Source: Streptacidiphilus melanogenes (GTDB lineage: Bacteria > Actinomycetota > Actinomycetes > Streptomycetales > Streptomycetaceae). From it: DNA of 48,446 nucleotides. Positions within the stretch are counted from its first letter, which is position 1. Each line of letters begins with the position of its first letter. The notes beneath the pieces are model-generated. The model saw nothing but the letters and a program-made list of their open reading frames with translations. It did not search any database and had not been told where the DNA came from. The translations under genes were made by a program, and so were the position numbers. The stretch is taken from positions 209,486 to 257,931 of the forward strand of contig NZ_BBPP01000004.1 in NCBI RefSeq assembly GCF_000787835.1, given 5' to 3'. Positions 1 to 48,446 of this stretch are shown here, in pieces.

Positions 1-139
1 GCCCGGCCGTGGCCTCGCTCACCCCGGCCTCGCCGTTGACGACGCGGGAGACGGTTTTCAGGCCGACGCCCGCCGCTGCCGCGACGTCCTTCATGGTGGG
101 CCTGATCGGGACTCCGGGACGATCCGTGCCGGCCGGCAT
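1..139 (-). CDS. LacI-family transcriptional regulator (N-terminal part, cut by window edge)
   Basis: Only the first 46 codons lie in the window; the gene runs off the left edge. The protein opens with a short tail and then the LacI DNA-binding helix-turn-helix: MKDVAAAAGVGLKTVSRVVN followed by GEAGVSEAT, the signature of this family (the AAxAGVSxxTVSRVLN pattern). I chose the ATG at 139; an in-frame ATG at 94, directly before the helix-turn-helix, is a real alternative. It is divergent from a sugar ABC transporter operon, the usual arrangement for a local sugar-responsive repressor, and two matching palindromes lie between them (201-212 and 292-303). The effector-binding domain is outside the window, so the sugar cannot be guessed from this protein. 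Confidence 0.85.
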   Translation of the reverse strand, partial: MPAGTDRPGVPIRPTMKDVAAAAGVGLKTVSRVVNGEAGVSEATAG

Positions 140-194
140 CTGCTTGCCACCGTCCCTTCCGGGGAACGCCTTCGGGTGCACCCGACTGCGGCAC

Positions 195-303
195 AGCATA
201 GACAACGTTGCCGATTTCGTGGAGAGAAGCGGCAGTCTTGCAGGGGGCATTGACGTGCCGTCAGCTTGCCTGTTCAATCCTGAGCCACGACGACAACGTT
301 GTC
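195..303. promoter_or_regulatory. Divergent promoter region with two LacI-type operators
   Basis: Two near-identical palindromes with the CG centre typical of LacI-family operators lie here: GACAACGTTGCC at 201-212 and the perfect palindrome GACAACGTTGTC at 292-303, 91 bp apart. A plausible promoter for the transporter operon is TTGACG (250-255), 17 nt, TTCAAT (273-278), which puts transcription start close to 285, so the 292-303 operator would sit just downstream as a roadblock. On the other strand TATGCT (200-195) is a candidate -10 for the regulator gene, abutting the 201-212 operator. Operators are seen directly; promoter assignment is inference. Confidence 0.7.
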
Positions 304-329
304 CTCGACGCATCGCGGGGAGGTGTGCC

Positions 330-1211
330 GTGGCGGAGCCGTTGCTGGAAGCACGCGGCGTGGTCAAGCGGTTCGGGCATGTGCAGGCGCTGCAGGGAGC
401 CGACTTCGCGGCCTACGCCGGCGAGGTGGTGGCCCTGATCGGCGACAACGGCGCGGGCAAGTCGACACTGGTCGGCGTCCTCTCGGGCGTCCTCGCCCCG
501 GACGGCGGCGAGATCCTGCTCGACGGAGCGCCGGTGCGCTTCGGCGGACCGCAGGACGCGCGCCGCGCCGGGGTGGAGACGGTCTATCAGGACCTTTCGC
601 TGGCCCAGGACCTGGACGCGCCGGCCAACCTCTACCTCGGCCGTGAGCTGCTGCGCAAAGGCGTGCTCGGCAGGCTCGGCGTGCTGGACCGCCCGGCGAT
701 GCGCCGCGACGCGGTGCGCGCCTTCGCCGAACTCGGCGTCACGCTCAAGGACCCGACGGCCCCGGTGGCGGCGCTCTCCGGCGGGCAGCGCCAGTCCGTG
801 GCCGTGGCCCGCGCGGTGGCCTTCGCCAACCGGGTCGTCTTCCTCGACGAACCCACCGCCGCGCTCGGCGTGGTGCAGCGCGCACGCGTGCTGGAGACGG
901 TGCGCAGGGTGGCGGACCGTGGCATCGGCGTCGTGCTGATCAGCCACAACATGCCCGAAGTGCTGTCGGTCGCGGACCGGGTGGAGGTGCTGCGGCTGGG
1001 ACGCCGGGTCGCCTCGCTGCGTGCGGCGGACACCTCGATCGAGGAGCTGGTCGGCGCGATGACCGGCTCCCTGGACCGTGCCGACGGGTCCGCCGCGGCG
1101 CCCGAACCGTCGCTTCAGGCGTCCGGGCGGCAACCGGAACTGGAGCCGGAACAGCAGCCGGAGCCGGACGAGGTACCGGAGCAGCAGCCGTCCGACGAGG
1201 AGGTCCGATGA
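330..1211 (+). CDS. Sugar ABC transporter ATP-binding protein (single nucleotide-binding domain)
   Basis: ATPase subunit of a CUT2-type (ribose/fructose-like) sugar importer, 293 residues. Walker A GDNGAGKST is at residues 38-46, the signature LSGGQ near 149, Walker B FLDEPT near 171 and the H-loop ISHN near 205. Most CUT2 ATPases (RbsA, XylG) are tandem duplications near 500 residues; this one carries a single domain, as in the FrcA-like subgroup. The last 40 or so residues are a low-complexity Glu/Pro/Gln tail. Start: GTG at 330 with GGGGAGG seven nt upstream; the open frame continues upstream but that stretch holds the operators and is not coding. The stop overlaps the permease start by four bases (ATGA), so the two are translationally coupled. 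Confidence 0.93.
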   Translation: MAEPLLEARGVVKRFGHVQALQGADFAAYAGEVVALIGDNGAGKSTLVGVLSGVLAPDGGEILLDGAPVRFGGPQDARRAGVETVYQDLSLAQDLDAPANLYLGRELLRKGVLGRLGVLDRPAMRRDAVRAFAELGVTLKDPTAPVAALSGGQRQSVAVARAVAFANRVVFLDEPTAALGVVQRARVLETVRRVADRGIGVVLISHNMPEVLSVADRVEVLRLGRRVASLRAADTSIEELVGAMTGSLDRADGSAAAPEPSLQASGRQPELEPEQQPEPDEVPEQQPSDEEVR

Positions 1212-2245
1212 CGACGACCGAGACCCGGCCGCGACCGCACGCGCAGACGCTCGTCGCCCGGACGCCGCCGCTGCTGCGCCGCGCCGCCGGCATCGGTGAG
1301 CTGTGGACCTTCCTGATCCTCGCCGCGCTCGTCGTGTTCTTCACGATCGCAGCCCCCGGCAAGTTCTTCACCGCCTACGACCTCACCCAGATCGCCGTCA
1401 ACGCGGCCATCTACCTGGTGCTCGGCGTCGGCATGACCTACGTGGTCATCACCGCCGGCATCGACCTGTCCATCGGCTCGGTGCTCGTCCTGGCCGCGGT
1501 CGCGGCGGGGGAGTGGAACATCCACCACGGCGGCGCCGCAGCGGGCTGGGGAACGGTCGCGATCTGCGTCGCCATCGCGCTCGCGGTCGGCGCGGCCTGG
1601 GGAGCGCTCCAGGGAGCCGTCGTCGCCACGGAGAAGGTGCCACCGCTCATCGTCACCCTCGGCGGGCTCGGGGCCGCGCTCGGCATCGCCGAACTCGCCA
1701 CCGGCGGCCAGGATCCGGCCGAAGCCGCGGCGAACAACCTGCAGAACACCCTCGGCTTCGGCAAGCTGCTCGGCATCCCGTGGCTGGTGATCCTCGCGGC
1801 CGGCGTCACCCTGGTCTTCGGTCTGGTGCTGGGCCTGACCCGGTTCGGCACCCACACCTTCGCCATCGGCTCCAACCCGGCCGCGAGCCGCCGTGCGGGC
1901 ATCCGGGTCGGGGCGCACCTGGTCAAGGTCTACGCCCTGATGGGCCTGCTCGCCGGGCTCGGCGCGGTGATGTGGCTGGCCTCCTACGGCACCACCTCGA
2001 TCGCCGGGCACTCGACCGACAACCTCAAGGTCATCACGGCGGTGGTCCTGGGCGGCACCAGCCTCTTCGGCGGGCGCGGCTCGGTGCTCGGGACCGTCAT
2101 CGGCGTCTTCATCCCGGCCGTGCTGAACACCGGACTGATCGTCATCGGCGTCCAGCAGTACTGGCAGGACGTGGCGGTGGGCGTGGTCCTGGTCGCCGCC
2201 GTCTACATCGACCAGATGCGCCGCCGTACGCGCGAGCGCAGCTGA
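1208..2245 (+). CDS. Sugar ABC transporter permease (RbsC-like)
   Basis: Integral membrane subunit of the same importer, 345 residues, about ten hydrophobic segments. It has the RbsC-family signature region (YVVITAGIDLSIGSVLVLA near residue 78) and the conserved glycine-rich stretch VLGGTSLFGGRGSVLGTVIG near residue 280. It starts at the ATG that overlaps the ATPase stop, and is followed 46 nt later by the binding-protein gene, so all three are probably one transcript. It would form the membrane channel as a homodimer. The family is clear; the transported sugar is not. Confidence 0.93.
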   Translation: MTTTETRPRPHAQTLVARTPPLLRRAAGIGELWTFLILAALVVFFTIAAPGKFFTAYDLTQIAVNAAIYLVLGVGMTYVVITAGIDLSIGSVLVLAAVAAGEWNIHHGGAAAGWGTVAICVAIALAVGAAWGALQGAVVATEKVPPLIVTLGGLGAALGIAELATGGQDPAEAAANNLQNTLGFGKLLGIPWLVILAAGVTLVFGLVLGLTRFGTHTFAIGSNPAASRRAGIRVGAHLVKVYALMGLLAGLGAVMWLASYGTTSIAGHSTDNLKVITAVVLGGTSLFGGRGSVLGTVIGVFIPAVLNTGLIVIGVQQYWQDVAVGVVLVAAVYIDQMRRRTRERS

Positions 2246-2291
2246 AGCGGAGCCCGCAGCGGAGCCCACAGCCGCAAGAGAGGACACCACC

Positions 2292-3296
2292 ATGTCGAGC
2301 ACCACATCGCCGACTTCTCGCAAGCGCGCACTTCTCGCGGCCACCACGGCCGTCCTCGCCCTGGCCGCCACGGCGTCCTGCAGTTCCTCGGGCAGCCCGG
2401 GCCCGGCGGCGGGAGCCGGAGGCAAGAAGATCGCCATGATCACCGGCGTGAAGAGCGACCCCTTCTACATCACCATGACCTGCGCCGCCCAGGCCGAGGC
2501 CAAGGCCAAGGGCATCGGCTTCACCGCCGACGGCTCGGCCCAGTGGGACGTCTCCGTGCAGCGCCCGCTGATCGACTCCGTCGGCGCCGCGCACCCGGAC
2601 GGCCTGATGATCTCGCCGGTGGACACTGCGGCGCTGACCCCGTCGCTGAAGCAGATCCAGGCCTCGGGGACGAAGATCGCGCTGGTGGACACGTCCGTCA
2701 CCGACACCTCCGTGGGGATCACCCGGATCTCCTCCGACAACGAGAAGGGCGGCCAGGTCGCCGCCGACGCGCTGGCGAAGCAGATGGGCGAGAAGGGCTC
2801 CGTCATCGTCATCAGCGTGAAGCCCGGCATCTCCACCACGGACGCCCGGATCAAGGGATTCAGCGAGGAGATGGCCAAGTATCCGGGCATCAAGGTGCTG
2901 CCGACCCTCTACGACAACGACCTGCCGGCCACGGCGGCCTCGCAGATCCAGTCCACCCTGGCCGCCCACCCCGACCTCGGCGGGGTCTTCGCGGGGAACA
3001 CCAACACCGGGCAGGGCGTGGCCACCGGCCTGGCGCAGGCGGGCAAGCAGGGCGTCGTCAAGGTGGCCGCGTTCGACGCGGAGCCGGACGAGATCACCGC
3101 GCTCAAGAACGGCACCCTGCAGGTGCTCGTCGCCCAGGACCCGGCGGCGATCGGCGTCCAGGCGGTGGACGAGCTGGCCGCGGCGTTCGCGGGCAAGCCG
3201 GTGCAGGCGTCGATCGGGACGACCATGGTGGCCATCACCAAGGACAACCTGAACGATCCGCAGATCGCCAAGTACGTGTACAAGGCGGCCTGCTGA
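2292..3296 (+). CDS. Sugar-binding lipoprotein of ABC transporter (periplasmic-binding-protein-like, LacI type)
   Basis: Extracellular substrate-binding component, 334 residues. It opens with a basic n-region (RKR), a hydrophobic core (LLAATTAVLALAATAS) and a cysteine after TAS that is the probable lipoprotein attachment site. The mature part follows the RbsB pattern: KKIAMITGVKSDPFY at the start of domain I, GLMISPVDTAALTP, then KIALVDTSV, ISSDNEKGG, and the second lobe GVFAGNTNTGQGVATGL and VKVAAFDAEPDEI. Closest in type to ribose- or simple-sugar-binding proteins of the CUT2 family. It is the last gene of the transporter operon, followed by a strong hairpin. An upstream purine-rich stretch (AGAGAGGA) serves as ribosome binding site. 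Confidence 0.92.
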   Translation: MSSTTSPTSRKRALLAATTAVLALAATASCSSSGSPGPAAGAGGKKIAMITGVKSDPFYITMTCAAQAEAKAKGIGFTADGSAQWDVSVQRPLIDSVGAAHPDGLMISPVDTAALTPSLKQIQASGTKIALVDTSVTDTSVGITRISSDNEKGGQVAADALAKQMGEKGSVIVISVKPGISTTDARIKGFSEEMAKYPGIKVLPTLYDNDLPATAASQIQSTLAAHPDLGGVFAGNTNTGQGVATGLAQAGKQGVVKVAAFDAEPDEITALKNGTLQVLVAQDPAAIGVQAVDELAAAFAGKPVQASIGTTMVAITKDNLNDPQIAKYVYKAAC

Positions 3297-3321
3297 GCGC
3301 TCCGGCGTGCGGACACGGCGC

Positions 3322-3352
3322 GGCGCCCCGGCTCGTGGAGAGCCGGGGCGCC
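3322..3352. terminator. Bidirectional hairpin terminator
   Basis: Perfect 13-bp stem (GGCGCCCCGGCTC, 3322-3334, paired with 3340-3352) with a 5-nt loop GTGGA. It lies between the end of the transporter operon (3296) and the end of the convergent gene (3372). No T-tract, as is common in actinomycetes. Confidence 0.8.
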
Positions 3353-3371
3353 ACGGCGCGTCGGGCCGCGG

Positions 3372-3845
3372 TCAGCCGAACATGCCGGGCTGGTAGTCGC
3401 CCGCGGGCTGACGGTTGATCACGTTGATGCGGTTGTAGGCGTTGATGATCGCGATGAGACCGATCAACGCGGCCAACTGCTCGTCGTCGTAGTGCTTCGC
3501 TGCGTTCCGCCACACCTCGTCGCTCACGCCGCCGGCCGCGTCCGCGATCCGGGTGCCCTCTTCCGCGAGCTCCAGCGCGGCGCGCTCGGCCTCGGTGAAG
3601 ACCGTGGCCTCACGCCAGGTCGCCACCAGGTTGAGGCGCTGGGCCGTCTCCCCGGCGGCGGTGGCGTCCTTGGTGTGCATGTCGGTGCAGAAGCCGCAGC
3701 CGTTGATCTGGCTGGCTCGGATCTTGACCAGCTCCTGTGTGGCATGGGGCAGGGACGAGTCCGAGACGACCTTGCCGGCGGAGTTCACGTACTTGAACAG
3801 GGCGGGGCCGATGCCGCTGCCGAAGAGGTTCAGACGGGCTTCCAT
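3372..3845 (-). CDS. Carboxymuconolactone decarboxylase / AhpD-like family protein
   Basis: 157 residues. The motif NGCGFCTDMH gives Cys50-x2-Cys53 with His57 three residues on, the redox-active site of AhpD-like alkylhydroperoxidases within the carboxymuconolactone decarboxylase superfamily. Preceded by the helical TQELVKIRASQ typical of the family, and followed by TEAERAALELAE and the C-terminal IGLIAIINAYNRIN. Probable role is peroxide defence or a related thiol redox step rather than aromatic ring degradation, since no protocatechuate genes are nearby. Start at ATG 3845 has GAGGAG upstream. It lies 107 nt downstream of the PI-PLC-like gene on the same strand; whether they share a transcript is unclear. 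Nothing is abnormal in length. Confidence 0.9.
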   Translation of the reverse strand: MEARLNLFGSGIGPALFKYVNSAGKVVSDSSLPHATQELVKIRASQINGCGFCTDMHTKDATAAGETAQRLNLVATWREATVFTEAERAALELAEEGTRIADAAGGVSDEVWRNAAKHYDDEQLAALIGLIAIINAYNRINVINRQPAGDYQPGMFG

Positions 3846-3952
3846 GACGATCTCCTCACCGCTTTCGATGCTTTCACACCTATGACAAGCGGCGGCCCGC
3901 ACGTGTGACAGCCCGGCCCCGGAATCCTCCGGAGACTTCCGGAGTCCGCCGT

Positions 3953-5017
3953 TCAGCCGCGCGCGAGCTGCTCGGACAGCACCGACGGCAGGCCGGTCCA
4001 GTCGGAGGAGACGAAGGACGCGTGGGCGGCGGCCAGCTGGGCGACCCGGGCGTCGGCGTCGGCCTGGGAGGGGGCGGTGTCGGAGATGGCGGGGTCGACG
4101 TTCTGCGCGTCGGTCATCACCAGCAGGTAGTGGTTGGTGTCGTACCAGGAGGTGTCGATGCCGCCGTCCACGAAGGCGTGGGCGTCGCCGTCGAAGACCA
4201 CGAACCAGGGGCGCAGGGTCGCGTCGGAGTAGCGGGTGCGCGGGTCGCCGGAGGCGGCGCCGAGCACGGAGGGGAAGATCTGGGCCTGGCCCAGGGTGCC
4301 CGCGGCCTGGAGGGCGGCGAGGTGCTGGGCGTACTCGGTGTCGGTCCACAGGTGGTCGAAGGGGTTGTCCTGCTCGAAGGTGCCCGGGATGGCCTCGAGG
4401 ATCACCTTGCCCGCGAGCGCGGAGCGCTTGGGCCAGGCGTTCGCGCGGGCCGCGGCGTCCAGGGACGGGTAGCCGGCCATCAGGTCGGCGGGCCGGTAGA
4501 CGTCGGTGCCGAGGTGGGCCTGGACCAGGGAGTCCAGCTGCGTGGGGCCGAGCCCGACGGTGGCGTCGAAGCCGGCCTTCATCTCCAGCTTGATCATGAT
4601 CGGCGGGTGGCCGGGGTGCGCCGCCAGCCAGATCCGGATGTCGTCCAGACAGCTGCCCAGGTCCTTGTTGGCGCCGCCCCGGTAGAGGTCCGCGGCGCTG
4701 CTCGCGTCGACGCAGTTGTTGGAGTTGCCCAGCGGGTTGGCGTGGCTGACCTTCCACTCCTTGGTGAACGGGTCCACCCAGGTGTCGAGTTCGACCAGCG
4801 AGGTGCCCGCGTCCAGCGCCTGTGCGAGGAAGGGGAAGGCGGACGTGTCGTTGTAGGTGTTGTGCAGCCCGACCGAGGTGCCCGCGGCCAGGGACAGGCC
4901 ACCGGTGTCCTGCGCGGCGGCGGAGCCGCCCGGCAGGACGAACGGGATCACGCAGGCGGCTGCGGTCAGCAGGCATGAGACGAGACGACGCTGGGCGGGG
5001 CGACGCGAGGCGACCAT
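3953..5017 (-). CDS. Secreted Ca2+-dependent phosphatidylinositol-specific phospholipase C-like protein
   Basis: 354 residues. Start at ATG 5017, which has GGAGG at good distance; an in-frame ATG at 5053 adds 12 residues but has no such site. The N-terminus is a Sec signal peptide: RRPAQRR, then a long hydrophobic stretch, then a GSAAAQ cleavage region. The mature enzyme shows the two catalytic-histidine blocks of the Ca2+-dependent PI-PLC family: GLHNTYND with His, a metal-binding ELDTWVDP, and a second His in VSHANPLGNSNNC. Later segments (IMIKLEMKAGFD, VILEAIPGTFEQDN) match the TIM-barrel metal ligands. Expected to cleave phosphatidylinositol outside the cell; substrate is inferred from family. 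Streptomycete enzymes of this group are well known. Confidence 0.85.
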   Translation of the reverse strand: MVASRRPAQRRLVSCLLTAAACVIPFVLPGGSAAAQDTGGLSLAAGTSVGLHNTYNDTSAFPFLAQALDAGTSLVELDTWVDPFTKEWKVSHANPLGNSNNCVDASSAADLYRGGANKDLGSCLDDIRIWLAAHPGHPPIMIKLEMKAGFDATVGLGPTQLDSLVQAHLGTDVYRPADLMAGYPSLDAAARANAWPKRSALAGKVILEAIPGTFEQDNPFDHLWTDTEYAQHLAALQAAGTLGQAQIFPSVLGAASGDPRTRYSDATLRPWFVVFDGDAHAFVDGGIDTSWYDTNHYLLVMTDAQNVDPAISDTAPSQADADARVAQLAAAHASFVSSDWTGLPSVLSEQLARG

Positions 5018-5186
5018 CGGTCCTCCGGGACGGCGGAAGGGGGCCGACGGCACGCGTCGGCCGCGTGCCCACTCTTGGCATGCACGCGGCGCGATGGTAA
5101 CCCTGATGGGTGGCCCGCAGGTGACACTTCGTCAAAGATCTGGATCGGCGCCGTGCGCAGGACTCTCGAAGGGCCTGGCGACGTCA

Positions 5187-5318
5187 GGGATCGACCTGGA
5201 CGTGATCCACGCGTGGTGGTCGTTGCGAAGCCTGCTGGCGGTTCGCTGGCTGATCGAGCACGGCTTCGACCCGTTCGCACCGGGCTGTGAGGTCGACGTG
5301 CTGATATCCCGGATGTGA
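5187..5318 (+). pseudogene. C-terminal remnant of an aminoglycoside phosphotransferase (APH)-like gene
   Basis: Forty-three codons ending at TGA 5316-5318 read GIDLDVIHAWWSLRSLLAVR, then WLIEHGFDP and CEVDVLISRM. From memory this is the extreme C-terminus of APH-family proteins in actinomycetes (the AWWSxRSLxAVRWLxEHGFDP block). Upstream there is no start, no phosphate-binding loop and no HxDxxxxN catalytic motif; the frame dissolves into unrelated sequence by about 5180. Codon use remains normal for the genome. Best read as a deletion remnant. A search of the 43 residues against Pfam APH would settle it. Confidence 0.55.
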
Positions 5319-5429
5319 GGCGGCGCGGGCGCGGCCGGGGGCTCGGCTCGGCGGCCGGACGGCGGGCCGCCCGGCCCAGGACCGCGGTTCGACCGGGCCG
5401 GGCGAGGGTGCCGGAGCACGGGGCCGTCG

Positions 5430-5939
5430 TCAGGGGAGGGCACGGGTGAGCCAGACCAGGTCGCCGATCTCCTCCGTGGAGACGTGGTCGCGCTCGAAGC
5501 CGAGCTTCTCCAGGACCCGGAAGGAGGGGGCGTTGTCCGGGCGGACCGTGGACCACAGCCGTGCCCGGCCCGTCGCCGCCGCGGCGTCGAGCACGGCACG
5601 TGCCGCCTCGGTGGCGTAGCCGAAGCCGTGGGCGCGCTGCAGCAGCTCGTAGGCGATCTCCGGTTCCTCGACGGTTGCGCGGCCGACCAGGAGGCCGCAG
5701 TAGCCGATGAAGTCGCCTCCGTCGAGGCGCGTGACGCGCATCAGGGCCAGGCCGGTCGTCGCCGCGGTCACGCGGCCTTCAGCAAGGATCTCGCGAGCGC
5801 GCTCCACGCGAGGGGTCACGGAGGCGCCGCGTTCGGCGGCCAGGCGGCACAGGTCCTCGGCGTCGGCGTCGGTCCAGGGCTGGAGCCGCAGCCTCTCGGT
5901 CGCGAGGTGGGTCGGCATCGGTGCGTACGCGGTCGACAT
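5430..5939 (-). CDS. GNAT family N-acetyltransferase (RimJ/RimL-like)
   Basis: 169 residues. The protein begins like RimJ/RimL-type acetyltransferases (LATERLRLQPWTDADAEDL), continues with IGYCGL, PEIAYELLQRAHGFGYATEA (acetyl-CoA pyrophosphate-binding loop) and ends with RPDNAPSFRVLEKLGFER. Starts at ATG 5939; an ATG 21 nt downstream (5918) is also possible. It is the last gene of a same-strand run with the VOC-domain and alcohol-dehydrogenase genes (gap 44 nt). The substrate could be a protein N-terminus or a small amine; the sequence does not say. Confidence 0.88.
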   Translation of the reverse strand: MSTAYAPMPTHLATERLRLQPWTDADAEDLCRLAAERGASVTPRVERAREILAEGRVTAATTGLALMRVTRLDGGDFIGYCGLLVGRATVEEPEIAYELLQRAHGFGYATEAARAVLDAAAATGRARLWSTVRPDNAPSFRVLEKLGFERDHVSTEEIGDLVWLTRALP

Positions 5940-5983
5940 GCGGACACTCTGCACCACCGCACGACGCTGCCGGAAGGGCGTCC

Positions 5984-6619
5984 TCAGATCGTGACCGGGC
6001 CCTTGGGAGTGGCGAACTCGACGGAGACCAGGCCGGGTTCCTCGTCCTCGACCCAGGTGACGTCGATCTGGTCCAGCGGATGGTCCGCCGGTTCGCCGAG
6101 GAACTCGGAGATGGCGGCGGGATCGCCCGCGATGGAGACGCCCTGGATCCGGGACGAGGTGCGCGGATCCGCGCTCGGGCGCTCCCCGGCGGGGACCAAC
6201 CACTGGAGGAAGTAGGGGAGTTGCGGATCCTCCAGCAGCTCCAGCAGGCCGATCTGCTTCCACCGCAGGTCGAAGCCGTCCGGGCGGACCCGGTGTCCCT
6301 CTGCGGAGGTGCGCCCGAGCCGCTCCTCGACCGGGGCGATGTCGTCGACCGAGACCACCCAGCCGAGCCAACCGCCGCCCTCCGCCGCCCTGCGGGCCAC
6401 CGCCTGCCCGAAGGGCGCGCGGTCGGCGGCGGGGTGGTCGAGGGTGGTGACCACCTCGACGTAGGTGCCGCCGGCCAGCGGGAGGACGAAGTTGCGGGTC
6501 CCGAAGCGCGGGTGCACGCCGCCGTCCACGAACCCGGCCCCGAGGGCCGAGCCGATCCGCTGAACCGTCGAGACGAAGCTGTCGCGGGCCACCGCGTAGG
6601 AAACGTGATCAAGTCGCAC
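5984..6619 (-). CDS. VOC superfamily (glyoxalase-like) protein
   Basis: About 211 residues from GTG 6619. The first strand RLDHVSYAVA is the classic opening of glyoxalase-like VOC domains. It goes on through GVHPRFGTRNFVLPLAGGTYVEVV and GWLGWVVSVDDI, and its C-terminal half has RIQGVSIAGD and GLVSVEFATP, consistent with a second betaalphabetabetabeta module. It corresponds to the glyoxalase-like family of about 200-220 residues found singly in actinomycetes, for which no reaction is known. The start is uncertain: an in-frame ATG at 6658 would add 13 residues, and neither start has a convincing ribosome binding site. Lies 63 nt downstream of the dehydrogenase gene. Confidence 0.82.
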   Translation of the reverse strand: MRLDHVSYAVARDSFVSTVQRIGSALGAGFVDGGVHPRFGTRNFVLPLAGGTYVEVVTTLDHPAADRAPFGQAVARRAAEGGGWLGWVVSVDDIAPVEERLGRTSAEGHRVRPDGFDLRWKQIGLLELLEDPQLPYFLQWLVPAGERPSADPRTSSRIQGVSIAGDPAAISEFLGEPADHPLDQIDVTWVEDEEPGLVSVEFATPKGPVTI

Positions 6620-6682
6620 CGCGCCATCATGACCCGGCGGACCGGCGCGGACGCCCACGCCACGCCCGCCGGGGCGGCCGCG

Positions 6683-10311
<3,629 letters not shown>

Positions 10312-10341
10312 CGCCGAAGCGTCGCTGTCAGCCCACTCCCG

Positions 10342-11085
10342 TCAGCCCGCGACGTCCGGGCCGGCCGCCTTCTCGGCCGGTCCGGACGCCGTCGCGTGGA
10401 GCTCCTTGACCGCGCTGACGGCCCGGTCAGTCCTGCCTGCGGTGAGGTGCGTCAACAGCTGTTCGCGGCAACGGTTCCGGCGCAGGACCGCGTCCGCGTC
10501 CGGTAGCGGCCGCAGCAGGCTGAGCCGGCCGAGCAGGTCCGCGGCGACCTCGCGCACCGCCGGGCCGCCGAGGGTCTCGGCCAGGTCCAGGTGGAAGCGG
10601 GTGTCCAGCTCCAGCAGCCGGTCCGGGTCCGGGCCGACCTCGCGCGTGCGGGCGGCCAGATCCCGCAGGCCCTTCAGCTGCTCGGCGGCCACCTCGCCGG
10701 AGGCGTGGGCGACCAGCCCGCACTCCAGCAGCAGCAGGAACGCGTCAACGGAGGCCGCTGCGGCCGGGTCGTGGCAGGCGGGCACGACGGCGTGCCAGTC
10801 GCCGGAGACGAAGGTGCCGCCGGTGCGGCCGCGCCGCCGGTCCAGCAGCCCGTCCTGGCACATTCCTTCCAGCGCGCGGCGTACCGTCATCTCGCCGATG
10901 CCGAGCTGCTCGGCGAGACGGCCGGTGTCCGGCAGGCGGTCCCCGGGCCGCAACGCGGAGAGCCGGACGAGCAGCGCGATGCGCGAACGGACCAGGTCGG
11001 CGCCGCTCTGCGGTCCGGCCCCGGGGAAGGCGGGGAACGGAGCCGCCTGGTTGTAGGGGCCGAACTTGCCCGCGGTGCTCACCAC
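10342..11085 (-). CDS. GntR-family transcriptional regulator (FadR/FCD type)
   Basis: 247 residues. The N-terminal winged helix-turn-helix is LRPGDRLPDTGRLAEQLGIG followed by EMTVRRALEGMCQDGLLDRR, the GntR signature. The C-terminal part is helical with FCD-type ligand-pocket residues (LLELDTRFHLDLAE, Asp then His). FCD regulators bind organic acids or amino acids, often through a metal. GTG 11085 or the next GTG 11082 is the start. The gene lies 57 nt behind the permease on the same strand, so it probably controls that permease; the palindrome at 12670-12690 is a candidate target. Ends 30 nt from the convergent katG stop. Confidence 0.88.
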   Translation of the reverse strand: MVSTAGKFGPYNQAAPFPAFPGAGPQSGADLVRSRIALLVRLSALRPGDRLPDTGRLAEQLGIGEMTVRRALEGMCQDGLLDRRRGRTGGTFVSGDWHAVVPACHDPAAAASVDAFLLLLECGLVAHASGEVAAEQLKGLRDLAARTREVGPDPDRLLELDTRFHLDLAETLGGPAVREVAADLLGRLSLLRPLPDADAVLRRNRCREQLLTHLTAGRTDRAVSAVKELHATASGPAEKAAGPDVAG

Positions 11086-11142
11086 GCGGTCACCCTAACC
11101 CTCGCCCGCCCTCGGTCGGCCCGCTCAGCCCGCTCAGCCCGC

Positions 11143-12606
11143 TCAGCCCGCGTGACTGTCCGCGACGATCGAGCCGACGCGGTCGCCCAGCGTCGGGTCC
11201 CGCCGGACCAGCACCGCGGCGTAGCCGACCGCGGCGAGCAGGATGCCGAGCGCCAGGTAGGGGAACCAGTCGTACGGGCTCGGCTGTCCCGGCTTGACCA
11301 GGTAGTACAGCGGCACCAGGATCGCCGCCGCGCCGAGGCCCGGCAGCAGCGCGTGCCGCGTCCAGCGGAACTCGCTGGGCCGGTAGCGCCGGTAGTAGAA
11401 CGGCAGCGCGATGTTGGACGCGAGGTACACCAGCAGCACCAGGATCGTGCCCATGGTGGACGACTCGGCGAAGAAGACCATCGGGTCCATCGCGCCCGAT
11501 GAGGCGTGCCCGCCGAGCAGGTGGCCGAGGCCCCAACCGCCGATGATGAGCAGCGAGATGGTGACGAAGGTGAGGATGGCCCGGGTGGGCGTGCGCCGGG
11601 TGGGGTGCACCGCGCCGACCGCGCTCGGCAGCAGGCCCTCGCGTCCGGCGTTGAAGACCAGCCGCGCCTGGGAGTTGGTGCCCGCGATCAGCGCGCCGAG
11701 CGTCGAGGTGAGCCCGGCGAGGTAGGCGAAGAACGCCAGTACGCCCAGGGTCCCCTGGGCGACGTCGATGAACGGGACGGCGGACGCGCCGACCTTGGTG
11801 ACGTCGTAGCCGAACCCGGTGAGGGTGGCGTAGGAGAAGAGCACGTAGCTGACCGACATGACGCCGATGGAGAGGAAGACCGCCCGGCCGACGTTGCGCC
11901 GCGGGTCCTGCGTCTCCTCGGCGAGCGCGGCGGAGTTCTCCCAGCCGATGAACAGGTAGACCGCCAGCGGGAAGCCCTCGGCGAGCCCCTGGAAGCCGCC
12001 GCTGATCCGGCCCGGTTCGAACGGGGCGAGCGAGAGGTGCCCGGCGTGGTCGACGATCGCCGCGACCGAGACGACGACCAGCACCAGCATCTCGACGCCG
12101 AAGAACAGCCCGGCCAGCTTGGTGGAGACGGCGATACCGCGGACCATCAGCACGACGGCGACGCCGGTCAGGATCAGCGTCCAGATGATCCAGGGGACGT
12201 TCCACGTGAGGTAGTGGTGGAGCGTCGTCTCCAGGAACCCGCCGGAGACGGCGATCACCGACGCCATGGCGATGATGTAGCCGAGGCCGGCCAGCAGCGC
12301 GGTCGTGACGGCGCTGGTCGGGCCGAAGGTCCTGCCGACGAAGGTGATGAAGCTGCCGGCCGAGGGGTGCGCCCGGGAGAACTGCGCGAGCGTGTTGCCC
12401 AGCAGCGCCACGGCGATGCCCGCGGCGATGACGGTGAGCGGGGAGGCGACCCCGGCGGTGGTGGCCAGGAAGCCGAAGCCGAAGAAGAAGCTCATCGCCG
12501 GGCCGATGTTGGCCATGGTGGCCGCGGCGATGTCGACCATGCCCAGCACACCGCCGTTCAGGCGCTGGGTTCTGACGGTGGGGGAGGCGACGGTCTGCTC
12601 GGACAC
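11143..12606 (-). CDS. APC-superfamily amino acid permease
   Basis: About 487 residues with twelve or so hydrophobic segments. The first segment has GMVDIAAATMANIGPAMSFF, in the position of the substrate-contacting GxG loop of APC transporters, and WENSAALAEETQDPRRNVGRA is the conserved segment after TM6. Start: the AAGGAG at 12614-12619 lies one nt from ATG 12612 but seven nt from the in-frame GTG 12606, so the GTG is preferred. It is followed by the GntR gene, suggesting regulated uptake of an amino acid, polyamine or related amine. Specificity cannot be read from the sequence. Confidence 0.88.
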   Translation of the reverse strand: MSEQTVASPTVRTQRLNGGVLGMVDIAAATMANIGPAMSFFFGFGFLATTAGVASPLTVIAAGIAVALLGNTLAQFSRAHPSAGSFITFVGRTFGPTSAVTTALLAGLGYIIAMASVIAVSGGFLETTLHHYLTWNVPWIIWTLILTGVAVVLMVRGIAVSTKLAGLFFGVEMLVLVVVSVAAIVDHAGHLSLAPFEPGRISGGFQGLAEGFPLAVYLFIGWENSAALAEETQDPRRNVGRAVFLSIGVMSVSYVLFSYATLTGFGYDVTKVGASAVPFIDVAQGTLGVLAFFAYLAGLTSTLGALIAGTNSQARLVFNAGREGLLPSAVGAVHPTRRTPTRAILTFVTISLLIIGGWGLGHLLGGHASSGAMDPMVFFAESSTMGTILVLLVYLASNIALPFYYRRYRPSEFRWTRHALLPGLGAAAILVPLYYLVKPGQPSPYDWFPYLALGILLAAVGYAAVLVRRDPTLGDRVGSIVADSHAG

Positions 12607-12669
12607 GGGCATGCTCCTTCGCGCGGGGTGCGGGTGCGGGGCGCAGGTGGGTGGCGTGCCGAGAAAATA

Positions 12670-12690
12670 GTTCAACCCGATCAGTTGAAC
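12670..12690. promoter_or_regulatory. 21-bp palindromic operator candidate upstream of permease-GntR
   Basis: GTTCAAC (12670-12676), 7-nt centre, GTTGAAC (12684-12690), a perfect inverted repeat in a locally AT-rich stretch (GAGAAAATAG precedes it). It lies 58 nt upstream of the permease start and about 115 nt before the divergent peroxiredoxin gene. Its size fits a dimeric GntR-type regulator such as the one in the same operon. Binding is inferred. Confidence 0.6.
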
Positions 12691-12805
12691 AAGGGTTCGC
12701 GCAGCGGAGCGGCGGAGCAGCCGATACGTCCCGCGATCCCGGGTGGGCCGGGGCATGATGGAGATCGAGATCGTCCGTAGCCGGAAGAACCGTGAGGAGC
12801 CGAAG

Positions 12806-13369
12806 ATGCGTGCCGACATCGTGCCGGGTGGGGTCTTCCCCGACTACGAGCTGACCGACCACACCAAGGCCCGCCGCAAGCTCAGCGAACTGCAGGGCGG
12901 CGACCCGATGGTGCTGATCCTCTCCCGCGGCCACTTCTGCCCCAAGGACCACCAGCAGCACCTCCAACTCGCCGCCCACTGGGCTGAGATCGCCGTCGCG
13001 TACACCCAGGTCGTGACGATCGCGACGGACAACCTCTTCGAGCTGAACGAGTTCCGCGCCGCCGTCGGCGCACAGTGGACCTTCCTGTCCGACGTGGGCC
13101 GCAAGGTGCAGCAGGACCTGGACATCCAGGAGTACACCGACACCACCCACGACCCGATGATCCCGCACACGCTCGTGCTCAAGCCGGGCCTGGTCATCCA
13201 CAGCGTCTACAACGGCTACTGGTACTGGGGCCGCCCCTCGATCGAGGACCTCCGCCGCGACCTGCGCGAGGTCACCCGCGACGTCCGCCCGGACTGGGAC
13301 CCGACCGCCCCCGGCCTCCGCGCCGCCTGGGACGCGGGCGACCACTCCCAGCACTACCCGTACCGGTAG
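12806..13369 (+). CDS. Peroxiredoxin-like (AhpC/TSA fold) protein with a single cysteine
   Basis: 187 residues from ATG 12806, which has GAGGAG six nt upstream. The order of elements is that of the thioredoxin/peroxiredoxin fold: VFPDYELTDHTKARRKLSEL, then MVLILSRGHFCPKDHQQ carrying the only cysteine where peroxiredoxins have their peroxidatic Cys (usual PxxxTxxC replaced by SRGHFC), then VVTIATDNLFELNEF, WTFLSDVGRKVQQDLDI and PHTLVLKPGLVIHSVYNGYWYWGRPS. With no resolving cysteine it would be a 1-Cys enzyme or a non-peroxidase redoxin. The C-terminal tail repeats DW/HSQHYPYR. Divergent from the permease. Confidence 0.8.
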   Translation: MRADIVPGGVFPDYELTDHTKARRKLSELQGGDPMVLILSRGHFCPKDHQQHLQLAAHWAEIAVAYTQVVTIATDNLFELNEFRAAVGAQWTFLSDVGRKVQQDLDIQEYTDTTHDPMIPHTLVLKPGLVIHSVYNGYWYWGRPSIEDLRRDLREVTRDVRPDWDPTAPGLRAAWDAGDHSQHYPYR

Positions 13370-13379
13370 ACCCCGCCCG

Positions 13380-14033
13380 GCACGCTCGGGTTCACTCCTC
13401 CGGTGAGGGCCCTGCGGGCCGCGGCGGCCAGGGGAACCCGTGGGCCTCCGCCGACGCCCGGCTGCCGCCCGTAAGCGGGGCCCAGCCGGTCGGGCTGCCG
13501 CTCGCGCAGCCACTCCCGTGACTCCGGTCCTGGCTGTGCACACAGGGCCTCGATCACGCTGCTCCGGTGCCCTTCGGGCGCCGGGTCGGCCAGCCAGGCC
13601 AGCTGGGCCGCGGCGTCCCCCAAGCCGGACAGCACCGCGGCGGCTCGTCTCGTGAAGCACGGGAGTAGGCCCAACAGGCGTACTGCTTCCGCGTCCTGGG
13701 GTTCGGCGCGGCCTTTTGGGAGCGCCAGTCCGGTGGCCGCGGCGGGGACGTCGGCGCCGTTGTGGAGCAGGTGGCGGCCGGTTTCGCCGGCGTGCTCCGG
13801 CAGTCGTGCGGTCTCGGGGTCCTCGAAGTGGGCCGCAAGGACGGCCCCGACGTCCTCGTCGCGGGAGCGCGCCGCCCTGGCCGGGCGAGCAAGAGCGTCC
13901 TTGGGCAGCGGGTCGTCAGGGGTCAGCTGGTGAAGGCGTTCTGCCAGCGCGAGCAGGGTCGGCCTGGGTTCGAGCGCCTTGCGCTCGTCCTGGACGCTCA
14001 CCGGGCGGGGAAGGGCTCGATTCTCTTCGTCAT
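13380..14033 (-). pseudogene. Decayed hypothetical gene (helical repeat-type), frameshifted near its start
   Basis: From ATG 14033 the frame reads MTKRIEPFPAR and stops; shifting one base restores VSVQDERKALEPRPTLLALA, LHQLTPDDPLP, VGAVLAAHFEDPETARLP and later AWLADPAPEGHRSSVIEAL. This has the look of a family of streptomycete hypothetical proteins of helical-repeat type that I recall but cannot name. The intact relatives are, to my memory, longer. Codon third positions become less GC-rich toward the end (TGT, GCA, CCA, GCT), as expected of a relaxed gene. An alternative is a functional gene starting at GTG 14001. No adjacent partner explains it. Confidence 0.45.
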
Positions 14034-14109
14034 GCGCCGGATGGTGGCAGGGCCGCGACGGTCCGGACAACCACTTTTCGCCGCCAGGTGGCCCCAGGGC
14101 GCAGCCGGT

Positions 14110-14487
14110 TCAGTCGTCCAGGCCCCAGCTGATGACGTGCTCCGGATGGACCCGGATCACCTCCGGGCTGAAGTGCGGGCCCAACTCATGGGGGCCGGTG
14201 AGCAGTTCGGCGGTGCCGCGGATCTCGACGCCGCGGACCCGCCAGGGGCGGATGCTCACCAGGTCGTCGACGACGAGCGAGATCCTGGGGTTGGCCTGCA
14301 GGTTGCGCCACTTCTTGGTGGCGCCCATCCGCAGCCCGCCGATCAGGATCGTGCCGTCGTCCTGCGCAAAGAACCCGACGGGATTGGCCTGCGGCTGCCC
14401 GGAGGGGTCGACCGTGGCCATCCGGCCGAGCCGTTGGCCGTCCAGGTACGCGCGCTGCGCGGCGGTGAAGGCGGTGAAGGCGGTCAT
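14110..14487 (-). CDS. PPOX-class flavin/F420-binding protein (pyridoxamine 5'-phosphate oxidase fold)
   Basis: 125 residues, the normal length for the small F420-dependent reductase-like group. It opens with FTAAQRAYLDGQRLGRMATV, then DPSGQPQANPVGFFAQDDGTILIGG, and ATKKWRNLQANPRISLVVDD, all in the order of the split beta-barrel of PPOX proteins, and ends RVHPEHVISWGLDD. Members bind F420, FMN or haem; this subtype is generally called PPOX class F420-dependent oxidoreductase. The start overlaps by four bases the stop of the upstream small gene. Role likely in redox of an unknown small molecule. Confidence 0.87.
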   Translation of the reverse strand: MTAFTAFTAAQRAYLDGQRLGRMATVDPSGQPQANPVGFFAQDDGTILIGGLRMGATKKWRNLQANPRISLVVDDLVSIRPWRVRGVEIRGTAELLTGPHELGPHFSPEVIRVHPEHVISWGLDD

Positions 14488-14783
14488 GAGGGGTTCACGG
14501 CTTCAGCGCGGTGTCGCTGCTTGAGTGCGGCGTCGCAGGTGTGGCAGAGCCACGGCGTCAGGTTCGGCGGGTACCAGTGCGAGCCGGGCGCCGTCGGGTG
14601 GTAGCTGTGCTTCTCCATCGGCGCGGTGTCCAGGCCGCACAGGGTCCGCTCGGCCGGGTCGTCCGGCGTCCCGGCGTCGGACGGCGCGGCGTGGACGGCC
14701 TTCAGGCCGCCGACCACCCAGCTCTTGCCGTCGAGGTTCGGGGTGTGCCCCGCCTGCGGTTCGATCAGCACGATGATGCCCAC
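14484..14783 (-). CDS. Small conserved hypothetical protein with a CxxC pair
   Basis: About 99 residues if it starts at GTG 14783, which has GGAGG almost against it; an ATG at 14879 would add 32 residues of low-complexity sequence. The core is IIVLIEPQAGHTPNLDGKSW, AERTLCGLDTAP, SHWYPPNLTP and WLCHTCDAALKQRH. A cysteine at LCGL plus the CHTC pair could hold a zinc or iron. The stop overlaps the start of the PPOX gene (ATGA), so they are coupled; this may be its partner. I do not recognise the family. Confidence 0.6.
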   Translation of the reverse strand: MGIIVLIEPQAGHTPNLDGKSWVVGGLKAVHAAPSDAGTPDDPAERTLCGLDTAPMEKHSYHPTAPGSHWYPPNLTPWLCHTCDAALKQRHRAEAVNPS

Positions 14784-14887
14784 CCCTCCACGATCCCGCG
14801 CCGCCCGGGCGCACGCATCACGACCGTGCAGGATCGGCGGACCGTCCACAGGCTGAAGCTCCGGGGTGAAAGTTTTCATTCATGCCC

Positions 14888-14911
14888 TTGACACCTGCCT
14901 GACTCTATACA
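14888..14911 (+). promoter_or_regulatory. Possible promoter elements of the NCS1 permease
   Basis: A consensus -35 TTGACA (14888-14893) and a TATACA (14906-14911) occur in an AT-richer patch upstream of the permease. The 12-nt spacing is too short for one normal sigma-HrdB promoter, so they may belong to separate promoters; GAAGAT at 14913-14918 gives 19 nt from the TTGACA. Confidence 0.25.
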
Positions 14912-14957
14912 CGAAGATGTGGCCCACCCCACACCTCGCCTCACCAAAGGTGGCCTC

Positions 14958-16349
14958 ATGGAGCAACGCGCCCTCGAGTTCGTGCCGGCCGACGAGAGAT
15001 ACGGCAAGGCGCGGTCGTTGTTCACCGTCTGGTTCGCGGCGAACATGCAGATCACCACCATCGTCACCGGCGCCCTGGGCGTGGTCCTCGGCCTGCCGCT
15101 GCCCTGGGCGGTCCTCGCCCTGGTGGTGGGCAACCTGTTCGGCGGCGTCTTCATGGCGCTGCACTCCGCGCAGGGGCCCAAGCTCGGCATACCCCAGATG
15201 ATCCAGAGCCGGGCCCAGTTCGGCGTGCTCGGCGCGGTGCTGCCGCTGCTCCTGGTCATCCTCATGTACATCGGCTTCTTTGCCAGCAGCTCCGTCCTCG
15301 GCGGCTCCGCGCTGGCCGCCTGGACCGGCCTGCCGCGCACCGCGTGCGTCATCGCCGTCTCCGCCGTCTGCGCCGTGCTGGCGCTCTACGGCTACCGGCT
15401 GATCCACCAGGTGGAGCGCTGGATCAGCCTGGTCAGCGCCGTCGGCTTCGTCTACCTGAGCTATCGGCTGCTTACGGCCCCGCAGCCGGCCGGCCTGTGG
15501 CACGCGGGCTCCCTCGACGTCGGCACCTTCCTGCTCGTCGTCTCCATCGCGGCCACCTGGCAGATCACCTATGCGCCCTACGTCGCCGACTACTCGCGCT
15601 ACCTGCCCGAGAACACCAGCAGCGCGGCCGCCTTCGGCTGGACCTACGCGGGCTCGGTCGGCGCCAGCATCTGGATGATGGCCTTCGGCTGCGTCGCCGC
15701 CGCGGTCGCGCCCAAGGCGTTCGGCGCCGACTCGGTCGCCTACGTCGTGGGCCTTGCGCCCGGCTCGGTCTCCGGCGTGTTCTTCCTGGTCGTCGTGCTG
15801 GGCGTGCTCGCGGTCAACGTGCTCAACCTCTACGGCGCCTTCATGTCGACCACGACCACGCTCGGCGCGGTCCTGCGCTTCCGCGTCGGCCAGGGACTGC
15901 GCGCCGCCTTCATCCTCGGCGCGGCGGCCGTCGGCACCGGCCTGGCCCTGCTGGCGCAGGGCGACTTCCTCGGCACCTTCGAGAACTTCATCCTGTTGCT
16001 GACGTACTTCCTGGTGCCGTGGACCGCGGTCAACCTGGTCGACTTCTACCTGATCCGCCACGAGCAGTACGACATCCCGGCGCTCTTCGACCCGGCCGGC
16101 CGCTACGGCCGCGTCAACTGGCGCACCATGGCCGCCTACCTGATCGGCGTCGCAGTCGAGGTGCCCTTCGTCAGCACCAGCTACTACACCGGGCCGATGG
16201 TCGCCCACCTCGGCGGCGCGGACATCTCCTGGCTCCTCGGCCTGATCGTCTCCGCGGCCCTCTACTACGTCCTCATGCGCCCCTTCGCGATCCCGCGCAC
16301 CCCCGCCCAGGCGGCTCCGACCGAGGAGCAGCTCGCGCCCCGCGCCTGA
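14958..16349 (+). CDS. Purine/cytosine permease-type transporter (NCS1 family)
   Basis: 463 residues and about twelve hydrophobic segments, the family norm. The opening block FVPADERYGKARSLFTVWFA is diagnostic of the cytosine/purine/uracil/allantoin permease family, followed by GPKLGIPQMIQSRAQFGVLG. YAPYVADYSRYLPENTSS and FLVPWTAVNLVDFYLIRHEQYD are further conserved blocks. Start at ATG 14958 with GGTGG upstream; the upstream GTG at 14919 is in frame but lacks a site. Imports a nucleobase or allantoin-like compound with a cation; no catabolic gene for purines adjoins it. Stands alone, ending at a strong hairpin. Confidence 0.92.
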   Translation: MEQRALEFVPADERYGKARSLFTVWFAANMQITTIVTGALGVVLGLPLPWAVLALVVGNLFGGVFMALHSAQGPKLGIPQMIQSRAQFGVLGAVLPLLLVILMYIGFFASSSVLGGSALAAWTGLPRTACVIAVSAVCAVLALYGYRLIHQVERWISLVSAVGFVYLSYRLLTAPQPAGLWHAGSLDVGTFLLVVSIAATWQITYAPYVADYSRYLPENTSSAAAFGWTYAGSVGASIWMMAFGCVAAAVAPKAFGADSVAYVVGLAPGSVSGVFFLVVVLGVLAVNVLNLYGAFMSTTTTLGAVLRFRVGQGLRAAFILGAAAVGTGLALLAQGDFLGTFENFILLLTYFLVPWTAVNLVDFYLIRHEQYDIPALFDPAGRYGRVNWRTMAAYLIGVAVEVPFVSTSYYTGPMVAHLGGADISWLLGLIVSAALYYVLMRPFAIPRTPAQAAPTEEQLAPRA

Positions 16350-16368
16350 GCCGCCCTCGGACACGAAT

Positions 16369-16397
16369 GGCCGTCGCCGCATATCGCGGCGACGGCC
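16369..16397. terminator. Bidirectional hairpin terminator
   Basis: Perfect 12-bp stem GGCCGTCGCCGC (16369-16380) with 16386-16397, loop ATATC. Located between the convergent NCS1 permease and rpmE2 genes. Confidence 0.8.
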
Positions 16398-16407
16398 CCT
16401 GCCTTGA

Positions 16408-16653
16408 TCACGCCCGAGCGGCGGCCTTTCCGTAGCGGCGCTCGAAGCGCTCGACGCGGCCGGCGCTGTCCAGAACGCGGGCGTTGCCGGTGTAGAAGGG
16501 ATGGCTGGCGGATGAGATCTCCACGTCCACGACGGGGTAGCTCCGGCCGTCGGACCATTCGACGGTCCTGTCGCTGGTCAGCGTGGACCGCGTGAGGAAG
16601 GCGACGTCGGCCGCGCGGTCGCGGAAGACGACGGGCTGGTAAGTGGTGTTCAT
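16408..16653 (-). CDS. rpmE2: Ribosomal protein L31 type B (zinc-free)
   Basis: 81 residues. It shows the L31 type-B pattern: [45 protein letters not shown] and a basic C-terminus. Type-A L31 carries a CxxC zinc site; this protein has no cysteine, so it is the zinc-independent paralogue that replaces the zinc form when zinc is scarce. 51 nt behind the rpmG gene on the same strand; both probably transcribed from the promoter with the Zur box at 16912-16926. Confidence 0.95.
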
Positions 16654-16704
16654 CGCGGGATGCCTCTCGGGTCGTGGGCGTGTGGTGCGGAACGGTTGCG
16701 CGGG

Positions 16705-16869
16705 TCAGCGCTCCTCGCGGAACTCGACGTGCCGACCGGCCGCGGGGTCGTACTTGCGCAGCACGAGGCGGTCCGGGTCGTTGCGGCGGCTCTTGCGGGT
16801 CACGTACGTGTAGCCGGTTCCGGCGGTGGAGCGGAGCTTGACGATCGGGCGCAGTTCGCTGCGGGCCAT
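16705..16869 (-). CDS. rpmG: Ribosomal protein L33 (zinc-free paralogue)
   Basis: 54 residues from ATG 16869, with AGGAGG six nt upstream; an in-frame ATG further up (16902) lacks a site. The protein reads [20 protein letters not shown], then [21 protein letters not shown] and ends FREER. Zinc-binding L33 has two CxxC pairs; here there is none, marking the C-minus form. First gene of the zinc-starvation pair with rpmE2. Confidence 0.96.
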
Positions 16870-16911
16870 GGGTCCTCCTGTCCAGAGCGACCGCCACTCC
16901 ACTCAGTGAAA

Positions 16912-16926
16912 TGGAAGTCGTTTTCA
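16912..16926. promoter_or_regulatory. Probable Zur box upstream of rpmG-rpmE2
   Basis: TGGAAGTCGTTTTCA on the + strand; read on the gene strand it is TGAAAACGACTTCCA, which agrees at 13 of 15 positions with the actinobacterial Zur pattern TGAAAACGATTTTCA as I remember it. It lies 43-57 nt upstream of rpmG. C-minus ribosomal protein paralogues are known Zur targets in streptomycetes and mycobacteria, which supports the assignment. Confidence 0.75.
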
Positions 16927-16991
16927 AGCCTTCTGGCCCTCACAACGCACACCCGTCGGCACCTATTCCCCCTCGCCTCGCGGCCGCGTCG

Positions 16992-17007
16992 ATATACTTT
17001 GGTATAT
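16992..17007. promoter_or_regulatory. Palindromic self-operator overlapping the -10 and start codon of the small pair
   Basis: ATATAC (16992-16997), TTTG, GTATAT (17002-17007): a perfect 6-bp inverted repeat. It contains TATACT (16993-16998), a near-consensus -10, and runs into the ATG at 17006. A -10 at this place would start transcription at about the A of the ATG, that is, a leaderless mRNA. No clear -35. Confidence 0.55.
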
Positions 17008-17158
17008 GAGCGAGGAGAGCACGCGGGAGATTTGGGACATCACCAGTCGCGACGGCCGCCCGGCCTACCGCAACCGTCTCGCCTCCAGCTTCGGCGAGAA
17101 GGTCAGCGTGCGTGACTGGGTCATCGACACCGGCAAACTCTGGCGGTACAGCGCATGA
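17006..17158 (+). CDS. 50-residue protein upstream of XRE regulator (possible mini toxin or partner)
   Basis: Reads MSEESTREIWDITSRDGRPA, then YRNRLASSFG, EKVSVRDWVI and DTGKLWRYSA. No signal peptide, no membrane segment, no cysteine; charged throughout with three tryptophans. There is no ribosome binding site; the promoter palindrome runs into the start codon, so translation is probably leaderless. Its stop overlaps the XRE gene start (ATGA). A small gene coupled to and preceding an XRE gene, under an operator at the promoter, is the layout of HigB/HigA-type toxin-antitoxin pairs, but the protein is much shorter than RelE-fold toxins (about 90-120 residues) and I do not recognise a toxin motif. 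Confidence 0.6.
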   Translation: MSEESTREIWDITSRDGRPAYRNRLASSFGEKVSVRDWVIDTGKLWRYSA

Positions 17159-17418
17159 CGCCCGACGATCCGCTGGCCCCGTTCGCTCGAACGCTGGGTG
17201 AACACCTCGCACGCCTGCGCAAGTCGCGCGGCCTCACCCAGGCCCAGCTCGCCGACCTGGCCGGTATCACCCAGGCTGCGCTTTCCCGCGCGGAGACCGG
17301 CCGAACCCTCCCGCAGCTGCGCACCCTCATGACGATCGGACAGGTGCTCGGGCAGAACGTCGGCATCCACCTCGACGGGCAGCTGATCACCGGCCCGCAG
17401 CCTTCGGACCGTCAGTGA
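17155..17418 (+). CDS. XRE-family helix-turn-helix protein
   Basis: 87 residues. The helix-turn-helix spans residues 16-70: LGEHLARLRKSRGLTQAQLA, DLAGITQAALSRAETGR and TLPQLRTLMTIGQVLGQNVG, a clean HTH_3 domain close to HipB/HigA antitoxins in length. No sensory domain follows. Start ATG overlaps the stop of the 50-residue gene by four bases. Likely binds the ATATAC/GTATAT palindrome just upstream and represses the pair. Followed by the convergent aac(2') gene, 28 nt away. Confidence 0.88.
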   Translation: MTPDDPLAPFARTLGEHLARLRKSRGLTQAQLADLAGITQAALSRAETGRTLPQLRTLMTIGQVLGQNVGIHLDGQLITGPQPSDRQ

Positions 17419-17445
17419 CGGTGCCGTTCACGGCTTCGTGGGGCC

Positions 17446-17994
17446 TCACCACACCTCGCCGTCGCGCCAGTCGCAGGTGAGCTCGCCGGTGAGGTCGAGG
17501 CGGTACCCGTCGCGGCGGACGAAGATGTAGCCGTCCTCGTCGGGGGTCCGGATGATGCCGGAGGTGGGTGTGAGGGCGGATGTCGGCCCCTGCCAGGGGC
17601 GCCAGCCGCGGGCGGCGTAGAAGGCGAGGCCCTCCTCGGAGGCGCCGAGTGCGCCGAAGTCGTAGGCGCGGTCGATGACCCGCTCCAGCGGGGCCATCAC
17701 GGCACTGCCGTAGCCGCGCCGGCGCAGGGTCGCCTCCACGGCGACGCCCTCGACGTAACCGACGCGCCAGGCCCGCCCGCTGTGCAGCAGCCGCCGTTGG
17801 ACGACCGCGCCGTGCGCGACGACGAGGCCGCTGGGCTGCCGCAGCAAGGCGTGGACCCCGCCGAGGCAGTGTTCCCAGTCGTCCTCCGACATGTCGTCGA
17901 AGGTCCGGTAGAGCAGTGCTCGCGCGGCGGTGAGTTCGTCCGGCTCCAGATCCGCTGTGTGGGCGACGCGGAGGGCCGGCTGGTCTTCGCTCAT
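17446..17994 (-). CDS. aac(2')-I: Aminoglycoside 2'-N-acetyltransferase, AAC(2')-I type
   Basis: 182 residues, the AAC(2')-I length. Diagnostic blocks match those of the mycobacterial enzyme as I recall it: RVAHTADL, DDWEHCLGGVHAL, RVGYVEGVAVE, then ARGWRPWQGPTSAL, RTPDEDGYIFV and the C-terminal ELTCDWRDGEVW. The RRRGYGSAVM stretch is the acetyl-CoA loop of the GNAT fold. The enzyme acetylates the 2'-amino group of aminoglycosides such as gentamicin and tobramycin; in mycobacteria the gene is intrinsic and its natural role is unsettled. Starts at ATG 17994, no clear ribosome binding site. No aminoglycoside biosynthesis genes are in view. Confidence 0.85.
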   Translation of the reverse strand: MSEDQPALRVAHTADLEPDELTAARALLYRTFDDMSEDDWEHCLGGVHALLRQPSGLVVAHGAVVQRRLLHSGRAWRVGYVEGVAVEATLRRRGYGSAVMAPLERVIDRAYDFGALGASEEGLAFYAARGWRPWQGPTSALTPTSGIIRTPDEDGYIFVRRDGYRLDLTGELTCDWRDGEVW

Positions 17995-18325
17995 GGCACA
18001 AGGATGCGCGAGTCGCAGCCCCGTCCACGGAATCTGACGGATCGACACCCGGATGGCCGACAGCGACGGCTGTCCGCCGCTCCGGGCCGACGGTGTGGAA
18101 GGCCGCGGTGCGGTCCTCGCTGCGCGGGTCGGCGGGCGGGGGAAGGTCCGGGATCGCGGCGCGGGACCGGCGCCGCCAGGGGCGTGTGTGGTCCGCGGCG
18201 GCCTCGCAGCCGCCGTCGAGGTCCACGACCACGACCGCGGGCGCACCGTCCGCGTGGCACATGCGCACCCCGAGTCCGGCGACGCCCGGTTGCGCGGCGG
18301 ACAGGTCCATGAGGGCGCGAGTCCG
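17995..18325. other. 331-bp gap without a convincing gene
   Basis: Lies between the aac(2') start and the ferredoxin-like stop. The minus strand holds an open frame from ATG 18310 (MDLSAAQPGVAGLGVRMCHA, then VVVVDLDGG) that has no stop until it has run out of frame through the whole aac(2') gene, and no ribosome binding site. It may be the decayed start of a gene. No hairpin stands out. Confidence 0.4.
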
Positions 18326-18769
18326 TCAGTCCTCGACCGCCTCGCGGACGCGCCGGGAGGGCTGGAAGGCGTACAGGTCGAGGACGCCGGGCGGTTCGGC
18401 GAGGCCGGGGCCGCCCGCGCCCGTCCAGGTCGCGATGTCCGCGGTGGCGTCGCGGTCGTTGACCAGTCCGAGCCATACCGGTCGGCCGCCCGCCCGCCGA
18501 CCGTCCGGCGACGGCTGCACGACGATGACATTGGCCCGCTCGCACACGTCCAGGCAGTCCACCGCCCGCACGTGCGCGCTGTCCGCCAACGCGGCGCGCA
18601 GCTCGCGCAGTTGCGCGGCATGGTCGAGGCGGGGGACCTTGGGCGTGCCGCAGCAGCAGCCACGGCAGACGGTCACCGTGGGACGGGCCGCCCGGTCGGA
18701 CACGGCCCCGGCCGGGCGGTCGCGGCGGCTCTCCGGATGACGACCGGGAACAGTTGATCGTTTCTTCAC
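18326..18769 (-). CDS. [2Fe-2S] thioredoxin-like ferredoxin domain protein
   Basis: Cysteines fall as VCRGCCCG near the N-terminus and CLDVCERANVIVVQP further on. A first cysteine plus a Cx3C pair later is the thioredoxin-like [2Fe-2S] ferredoxin pattern; the extra cysteines in CRGCCCG are unusual. Between them lies a helix (LDHAAQLRELRAAL). Ends with LAEPPGVLDLYAFQPSRR. I place the start at GTG 18769, which has GAGG four nt upstream, giving 147 residues; GTG 18703 would begin just before the cysteine motif and also fits relatives. Probably a single-electron carrier; partner unknown. Divergent from chrA. Confidence 0.75.
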   Translation of the reverse strand: MKKRSTVPGRHPESRRDRPAGAVSDRAARPTVTVCRGCCCGTPKVPRLDHAAQLRELRAALADSAHVRAVDCLDVCERANVIVVQPSPDGRRAGGRPVWLGLVNDRDATADIATWTGAGGPGLAEPPGVLDLYAFQPSRRVREAVED

Positions 18770-18991
18770 CTGTCCTCGATAGCATGGACGCATGGGCCGT
18801 GCAACGAGGGCCCGTGCCACCGTGCGCGAACGCCCCGACGCCGTCGGCCTGGAGCGTTCCGCCTGCTCGCACCAGCTGCGGGCTGCCCCGTAACCTCGGG
18901 CACCTTCGTGCCCCGGTGGCCCCCGCCGCCCGGCCGTCGCATACCGTCGAGGACGACGGAGCCCGAGCCGAGCCGGAAGCACCCCACTGAC

Positions 18992-20167
18992 GTGACGACA
19001 GCCGAAGAGCAGGACCCGGCCCTGCCGACGCCGGTGTCGCTGGCCACCATCGCCCGGGAGTGGGGCCGGATCGGCTGCATCGGTTTCGGCGGACCGCCGG
19101 CCCACATCGCGCTGCTGCGACAGCTCTGCGTCGAGCAGCGCGGCTGGATCGCCGCCTCCGAGTTCGAGGACGGCATCGCCGCCACCAACCTGCTGCCCGG
19201 CCCGGCCTCGACGCAGCTGGCGATCTACACGGCATGGCGCCTGCGCGGCGTGGCCGGGGCGATCCTTGGCGGGCTCTGTTTCATCGTTCCGGGGCTGGTC
19301 CTGATCCTGGCGCTCGCCGCACTCTTCCTCGCCTCCGGCACGCCCGGGTGGGTGCGCGGCGCAGCCGCCGGAGCGGGAGGGGCGGTCGCGGCCGTGGCCG
19401 TCCACGCGGCCTGGGGCCTGGTGCCCGGCAGTTGGAAGCGGGCCGGCTCCGCCCGCACGGCCCGTGCGCGCTGGATCGGCTACGCCCTCGCCGGAGCTGC
19501 CGCGGCGGCGACCGTCGGGCCGTGGCTCGTCCTCCTCCTCGTCGCCACGGGACTCCTCGAAGTCGCCGTCCGCGCCAGGCCGGGGGCGACGGGCGCATGG
19601 CCGCTGCCGCTCGCGGTCGCCGCTCCGGCGGCGGGCGGTCTGCTCTCCCTCGCGTGGGTCGCCTTCAAGGTCGGCGCCCTCTCCTACGGCGGCGGCTTCG
19701 TCATCATCCCGCTCATGCAGGCCGACGCGGTCCACCACTATCACTGGATGACGGCGGCTCAGTTCCTCAACGCCGTGGCCCTCGGCCAGATCACCCCGGG
19801 CCCGGTCGTCCAGACCGTCGCCGTCGTCGGCTACGCCGCCGCCGGAGTGGGCGGAGGACTGCTCGCCGCGGCCGTCGCCTTCACGCCCTCGTTCCTCTTC
19901 GTCATCCTCGGTGGCCGCCACTTCGACGCGCTCCGCGCCAACCGCCACGTCCAGGCGTTCCTCACCGGAGCGGGGCCGGCCGTCATCGGCGCCATCGCCG
20001 GCTCCGCCGTCCCCCTGGCCCTGGCTCTCACCCACGCCTGGCAGTACGCGGTCCTCGCCGCGGCCGCGGTGTGGCTCCTGGCGCTGCGACGAGGCGTCGT
20101 CAGCGCCCTCCTGGGCGCGGGCGTCCTCGGCGTCCTCGCCGCCCTGGTCGGGCTGCCCACGGGCTGA
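18992..20167 (+). CDS. chrA: Chromate transporter, ChrA family
   Basis: 391 residues, two homologous halves as in long ChrA proteins. First half: WGRIGCIGFGGPPAHIALLR and LPGPASTQLAIYTAWRLRG. Second half: WVAFKVGALSYGGGFVIIPL and LGQITPGPVVQTVAVVGYAA. FGGPxAHxxLL and the PGP motifs are the family signatures. About ten hydrophobic segments. Start at GTG 18992 from homology; no good ribosome binding site. ChrA proteins expel chromate or, in some bacteria, move sulfate; without a chrB neighbour the role is not fixed. Confidence 0.93.
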   Translation: MTTAEEQDPALPTPVSLATIAREWGRIGCIGFGGPPAHIALLRQLCVEQRGWIAASEFEDGIAATNLLPGPASTQLAIYTAWRLRGVAGAILGGLCFIVPGLVLILALAALFLASGTPGWVRGAAAGAGGAVAAVAVHAAWGLVPGSWKRAGSARTARARWIGYALAGAAAAATVGPWLVLLLVATGLLEVAVRARPGATGAWPLPLAVAAPAAGGLLSLAWVAFKVGALSYGGGFVIIPLMQADAVHHYHWMTAAQFLNAVALGQITPGPVVQTVAVVGYAAAGVGGGLLAAAVAFTPSFLFVILGGRHFDALRANRHVQAFLTGAGPAVIGAIAGSAVPLALALTHAWQYAVLAAAAVWLLALRRGVVSALLGAGVLGVLAALVGLPTG

Positions 20168-20230
20168 GCGTGTCGAGACCGTCGGCGCTTGAGTGGTTCT
20201 CGACCCGGTGGGGGAGCGGTGATTGAACGG

Positions 20231-20252
20231 CCGGTGTGGGGGCAGACACCGG
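20231..20252. terminator. Small hairpin after chrA
   Basis: CCGGTGT (20231-20237) pairs with ACACCGG (20246-20252), 8-nt loop. Weak; could be a chrA terminator or part of the leader of the small ORF at 20285. Confidence 0.3.
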
Positions 20253-20284
20253 TTGGATCATCCCCTGATCGAAGAGGTGACGAC

Positions 20285-20380
20285 ATGGCTGGCACGAGGG
20301 TGACCAAGCGGCCCACCCCGCCGCGCCCGCAGCCCCCGCTCGATCTGCGGACGCCTTCGGGCCGCCCGCTGCCGTACTGA
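20285..20380 (+). CDS. Possible 31-residue Pro/Arg-rich small protein
   Basis: ATG 20285 has GAGGTG seven nt before it. The product reads MAGTRVTKRPTPPRPQPPLD then LRTPSGRPLPY: nine prolines, basic, no hydrophobic segment. Short streptomycete proteins of this type (basic, proline-rich, ending in Tyr) are common and unstudied. Evidence is the ribosome binding site plus clean codon use; it could still be chance. Confidence 0.4.
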   Translation: MAGTRVTKRPTPPRPQPPLDLRTPSGRPLPY

Positions 20381-20637
20381 AGCCGACCTGACATCGGCGG
20401 AATGCGACCGTGTCGTCAGGGCGCGTCCGTGCCCTCCCCGTTGGGGAGGCGACACGGCGCCCGACGCGAACCGTCCACCCATTCTCTGCCCTTTCTCTGC
20501 CCTATCTCCGCGCTGACCTGCGCCGTTGCCGGTGTCACGGTCCCTGCCGCCTCGGTCTCCTTTCGGGGTGCGGGGTGCGCGACGGGCGCGCACGCTGGTG
20601 GGACGGGTGTGTTCATCGACGGAATCGGGGTCGTGCG
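20381..20637. other. Intergenic region, nothing clear
   Basis: Two runs of pyrimidine-rich sequence (TTCTCTGCCC repeated at about 20481-20500) and no obvious gene or hairpin. It may hold the promoter of the 75-residue gene at 20638. Confidence 0.4.
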
Positions 20638-20865
20638 ATGTACCGGGAGGCGCGTGTCTGCTTCGTCCGGACGGTTCGTGTCGACGAGGTGACCCTCGAG
20701 GGCGAGATGGACCTGTCGGTCGAGCTCGAGCACGGCTGGCTGACGCTGGAGCTCGACGGGGGCGAAGCCCCGCGGCGGGTGTCGCTGCCGTCGGAGGGCG
20801 TGGCGTGGATCCTGTGGAAAGGGTTGGAGAGATACGGCCCCACGGTCTCGCGCGGAGGAATCTGA
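20638..20865 (+). CDS. Small conserved-looking hypothetical protein (75 residues)
   Basis: From ATG 20638 the product reads MYREARVCFVRTVRVDEVTL, then EGEMDLSVELEHGWLTLELD and VAWILWKGLERYGPTV. The alternation of Val/Leu/Glu suggests several beta-strands, acidic overall; the Trp-rich end resembles the amphipathic tail of small streptomycete proteins. Codon third positions are strongly G/C. No family recognised and no neighbour on the same strand. Confidence 0.55.
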   Translation: MYREARVCFVRTVRVDEVTLEGEMDLSVELEHGWLTLELDGGEAPRRVSLPSEGVAWILWKGLERYGPTVSRGGI

Positions 20866-20989
20866 CCCGCGCGGACTTGGCCGGGCAGACGCACCGGCGT
20901 CCCGAACGGGCCCGCCCGGGACACCGCCGACTACGGTCTGACCTTGGCCGCTGACCCCGCGTAACGCAGGGCCTCAGGACGCAGGACCC

Positions 20990-21967
20990 TCAGGGCGCAT
21001 CCCTCGAACCCAGCGTCCGGCTCGCCGCGGCGCTCGCATAGGCGACCGAGGCCGCGGCCACGTCCAGCGCCGCGTGGCCCGTCGACTTGAAGACGGTCAG
21101 CTCCGCCGCGTCGCGACGGCCCGGGTGGGAGCCCGACAGGACGGAGCCCAGCAGGGTGACCCGCGCCGCGGGCACGCCCTGCAACTCGTGGGCCCCGGCG
21201 GGTGGAGCCGCCGCTGCTGCCCCGGGCCACTCGACGAACAGCGAGGCGTCGCGGATCGTCGCGTCGTCCAGCTCCGGCCCGTCCGAACCGCCGACGGAAC
21301 CGACGTGGGCGCCCGGCGCCAGCCACTCCCGGCGTATCACGGGGGAGCCCGCACCCGTGCAGCACAGCACCGCGTCCGCGCCGCGAACCGCCTGCTCGAC
21401 GGAGGCGGCGGCCACGACCCCGAAGCGCCGTGCCGTCGCCGCCGTGTGTGCCGGCGTCCGCCCGGCCACCACGACCTCGACGTCGAGGTCGTGGTGCGCG
21501 CCCGCGCGCCGCGGCCGGGTGAGCAGGGCCAGCTGCGCGGCCGCCTGGGTGCCGGTGCCGATCACCGCGACGCGCCTGGCGTCGGGGCGGGCGAGGGCGC
21601 GCAGCGCCAGCGTCGCGGTGGCGGCGGTGCGCACGGCCGTCAGCGGCTCCGCGTCCAGGATCGCGAGCAGGCGGCCGTCGCGTTCGTCGAAGTGGGCGAC
21701 CAGCCCGCGATGCGTGCTGCGGCCGGGGCGGCCGGGATCGGGGAAGACCGTGATCAGCTTCGCGGCCAGGCCGAGCCCCGGCACATGGCCCGGCATCGCG
21801 CCGAGCAGCCCCGCGGGCGTGCGGGCCGCGATCCGGGGCGGCGTCGACGCCTCTCCCCGCGCCACCGCGACCAGAGCGCCGGTGAGCGCCGCAGCCAGCG
21901 CATCGGCGTCGGCGAGCGCGGCCTGCGTACGCGCGTGGTCCAGGACCAGGAACGGCTCGGTGGTCAC
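20990..21967 (-). CDS. Ornithine cyclodeaminase / mu-crystallin family protein
   Basis: 325 residues. RTAATATLALRALARPDARR, then VAVIGTGTQAAAQLALL is the nucleotide-binding part, and VVVAGRTPAHTAATARR plus DAVLCCTGAGSPVI complete the Rossmann region. The active-site stretch GLVAHFDERDGRLLAILDAEPLTAVRT is conserved in this family, which includes ornithine cyclodeaminase, ketimine reductase and alanine dehydrogenase-like enzymes acting on cyclic or linear amino acids with NAD(P)H. Starts at GTG 21967, overlapping the IclR stop (GTGA). It belongs to the IclR-controlled divergent locus, so it probably acts on an amino acid released there. Confidence 0.88.
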   Translation of the reverse strand: MTTEPFLVLDHARTQAALADADALAAALTGALVAVARGEASTPPRIAARTPAGLLGAMPGHVPGLGLAAKLITVFPDPGRPGRSTHRGLVAHFDERDGRLLAILDAEPLTAVRTAATATLALRALARPDARRVAVIGTGTQAAAQLALLTRPRRAGAHHDLDVEVVVAGRTPAHTAATARRFGVVAAASVEQAVRGADAVLCCTGAGSPVIRREWLAPGAHVGSVGGSDGPELDDATIRDASLFVEWPGAAAAAPPAGAHELQGVPAARVTLLGSVLSGSHPGRRDAAELTVFKSTGHAALDVAAASVAYASAAASRTLGSRDAP

Positions 21968-22839
21968 GGCTCCCCCTCCTCGCGGTCGTGCCGGTCGGTG
22001 TCAGTCACGGTGTCGGTGCCGGCGCCGGTGGCAGTCGTGCCGGTGCCGGTGCCGGTGCCGGTGCCGGTGGCGCGGCGGGCGGCGCCCGGCGCGGTCAGGC
22101 GCAGCAGTTCGTCGCCCAGGCGGTCCGTGGCGGCGCGCAGCCGCTGTTCCAGCGCGGTCAGCTGCTCGTCGTCGAACTCGCCGACCGGCCCGACGAGGGT
22201 GAGCGCGCAGAGCGGCGGGGCGTCCGGCGTCGGCGTGACCGCGCGGCTCAGCGAGCCGATAAGCCGCTCGGCGCGCCCGCGTTGGACGGCGAATCCGGTC
22301 TGCGCCGCCCGGTCGAGAGCGCCCAGGAGACCGTCGGGCCCCTCCATGACGTGGCCGTCCGCCTCGGCCGGGGCCAGGTACGGGGCCCTGTCCGGCGGCG
22401 GCAGCGCGGCCACCAGCGCCAGCGGACCGGCGAACCGGTGCACCGGCAACAGCTCGTCGCGCAGATCGCTGATCATCTCCAGCCGGTCCGGCCGCACCAC
22501 GTCGACGACGCGCGCCCGATCGCCGGCCAGGACCTGGAGGTTCACCATCATCCCGGTCCCCTCGGCGAGCTCCTCCAGAACGGGCCGGGAGACGCCCGCC
22601 AGCGAGGTGGCGGCGGCCGACCGGGAGAGCCGCAGCACGGCCGTACCGGGCAGGTAGTGGTCGCCCACGCGCATCACCCAGCCGCGCCGGACCAGGTCCA
22701 CCAGGACCCGGTAGGCCGTGCCGCGGTGCAGACCGACCCGCTCGGCGACCTCGGCGAGCCGCAGCGGCCGATCGGAGCCGGCGACGGTCTCGATCAGGTC
22801 GAGCGCCTTGTCGACGGCTGAGCTCGATGAGGCGGGCAC
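21964..22839 (-). CDS. IclR-family transcriptional regulator
   Basis: About 291 residues from GTG 22839, which has GGGAG six to seven nt upstream; a GTG at 22908 would add 23 residues. Winged helix-turn-helix: AVDKALDLIETVAG, RLAEVAERVGLHRGTAYRVL, VDLVRRGWVMRVGDHYLPG. The effector domain follows (LEELAEGTGMMVNLQVL, ERLIGSLSRAV). The tail carries five Thr-Gly repeats encoded by a perfect 6-bp tandem repeat. The gene is coupled to the cyclodeaminase-like gene and divergent from an amidohydrolase/dipeptidase pair; it probably controls both through the 22911-22956 element. Confidence 0.9.
   Translation of the reverse strand: MPASSSSAVDKALDLIETVAGSDRPLRLAEVAERVGLHRGTAYRVLVDLVRRGWVMRVGDHYLPGTAVLRLSRSAAATSLAGVSRPVLEELAEGTGMMVNLQVLAGDRARVVDVVRPDRLEMISDLRDELLPVHRFAGPLALVAALPPPDRAPYLAPAEADGHVMEGPDGLLGALDRAAQTGFAVQRGRAERLIGSLSRAVTPTPDAPPLCALTLVGPVGEFDDEQLTALEQRLRAATDRLGDELLRLTAPGAARRATGTGTGTGTGTTATGAGTDTVTDTDRHDREEGEP
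22038..22067. repeat. Hexanucleotide microsatellite TGCCGG x5
   Basis: Five perfect copies of TGCCGG in the last part of the IclR gene, encoding Thr-Gly repeats near the C-terminus. A change of whole units keeps frame. Confidence 0.85.
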
Positions 22840-22893
22840 GAGGGCTCCCTTCGGGGGTGTGCGTCGGGCTGTCGGGTTGTCGGTGGGGTCGGC

Positions 22894-22956
22894 TAGGGTG
22901 TGGCTCACGCTGGTGTTGCAAGTATTGAAGCAGATGTTTCACCTGTTGCAACACCA
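22894..22956. promoter_or_regulatory. Two-site inverted operator between IclR and amidohydrolase genes
   Basis: Arms TGGTGTTGCAA (22911-22921) and TTGCAACACCA (22946-22956) are a perfect 11-bp inverted repeat. The right one contains TGTTGCAACA (22944-22953), a full palindrome, and the left TGTTGCAAGT (22914-22923) matches it at 8 of 10, exactly 30 bp away (about three helical turns). Midway lies TGAAGCA-GA-TGTTTCA, a 6/7 imperfect palindrome. TAGGGT (22894-22899, + strand) is a candidate -10 for the amidohydrolase operon. All is direct reading; IclR binding is inferred. Confidence 0.7.
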
Positions 22957-23015
22957 TTCCCGAGAATCGGGGACAGCCCGGGAAGGCCGGGAGAGGACCG
23001 GAAAGGGGAGGGCAC

Positions 23016-24395
23016 ATGGAGCACGCGTACCGCGGTGCCACACTGCTGGACGGCACGGGCGCGCCTGCGCGCACGGGCGTGACGATCCTCGTCACGGACG
23101 GCACGATCCGGCGCGTCGCGCCGGACGCGGACGTCCCCGCCGCCGAGCTGGCCGGCATCGACGTTCTCGACCTCGGCGGCCGCCACGTCATCCCCGGCCT
23201 GATCGACTCCCATCAGCACATCGCCACCCCGCCCGACCGCCCGCTGGCCGAGGCGACGCTCCGGCGGGACTTCTACGGCGGCGTCACCGCCACCCGCGAC
23301 ATGGCCGACGACCTGCGCCAGGTCGCGGATCTCGCCCGGGCTGCCCTGGTCGGCGAGCTGGCGGCGCCCGACATCCACTACGCGGCGCTCATGGCGGGGC
23401 CCGGCTTCTTCGACGACCCGCGCACCTGGCAGGTCTCCCAGGGGGCGACCCCGGGCGAGGTTCCCTGGATGCAGGCGGTCACCGCCGGAACGGATCTCCC
23501 GCTCGCGGTGGCCATGGCCCGCGGCACCTTCGCCACCGCCGTCAAGATCTACGCCGACCTCCCCGGCGAGCTCGTCGCCGCGATCACCACCGAGGCGCAC
23601 CGCCAGGGCCTCGCCGTCTGGGCGCACGCCGCCGTCTTCCCGGCCACGCCGGGCCAGGTCGTCGCGGCCGGGGTCGACTCGGTCTCGCACGCGCACCTGC
23701 TCGTCCACGAGGCGGCCGAGCGGCCGCTCACCACGTACCGGGACAAGCCCCCGGTCGACTTCGCCCGCTTCGCGGCGGGTGACGACGCCGAGCTCGGTGC
23801 CCTCTTCGCGGAGATGCGCAGCCGGGGCACGGTCCTGGACGCGACGGCGAGCCTGTGGGCGACGCTCGCCCGCGAGGCCGCCCGGGCCGGGGACCAGGAG
23901 GGCCACGCCCGCGCCCTCGCCCACGACGGGCTGAGTGCGGCGCTCACCGGCCAGGCCCTGCGTGCCGGCGTGACGGTCAGCGCCGGCACCGACCGCGATC
24001 CCGACCTCGGCGAGCCCTGGCCGCCGCTCTTCGACGAGCTCGACTACCTCGTCGACCGCTGCGGCCTCAGCCCCGCCGAGGCGCTGCGCTGCGCCTCCCA
24101 CGGCGGCGCGCTCAGCCTCGGCGCCGAGCACCGCCTCGGCACCGTCGAGGCGGGCAAACAGGCGGACTTCGTGGTCCTGGAGGAGGATCCGGTGCGGTCG
24201 CTCGCCGCCCTGCGCAGCGTCGTCCACGTGGTCAAGCGCGGTCGACGCCACGACCGCGCCGAGTTCGAGGCCGAGTGCCTCGCCCCGACCGGGAGGACCG
24301 GCGGGATCGGGAGGACCGGTAGGGCCGAGACGACCGAGAACGCCGACCGGACCGGCGCGACCGGGAACGGCGAGAACGGAGCCGACCAGGCATGA
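23016..24395 (+). CDS. Amidohydrolase superfamily protein (metal-dependent, imidazolonepropionase/prolidase-like)
   Basis: 459 residues. Binuclear-metal ligands: His66-x-His68 in GLIDSHQHIA, Lys177 (TAVKIYADL) as probable carbamylated lysine, His204 (WAHAAV), His225 and His227 (VSHAHL), and Asp326 (SAGTDRD). The C-terminal AGKQADFVVLEEDPV is the conserved closing strand. In this group members cleave Xaa-Pro or other N-acyl/peptide and ring amides. A low-complexity tail of about 30 residues rich in Gly/Thr/Arg follows. GGGGAGGG precedes ATG 23016. The stop overlaps the M19 gene start (ATGA), so both form one operon with the divergent IclR regulator. Confidence 0.85.
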   Translation: MEHAYRGATLLDGTGAPARTGVTILVTDGTIRRVAPDADVPAAELAGIDVLDLGGRHVIPGLIDSHQHIATPPDRPLAEATLRRDFYGGVTATRDMADDLRQVADLARAALVGELAAPDIHYAALMAGPGFFDDPRTWQVSQGATPGEVPWMQAVTAGTDLPLAVAMARGTFATAVKIYADLPGELVAAITTEAHRQGLAVWAHAAVFPATPGQVVAAGVDSVSHAHLLVHEAAERPLTTYRDKPPVDFARFAAGDDAELGALFAEMRSRGTVLDATASLWATLAREAARAGDQEGHARALAHDGLSAALTGQALRAGVTVSAGTDRDPDLGEPWPPLFDELDYLVDRCGLSPAEALRCASHGGALSLGAEHRLGTVEAGKQADFVVLEEDPVRSLAALRSVVHVVKRGRRHDRAEFEAECLAPTGRTGGIGRTGRAETTENADRTGATGNGENGADQA

Positions 24396-25486
24396 GCACC
24401 ACCACCAGCCCCCACCGTCCCGGCTTCCCGATCGTCAACGCCCTGGGCGCCCTCGACAACCCGAACGCCGCGCCCGAGGCCGCCGCACAGCTGCAGCAGA
24501 CCAGCGCGGAGCTCGTCATTGACGCGCGCGCCCTCGCCGAGGCCAAGGCCTCGGGCCTGTCCGCCGTCAACATCACCCTCGGCTACACCCTCGGCGACCT
24601 CCCGCCCTACCGGCACACCCTGCGCGAGCTGGACGTCTGGGACGAGATCATCGCGGCGCGTCCCGAGAGCCTGCTGAAGGTGCTGCGTGCGGACGACATC
24701 AGGCGCGCGCACGCCGAGGGACGCGTAGGCGTCGTCTACGGCTTCCAGAACGCCGTCGCGGTCGGCGAGAACCACGCCGGGATCGGCGAGCGGGTCGAGC
24801 TCTTCGCCCGCCGCGGGGTCCGCGTCGTCCAGTTGACCTACAACCAGGCCAACCACCTCGGCGACGGCTCGATGGCCCCGGAGAACCGCGGCCTCACCGA
24901 GCTGGGCCGGGAGACCGTGTCCGCGCTCAACGACCACCGCCTCATGGTCGACCTCTCCCACAGCGGCGAGCGCACCTGCCTGGAGGCCGCACGCGTCTCG
25001 CGCCAGCCGGTCTCGATCAACCACACCGGCTGCCGCGCGCTGGCCGACCTCCCGCGCAACAAGACCGACGAGGAGCTGCGCCTGGTCGCGGACCGTGGGG
25101 GTTTCGTGGGCGTCTACTTCATGCCCTTCCTCACGCTGTCCGGCCACGCCCGCGCCGCCGACGTGGTCGAGCACATCGTGCACGCCGTCGACGTCTGCGG
25201 CGAGGACGCCGTGGGCATCGGCACGGACGGCCCGGTCACGGCCGTGGACGACCTCGACGCCTACCGCGCCCGTCTCGCCGACCACGTCGCCGAGCGCGCC
25301 CGCGCCGGGGTCGGCGCGGCGGGTGAGCGCAGCGACACCCTGCCGTTCGTCGAGGACCTGCGCGGCGTCGACCAGTTCCGCACCCTGATACGCATGCTGG
25401 AGGAGCGGGGCTACGGCGAGGAGCGGATCGCCAAGATCATGGGAGGCAACTTCCTCGCCTACGCGGACCGCGTCTGGGCAGGTTGA
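24392..25486 (+). CDS. Peptidase M19 (membrane dipeptidase-like) protein with missing metal ligands
   Basis: 364 residues. Family blocks: VIDARALAEAKASGLSAVNI, RVGVVYGFQNA, VQLTYNQANHLGDGS, LMVDLSHSGERTC, SINHTGCRALADLPRNKTDE, DAVGIGTDGPV and MGGNFLAYADRVW. His190 (DLSHS), His211 (INHTG) and Asp279 (GIGTDG) are present. The N-terminal HxD expected in DGHNDLP is absent: the corresponding stretch reads PIVNALGALDNPN, and the glutamate of the usual GIEGG reads as GFQNA. It is therefore a divergent subfamily: either a mononuclear or differently liganded hydrolase, or a lyase/binding protein. Coupled to the amidohydrolase; likely acts on the same peptide-like substrate. Confidence 0.82.
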   Translation: MSTTTSPHRPGFPIVNALGALDNPNAAPEAAAQLQQTSAELVIDARALAEAKASGLSAVNITLGYTLGDLPPYRHTLRELDVWDEIIAARPESLLKVLRADDIRRAHAEGRVGVVYGFQNAVAVGENHAGIGERVELFARRGVRVVQLTYNQANHLGDGSMAPENRGLTELGRETVSALNDHRLMVDLSHSGERTCLEAARVSRQPVSINHTGCRALADLPRNKTDEELRLVADRGGFVGVYFMPFLTLSGHARAADVVEHIVHAVDVCGEDAVGIGTDGPVTAVDDLDAYRARLADHVAERARAGVGAAGERSDTLPFVEDLRGVDQFRTLIRMLEERGYGEERIAKIMGGNFLAYADRVWAG

Positions 25487-25583
25487 CGGCCGGGCCGCCT
25501 GACGGCTGAGCCGTTGCGGCCGGGACGACCGAGGTCTGGCCTGCTGCGACGTCCGGGCCGGCCGACGGCTCGGGAGCCCGGGG

Positions 25584-25799
25584 TCAGTCCTTGAGCAGGT
25601 TCCGGACGACCCGCTCGGCGGCCTCGTCCTCCGCCGCGACGGGGGACACCTCGTCGAGGGTGTCGAGGTCGGTGTCCTCGGTGAGCTCCGTCTCCCAGGC
25701 GTCGGCCAGCTGCTGCTGCCGCTCGCGGGGCTGCGCGCGGACCTTCTCGCGGCTGGCGGGGCTGAGCGCGGCGAGGAAGCGGGTGAGTTCGTCTGGCAC
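25584..25799 (-). CDS. Small acidic hypothetical protein (71 residues)
   Basis: From GTG 25799 (CGGAG at seven nt): VPDELTRFLAALSPASREKV, then RAQPRERQQQLADAWETELT and an acidic stretch, ending AERVVRNLLKD. Predicted to be mostly helical. It follows the 159-residue hypothetical gene at 35 nt distance on the same strand; the two may act together. No family known to me. Confidence 0.6.
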   Translation of the reverse strand: MPDELTRFLAALSPASREKVRAQPRERQQQLADAWETELTEDTDLDTLDEVSPVAAEDEAAERVVRNLLKD

Positions 25800-25834
25800 G
25801 GGAGTCTCCGGGAGAGGTGGGGGACGGGGCCCGC

Positions 25835-26314
25835 TCAGTCCTGCCGTTCGGCCGCGGCCTGGAGCTGTTCCACCAGCGGCCGGGCGAGACGGTGGAGCGC
25901 GGGCGGTTCGGCGCGGACGTGCCACCACTGGCAGCGGCCGGGCCAGGACAGCGCGCCGTCCGCCGGCACGGTGACGTCGAAGGCGATCTGGAGGACCTCG
26001 TTGTCGTCCGACGTCCGGTAGGTGGCGGTGGTGGCGAAGGCCGCGCGCCAGGAGGCCAGGCCCAGGTGGCGGGCGCAGAGCCAGTCGAGCGTGAGCGCGA
26101 CGGTCTCGGTGGGGCGGACCCAGGCGACGGGGAGCGCCCAGACGTCGGCGTCTGCGCTCTGGTCGACGAGAAGCACGTAGTCGTGGGCGTCGCGGGGTCG
26201 GACCAGGGCCAGGATCTGGAACTGGGTGATGCCCGCGCGGCGGGCGTCGTCGATGAGGCGCTGGGTGTCGCGCGGGACATCCAGCTCGATGGGCTGAGTG
26301 CGCTGCTGGGCCAT
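25835..26314 (-). CDS. Conserved hypothetical protein, NUDIX-like core without the Nudix box
   Basis: 159 residues from ATG 26314, which has GAGGGG five nt upstream (GTG 26320 is the alternative). AGITQFQILALVRPRDAHDY, VLLVDQSADADVWALPVAWV, RPTETVALTLDWLCARHLGL and VPADGALSWPGRCQWWHV look like the beta-alpha fold that NUDIX-like or ligand-binding proteins use, but there is no GX5EX7REUXEEXGU box. Ends with a helix EQLQAAAERQD. First of a two-gene run with the small protein at 25584. Function unknown. Confidence 0.6.
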   Translation of the reverse strand: MAQQRTQPIELDVPRDTQRLIDDARRAGITQFQILALVRPRDAHDYVLLVDQSADADVWALPVAWVRPTETVALTLDWLCARHLGLASWRAAFATTATYRTSDDNEVLQIAFDVTVPADGALSWPGRCQWWHVRAEPPALHRLARPLVEQLQAAAERQD

Positions 26315-26606
26315 GGTCACCCCTCAAGGATGACGCCCCACGGTTGGGAGGCACCGACTGGGCTGGGCCGAACGCGGCACCCCGCCCTCCGGTGCGGGAG
26401 CCGGGGCCCGAACGGGCGAATCGGGTCGGCTGCGGGGCGGGCCCGGTGGCGACGGGATGCGGGCGGTTCGTGTGCGTTGGGTGACCGCGCTCGGCGGGCA
26501 GCGTGTGGCGGCCGTTCCTAGGGTGGGACCGCGGCTACCGGACCGGACGATTCGACCGCAGCCGAGCGGCCGAGCGGCTTCGCGAGCCGTCGTTGGGAGG
26601 TCGACG
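26315..26606. promoter_or_regulatory. Divergent intergenic region with TAGGGT -10 candidate
   Basis: TAGGGT at 26519-26524 (+ strand) is a typical streptomycete -10, 83 nt upstream of the CBS gene; no clear -35 precedes it. Otherwise the region shows no gene or strong repeat. Confidence 0.35.
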
Positions 26607-27041
26607 ATGACCAGGGCACGTGACGTGATGCATGCGGGGGCGTTCTGCATCGGCGAGGACGATTCGCTGATGGACGCGGCGCGGATGATGCGCGACCACG
26701 GCGTGGGCGCACTGCCGATCTGCGGGCAGGACCAGAAGCTGAAGGGCATCATCACGGACCGCGACATCGTTCTGCGCTGTCTGGCCGAGGGCAAGGACCC
26801 GGCCATGATGAAGGCGCGGGAACTGGCCGGGCACCTGCACTGCGTGCGGGCCGACGACGACATCGAGACCGTGCTGCGCAGGATGGAGCGGCACCAGATC
26901 CGCCGCATCCCGGTGATCGACGGCGACCGGCTCGTCGGCGTCATCAGCGAGGTCGACCTGGCCACCGGGCACCGCGAGGGCCAGCGTCTGACGGATCAGC
27001 AGATCCTTGAGTTCATGGACAAGATGTACATGAAGGCCTGA
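26607..27041 (+). CDS. CBS-domain pair protein (Hrp1-like)
   Basis: 144 residues from ATG 26607, with GGGAGG six nt upstream. Two CBS motifs form the whole protein: CBS1 TRARDVMHAGAFCIGEDDSL, MRDHGVGALPIC and GIITDRDIVLRCLAEGKDP; CBS2 DDDIETVLRRMERHQIRRIP and LVGVISEVDLATGH. Stand-alone CBS pairs of this size bind adenine nucleotides; the mycobacterial Hrp1 is the best-known relative, produced in hypoxia. The role here is a sensor or modulator, partner not seen. Single on its strand until the small gene at 27257. Confidence 0.9.
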   Translation: MTRARDVMHAGAFCIGEDDSLMDAARMMRDHGVGALPICGQDQKLKGIITDRDIVLRCLAEGKDPAMMKARELAGHLHCVRADDDIETVLRRMERHQIRRIPVIDGDRLVGVISEVDLATGHREGQRLTDQQILEFMDKMYMKA

Positions 27042-27256
27042 ACTTCCAGGCGGCCGATCCACGGTCCGGCCGGTGGCGGGAGACCTCCACCGGTCGGACC
27101 GAACCATGTTCGAGGCCGACCGGAGCAGGCCGAACGGCGTCCGCTCCGGGAATGTCTGTTTGAGCACACAGGACCGCTTCTCCCTTCCGCGGAATGCCTC
27201 GTTCCTGATAGGCACGTCCACGAGGACCCCACAGGACGACGCGGAGAGGCAGCGGT

Positions 27257-27535
27257 GTGACCATGACGTGTGACCAGGCAGGATGCGAGCACGGTGGCGA
27301 GCACGGGCTCATATCCTTCGACGTCGACCTGACGCTGGAGGAGGGTCGCCGACGCGCGCTGGTGCTGGCCGCGCTCGGGCCGGACTGGGACCCGGTGGCC
27401 GTGCTGCGCGACGAGGACGCCGCCCACGCGCTGCTGTATTCCGGGCTCGACGCCGAGCAGCAGCGCATCCATGACGAGCTGGTCGCCGCGGGCGTCCTGC
27501 CCCCCGCATCGGAGCACGGCCGTGCTGCCGATTGA
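27257..27535 (+). CDS. Small conserved actinobacterial protein (uncharacterised family)
   Basis: 92 residues from GTG 27257, with GGAGAGG seven nt upstream. The C-terminal two thirds, FDVDLTLEEGRRRALVLAAL, GPDWDPVAVLRDEDAAHALL and SGLDAEQQRIHDELVAAGVL, match a small streptomycete family I recall (perhaps DUF6400); the name needs a search. N-terminus has two cysteines and a His (CDQAGCEHGGEH) that might bind metal. Its stop is overlapped by 14 nt by the next gene. Confidence 0.7.
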   Translation: MTMTCDQAGCEHGGEHGLISFDVDLTLEEGRRRALVLAALGPDWDPVAVLRDEDAAHALLYSGLDAEQQRIHDELVAAGVLPPASEHGRAAD

Positions 27536-27755
27536 CCCGCAGGCGGACATCGGCCGCCGCGCGTGGGTGGACTGCCCCTCGTGCGACGACTCCGACGGCT
27601 GCTTCACCTGCGAGTCGAACCGCACCTGCGCGGACCACTGGCGCTACCTGCTGTCGCACACCGGCAGCCGGATCCACCTGCAGTGCCCGTCCTGCACGCA
27701 CGTGTGGGCCCACGAGACGCGGTTCGGCGCGGGCTCCGGCCCAGGAGCCTGCTGA
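27522..27755 (+). CDS. Small cysteine-rich (zinc-ribbon-like) protein
   Basis: 77 residues from GTG 27522, with GGAG seven nt upstream, overlapping the preceding gene. Cysteines occur as CPSC, CFTC and CADH and again as CPSC, with HVWAHET at the end; two CxxC pairs flank RYLLSHTGSRIHLQ. That spacing is what zinc ribbons look like. Coupled to the preceding gene. No named family recognised. Confidence 0.6.
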   Translation: MLPIDPQADIGRRAWVDCPSCDDSDGCFTCESNRTCADHWRYLLSHTGSRIHLQCPSCTHVWAHETRFGAGSGPGAC

Positions 27756-27785
27756 ACGACGAGAGCGGCCCGGCCGACAGCCGGC

Positions 27786-27824
27786 GGGTAATGCGTGTGA
27801 CCGGCCACAGCGAGCGCGTTACCC
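27786..27824. terminator. Structured RNA element, probably terminator
   Basis: GGGTAATGCG (27786-27795) pairs with CGCGTTACCC (27815-27824), 10 pairs with one G-T wobble. Inside, TGTG (27796-27799) pairs with CACA (27806-27809), leaving a 6-nt loop and a 5-nt bulge (27810-27814). Lies 31 nt after the cysteine-rich gene. Confidence 0.5.
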
Positions 27825-28027
27825 TCTGATGCATGGACGTCACAGGTCGAACCATGATCACGGCCGCGCGAGCGACGAGCTCGCCGGTCGCCCCCGCCTG
27901 ACGTCTTCCCTCTTCCACGCCGGCGACCGGACACGGTCCGCCGGTCGTGCCATGGCTTCCTCCTGGTCGCGTTGATCGCGTGGACTCGTGGTCCGGCGCC
28001 TTCCGCCCGTTCGCGAAGGAGCCACCC

Positions 28028-29200
28028 ATGCACAGCGACCAGATCGTCCGCACGTTCGTCGAGTACTTCGAGGAGCGCGGCCACCGACGGATCACCGGCT
28101 CGACCCTGCTGCCGCCGCCGGGCGACCGGGTCCTCTTCACCACCTCCGGCATGCACCCGCTCACCCCCTACCTCGAGGGACGCCCCCATCCGCTCGGCAG
28201 CCGGCTGGTCAACCTGCAGCGCTGTCTGCGCACGACGGACCTCGACGAGGTCGGCGACGACACCCACCTGACCGTCTTCGAGATGCTCGGCACCTGGTCG
28301 CTCGGCGACTACGACGGGCGGCAGAGCCTCGACTGGGGCTACGGACTGCTCACCGAGGGATTCGGCATCGATCCGGGCCTGCTCCACGCCACGGTCTTCG
28401 GCGGCGACGGCCTCACCGGCCCGGACGTCTCCTCCCTGGAGCTGTGGCAGGAACGCGGCGTGCCGGTGGAGCTGACCGTGGAGGACAACTGGTGGTCCAA
28501 CGGGCCGACCGGCCCGTGCGGCCCCGACTCGGAGATCTTCCTGTGGACCGGCGAAACCGACACCCCGCCGCAGTCGACCCCGACGACCGACGACCGCTGG
28601 GTGGAGGTGTGGAACCACGTGATGATGCGTCACCGGCGGCTCGAAGACGGCACGCTGGTGCCGCTGGGCCGCCGCAACGTCGACACCGGCCTCGGCCTGG
28701 AACGGCTCGCCTGCCTGTTGCAGGGGCGGTCGTCGGTGTTCGAGTGCGACCTCTTCGAGCCCTGGCGCCGCATCCTGCCGGGCCCGTGGCCGCTGGACGA
28801 ACGTTCGCTGCGGCTGGTCTGCGACCACCTGCGCTCGGCCGTGGTGGTGATCGGCGACGGCGTCCGGCCGTCCAACACGGGCCGCGGCTACGTGCTGCGG
28901 CGACTGGTCCGACGGGTGCTCACCGTCCTGCGCGGGGACGATCCTTCGCGCGGTCTCGTCGACCTGCCGGACGAGCTGGTCCGGCACACCCTGGACCGCT
29001 TCCGTCAGCAGGAGGACCCGGAAACAGTGCGGCGGGTGCTGCTCGACGAGGAGCGGCGCTTCGACCGGCTCCTGGAGCGCGGCCGTCAGGTGCTGTCCCG
29101 CCCCCGGTTCCGGGGCCCGCTCGGTGAGGAGGACCTGCACTACCTGCACGAGACCCACGGCCTGCCGCGCGAGCTGGTCCTGAGCCTGCGGGCCGGGTGA
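28028..29200 (+). CDS. Alanyl-tRNA synthetase-related protein, aminoacylation module only
   Basis: 390 residues from ATG 28028, with AAGGAG six nt upstream. Class II catalytic blocks of AlaRS are present: FTTSGMHPLTPYLEG, LVNLQRCLRTTDLDEVGDDT with the motif-2 arginine, FEMLGTWSLGDYD, DNWWSNGPTGPCGPDSE, WNHVMMRHRRLEDG and motif 3 VDTGLGLERLACLLQG, then the tRNA-recognition region SLRLVCDHLRSAVVV and NTGRGYVLRRLVRRVL. The editing domain and the C-Ala region of full AlaRS (about 870 residues) are absent. Such paralogues may charge a tRNA or a carrier with alanine for another purpose, or be decoys. The genome must have a full alaS elsewhere. Confidence 0.88.
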   Translation: MHSDQIVRTFVEYFEERGHRRITGSTLLPPPGDRVLFTTSGMHPLTPYLEGRPHPLGSRLVNLQRCLRTTDLDEVGDDTHLTVFEMLGTWSLGDYDGRQSLDWGYGLLTEGFGIDPGLLHATVFGGDGLTGPDVSSLELWQERGVPVELTVEDNWWSNGPTGPCGPDSEIFLWTGETDTPPQSTPTTDDRWVEVWNHVMMRHRRLEDGTLVPLGRRNVDTGLGLERLACLLQGRSSVFECDLFEPWRRILPGPWPLDERSLRLVCDHLRSAVVVIGDGVRPSNTGRGYVLRRLVRRVLTVLRGDDPSRGLVDLPDELVRHTLDRFRQQEDPETVRRVLLDEERRFDRLLERGRQVLSRPRFRGPLGEEDLHYLHETHGLPRELVLSLRAG

Positions 29201-29288
29201 CGCGTCGGCACACCTCTTCTCCTCCGGCTTCCGGCTCTTCCGTCTTCCGGCCCATCGGCCGTGATCGGCGCAGCCCGGCGGGGTAGGG

Positions 29289-30125
29289 ATGCGGGCCATG
29301 ACAGACGTGTCGACGGCTTCGAGCGTCTCGCGCCGCGTCCTGCTCTCGCTGGGCGGGCTGACGCTGATCTCCGCGTTCGCGCCTCCCGCCGCCGCGGCGG
29401 CCTCACCCGGTGCGGCGAAGGCCCCCGCGGCGGCACGGCCGCCGTCCCCGATGAGGCCGGGGGAGATGAGGCCGGGGCAGGTGCTCGGGGACTCCCACCC
29501 CGTCGGGGTGACGACGCCTCACGAAACGGGCCTGAACCGTCACCGCCCCCAGTACTACGTGCACAAGGGCTCGCACGCGATCGCGCTCACCATCGACGAC
29601 GGGCCCCATCCCCGCTACACGCCGCAGGTCCTCGCGCTGCTGCAGCGCTACGGCATCACCGCCACGTTCTGCCAGATCGGCGATGAGATCGGGCGCCACC
29701 CCGCACTGGTGCGCGAGGTCGCCGACCAGGGACACCTGATCGCCAACCACACCTGGACCCACCCCGACCTCGTACGCGAGACCCGGACCGCGGTCCGCGA
29801 GGAGATCGTGCGCACCAGCGAGATCCTCGAGCGGACGACCGGCCGGACGCCGGATCTCTTCCGCGCCCCCTACGGCGCCTGGTCCAGCCGCGTCCTGGCC
29901 GAATGCCGGACCCAGGGCCTGCGGCCGCTCGACTGGTCCGTCGACCCGAGGGACTGGTCCCGGCCGGGCGTGTCCAGCATCGTCCGCACCATCCTGCGCA
30001 CCACGCGCACCGGCTCGATCATCCTCGAGCACGACGGCGGCGGCGACCGCTCCCAGACCGTCGCCGCACTGCGCACCGTCCTGCCGCGACTCCTCGACGA
30101 GGGCTACCACTTCGTCACGCCCTGA
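29289..30125 (+). CDS. Secreted polysaccharide deacetylase (NodB domain, CE4)
   Basis: 278 residues. SVSRRVLLSLGGLTLISAF gives a Tat-like signal peptide. The NodB domain has all catalytic motifs: TIDDGP (Asp103, Asp104), HTWTH (His154-x3-His158), RAPYGAW and ILEHDGGG with the second histidine. Predicted to deacetylate peptidoglycan N-acetylglucosamine/muramic acid or chitin outside the cell using a metal. ATG 29289 or ATG 29298 is the start. Stands alone, 88 nt after the AlaRS-like gene. Confidence 0.9.
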   Translation: MRAMTDVSTASSVSRRVLLSLGGLTLISAFAPPAAAAASPGAAKAPAAARPPSPMRPGEMRPGQVLGDSHPVGVTTPHETGLNRHRPQYYVHKGSHAIALTIDDGPHPRYTPQVLALLQRYGITATFCQIGDEIGRHPALVREVADQGHLIANHTWTHPDLVRETRTAVREEIVRTSEILERTTGRTPDLFRAPYGAWSSRVLAECRTQGLRPLDWSVDPRDWSRPGVSSIVRTILRTTRTGSIILEHDGGGDRSQTVAALRTVLPRLLDEGYHFVTP

Positions 30126-30148
30126 CGGGGCGGGCCCGGGCGGCGTCG

Positions 30149-30249
30149 CGGTCGGACGGGTCCGGGCCGAGGTCCGGGCCGAGGTCCGGGGCAGCGTCCG
30201 GGTCGGGATCCAGCCTGGGGTCGGGGCCGGGCCGGGACCCGTCCGACCG
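30149..30249. repeat. Inverted repeat element with internal GGTCCGGG repeats
   Basis: Perfect 15-bp arms CGGTCGGACGGGTCC (30149-30163) and GGACCCGTCCGACCG (30235-30249) enclose 71 nt that contain GGTCCGGG repeated (units near 30160, 30171, 30183) with GCCGA spacers. Fills the gap between the deacetylase and the oxidoreductase gene, which starts 14 nt later. Confidence 0.7.
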
Positions 30250-30263
30250 GCGCGCAGGACCGA

Positions 30264-31910
30264 ATGAGCGGTGTGAGCAGATTCCGCACCGCGGTCAGAG
30301 GAGCGGCGAGCGGCCTGGGGGCCGCCGCTGCGGCCCTCGCGGCCGGTGACCTCGCCGCCGCCTTCACCGGGCCCGGGAGCGCGCCGGTGCTCGCGGTCGG
30401 ATCGGCCGCGATCGACCTGACGCCGACCCCGCTCAAGGACTGGGCGGTCCGGCACTTCGGCACGCAGGACAAGACCGTGCTGCTGGCCGGGATCTACGCG
30501 ACCATGGTCGTCCTCGCCGTGCTCGCCGGGCTGCTCGCGCTGCGCAGTCTCCGCGCCGGGGTCGCGGTCTTCGCGCTGTTCGCCGGGCTGGGGCTGTGGG
30601 CCGCGTCCTCTCGCGACGCGGCGCTGCTGCCCTCGGTCGTGGCCGGTCTCGCCGGTGCGGCGCTGCTGACCGTCCTGATCCGGGCGGGACGGCCCTCGGC
30701 CCCCGACGGCGCAACAACGACGGTTCCCGGGACGGGGCATGGCATGGGCGACCGCACGGGTCCCGGCGCGGGCGAGAGCGGAGGGGAGAGCGCGGGGCAC
30801 GGCGCGGATCCGGGCCCGGAGCGCGGCGCGCGCCGCGACCTGGGCCGCCGCGGGTTCCTGGTGGCCCTGGCCGCCACCGCGGTGGGCGTCGCGGTGGTCG
30901 AGACGGCGGCGCGGGCCCTCACCGCCGCGCGCTACGACGTCGCCAGGGCCCGCGCCGCACTGCGGCTTCCGGCCCCCGTCCGCCCGCTGCCGCCGGTGCC
31001 CGCCTCGGCGCATCCGGTCGTGCCGGGACTGGCCCCGTTCGTGACCCCCGACTCCGCCTTCTATCGCGTCGACACCGCCCTGACGCTGCCCCAGGTGCAG
31101 CCGTCCAGCTGGACCCTGCGCATCCACGGCCTGGTGGACCACCCCGTCGAGCTCTCCTTCGACGAGCTGCTGCGGCGGCCGCTGCGCGAGGTCGACTACA
31201 CGCTCTCCTGCGTCTCCAACGAGGTCGGCGGACCGTATGTCGGCACCGCTCGCTGGCTCGGCGTTTCCCTGGCCGACCTGCTGCGCGAGACGGGGGTGCG
31301 ACGCGGAGCGGAGCAGCTGATCGGCCGGTCGGCCGACGGGATGACGATCGGCACCCCGGTCGAACTCGTCCTGGACGGTCGCGACGCACTGCTGGCGGTG
31401 GGGATGAACGGCGAGCCGCTGCCGGTCGCGCACGGCTTCCCCTGCCGGTCCCTGGTGCCGGGCCTGTTCGGCTACACCTCGGCGACCAAGTGGCTGGTCG
31501 ACCTCGAACTGACCACGTTCGCGGGCCTCGACCCCTACTGGGTGCGCCGAGGCTGGGACCGTACGGGCCTGGTCAGGACGGCCTCACGCATCGAGGTCCC
31601 CGCGCCGTTCGCCCGCGTCGCGCCCGGGCGGGTGACGGTCGCCGGAACGGCCTGGGCGACACACCGGGGTGTTGCGGCGGTCGAGGTCCGCGTCGACGAC
31701 GGCCCGTGGCACGAGGCCCGCCTTGCGACGGCGGTGAGCCCCGACGTCTGGCGCCAGTGGACCTGGAACTGGAACGCCGTCGGCTCCGGCCCGCACACCC
31801 TCGAAGTCCGCGCCACCGACGGCACCGGAACCGTGCAGCCGCAGACGCGCCACCCGCCCTTCCCGTCCGGGGCGACCGGCTGGCACAGCACGGTCGTCAC
31901 GGTGACCTGA
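30264..31910 (+). CDS. Membrane-anchored molybdopterin (sulfite oxidase-type) oxidoreductase
   Basis: 548 residues. The N-terminus has hydrophobic segments (PVLAVGSAAIDL, VLLAGIYATMVVLAVLAGLL, AVFALFAGLGLW), then a variable Gly/Pro-rich linker and RRDLGRRGFLVALAATAVGV, a Tat-like RR motif with a membrane segment. The catalytic part begins VPASAHPVVPGLAPFVTPDS and carries the molybdenum-ligand cysteine in VDYTLSCVSNEVGGPYVGTA (Cys316). The C-terminal dimer domain (SPDVWRQWTWNWNAVGSG) is of the Mo-co oxidoreductase type. In actinomycetes this architecture is typical of extracytoplasmic sulfite-oxidase-like proteins of unknown substrate. Followed 64 nt later by a fasciclin lipoprotein gene. Confidence 0.88.
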   Translation: MSGVSRFRTAVRGAASGLGAAAAALAAGDLAAAFTGPGSAPVLAVGSAAIDLTPTPLKDWAVRHFGTQDKTVLLAGIYATMVVLAVLAGLLALRSLRAGVAVFALFAGLGLWAASSRDAALLPSVVAGLAGAALLTVLIRAGRPSAPDGATTTVPGTGHGMGDRTGPGAGESGGESAGHGADPGPERGARRDLGRRGFLVALAATAVGVAVVETAARALTAARYDVARARAALRLPAPVRPLPPVPASAHPVVPGLAPFVTPDSAFYRVDTALTLPQVQPSSWTLRIHGLVDHPVELSFDELLRRPLREVDYTLSCVSNEVGGPYVGTARWLGVSLADLLRETGVRRGAEQLIGRSADGMTIGTPVELVLDGRDALLAVGMNGEPLPVAHGFPCRSLVPGLFGYTSATKWLVDLELTTFAGLDPYWVRRGWDRTGLVRTASRIEVPAPFARVAPGRVTVAGTAWATHRGVAAVEVRVDDGPWHEARLATAVSPDVWRQWTWNWNAVGSGPHTLEVRATDGTGTVQPQTRHPPFPSGATGWHSTVVTVT

Positions 31911-31974
31911 CCCGCTTTCAGCACCCGGCCCCGCTCCATCACACACGGAAGTACAAGGCAAGGAAGTGATCCCG

Positions 31975-32631
31975 ATGGCTGTCATCCTCCGTCCCACCTC
32001 CCGGCACGCGGCGCTGGGCGCCGCCGCGGCGGCGGGTCTTCTCGCGGTGACCCTGTCCGCCTGCAGCAGTGGCGGCTCCACCGGCAACGCCATGGCCAGT
32101 CCCGCCGCGGCCGGCAGCGCGTCCGCGGCCGCGTCCGATCCGGGCATGGCCGCCTCGACCGTGCCGTTCGGCTCCGCCTGCGCGGCCGTGCCCACGAGCG
32201 GCGCGGGCAGCTTCTCCGGCATGGCGCAGGACCCGGTGGCCACCGCCGCCTCGCACAACCCCGCGCTGTCCACCCTGGTCACCGCCGTGGAGAAGGCAGG
32301 GCTGACCGACACCCTCAACTCCGCCAAGGACATCACCGTGTTCGCGCCGACGAACGACGCGTTCGCGAAGATCCCGAAGGCCACCCTGGACTCCGTGCTG
32401 AACGACAAGGCGGAGCTCACCAAGATCCTCACCTACCACGTGGCTCCCGGCCGGCTCAGCCCGAGCGCGCTCGCCGGCACCCACAGGACCCTGGAGGGCA
32501 GCGACCTGACAGTCACCGGCTTCGGCGAGAAGTTCACCGTCAACGGCACCTCGACGGTCGTCTGCGGAGACGTGCGCACCGCGAACGCGACCGTGTACAT
32601 CGTCGACACGGTGCTGATGCCGAAGTCCTGA
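31975..32631 (+). CDS. Fasciclin-domain lipoprotein
   Basis: 218 residues from ATG 31975; GTG 31966 is in frame but GGAAG is placed for the ATG. Signal and lipobox: LLAVTLSACSSGG. A low-complexity Ala/Ser linker is followed by the fasciclin fold: DPVATAASHNPALSTLVTAV, DITVFAPTNDAFAKIPKATL, KILTYHVAPGRL, and VVCGDVRTANATVYIVDTVL. The pair of a molybdopterin oxidoreductase and a secreted fasciclin lipoprotein is reminiscent of the MPT70/MPT83 loci of mycobacteria that are controlled by SigK; no sigma factor or anti-sigma gene is adjacent here. Confidence 0.92.
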   Translation: MAVILRPTSRHAALGAAAAAGLLAVTLSACSSGGSTGNAMASPAAAGSASAAASDPGMAASTVPFGSACAAVPTSGAGSFSGMAQDPVATAASHNPALSTLVTAVEKAGLTDTLNSAKDITVFAPTNDAFAKIPKATLDSVLNDKAELTKILTYHVAPGRLSPSALAGTHRTLEGSDLTVTGFGEKFTVNGTSTVVCGDVRTANATVYIVDTVLMPKS

Positions 32632-32635
32632 CCGG

Positions 32636-32655
32636 ACCGCGGGCGGGCCCGCGGT
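32636..32655. terminator. Hairpin between convergent genes
   Basis: ACCGCGGG (32636-32643) pairs with CCCGCGGT (32648-32655), loop CGGG. Between the fasciclin and SRPBCC genes. Confidence 0.65.
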
Positions 32656-32669
32656 GCGGGCCGGCGCGC

Positions 32670-33110
32670 TCAGCCCAGCAGCGCGGCCAGAACGCGACCG
32701 AAGACGAGCCGCGCCACGCCCGCCACCACGGGATCGAAGGCCGCCGGAAGGCCCCTGACGCGGATCTCCTCCACCCAGAGCGCCTCGGCGCGCCCGTCGT
32801 CGGCGGTCGCGGGGCGGACCCTGAACTCGGCCCAGCCGCGGACGACGCGGCCCCGCTTCTCCAGACGGCACAGACCCGCCCGGCCCGCGCCGGGCGGGTC
32901 GAACCTGACGATCTCCATCGGGTCGTCGAAACCGAACGGGCCGACGACGGTGCGCGCGAGGATCACGTCGCCCGCCGCCCGCCCGGAGCCGCGCGTCGCG
33001 GACACCCGGGTGAACGGCACCCGGTCCCCGTGACGGGACCAGTCGGTGAGCCGTTCGAAGCACTCGTCGGCGGTGAGCGGCGCGGTGCGCCGCAACAGGA
33101 AGGTCGCCAC
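32670..33110 (-). CDS. SRPBCC-family protein
   Basis: 146 residues from GTG 33110. FLLRRTAPLTADECFERLTD, WSRHGDRVPFTRV, ILARTVVGPFGFDDPMEIVR and WVEEIRVRGLPAAFDPVVAG follow the START/polyketide-cyclase-like (SRPBCC) fold of ligand-binding or cyclase proteins. It starts four nt after the photolyase stop and lacks its own clear ribosome binding site, so translation is probably coupled. SRPBCC proteins are commonly found beside photolyase genes in actinomycetes; the partner role is unknown. Confidence 0.82.
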   Translation of the reverse strand: MATFLLRRTAPLTADECFERLTDWSRHGDRVPFTRVSATRGSGRAAGDVILARTVVGPFGFDDPMEIVRFDPPGAGRAGLCRLEKRGRVVRGWAEFRVRPATADDGRAEALWVEEIRVRGLPAAFDPVVAGVARLVFGRVLAALLG

Positions 33111-33114
33111 GGGC

Positions 33115-34482
33115 TCAGTCCAGACCGCGACGGGAGCGGAACCGGGCGAGGGCGGCGTCGAGCGCCACCAGCGGTTCGGGGTAGCCCAGTTCGGCGCGGA
33201 GCCCGGCGGGGAGTTTCCACGGCTCGTGGATCGCGGGGGCGCCGACGCGGGCCAGCTCTGGCACCCAGCGGCGCACGTAGGCGCCGTCGGGGTCGTAGCG
33301 CTTGGCCTGCGTGACGGGGTTGAGGACCCGGTTGGGCCGGGTGTCGGTGCCGGTGCCCGCGACCCACTGCCAGTTCAGCTGATTGTTCGCGACGTCGCCG
33401 TCGACGAGCAGGGAGAGGAAGTGCCGCGCGCCCGCGCGCCAGTCGAGGCCGAGGGTCTTGCAGAGGAAGCTCGCGGTGATCATGCGGGCCCGGTTGTGCA
33501 TCCAGCCCTCGGCGCGCAGTTGCCGCATGCCCGCGTCCACCAGCGGGTAGCCGGTGCGGCCCTGCTCCCAGGCCTCCAGCTCGCCGGGCGCGTGCCGCCA
33601 GCGGTCGTGGCGGGAGCGGTAGTCGGACCGTGCGGCGTCCGGGCGGGCCGCCAGCACCTGGTGGTGGAAGTCGCGCCAGGCGAGCTGGCGCTCGAAGGCG
33701 GCTGCGCCCGCCGTCCCCGCCTTCCGCGCGCGGTGGACGAGCTCGGTCGCGGAGAGGCAGCCGAAGTGCAGGGCGGGGGAGAGGCGCGAGGTGAGGTCGT
33801 CGGCCAGGGCGTCGTGTTCGTCGTCGTAGGCGTCCACGTGCCGGTCGAACCAGCGCTTGCCGCGGCGGCGCGCCTCGGTCTCCCCGCCCGGCGTGAGCTC
33901 GGGCGAGAGTGCGTCCTGGTCCGGCCGCGGCGGCAGCGGGTCCGAGGCGGGCCGGTCCGGGGTGCTCAGCTGCCGCGGCGCCGGCAGCGGTCGTCGCAGC
34001 GGGGCGTCGGACCAGCGGCGCAGATAGGGCGTGAAGACGGCGTAGTGGTCCGATCCCGAGGGCACGACGGAGCCGGGCGCGACGGCGGTGACCACCGCCT
34101 CGTGCGTCACCAGCGCGACCCCGGCGTCGCCCAGCGCCGCCCGCAGCCGCTCCTCGCGGGCGCGGGCGAAGGCGCTGTGGTCGGCCGCGACGTGGACCTC
34201 CGCCGCCCCGGCGTCCGCCGCCAGGCGCGCGACCTCCTGTGCGACGGGTCCGTGCCGCACCACCAGCCGGCTGCCGAGACCGTGCAGGCCCCGGTCGAGA
34301 TCGGCCAGGCAGTCGTGCAGGTAGGCGAGCCGGTTGGGTGCGGCGAACCCGGCGGCCTGGACCCCGGGGTCGTGCACGAAGACCGGAAGGACCTGGTCCC
34401 GCCCCGCCGCTGACGCCGCGTACAGGACCGGATTGTCCGTCAGCCGCAGGTCGCGGGTGAACAGACAGATGCGTACCGTCAT
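33115..34482 (-). CDS. phr: Deoxyribodipyrimidine photolyase (class I CPD photolyase)
   Basis: 455 residues from ATG 34482, by homology (MTVRICLFTRDLRLTDNPVL). N-terminal antenna-binding Rossmann domain is followed by the FAD domain: FERQLAWRDFHHQVLAARPD, TGYPLVDAGMRQLRAEGWMH, NRARMITASFLCKTLGLDWR, FLSLLVDGDVANNQLNWQWV and RVLNPVTQAKRYDPDGAYVR. These are the FAD and lesion-binding motifs. Repairs UV dimers with light. Followed by the coupled SRPBCC gene. Confidence 0.95.
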   Translation of the reverse strand: MTVRICLFTRDLRLTDNPVLYAASAAGRDQVLPVFVHDPGVQAAGFAAPNRLAYLHDCLADLDRGLHGLGSRLVVRHGPVAQEVARLAADAGAAEVHVAADHSAFARAREERLRAALGDAGVALVTHEAVVTAVAPGSVVPSGSDHYAVFTPYLRRWSDAPLRRPLPAPRQLSTPDRPASDPLPPRPDQDALSPELTPGGETEARRRGKRWFDRHVDAYDDEHDALADDLTSRLSPALHFGCLSATELVHRARKAGTAGAAAFERQLAWRDFHHQVLAARPDAARSDYRSRHDRWRHAPGELEAWEQGRTGYPLVDAGMRQLRAEGWMHNRARMITASFLCKTLGLDWRAGARHFLSLLVDGDVANNQLNWQWVAGTGTDTRPNRVLNPVTQAKRYDPDGAYVRRWVPELARVGAPAIHEPWKLPAGLRAELGYPEPLVALDAALARFRSRRGLD

Positions 34483-34590
34483 GCCGTCGCTCTCGATGTG
34501 TCGGTGTGTCGATGGGTCGATGTCGGATGCCCGCCGGTCAGCGCCCGGCCCGCCCTCGATCATCCCGGTGCCGGGAGGTCGCGAGGCCGG

Positions 34591-35940
34591 TCAGTGCACC
34601 CTCTCCCGGGTATTCGTGGCCGCGGGGCCCGCGGACGGGTGCGGGGCGGAAAAATCCAGCGGCGAGCGCGGCACGAGCCGCCGCCCGAGACGCTGCGCGG
34701 GAAGCTCGACCCACCGGTGGGTCAGCGAGGCGAGGGCCACCAGCACGACCAGGAACGCGCCGCAGCAGAGCACCTGCTCGCGCAGGCCCTCGGGCCGGAG
34801 GCGGACGACGGCGAACAGCCACAGCAGGGAGTTCAGCAACGGGACGTGGAGGAGGTAGACGCTGTAGCTGATCGTGCCGAGCCCGCGCAGGGGCCGTGGC
34901 ATCGGGCGGCCCCGGAGCAACCAGCCCAGCAGGAACACGGCCCAGGCCCCGGCGAAGCCGGCACACCAGCTCCCGGCGGAGGCGGTCCAGAGCAGGTTCA
35001 GACTGCGGCCGCCCTGCTCTTCGCCGGCCACGAGGCAGCCCACGAAGGCCAGGCCGCAGCAGAGCACCGCCTGTCGGCGGCCGATCTGCGCGTGTTCCGC
35101 CCGGTGGACGGTGGCGCCGGCGAACATCGTGGCGAGGATGGACATGGACTCGAACCCGGCGGTGCGGCCGTTGAGGACGACCAGGGTCAGCGCCAGTGCG
35201 CCGAGTACGGCCGCCCCGGTCCGGGTGGCCACCCGGCTGCCGGTGAGGATGCAGGCCAGCGCGAGGACCGCCGCCAGCGCCGTGGCGGCGACGACCGGCG
35301 CCTCGCCGACGGCACCGCCCGACAGCAGCCTGTGCGGCAGAGCGCTCCCCGCGAAGACCCCGACGGCGGCCAGCCCGAGCGCGACCGGCCCGCTGGAGCG
35401 GTGCCGGCCGAACGCGAACAGCGCCGTGACCAGGTAGTAGAACACCATCTCGTAGGAGAGCGTCCAGGCGACCCGCAGCGCGCCGTCGACGCCCAGCAGG
35501 TCGGACAGCATCAGCGCGTTGCCCACGCCGGTCGGCCACTGCCGGTACACGTGGGCGGCGACGGCCGCGTGTGCGGCGGGAAGCAGCGCTCCGAGGAAGG
35601 TGACCACCACGAACGGCGGATGGAGCCGGAACAGCCGACCCACCCAGAACGCCCGGAGGTCGCCCCGGCGCTCCAGGGAGGCCGGCACGATGTAACCGCT
35701 GATCAGGAAGAAGAGGAAGACGCCGAACATCCCGAGGTCCAGCCGCTGGTGTTCGACCCGGAAGGGCCCGGGCAGCAGCCACGGCCCGACGTGCTGGAAG
35801 ACCACGCAGAGGGCGGCCGCGCCGCGGAGGGCGTCGAGCCAGCCCAGCCTGGGGGCGGCCGCTGGGGAGGGCGCGGGAACGGGGTGTGTCCGCACCGCTG
35901 CCGCGGATGCGGCGCGGCCGAGCCGGACCCCGTCGGTCAC
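34591..35940 (-). CDS. Acyltransferase 3 family membrane protein
   Basis: 449 residues, about ten membrane segments. Starts with a short cytoplasmic tail, then LGWLDALRGAAALCVVFQHVG with the catalytic-type histidine, LGMFGVFLFFLISGYIVPASL, RAFWVGRLFRLHPPFVVVTF, WTLSYEMVFYYLV, and later GTISYSVYLLHVPLLNSLLW. Those are the acyltransferase-3 blocks; such proteins O-acetylate or acylate wall polymers or antibiotics. GTG 35940 overlaps the stop of the beta-lactamase-like gene (GTGA), so the two are coupled. Confidence 0.9.
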   Translation of the reverse strand: MTDGVRLGRAASAAAVRTHPVPAPSPAAAPRLGWLDALRGAAALCVVFQHVGPWLLPGPFRVEHQRLDLGMFGVFLFFLISGYIVPASLERRGDLRAFWVGRLFRLHPPFVVVTFLGALLPAAHAAVAAHVYRQWPTGVGNALMLSDLLGVDGALRVAWTLSYEMVFYYLVTALFAFGRHRSSGPVALGLAAVGVFAGSALPHRLLSGGAVGEAPVVAATALAAVLALACILTGSRVATRTGAAVLGALALTLVVLNGRTAGFESMSILATMFAGATVHRAEHAQIGRRQAVLCCGLAFVGCLVAGEEQGGRSLNLLWTASAGSWCAGFAGAWAVFLLGWLLRGRPMPRPLRGLGTISYSVYLLHVPLLNSLLWLFAVVRLRPEGLREQVLCCGAFLVVLVALASLTHRWVELPAQRLGRRLVPRSPLDFSAPHPSAGPAATNTRERVH

Positions 35941-36920
35941 GGGCCGCCCACGGCCGTGGCGGCGGCCTTGGCCACCGCCTGGGCGAGGGTGATGCCGGCG
36001 GTCTCGGACACGTCCTTGTCGGACAGGACCGCGATCAGCAGCAGCCGGCCGTGACGGACGACGCCGCCGATGCTGTTGATGGTCCAGGTGCCGTCGTTGC
36101 GGGGCAGCCATCCGTTCTTGAGGGCGAAGCTCCCGTCGGCGGCCGCGCTGACGCCCCAGTTCTGGTCGGCCTCGACCTGCCCCATCAGCCGTTGGATGTA
36201 GGCGCGGGAGGAGGCGGAGAGGACCGACCGGGGGGTGAAGACCTGTTGCAGAAGCCGCAGTTGGTCGGAGGCCGTGGTAGTGGTCAGCCCCCAGTGCGGG
36301 TCGTGCACGTGGGTGTGCGTCAGGCCGAACCTGCGGTTCGCCCGGCTCAGCCCCTGGGCTCCGCCCGCCTGCCGGAAGAGCTGGTTGGCGCACCCGTTGT
36401 CGCTGGCCTCGATCATGCGCGTGGCCAGGGCCCGCTGGGCGGAGGTCAACCCCGAGGCCCCCGCGTCCTGGCGCTCGAGCAGCAGCGTCGACAGGATGTC
36501 GACCTTGGCGATGCTGGCGGTGACGAAGGCGTGCGAACCGTCGTCGCGGACCAGGGTCCGTCCGTTGCCCGGATCCAGGACGGCGACCGCCGCGTGCAGC
36601 GGCGCCTGCCCGAGGATCCGGTCCAGGGTCGCGGCGGAGTCGGCGTCGGAGGACACGGCCTGACGCGATCGCGGAGCCGCCGGACGGGTCGGGGTCGGTG
36701 CGGGGACCGCGGGCCGGGTCGGGGACGCCGCCGGGAGGGTGCGCCAGGACATCCAGGCGTCACTGTGCGGGGCGGGCCTCGGCTGCGCCTGGCAGCCCGC
36801 GAGCAGTGCGCACGCCAGCGCGGCCCCCGCCCAGCCGCGGGTCGGCCGTCGCGGGGGGCGCTCGCCCTCCCGAGCGACCGCCGCCCGGGTCGCCACCCGG
36901 GCACCAGCATGCCGGTCCAT
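35937..36920 (-). CDS. Class A beta-lactamase-like serine hydrolase, lipoprotein
   Basis: 327 residues from ATG 36920 (AGGAAGG five nt upstream). An Arg-rich N-region leads to a lipobox LLAGCQAQ, then a Pro-rich linker. The catalytic domain has the SxxK motif ASIAKVD (Ser136, Lys139), the SDN motif EASDNGCAN, and KNG in place of KTG (FALKNGW). The Glu166 omega-loop motif ExxLN is not seen, so true beta-lactam hydrolysis is doubtful. Streptomycete proteins of this type are annotated as serine hydrolase; a role in wall peptide processing is plausible. Coupled to the acyltransferase gene. Confidence 0.82.
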   Translation of the reverse strand: MDRHAGARVATRAAVAREGERPPRRPTRGWAGAALACALLAGCQAQPRPAPHSDAWMSWRTLPAASPTRPAVPAPTPTRPAAPRSRQAVSSDADSAATLDRILGQAPLHAAVAVLDPGNGRTLVRDDGSHAFVTASIAKVDILSTLLLERQDAGASGLTSAQRALATRMIEASDNGCANQLFRQAGGAQGLSRANRRFGLTHTHVHDPHWGLTTTTASDQLRLLQQVFTPRSVLSASSRAYIQRLMGQVEADQNWGVSAAADGSFALKNGWLPRNDGTWTINSIGGVVRHGRLLLIAVLSDKDVSETAGITLAQAVAKAAATAVGGP

Positions 36921-37319
36921 GGCGACCTTCCTGTTGACCTGCCGACGCTTCCGGCATCCCTGGTTACCGGCACGGCCGGGCGGCGTCGCCGCGACCCGCC
37001 GGTCGTTCACCGGGAAGGGTGTACACCCTCAGTCGGACGGCGCAGGGTCGTGGGCGGCCTCGGCTGACAGCCGGTCAGCGTGCGGGCGGCGGGCGGTTCG
37101 GGCCGCGCGCACCGTGCGTGCGGGACACGCCGTCGGGCGCCCCGAGGCGGTCCGCAGCTGCGTTCCGGACCTGCGCTGATGTTCGCGCGGGCGGCAATTC
37201 ACCCGGCCGCTCCATTGCATCATGCACGTCTTGGAGGAAGATGTGAGGAATCTGTCCCTCCAGTCCGCCACGGGCCGGTCCGGCGGGACGTCACACCGGC
37301 ATCGACCCCCAGGAGCCTC
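36921..37319. promoter_or_regulatory. Divergent control region with 14-bp palindrome
   Basis: AGGGTGTACACCCT at 37016-37029 is a perfect 14-bp palindrome, 96 nt from the serine hydrolase start. TGCATCATGCA at 37216-37226 is a smaller one nearer to the deacetylase-like gene. No gene is convincing in this 399-bp gap; short frames on the + strand lack ribosome binding sites. Confidence 0.5.
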
Positions 37320-38597
37320 ATGTCCACCTTCTCGCGTCGGGGTGTCGTCGCCGCGGTCGCCGCAGCCACCACCGCCGCGGTCACCGGCTGCGGCGGTCGC
37401 ACCGTGTCGAACGGCTCGGCCCCCCATCGGAATTCGGCCGCCGACGCGGAGAAGCCCAAGGTTGCGCAGCCGCTTCGCCTGATCGGCGACGGCTCGATGG
37501 CCGACACCGGGCCGCAGCCGTTCCAGCCGGGCGTCGAGCGGATGGAGCCCGGCCGGCGTCCGCCGCAGTTCGTCGTCTTCTCGTGGGACGGGGCCGGCGA
37601 GGACAAGAAGCAGCTGTTCTCGCACTTCCGCGCCGTCGCCAAGGAGACCAACGCGACGATGTCGTTCTTCCTGTCCGGCATCTACGTGCTGCCCGAGGGC
37701 AAGAAGGACCTCTACCTGCCGCCCGGCCACCGGCCCGGCGCCTCCGACATCGGCTACCTCGCCGACGACCACGTGAAGGCGACGCTGGAGCAGGTCCGGC
37801 TGGCGTGGCTGGAGGGTCACGAGATCGGCACGCACTTCAACGGCCACTTCTGCAGCCCCACCTCCGGCGTGGGCACCTGGTCGCCCGCGCAGTGGCGCAG
37901 CGAGCTGGAGCAGGCCGTCGGCTTCGTGGCGAACTGGAAGACCAACACCGGCTACCACGACATGGACCCGCTGCCGTTCGACTACGCCAGGGAGCTGATC
38001 GGCGGCCGCACGCCGTGTCTGCTCGGCCAGAAGCAGCTGCTGCCGACGGCCGCCGCGATGGGCTGGAAGTACGACGCGAGCTCGCCCGGCGGCCTGCAGA
38101 TGTGGCCGTCGAAGAAGCTGGGGCTGTGGGACTTCCCGCTGCAGTCGATCCCCTTCCCCGGGCACAGCTTCCAGGTGCTGTCGATGGACTACAACATGCT
38201 GGCCAACCAGACCGGCGGCACGCCCAACGGCGACCCGGCCATGCGGCCCTACTGGCAGCAGCAGTCGTACCTGTCGTACATGGCCGGCTTCAACCGCGCC
38301 TACAGCACCAACCGCGCGCCGTTCTTCGTCGGCAACCACTTCGAGTCGTGGAACGGCGGCATCTACATGAAGTCCGTCGAGCGGGCGCTGCGTGACATCT
38401 CGGCGCACCCGGACGTCCGCCTGGTCTCCTTCCGTCAGCTGGTGCAGTGGCTGGAGGCCCAGGATCCGGCGGTGCTGGACCGGCTGCGCACGCTCGCGCC
38501 GGGGCAGGCGCCCGGGGACTGGCGTGACTACACGGACGTGCCGGCGGCGCGCCGCCCGGTGGCGGTGCAGGGCGGCCGAGCGGTCGCCCGGACCTGA
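37320..38597 (+). CDS. Tat lipoprotein with polysaccharide deacetylase-like domain
   Basis: 425 residues from ATG 37320, with AGGAG six nt upstream; a longer frame upstream has no site. FSRRGVVAAVAAATTAAVTG then CGG is a Tat-type lipoprotein signal. The domain reads PPQFVVFSWDGAGEDKKQLF (Asp near the start, as in NodB folds), then ETNATMSFFLSGIYVL, EIGTHFNGHFCS giving a HxxxH (HFNGH), GWKYDASSPGGLQMWPSKKL, FPGHSFQVLSMDYNMLANQT and FVGNHFESWNGG. It is the divergent NodB-like family found in actinomycetes; the metal ligand set is likely D/H/H. Function unknown, extracellular. Confidence 0.85.
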   Translation: MSTFSRRGVVAAVAAATTAAVTGCGGRTVSNGSAPHRNSAADAEKPKVAQPLRLIGDGSMADTGPQPFQPGVERMEPGRRPPQFVVFSWDGAGEDKKQLFSHFRAVAKETNATMSFFLSGIYVLPEGKKDLYLPPGHRPGASDIGYLADDHVKATLEQVRLAWLEGHEIGTHFNGHFCSPTSGVGTWSPAQWRSELEQAVGFVANWKTNTGYHDMDPLPFDYARELIGGRTPCLLGQKQLLPTAAAMGWKYDASSPGGLQMWPSKKLGLWDFPLQSIPFPGHSFQVLSMDYNMLANQTGGTPNGDPAMRPYWQQQSYLSYMAGFNRAYSTNRAPFFVGNHFESWNGGIYMKSVERALRDISAHPDVRLVSFRQLVQWLEAQDPAVLDRLRTLAPGQAPGDWRDYTDVPAARRPVAVQGGRAVART

Positions 38598-38632
38598 GGA
38601 CCGCCCCGCGACACACCTGCCGTGCCCCTGTT

Positions 38633-38664
38633 TCGGCGCGAGCTCGACGACGAGCTCGCGCCGA
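38633..38664. terminator. Strong hairpin terminator
   Basis: 14-bp perfect stem TCGGCGCGAGCTCG (38633-38646) with 38651-38664, loop ACGA, followed by TTCTGCGTTTCTCC. Ends the deacetylase-like transcript. Confidence 0.85.
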
Positions 38665-38985
38665 TTCTGCGTTTCTCCGAGGCCGCACCCCCGTTCGGTG
38701 AGAGTTTCTCATCTTCCGACTGTCGTGGCGGTGGTCCGGTCGACGGTCTCCTGGCTGCTGCGATTTGTGTACGTCTTATGTGCATTGGTCCATCCGTGTG
38801 AGCGGCGTGGTCACGCGTTCGGCGCAATTCCATGAGCGCCGCACAAGAACTGACGACGCGTAATCTCATGTGTCTCTCAGCGTCAGATGACCGTGTGCGG
38901 GCGTGAGTTTTGTCACGATCGTCCTGTTCCTCCAGCGAGGTGCTGGAAGCAGGAACGTAAGGAATTCCGAAAAAGGAGAAATCAG
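38665..38985. promoter_or_regulatory. AT-richer leader and promoter region of the small peptide gene
   Basis: About 320 nt without a gene and with lower GC than the rest. Near its end GTTCCTCCAGC (38926-38936) folds with GCTGG (38942-38946) and AGGAAC (38951-38956), an 11-pair stem with a 4-nt bulge just upstream of the ribosome binding site AAAAAGGAGAAA. A leader hairpin of this kind could control translation. Confidence 0.5.
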
Positions 38986-39099
38986 ATGAGCTTCCGTTTC
39001 CCGGGAACCCGCGGCCGTGACCACGACTGGCGGGACCGCGACCGTCACGACCGTCGGCACCACTGCCGTGGCCGCCGCGGCCGCCGTCACGGCTGGTGA
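38986..39099 (+). CDS. 37-residue Arg/His/Asp-rich peptide with a strong ribosome binding site
   Basis: Starts at ATG 38986 after AAAAAGGAGAAATCAG, one of the best Shine-Dalgarno sites in the window. The product begins MSFRFPGTRG, continues RDHDWRDRDRHD and ends RRHGW: 13 Arg, 5 His, 5 Asp, 5 Gly, 2 Trp and one Cys (residue 27), no hydrophobic stretch. The central part is nearly all charged (RD repeats), the end RGRRGRRHGW. It is followed by a strong hairpin and then by an ABC exporter, the layout of a secreted or processed peptide. No leader/core boundary (GG or similar) is clear. Confidence 0.6.
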   Translation: MSFRFPGTRGRDHDWRDRDRHDRRHHCRGRRGRRHGW

Positions 39100-39134
39100 C
39101 GATCGCTGAAGCGGTAAACGGCGACACGTAGTTC

Positions 39135-39171
39135 GGGGCGGGTCCGCAGCACGGGGCAGCGGACCCGCCCC
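39135..39171. terminator. Hairpin between peptide and ABC exporter genes
   Basis: Perfect 13-bp stem GGGGCGGGTCCGC (39135-39147) with GCGGACCCGCCCC (39159-39171), 11-nt loop, 36 nt after the peptide stop. It could be a terminator or a partial attenuator that keeps exporter expression below that of the peptide. Confidence 0.75.
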
Positions 39172-39208
39172 TCGCTTTGGGTTCATTGGGACGAGAGGAA
39201 CGCGACAG

Positions 39209-41032
39209 ATGGGACCGACCATGCCGACGGACGCGCCGGCGCCGGCCGACGTCGAGCTGCTGCCCGGGGAGCCGGTACCGGCCGCCCCAGCGCTCGTCGA
39301 GGCCGCGCAGGAGGAGCCGGCCGGCGGCCCCGGAGGGGGGCGGCTGAACGCACTGGTCCGGTTCTGGCCGCTGACCCGGGGGGACAGGCGCTGGCTGGCC
39401 CTGGTCAGCGTGTCGATGGTGGCGACCGGTCTGGCGGAGACCGTGGCCGTGCTGTTGTTCGGGCACCTCACCGACAGCGCCCTGCAGACGGGCTCGCTGC
39501 ACGCCTACTGGGGACCGGCCGGGGTCTGGCTGGCCGTCAGCGCCGCCGCCGCGCTGATCGGGTTCGGCGGCAACTGCCTGGGCGCGTGGGTCGGTGAGCG
39601 CTTCATCCTGCGCCTGCGCGCCCGCGTCTTCGCCCACCTGCAGCGACTCCCCGTCCAGTTCTTCCAGCGGCACCGGGCCGGCGACCTCGTGGAGCGGCTC
39701 ACCGGGGACGTCACGGCGGTCGAGGAGCTGGCCGTGACCGGCTCGATCGGCATCGCCTCCGCGCTGGTCAACGTGGTCCTGTTCGGTGCCGCGCTGGTGT
39801 GGCTGCGCTGGGACATGGCCCTGGCCGTCCTCGCCGCCTCGCCCGTGTTCTGGCTGGCCGCACGCCGGATGACCGACCGGGTCGACGTCGCGGCCCACGC
39901 CCAGCGGGCCGCCGACGGCGCGGTGAGCGCGGTGATCGAGGAGTCCCTGCGGGGTGTGGCACTGCGGCGGATGTTCGGCCGGGCGGGGGAGGAGGAGCGG
40001 CGTCTCGACATCGAGGCGGGGCGCTGGCTGCGCGCCACGATGTCGGCGGTGCGCCTGGAGGAGTGCTACCACCAGGTGGTGGTCGTGCTGGAGTCGCTGT
40101 GCGTGCTCGGAGTCGTCGGACTGGGCACCTGGGAGGTCGGGCACCACCGGATGACGGTCGGTCAACTCCTGTCCTTCGCCGCCTTCCTCGGCTGCCTGTA
40201 TCCGCCGTTGCAGTCTCTCGGCCGTACCACGCTGCTCGTCACGTCCGCCGCCGCGGCGGCCGAGCGGGTCGCGGAGATCTGGGACGCCCCCGTCGCCGAG
40301 GACGTCCTCGCTGCCGTGGACGTCCTCGCCGAACAGGACGCCGCCGACGCGGGCGAACCGCTCGACGGGCTGTGCCCGGCCCTGGAGTTCAGCGGTGTCA
40401 CCCTCCGCCTCCCCGGTGCGGGGCATGCGCTGCTGCGCGACGTGACCCTCGCCCTCGGCGCCGGGCGGACCGCGGTGGTCTCCGGGCCGAGCGGCGCCGG
40501 AAAGTCCACCCTGGCGCGGCTCGCCCTCCGCCTCGTCGAGCCGACGCACGGGCAGGTGCGGTTGAACGGCCGTCGGCTGGACCGGATCCCGCCGGAGCGC
40601 CTGCACGACGGGATCACCTTCGTGCCGCAGCACACCGACCTGCTCCCCGCCTCCGCCGCCGACAACATCGGCGTGGCCAGGCCCGGAGCGACCCGCGCCG
40701 AGATCACCGCGGCGGCGCAGGAGGCGGGCCTCCACGACGCGCTGAACGACCTGCCGCAGGGTTACGACACCGTCTTCGACCCCGAGCACCCCGGGCTCTC
40801 CGGCGGGGAGTTGCGCCGCCTCGCCCTCGCCCGCGCCTGCCTGCGCGCGGCCCCGGTCTGGATCGTGGACGAGCCCGTCTCCGGCCTGGACCCGCAGGCC
40901 GCCGCCGCGACCCTGGCCGTCCTACGCCGACGTGCGGCGGACCACGCGATGCTGATCATCAGCCACGACCCGGGCGTGTACCCGTGGGCGGACTCGCATC
41001 TGGTCCTGCGCGAGGGACGCCTGTCCGGCTGA
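39209..41032 (+). CDS. ABC exporter, permease-ATPase fusion (type IV, half-transporter)
   Basis: 607 residues. After a Pro-rich tail, the membrane domain (residues about 60-330, six segments) carries RVFAHLQRLPVQFFQRHRAG, the exporter coupling helix. The ATPase domain has Walker A SGPSGAGKSTLARLALRLVE, the Q-loop FVPQHTDLLPASAADNIG, signature LSGGELRRLALARACL, Walker B VWIVDEPVSGLD and H-loop LIISHDP. There is no C39 peptidase domain, so it would not trim a GG leader itself. Dimerises to export a peptide or lipid-like molecule; the preceding peptide is the obvious candidate substrate. Confidence 0.92.
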   Translation: MGPTMPTDAPAPADVELLPGEPVPAAPALVEAAQEEPAGGPGGGRLNALVRFWPLTRGDRRWLALVSVSMVATGLAETVAVLLFGHLTDSALQTGSLHAYWGPAGVWLAVSAAAALIGFGGNCLGAWVGERFILRLRARVFAHLQRLPVQFFQRHRAGDLVERLTGDVTAVEELAVTGSIGIASALVNVVLFGAALVWLRWDMALAVLAASPVFWLAARRMTDRVDVAAHAQRAADGAVSAVIEESLRGVALRRMFGRAGEEERRLDIEAGRWLRATMSAVRLEECYHQVVVVLESLCVLGVVGLGTWEVGHHRMTVGQLLSFAAFLGCLYPPLQSLGRTTLLVTSAAAAAERVAEIWDAPVAEDVLAAVDVLAEQDAADAGEPLDGLCPALEFSGVTLRLPGAGHALLRDVTLALGAGRTAVVSGPSGAGKSTLARLALRLVEPTHGQVRLNGRRLDRIPPERLHDGITFVPQHTDLLPASAADNIGVARPGATRAEITAAAQEAGLHDALNDLPQGYDTVFDPEHPGLSGGELRRLALARACLRAAPVWIVDEPVSGLDPQAAAATLAVLRRRAADHAMLIISHDPGVYPWADSHLVLREGRLSG

Positions 41033-41048
41033 AGTCCCCTGCTGATGC

Positions 41049-41078
41049 CGGACACGGCCCCGTCGGCGGGCGTAGGGT
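41049..41078 (+). promoter_or_regulatory. Possible promoter of the AraC-type gene
   Basis: CGGACA (41049-41054), 18 nt, TAGGGT (41073-41078). TAGGGT is a common streptomycete -10. The gene starts at 41132. Confidence 0.35.
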
Positions 41079-41131
41079 CGGCCACGCGGGGACCATGAAG
41101 ACGTGGTGTCGCACGGAAGGTGAGCCGGCGG

Positions 41132-42085
41132 ATGAAGACGCGGATGGAGACGCTGTCCTTCGACAGCGACAGCCTGGAGGACACGGAGGCCTTCCTGTCG
41201 TCCGCCTACACGCCCATGCGCATCGGCGGGCCCACCGAGGACACGCGTGCGCGGATCGAGCGGCGGGCCGTCGGCACGCTGACGGTGGACCGCCTGTCGT
41301 TCGGGTACGACATGGGCTACGACGCCGGCAGCCTGGGCCGGGTGTGCCTGCTGAGCGTGCACAGCGGAACCCTGGTCGACCGCACGTCCGGGCGGGAGGA
41401 GGTCTTCGGCCCCGGGGAGACGTTCCTGCTCGCGCCCCCGGACCAGCCCTATCGGGGGGAGGTCCGCTCCGCCCGCTACACCATCGCCATGTTCGACCTC
41501 GCCGTGCTGGAGAAGGTCGCGGGCAACCCGCCCGACGCGGGACCGGTCCGCCTCACCGGCGCCCGCCCGGTGACGCCGGCCGCGGACCGGCAGCTGGCCG
41601 ACGTGGTCGCCTACCTGCGCGACGGCCTGCTGGACAACCCGGCCGCCTGGCAGTCGCCGCTGGTGGTGGCAAGCGCCGTGCAGCATCTGGCCGCCGCCAC
41701 CCTGGCCGCGCTGCCCAACAGCACGCAGACGCCGCCGACCCGTCGGGACAGCCGTGACGGGGGGAACGACACGCTGCGCCGGGCCACCGTCTTCGTCGAC
41801 GAACACGCCCACGAGGACATCGGTCTGGACGACATCGCCCGCGCCGCGGGGGTGACCCCGCGCGCACTGCAGTACGCCTTCCGTCGACACGCCGGGACCA
41901 CCCCCATGGCACACCTGCGCACGGTCCGCCTCGACCTGGCCCACAAGGACCTGCTCGCCGCCGACCCGGCGACCGCCACCGTCACCGGGATCGCCGCGCG
42001 CTGGGGCTTCTGGCACCCCGGGCACTTCGCCGACCACTACCGCCGCGCCTACGGACAGGGCCCCGGCCGCACCCTGCGCGGGTAA
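41132..42085 (+). CDS. AraC-family transcriptional regulator
   Basis: 317 residues from ATG 41132 (GGTGAG seven nt upstream; GTG 41120 is in frame). The N-terminal ligand domain is cupin-like (FGPGETFLLAPPDQPYRGEV), similar to the FeaR/AraC-binding-like group. The C-terminal double helix-turn-helix is FVDEHAHEDIGLDDIARAAG, VTPRALQYAFRRHAGTTPMA and VTGIAARWGFWHPGHFADHYRRAYGQGP. It lies 99 nt after the exporter on the same strand; probably its regulator or that of the peptide gene. Confidence 0.9.
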   Translation: MKTRMETLSFDSDSLEDTEAFLSSAYTPMRIGGPTEDTRARIERRAVGTLTVDRLSFGYDMGYDAGSLGRVCLLSVHSGTLVDRTSGREEVFGPGETFLLAPPDQPYRGEVRSARYTIAMFDLAVLEKVAGNPPDAGPVRLTGARPVTPAADRQLADVVAYLRDGLLDNPAAWQSPLVVASAVQHLAAATLAALPNSTQTPPTRRDSRDGGNDTLRRATVFVDEHAHEDIGLDDIARAAGVTPRALQYAFRRHAGTTPMAHLRTVRLDLAHKDLLAADPATATVTGIAARWGFWHPGHFADHYRRAYGQGPGRTLRG

Positions 42086-42234
42086 GGACGGGCCCCGGCA
42101 CAGGTCGGGGCGGCTCTGTTTCGTTTTCGGGACGGCCGAAGGTTTCGCAGCGAAGGTAGTGACAGGCGACCGTTCGCCGGGACCCTGGAGTTGCCCTGTC
42201 CCACGAGCCGAGCCCCGACGAGGCGGTGACGTCC

Positions 42235-42651
42235 ATGCACCCCGCGCAGCCCAGGTCCGCTGCCTCGTTCTCCTGTCACCGCCGTCCGGACGGCACCGTC
42301 GTCTGCCGGGTGCGCGGCCACGTCGACGTCGACAGCCGTACCGCCGTGCGTGACGCGTTCCGGTTCGCCCTCGACCTCGTCCCGAGCCACTGCACGCTCG
42401 TCGTCGACCTGGCCGACCTGGCTTTCTGCGACTCGACGGGGCTCAACGCCCTGCTCCGGCTGCGCCACGACGCGCAGCAGAAGCACACGCACATGGTCCT
42501 GTCCGGACCGGGGCGCCAGTTCCGGCGGCTGCTCGAGGTCACCGGCGCGGACGCGCTGTGGACCGTCCACCCGAACATCGACGCGGCGGTCCGTGCCGCC
42601 GCGTCGGCGCCTCGGCCGGGCCTGCCGCCCCACGAGCCGGAGGCCCGATGA
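42235..42651 (+). CDS. STAS-domain anti-sigma factor antagonist
   Basis: 138 residues from ATG 42235 (GTG 42226 is in frame). RVRGHVDVDSRTAVRDAFRF, CTLVVDLADLAFCDSTGLNA and VLSGPGRQFRRLLEVTGADA are the STAS blocks; the phosphorylatable serine is Ser67 in CDSTG. Such proteins release sigma factors by binding anti-sigma kinases (RsbW type). Neither a kinase nor a sigma gene is in view. Coupled (ATGA) to a 169-residue protein of unknown function. Confidence 0.92.
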   Translation: MHPAQPRSAASFSCHRRPDGTVVCRVRGHVDVDSRTAVRDAFRFALDLVPSHCTLVVDLADLAFCDSTGLNALLRLRHDAQQKHTHMVLSGPGRQFRRLLEVTGADALWTVHPNIDAAVRAAASAPRPGLPPHEPEAR

Positions 42652-43157
42652 CCGTCGACCACACCGGGACGGCGGCGGCGGACGCGGCCGCGCGGTTCGA
42701 CGCCGCACACGCTGCCCTTGCCCGGGCCGAGCGTGAACTCGCCCAGGACGGACGGCCGCTGACGGCGCGGGACGAAGTGGTCACCCGCCACGTCCTGGAG
42801 CCTCTCGACGCCCTCGCCGCGCTCGACCGGTCTGCCCAGGGCAGAGGCCCGGCACGGCGCAGCGATCCGGACGACGAGGCGGCGCTGCAGCGTGAGGCGC
42901 TCGCCGCCGTCGCGGTCGCCGTCCTGCACACCGAGGGCGGCCTGCGCCTGCTGTTCGCCGCCACCTGCGCGGCCCTGGAACCCCTCCTCCACCCCAGTGC
43001 CCCCGAGCCCGGCGGGCTCTTCCGGGCCCCGGGCGACGCGGACCCCCACGGCGCGGATCACCGCGCGGAGGCGGCACAGGTCCTGCGCCGCCTGCGCGAC
43101 GTGCTCCACACCGCTCTCGCCGCCCACCGTCCCGACCCGGCGGCCCCGCCGGGTTAG
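42648..43157 (+). CDS. Hypothetical helical protein coupled to the STAS gene
   Basis: 169 residues. Starts at the ATG that overlaps the STAS stop. Almost all Ala/Leu/Glu/Arg helix: AAARFDAAHAALARAERELA, VTRHVLEPLDALAALDRSAQ, AVAVLHTEGGLRLLFAATCA and AAQVLRRLRDVLHTALAAHR. No membrane segment, no recognised motif. May be a partner in the same partner-switch or a sensor; no family known to me. Confidence 0.6.
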   Translation: MTVDHTGTAAADAAARFDAAHAALARAERELAQDGRPLTARDEVVTRHVLEPLDALAALDRSAQGRGPARRSDPDDEAALQREALAAVAVAVLHTEGGLRLLFAATCAALEPLLHPSAPEPGGLFRAPGDADPHGADHRAEAAQVLRRLRDVLHTALAAHRPDPAAPPG

Positions 43158-43293
43158 GGCCTGTTCGAGGGTCCGGAGGATTCCGGCCGTCGGTCGGTGC
43201 GCGTGCCTCCGCGCGGCGTGTCGCGGACCCTCGTGCAGGTGTGTCACGCCGGGGACACCTCCGGCCGGGCGGGAGCTGCACCGTCCCCGGGCA

Positions 43294-43326
43294 CCCGTCC
43301 CGCCCGGCAGGGATGGGCGGGACGGG
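43294..43326. terminator. Hairpin terminator between convergent genes
   Basis: Perfect 12-bp stem CCCGTCCCGCCC (43294-43305) with 43315-43326, 9-nt loop. Lies in the 328-bp gap 43158-43485, between the STAS pair and the MarR gene. The gap also has CGAGGGTCCG (43166-43175) and its inverted copy 43224-43233, 48 nt apart. No gene is seen in it. Confidence 0.7.
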
Positions 43327-43485
43327 CCGGGGCAGGCGCGGAGCATGGAGCGGAGGCCGGTCACAGGCAGCGGGGAGGGCGCCGGGGCGTCGGGCCCGTG
43401 CGCGTTCGTGCTGGCGGGGGCGGGGCGGGGGTTGGGCGCGGCCCTCGACGCCGGGCGGGTGATCCAGCGCCGAGCGCGGGTCGTC

Positions 43486-43956
43486 TCAGCCCTGGCCGGC
43501 GTCGGCGCCGTCGTCCGCGAAGGGGCCTTCGTCGACGAAGCGCCGCAGGCAGCGGGCGAAGACCTCGGCGTCCGTCCCGGGCCAGGCGTCGAGTGAGCGC
43601 TCGATGCGGGCGGCCAGGCGCTGCCGGGTGACCTGGATCAGCTCGCGCCCCTCGTCCGTGACGGCCAGCAGGGTGGCGCGGCCGTCGGCGGGATCGGGTT
43701 CGCGTCGCAGCAGCCCCGCACGTTCCAGGCGGTCGGCGCGGCGCGTCACGGTGGTGCGGTCCAGCTCGACGGCCCGCCCGAGGTCGGCCGCGCTGCACGG
43801 GCCGGTCCTGGTCAGGCCGCTGAGCACGGGATAGGTGAGCTCGTCCAGCGCCTCGCCGAGGCCCTCGGTGAGGTGGGCGTAGAGGCGGGCGCGCGTGGTG
43901 CGGCGCAGGAGCGTTCCGAGGGCGTCGGCGATCTCCTGGCCCGTCGTGGTCGTCAC
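43486..43956 (-). CDS. MarR-family transcriptional regulator
   Basis: 156 residues from GTG 43956. EALDELTYPVLSGLTRTGPC, SAADLGRAVELDRTTVTRRA, DRLERAGLLRREPDPADGRA and TLLAVTDEGREL form the winged helix-turn-helix; DPxDxR and the following wing are diagnostic of MarR. TAAACT (43968-43963) is a good -10 whose transcript would start at about the GTG, making the mRNA nearly leaderless. It lies divergent to the SnoaL-like gene with two palindromes between, so it controls both. Confidence 0.9.
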   Translation of the reverse strand: MTTTTGQEIADALGTLLRRTTRARLYAHLTEGLGEALDELTYPVLSGLTRTGPCSAADLGRAVELDRTTVTRRADRLERAGLLRREPDPADGRATLLAVTDEGRELIQVTRQRLAARIERSLDAWPGTDAEVFARCLRRFVDEGPFADDGADAGQG

Positions 43957-43967
43957 GCCCTCAGTTT

Positions 43968-44027
43968 AGCGTGCGCGACGCACGCTTTTGCTGGTACGGT
44001 TCAGATGCGTGCTTGAAGCACGCATCT
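43968..44027. promoter_or_regulatory. Two MarR-type palindromes in the divergent region
   Basis: AGCGTGCG (43968-43975), CGA, CGCACGCT (43979-43986), a perfect 19-bp palindrome. Second: 44003-44014 (AGATGCGTGCTT) and 44016-44027 (AAGCACGCATCT) around a central G, a perfect 25-bp palindrome. Both share GCGTGC half-sites. TACGGT (43995-44000) is a possible -10 for the SnoaL-like gene. Confidence 0.85.
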
Positions 44028-44052
44028 TGCTCCGACAAACCGAGGGACTCCC

Positions 44053-44445
44053 ATGCCCAACACCGACATCCGCAGCGCCATGACCGACCTGCTCTTCACC
44101 CCGGGCCTCTCCCTGGACGAGGCCGCGGACCGGCACTTCGCCCCCGACTACCGCCAGCGGACCGACGGCGAGTGGGCCGACCGCACGCAGTTCCTCGCCC
44201 ACATCGCCCATCTGCGCGACGTCGTCGCCGGTGGCTCGGTCCGGGTGGACGACGAGCTCGTCCAGGGTGACCGGTACGCCGACCGGCACACGGTGGACGT
44301 CACCAAGAAGGACGGGTCCACCGTCCAAATGGAGGTCTACGTCTTCGCCGAGTTCGCCCCCGACGGCCGGTTCCGCCGCATCGAGGAGACCACCCTCCTG
44401 CTCCAGGGCGGCGCGGACGACCGCAACCTCGGCAGCGCCCGCTGA
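44053..44445 (+). CDS. SnoaL-like / NTF2-fold protein
   Basis: 130 residues from ATG 44053, with GAGGGA five nt upstream. LSLDEAADRHFAPDYRQRTD, FLAHIAHLRDVVAGGSVRVD, DRYADRHTVDVTKKDGSTVQ and EVYVFAEFAPDGRFRRIEET follow the alpha+beta cone of the NTF2-like fold, as in SnoaL-type small enzymes and binding proteins. It is divergent from a MarR regulator and under its palindromes, so it is probably the induced target, acting on the inducing small molecule. Confidence 0.85.
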   Translation: MPNTDIRSAMTDLLFTPGLSLDEAADRHFAPDYRQRTDGEWADRTQFLAHIAHLRDVVAGGSVRVDDELVQGDRYADRHTVDVTKKDGSTVQMEVYVFAEFAPDGRFRRIEETTLLLQGGADDRNLGSAR

Positions 44446-44630
44446 GCCGAGCTCCCGCAGGGGATCTGGTGCACCGTCAACAGCCGTCCGGTCCGGGCAG
44501 CGTGGGGTGGGTCGGAAGCGGCGGCACGCCGCCGTTCCCGACCTGCCCGACCGCAGCCAAGAGGCGACATATCGTCATCAAGCGGTCATTCCACCGGTGA
44601 ACACCACGATCCCCTCCTGGAGGCACCACC

Positions 44631-45791
44631 ATGCGCACAGGCCCCCGACGTCTCGGCACGGCCGTCGCCACCGCCCTGGCCACCCTCACGGCGCTCGTCG
44701 CCACCGCCCCCGCGACCTCCGCCGCGACCGGCGCCGGCGTCGCCAAGGACGCCGGCGGCTCCCACGCCGTCTTCGTCCAGACCAACGACCCTGCGGGCAA
44801 CCAGATCGTCGCCTACCACCGCGAGGGGAACGGCCGGCTCATCCGGACCGGCACCTTCGACACCGGCGGCAAGGGCGGCCAGCTGCAGGGCTCGGTCGCG
44901 GACCACCTGGCCTCGCAGGGCGCGCTGACCTACGACTCCGCCCACGGCCTGCTGTTCGCCGTCAACGCGGGAAGCAACACGGTGTCGGTCTTCTCCGTGC
45001 GCGGCGACCGTCTGGAGCTGCGTCAGGTCATCCGTTCCGGCGGCCGGTTCCCCGTCAGCGTCGCGGTCCACTGCGACACCGTCTACGTGCTCAACGCCCT
45101 GGACGGCGGATCGATCCAGGGCTACACCCTCGACGGCGACCACCTGCGCAGGCACGCCGACTGGCGTCGCCGCCTGGGTCTCGACCCGCACGCCACCCCG
45201 CAGTTCACCAACACCCCCGGCCAGGTCGGCTTCACCGGTGACGGCTCCCACCTCGTCGTGACCACCAAGGCCAACGGGAACAACCTCGAGGTCTTCGGCG
45301 TGGCGCCCTCCGGCGCGCCGTCCGACCACCCCCGGACGACCAACTTCCCCGACGCGGTCCCCTTCGGCTTCGTCCCCAACGGCCCGCACGGCATCTTCCT
45401 GACGGAGGCCGGACCGAACGCGCTGACCACCGTCGACATCCACCGCGACGGCGCCGCCGAGCAGGTCGCCTTCGCGGCGACCGGCCAGCAGGCCACCTGC
45501 TGGGTCGTCGCCATCCGCGACCTGCTGTACACCTCGAACGCCGGCAGCAACTCCGTCAGCGGCTTCCGGGCCACCGACCGCGGCCGGCACCTCACCGCCC
45601 TCGGCCAGGCGAGCACCGACCCCGGCACCATCGACGCCGCCGCGTCCGAGGGCGGCCGGTTCCTCTACGTGCTCACCGGGGTCAACGGCGTCGTGGACGA
45701 GTTCTCCGTCGCGCACGACGGCACCCTGACGCAGATCGGCTCCGCCGTCGTACCGCACGGCGCGGGCAGCGAGGGCATCGTCGCGTTCTGA
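44631..45791 (+). CDS. Secreted beta-propeller (lactonase-like) protein
   Basis: 386 residues from ATG 44631, with GGAGG seven nt upstream. Signal peptide: TGPRRLGTAVATALATLTAL, cleavage near TSAATG. Seven or so repeating strands of the YVTN/lactonase propeller: AVFVQTNDPAGNQIVAYHRE, LLFAVNAGSNTVSVFSVRGD, VYVLNALDGGSIQGYTLDGD, LLYTSNAGSNSVSGFRATDR and FLYVLTGVNGVVDEFSVAHD. Related to 6-phosphogluconolactonase-like propellers, but secreted, so the substrate is probably not phosphogluconolactone. Ends at a strong hairpin. Confidence 0.88.
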   Translation: MRTGPRRLGTAVATALATLTALVATAPATSAATGAGVAKDAGGSHAVFVQTNDPAGNQIVAYHREGNGRLIRTGTFDTGGKGGQLQGSVADHLASQGALTYDSAHGLLFAVNAGSNTVSVFSVRGDRLELRQVIRSGGRFPVSVAVHCDTVYVLNALDGGSIQGYTLDGDHLRRHADWRRRLGLDPHATPQFTNTPGQVGFTGDGSHLVVTTKANGNNLEVFGVAPSGAPSDHPRTTNFPDAVPFGFVPNGPHGIFLTEAGPNALTTVDIHRDGAAEQVAFAATGQQATCWVVAIRDLLYTSNAGSNSVSGFRATDRGRHLTALGQASTDPGTIDAAASEGGRFLYVLTGVNGVVDEFSVAHDGTLTQIGSAVVPHGAGSEGIVAF

Positions 45792-45808
45792 CCCTGACGC
45801 GCGCGCAG

Positions 45809-45844
45809 GGCCTGCCGACGGGCGCCGACGCCCGTCGGCAGGCC
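45809..45844. terminator. Strong hairpin terminator
   Basis: 16-bp perfect stem GGCCTGCCGACGGGCG (45809-45824) with 45829-45844, loop CCGA, 17 nt after the propeller gene. Confidence 0.9.
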
Positions 45845-45913
45845 GTACCGCGTCCGGGCCAGCAGACTGGAAGGGCTGTTCCGGAACCACGCGACAGTCC
45901 TGGGTGGTGAGCC

Positions 45914-47590
45914 ATGGCAGAGGCCGCCGACACGGTGCGGACCGTGATCATGACCGTGGACGACGATCCCGCGGTGTCCCGCGCGGTCGCCCGTGACCTG
46001 CGCCGACGCTACGGCGGCGAGTACCGGGTGGTGCGCGCCGAGTCCGGTGGGGACGCGCTGGACGCGCTGCGCGAGCTGAAGCTGCGCGGCGCCCCCGTCG
46101 CGGTGATCCTCGCCGACTACCGGATGCCGCAGATGAACGGGATCGAGCTGCTGGAGGAGGCGCTCGACCTGTTCCCCACCGCCCGACGGGTGCTGCTGAC
46201 CGCCTACGCCGACACCAGCGCCGCGATCGACGCCATCAACGTCGTCGACCTCGACCACTACCTGCTCAAGCCGTGGGAGCCGCCGGAGGAGAAGCTGTAC
46301 CCGGTGGTCGACGACCTGCTGGAGTCGTGGCGGGCCACCGACGGCCGGGACGTCAACATCACCAAGGTCGTCGGCCACCGGTGGTCCGCCCGGTCCTCAC
46401 AGATCCGCGAGTTCCTCGCACGCAACCAGGTGCCCTACCGGTGGTACTCCGTCGAGGAGCCGGAGGGTGCGCGGCTGCTCGCCGCCGCGGGCCGGGACAA
46501 GCTGCGGCTGCCCTTGGTGGTGACCCCGGACGGCGGCACGCTCGTCGAGCCCGAGGAGCGCGAGCTGGCCGCCGCCGTCGGGCTGTCCACCACGCCCGCG
46601 GCCGACTTCTACGACCTGGTCATCGTCGGCGGCGGCCCCGCCGGTCTCGGCGCCGCCGTCTACGGCGCCTCCGAGGGACTGCGCACCGTCCTCGTCGAGC
46701 GCGAGGCGACCGGCGGCCAGGCGGGGCAGAGCTCCCGCATCGAGAACTACCTCGGCTTCCCCGACGGCGTCTCCGGCGCGCAGCTCACCGACCGGGCCCG
46801 CCGCCAGGCCACCAAGTTCGGCGCGGAACTTCTCACCGCGTCCAAGGTCACCGGCCTCGAGGTGCACGGGGCCGCCCGCACGCTGCGCTTCGCCGACGGA
46901 ACGAGCATCTCCTCACACGCCGTGATCCTCGCGACCGGCGTGTCGTACCGGCAGCTCGACGCCCCCGGGGTGGTGGAGCTGACCGGGAGCGGCGTCTACT
47001 ACGGCTCGGCGCTGACCGAGGCGGCGGCCTGCGCGGGCCAGGACGTGTACATCGTGGGCGGGGCGAACTCGGCCGGCCAGGCCGCGATGTTCCTCTCCCG
47101 CCGCGCCCGCAGCGTCACCCTGCTGGTCCGGGCGTCGCGGCTGGCCGCGTCCATGTCCTACTACCTGCTCCAGCGGGTCGAGGACGCCCCCACCATCTCC
47201 GTGCGCACGGACACCGTCGTGGAGGCCGTCCACGGCAAGGAGCACCTGGAGGGGATGACCCTGCGCAACCGGGTCACCGGGCAGACCGAGAGCGTCGACG
47301 CGCAGTGGCTGTACGTCTTCATCGGCGCCGCGCCGCTGACCGACTGGCTGGACGGCACAGTGCTCAGGGACCCGCGCGGCTTCGTGCTGACCGGCCCGGA
47401 CCTGACCGCCGACGGGCGCCCGCCCGCCGGCTGGGCGCTCGACCGGCCCCCCTACCACCTGGAGACCAACGTGCCGGGGGTTTTCGCGGCCGGGGACGTG
47501 CGCGCGGAGTCCGCCAAGCGGGTCGCCTCCGCCGTCGGCGAGGGCGCCATGGCCGTCATGCTCGCCCACCGGTACCTGGAGCAGTCATGA
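45914..47590 (+). CDS. Receiver domain-glutaredoxin-like-thioredoxin reductase-like fusion protein
   Basis: 558 residues with three parts. Residues 8-145 are a response-regulator receiver: VIMTVDDDPAVSRAVARDLR, AVILADYRMPQMNGIELL with phospho-acceptor Asp68, TAYAD and LKPW. Residues about 148-225 look like a glutaredoxin/thioredoxin fold with its cysteines replaced (GHRWSARSSQIREFLARNQV). Residues 235-558 are a pyridine nucleotide-disulfide oxidoreductase: DLVIVGGGPAGLGAAVYGAS (FAD), GGQAGQSSRIENYLGFPDGV, DVYIVGGANSAGQAAMFLSR (NADPH) and TNVPGVFAAGDVRAESAKRV. The CxxC of thioredoxin reductase is absent (GSALTEAAACAGQ). Coupled (ATGA) to the cNMP-binding kinase gene. Confidence 0.93.
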   Translation: MAEAADTVRTVIMTVDDDPAVSRAVARDLRRRYGGEYRVVRAESGGDALDALRELKLRGAPVAVILADYRMPQMNGIELLEEALDLFPTARRVLLTAYADTSAAIDAINVVDLDHYLLKPWEPPEEKLYPVVDDLLESWRATDGRDVNITKVVGHRWSARSSQIREFLARNQVPYRWYSVEEPEGARLLAAAGRDKLRLPLVVTPDGGTLVEPEERELAAAVGLSTTPAADFYDLVIVGGGPAGLGAAVYGASEGLRTVLVEREATGGQAGQSSRIENYLGFPDGVSGAQLTDRARRQATKFGAELLTASKVTGLEVHGAARTLRFADGTSISSHAVILATGVSYRQLDAPGVVELTGSGVYYGSALTEAAACAGQDVYIVGGANSAGQAAMFLSRRARSVTLLVRASRLAASMSYYLLQRVEDAPTISVRTDTVVEAVHGKEHLEGMTLRNRVTGQTESVDAQWLYVFIGAAPLTDWLDGTVLRDPRGFVLTGPDLTADGRPPAGWALDRPPYHLETNVPGVFAAGDVRAESAKRVASAVGEGAMAVMLAHRYLEQS

Positions 47591-48446
47591 CCGCGGGCCC
47601 GGTGCGGTGCGACCCGGGAGAGCTGCGCTCGCTGTTCCTGTTCGAGAAGCTGTCGTCCGAACAGCTCGCCGAGCTGTGCCGGGACGGCCGCGTCGAGTGG
47701 CACGACCCCGGCCCGGTGTACCGGGAGGGCGAGCCGGCGACGAGCTTCTACGTGCTGTTCCACGGGACCGTGGTGCTCTCGCGCCGGGTCGGCGACCAGG
47801 AGGTGGACGTCACCCGCACCTCCGCGCCCGGCGTGTACGCCGGGGCCTTCCAGGCGTACCTCGGCGACCAGGTGCCGCAGGTGTACAACAACTCCCTGCG
47901 GGTGACCGAGCGGTCGCGGTTCTTCGTGCTGCCCGCCGAGGCCTTCGCGCAGATCATGCGCGCCTGGTTCCCGATGGCGGTCCACCTGCTGGAGGGCCTG
48001 TTCTTCGGGATCAAGAACGCCCAGGAGGCGATCGGCCAACGCGAGCGGCTGCTGGCCCTCGGCTCGGTGACGGCCGGGCTGACCCACGAGCTCAACAACC
48101 CGGCCGCCGCCGCGGTGCGCGCCGCCGCGGCGCTGCGCGAGCGCGCCGCGCGGGTGCGCCGCGCGTACGGTGCGCTCGCCGCCGAGCCGCACCCGGCCGA
48201 GGAGCTGGCCCGCCTGAACGACCTCCAGGACCTGACGCTCGCCGAGATCGGGCAGGCGCCGGCGCTCGGCCCCCTCCAGGCGGCGGACCGGGAGGACGAG
48301 ATCGGCGACTGGCTGGAGGAGCACGACATCGCCGACGACGGGCAGCTGGCGCCCGTCCTGGTCCAGGCGGGTCTGGACACCGACTGGCTGGACCGGATCG
48401 CGGACTCGGTGCCCGGTGACGCGCTCGGCGGCACGCTGGACTGGCT
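47587..48446 (+). CDS. Cyclic-nucleotide-binding domain histidine kinase (N-terminal part, cut by window edge)
   Basis: 286 codons to the end of the window, still open. The start ATG overlaps the preceding stop. Residues about 15-140 are a cNMP-binding-like domain: LFLFEKLSSEQLAELCRDGR, YREGEPATSFYVLFHGTVVL, SRFFVLPAEAFAQIMRAWFP. Then RERLLALGSVTAGLTHELNN with the H-box histidine His167 in LTHELNNPAAAA, a histidine kinase dimerisation helix, then an unusual acidic helical insert. The ATPase domain lies beyond the edge. With the receiver-flavoprotein it makes a two-component pair in one operon; the kinase probably phosphorylates Asp68 there. Confidence 0.9.
   Translation, partial: MTAGPVRCDPGELRSLFLFEKLSSEQLAELCRDGRVEWHDPGPVYREGEPATSFYVLFHGTVVLSRRVGDQEVDVTRTSAPGVYAGAFQAYLGDQVPQVYNNSLRVTERSRFFVLPAEAFAQIMRAWFPMAVHLLEGLFFGIKNAQEAIGQRERLLALGSVTAGLTHELNNPAAAAVRAAAALRERAARVRRAYGALAAEPHPAEELARLNDLQDLTLAEIGQAPALGPLQAADREDEIGDWLEEHDIADDGQLAPVLVQAGLDTDWLDRIADSVPGDALGGTLDW

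Follow-up and report, generated by a model that had tools for sequence, protein, structure and literature searches.

The locus in Streptacidiphilus melanogenes

The window, a stretch of 48,446 nucleotides from Streptacidiphilus melanogenes, carries the features below. All lie on the forward strand except the inverted repeat, which is given without a strand.

38699..38711: TGAGAGTTTCTCA, a 5-bp inverted repeat bounding the conserved unit on its upstream side, from sequence comparison; candidate regulator site
38860..38875 (+): promoter-like element GTAATCTCATGTGTCT (-10-like TAATCT, then TGTCT), from a regular expression shared across the family loci
38920..38957, approximate (+): leader stem-loop; the fold forms
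38973..38978 (+): Shine-Dalgarno site AAGGAG of the peptide gene; AAGGAGAA is common to four Streptacidiphilus species
38986..39099 (+): gene for a charged Arg/His/Asp-rich peptide of 37 aa, probably exported; found in 4/4 species with the exporter at 74% or more
39135..39171 (+): 13-bp terminator-like hairpin between peptide and exporter; perfect arms, fold z -3.0
39209..41032 (+): half-size ABC exporter of 607 aa without a peptidase domain (PF00664 and PF00005)
41120..42085 (+): AraC-type regulator (PF12833 and PF14525); a neighbour, not a constant part

The initial annotation had described this layout of a 37-residue gene, a hairpin, a half-size ABC exporter and an AraC gene, and each element was found in its place. 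Translation of 38986-39099 gives MSFRFPGTRGRDHDWRDRDRHDRRHHCRGRRGRRHGW, with the 37 residues, 13 Arg, 5 His, 5 Asp and single Cys at position 27 that had been reported; there are also two Trp. The exporter contains ABC_membrane (PF00664, 1.9e-35) and ABC_tran (PF00005, 1.1e-25), both above the cut-offs and on a single polypeptide of some 600 aa, as in half-size type IV (ABCB-like) exporters. Its best matches in the PDB are P-gp (5e-64), MsbA (7e-51) and Ste6 (1e-46). A Pfam scan of the 607-aa protein revealed no N-terminal C39 peptidase domain of the kind that characterizes PCATs, in agreement with the earlier claim. The further claim that no modifying enzyme lies near the peptide agrees with a Pfam scan of 26 of the window's ORFs, none of which encodes a RiPP modifying enzyme of the lanthipeptide, YcaO or radical-SAM types. 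No such enzyme or protease recurs throughout the 24 compared neighbourhoods either, the exporter being the only gene common to 24/24; enzymes encoded elsewhere might still act on the peptide. The AraC gene follows the exporter as described and adjoins it in three of the four Streptacidiphilus loci, but it was rejected as a part of the unit because it is not beside the exporter in S. fuscans.

The segment from 39100 to 39208 folds with -50.4 kcal/mol (z -3.0), a stability equalled by none of 200 shuffled sequences, and in one relative (L064) the hairpin has a compensated base change. The hairpin had been thought to separate the peptide gene from the exporter. It is indeed strong, but it leaves the exporter connected: its end at 39171 is just 37 nt from the exporter ATG, and given this spacing transcription probably runs through the hairpin into the exporter gene. 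An RNA-family scan of 36000-44000 returned three matches, all far under their gathering scores, and a Chloroflexi-1 RNA overlapping the hairpin was ruled out (23.4 bits against a gathering score of 80). The leader stem-loop attributed to the peptide gene does form, but is not notable. The stability of the leader as a whole does not stand out (z -1.1, with 24 of 200 shuffles equally good), and conservation of the stem-loop is incomplete: by eye, it is partly compensated in L064 and different in L063. Farther upstream, the inverted repeat is identical in the window and in three Streptacidiphilus relatives, though S. fuscans has a different upstream gene; the genome holds no second exact copy of it. 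Of 64 family loci, 51 have the promoter-like pattern GTARNNT-N3..9-DTGTCD 5' of their first peptide (shuffle mean 0.22), a count made in the same sequences from which the pattern was derived after the family had been seen.

The closest homologues of the exporter (at least 74%) are in three other Streptacidiphilus species, each of which also has the peptide, so that it is found in 4/4 such genomes, with an N gap interrupting one copy. A peptide search of the 10 remaining Streptacidiphilus genomes (14 in all) gave no match at E<=0.01. Loss of the frame in relatives that keep the exporter had been named as grounds for abandoning the interpretation. The frame is complete in the window, L062 and L063, while in L064 both ends of the peptide flank the N gap, just ahead of which a 2-nt gap in the alignment leaves the frame uncertain. 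Comparison of the window peptide with that of L063 yields a dN/dS of 0.32. With L062, the nearest relative, the value is 0.75, from 5 non-synonymous and 2 synonymous changes, and selection is therefore invisible in that pair. Matches of the intergenic DNA outside the four species (in all, 183 of 394 genomes match at E<=0.001) are short and were for this reason taken as chance similarity of GC-rich DNA; the single one checked (L047) falls within a long ABC transporter coding gene. Across the wider family the peptide gave matches with E of 0.008-0.1, which were likewise judged, as a group, to be chance, most of them lying in long frames.

Exporter loci and their peptides among actinomycetes

More distant exporters of this family (40-51%) are distributed across Streptomyces and other actinomycete families. 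We examined 87 exporter loci. Apart from one located at the end of a contig, every locus (86) possesses an adjoining small ORF of 26-69 residues, low in complexity and mostly polycationic, some of these ORFs having been accepted by eye. The core of the annotated precursor-exporter locus thus survives, the pairing being present in every homologous exporter locus with flanking sequence. Among the matches listed, 66 exporter rows reach E<=1e-147 and 64 of these have a peptide ORF (53 by the first rule, 11 by eye). In one of the remaining two an assembly gap divides the peptide, whose two ends are both there, and the other is the contig end. A peptide also accompanies 3/3 of the exporters at 40-41%, 12/12 loci outside Streptomycetaceae, 3/3 further paralogues, 2/2 named plasmid-collection records and the third paralogue of G271 (1/1), a locus that surfaced in later analysis and was not among the matches listed first. 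The best three candidates per genome were scored, so genome counts are lower bounds.

The peptides are of several types (Lys/Pro/Ala, Pro/Lys, Arg/Gly/Tyr, His/Asp/Arg and Cys/Arg/Trp) and frequently begin with M-x-F-x-K-[IV]-x-P. In the 32 Lys/Pro/Ala peptides the letters at both ends are conserved by construction, since these peptides were chosen by motifs there. K/R/H/P/G/A make up a median of 72% of the tabulated peptides and ILVFMW 16%; they are poor in hydrophobic residues, the highest 15-residue Kyte-Doolittle mean being 0.95. Not all are cationic, the lowest net charge (K+R-D-E) among 108 tabulated peptides being 0 (L184). The His/Asp/Arg-rich peptide of L217 was a later addition, missed by the automatic rule. 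Pfam and NCBIfam models matched none of eight peptides tested, and a literature search, with supplements and preprints outside its scope, found no paper on such peptides. The gene in the window is a member of a large and apparently undescribed actinomycete family of tiny repetitive peptides that adjoin an exporter.

At this GC content stop-free frames are frequent, and the ORF might be a chance Arg-rich frame. An automatic rule, drawn up once the family had been seen, detects a small ORF at 78 of 85 family loci, missing seven, and a cationic ORF next to 4 of 26 other ABC exporters (37 less 11 whose start at the locus edge leaves no usable upstream sequence; one of the 26 has only 475 nt upstream). 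The N-terminal pattern is present at 72 of 85 family loci and at 1 of 37 other exporters. Motif ORFs number 23 in 32 kb upstream of exporters and 1 in 790 kb elsewhere, and all 21 peptide pairs give dN/dS values under 1 (pooled pS 0.206, pN 0.087). Together with the ORF in 86/86 loci and the conserved start and Shine-Dalgarno site, these data contradict a chance frame, which we regard as extremely improbable. The peptide is conserved and coding, and is constantly paired with the exporter family.

A coding ORF could nevertheless be a regulatory leader peptide, with stalling on Arg-, Pro- or Lys-rich stretches gating transcription past the hairpin. An ORF 5' of a terminator and a gene in the same transcript is the layout in the window and in most loci; the strong hairpin, 37 nt from the exporter ATG, and peptide stretches such as RXR, PPPP and poly-Arg would suit such attenuation. 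In L073, L074, L075 and L173, however, the peptide is transcribed divergently from the exporter and cannot attenuate it, and because of these four exporters the attenuator layout cannot define the family. Three of them (L073-L075, 40-41%) were considered as peptide-free controls until a divergent Pro/Lys peptide was recognized in each. Loci contain 1-5 tandem copies, usually with a strong hairpin closing the array before the exporter; a strong hairpin follows the last recognized copy in 46 of 61 loci, and in the measured arrays of 2-5 copies it comes solely there, which also argues against attenuation, as does purifying selection across the whole peptide. Further, the Gly/Tyr/Arg types are not known to contain stalling motifs. 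We consider attenuation unlikely.

Correspondence between peptide type and exporter

The family exporters form a group of their own, apart from other ABC exporters, and their membrane part has near-invariant acidic residues that are rare in other exporters. In the numbering of the window exporter, which has Glu at 77 and 295, an acidic residue occupies positions 77, 202, 295 and 309 in 80, 80, 82 and 77 of 83 family exporters, as against 0, 1, 0 and 0 of 31 others (34 less three removed by a stop filter), 17 of which are gapped at position 77.

Peptide type follows the exporter tree. Twelve labels (eleven peptide labels named by eye, two of them catch-alls, plus an outgroup of only three exporters) need 15 changes, compared with a mean of 56.3 when shuffled, and none of 200 shuffles was equally low. 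The HDR label takes 3 changes, and the catch-all label MISC is unclustered, 500 of 500 shuffles being as low. Genomes with two exporters mostly have two different peptide types, each matching its exporter clade; in G369 the two exporters (L103 and L155) have the same broad peptide type. Joint inheritance of linked genes is an alternative source of matching trees.

These observations bear on the reading in which the peptide never leaves the cytoplasm, where it would be a binding partner of metals, nucleic acids or polyanions, and the exporter carries another cargo, such as a lipid or drug. The resemblance of the exporter sequence to P-gp and MsbA favors it, and so does peptide composition, which recalls RGG, protamine-like or His/Asp metal-binding stretches. 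That peptide type tracks exporter clade, that the acidic residues are specific to the exporter family and that the neighbourhood has no other constant gene all speak against it, and we view a cytoplasmic role as quite unlikely.

A putative secretion unit and known systems

We think it probable that the two genes form a dedicated secretion unit for unmodified charged peptides. In this putative unit a short transcript would support abundant synthesis of a short, probably disordered peptide. The majority of transcripts would end at the hairpin and a minority would read through into the gene for a homodimeric ABC exporter, giving many peptides per exporter. The exporter may recognize the cytoplasmic peptide by a short N-terminal motif (MSFRFP here, MSFHKIAP-like elsewhere) and perhaps also through a putative acidic membrane cavity. 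The peptide would then be released unmodified and, outside the cell, probably act on polyanions or on other microbes. More tentatively, with the balance leaning slightly the other way, there may be a previously undescribed class of peptides secreted across the actinomycetes, charged, unmodified and low in complexity, that come in about nine types and in tandem copies, each with an acidic-cavity ABC exporter of its own, and that serve outside the cell as polycations directed at competitors or as material for a matrix or for binding metal.

The layout resembles that of RiPP precursor-exporter loci (lanthipeptides, microcin J25/McjD), which combine a small gene, a strong RBS, a hairpin, a half-size ABC exporter and tandem precursors, but here there is no constant modifying enzyme or protease in 24 neighbourhoods and no C39 domain. 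The Pro/Lys and poly-Arg types recall animal proline-rich or arginine-rich antimicrobial or cell-penetrating peptides; this likeness is one of composition only, and the present peptides are bacterial, with a dedicated ABC exporter. MsbA, P-glycoprotein and Ste6-like type IV exporters belong by sequence to the same class, yet this family forms a group of its own, whose acidic residues the 31 other exporters lack or seldom have. Leaderless bacteriocins of the aureocin A53/lacticin Q type are likewise short cationic ribosomal peptides with transport genes nearby, and they are unmodified, as is predicted here. Judged by composition (the 72% median, the Kyte-Doolittle maximum of 0.95 and the two Trp of the window peptide), the present peptides are not of the compact Trp-rich aureocin A53 type. 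In passages of a report on leaderless-bacteriocin gene clusters in Actinomycetota, including Streptomyces, the peptide has 51 residues, five of them tryptophan, and the clusters carry PH-domain membrane proteins together with ABC transport systems (PMC11580447). As described there, those ABC systems are of another make-up, whereas here a single half-size exporter accompanies low-complexity, hydrophobic-poor peptides. Lanthipeptides are the subject of the peptide passages in a Streptacidiphilus genome-mining study, and no locus of this kind is mentioned in them (PMC7601586).

Provided that export takes place, 1-3 loci for tiny charged peptides, some resembling proline-rich or arginine-rich antimicrobials, are present in many Streptomyces and related soil bacteria, and automatic annotation may overlook them, as the eight without a model match suggest. 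The exporter and peptide would constitute a new exporter-substrate pair with an electrostatic hypothesis, an acidic cavity facing a polycationic substrate, and the exporter clade would be a simple marker for finding further loci.

The peptide-exporter locus in Streptacidiphilus

The order of peptide gene, hairpin, half-size ABC exporter and AraC-type gene described in the initial annotation is indeed present in the window, and consists of the following features.

38986-39099: 37-codon ORF encoding MSFRFPGTRGRDHDWRDRDRHDRRHHCRGRRGRRHGW
39135-39171: 13-bp hairpin, 3' of the peptide ORF
39209-41032: half-size ABC exporter (607 aa; domains ABC_membrane and ABC_tran)
3' of the exporter: AraC-type gene

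A Shine-Dalgarno sequence, AAGGAG, lies seven bases 5' of the peptide ATG, and the peptide has no match in Pfam or NCBIfam. Among 14 genomes of the genus, including the named species S. neutrinimicus, S. fuscans and S. anmyonensis, the peptide is found in four: the window's own, G007, G004 and G002. The exporter is present at 74-89% identity in the latter three and in none of the remaining genomes of this sample. The expectation that the peptide frame is kept where the exporter is kept holds for G007, in which the whole ORF is present and is followed by an N gap, and for G004, whose peptide is MSLRFPGLRRHGWKHDRHDRHDRRHHCRHGWGRNGR. In G002 the peptide is in two pieces flanking an N gap, and the frame is uncertain there because the alignment contains a 2-nt gap shortly 5' of the Ns. 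These assembly gaps (4652-4836 in the G007 locus, just after the peptide gene and with repeated letters at both sides; 4395-4717 in the G002 locus, inside the gene) may reflect contig ends left unmerged or, alternatively, a genuine tandem repeat.

In the Streptacidiphilus alignment, conserved blocks span about 290 bp upstream of the peptide; also conserved are the Shine-Dalgarno site, the start, a segment 3' of the stop codon, and the hairpin with most of its loop, with one compensated base change in the S. anmyonensis hairpin. At the S. fuscans locus the genes on either side, upstream and 3' of the exporter, are different ones, and the AraC gene is absent. The proposed membership of the AraC gene was therefore not borne out, and the unit comprises leader, peptide, hairpin and exporter.

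Three other ORFs of the window deserve mention. A 505-aa ORF upstream of the locus (37080-38597), kept in three of the four species, resembles by eye a relative of NodB-type deacetylases; no Pfam or NCBIfam model matches it at 0.001. Positions 27947-29197 encode a free-standing protein of 417 aa, which aligns to PF01411 (alanyl-tRNA synthetase class II) over the model's first 400 positions alone. Full AlaRS is much longer, and the product is possibly an AlaRS-like ligase. At 45914-47587 a pyridine-nucleotide disulphide oxidoreductase is fused to a response-regulator receiver domain.

Distribution of the exporter family and its peptides

Another Streptacidiphilus genome, G010, encodes a second exporter, 49% identical, with a different short basic ORF, MSFHKIAPIGQNRKPAPAPKAAARPLAKPAARKPAAPRPRPVGGQGR. 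This ORF, too, has a strong ribosome binding site, and a strong hairpin lies 3' of it. With the exporter as query, at least 58 of 394 Streptomycetaceae genomes were matched in at least 68 rows, comprising, among the matches listed, 66 at E<=1e-147 and two at 41% identity. Flanks were taken from this search and from additionally retrieved sequence. One or more short charged ORFs lie upstream in 64 of the 66 (53 by our first rule, 11 more by eye); the others are G002, with its gap-split peptide of which both ends are present, and G299, at a contig end. At both 41% rows and at one further locus the peptide is of the Pro/Lys kind and divergently oriented, with the sequence MALPPLPLPKPKKQLPPPPKPAHGKKPLPPKGPKPFGAPKG or a close variant of it. 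Of 374 genomes searched in the class, at least 20 gave a match; the matches listed comprise 12 loci in five families outside Streptomycetaceae and three further Streptomycetaceae paralogues. A short charged peptide is found at all 15, one of them divergent and three recognised only at second inspection. It is also present at exporters in records of Streptomyces nigrescens plasmid SNP1 and Nonomuraea gerenzanensis and at L217, the third paralogue of G271, for a total of 86/86 loci with flanking sequence (87 loci in all).

Two rules, both devised after the family had been seen, served as controls for chance ORFs. The first requires an N-terminal M-x-[FLVI]-x(1-2)-[KHRS]-[ILV]-x-P, 25-75 aa and at least 20% basic residues; it finds 23 ORFs in 32.2 kb upstream of exporters, covering 14 of 23 loci, and one in 790 kb of strand elsewhere in the same neighbourhoods. 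The second, motif-free, is positive in 78/85 family loci (L217 left out) vs 4/26 other ABC exporters, the latter from the window genome, G271 and G297 (37 given, 11 unusable). An E-value gap separates the family from other ABC exporters: in G271 and G297 members score E<=7e-149 and the next ABC exporters E>=3e-72, and in the window genome the values are 0 and 3e-52.

Peptide types and co-evolution with the exporter

The 108 peptides (L217 left out) have a median length of 42 (range 26-69) and a median net charge (K+R-D-E) of +11 (0 to +15), which is positive in 107; K, R, H, P, G and A make up a median of 72% of residues. Kyte-Doolittle means over 15 residues do not exceed 0.95, and therefore no membrane helix is expected.

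Peptide types, named by eye from composition
Lys/Pro/Ala: MSFHKIAPVKK..KPAPAPKK..RRPVGHK
Pro/Lys: MSFKKLAPLPPKPK..
His/Asp/Arg: MAVFSNLMPFNHRDRDRDHNDRHGHDHGHDHD.. (by eye closest in style to the window peptide)
Further types: Arg/Gly/Tyr; Gly/Tyr/Arg; Cys/Arg/Trp; 31-residue Pro/Lys

Tandem arrays contain up to five copies (L126, L127). In 21/21 chosen, partly non-independent pairs dN/dS is below 1 (pooled pS 0.206, pN 0.087); the window and G007 peptides, with seven changes and a dN/dS of 0.75, are little informative.

On a tree of 88 exporters, including three outgroup rows, twelve labels require 15 changes (minimum 11) vs a shuffled mean of 56.3, and none of 200 shuffles was as low. The catch-all label MISC is unclustered and HDR requires three changes. 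Two or three loci with different peptide types occur in several genomes, for example G297 (L126, Lys/Pro/Ala; L133, Pro/Lys), G271 (L107/L142/L217), G368 (L122/L134) and G302 (L104/L121), and such systems therefore coexist; the two exporters of G369 have the same broad type. Judged from these sequences, exporter and peptide evolve together, and linkage alone would explain part of this. Within the membrane part of the exporter, family members have acidic residues (window exporter numbering) at positions 77 (80/83), 202 (80/83), 295 (82/83) and 309 (77/83), compared with 0/31 (17 of them gapped), 1/31, 0/31 and 0/31 in other exporters. Hydrophobicity would place these residues in membrane helices, facing the cavity.

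Expression and possible function

Across 61 loci, the best 54-nt fold downstream of the final recognised copy has a median energy of -34.1 kcal/mol (median z -4.2) and reaches -30 kcal/mol or lower in 46, compared with -12 to -18 kcal/mol after 11 inner copies; the hairpin therefore closes the peptide array. In eight of the 15 loci with weaker folds, an additional copy had been overlooked by the first rule. Since only 37 nt separate hairpin and exporter start in the window, the hairpin would cause partial termination of transcription before the exporter. Bacteriocin operons show such partial termination at their structural genes. Alternatively, the short ORF might be a leader peptide that regulates the exporter by attenuation through the hairpin. 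This is unlikely where peptides stand in arrays and is excluded for four loci with a divergent peptide, an exclusion limited to those loci.

A promoter-like pattern, GTARNNT-N3..9-DTGTCD, derived from the same data, lies upstream of the first copy in 51/64 loci (shuffle mean 0.22). By eye, TGAGA..TCTCA-type inverted repeats and repeated GTCTCAGC half-sites are seen in front of peptide genes belonging to several types (5' of the first peptide in L106, L107, L112, L115 and L159; window 38699-38711). This similarity across types suggests one common candidate regulator of the peptide genes.

Eight peptides of different types matched no family model in Pfam or NCBIfam, and no such family appeared among the matches listed in searches of open full text. 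The exporters are probably dedicated to unmodified charged peptides, for which antimicrobial, metal-binding and matrix functions all remain candidate extracellular roles. The gene arrangement is of a known kind, and the substrate class seems to be new.
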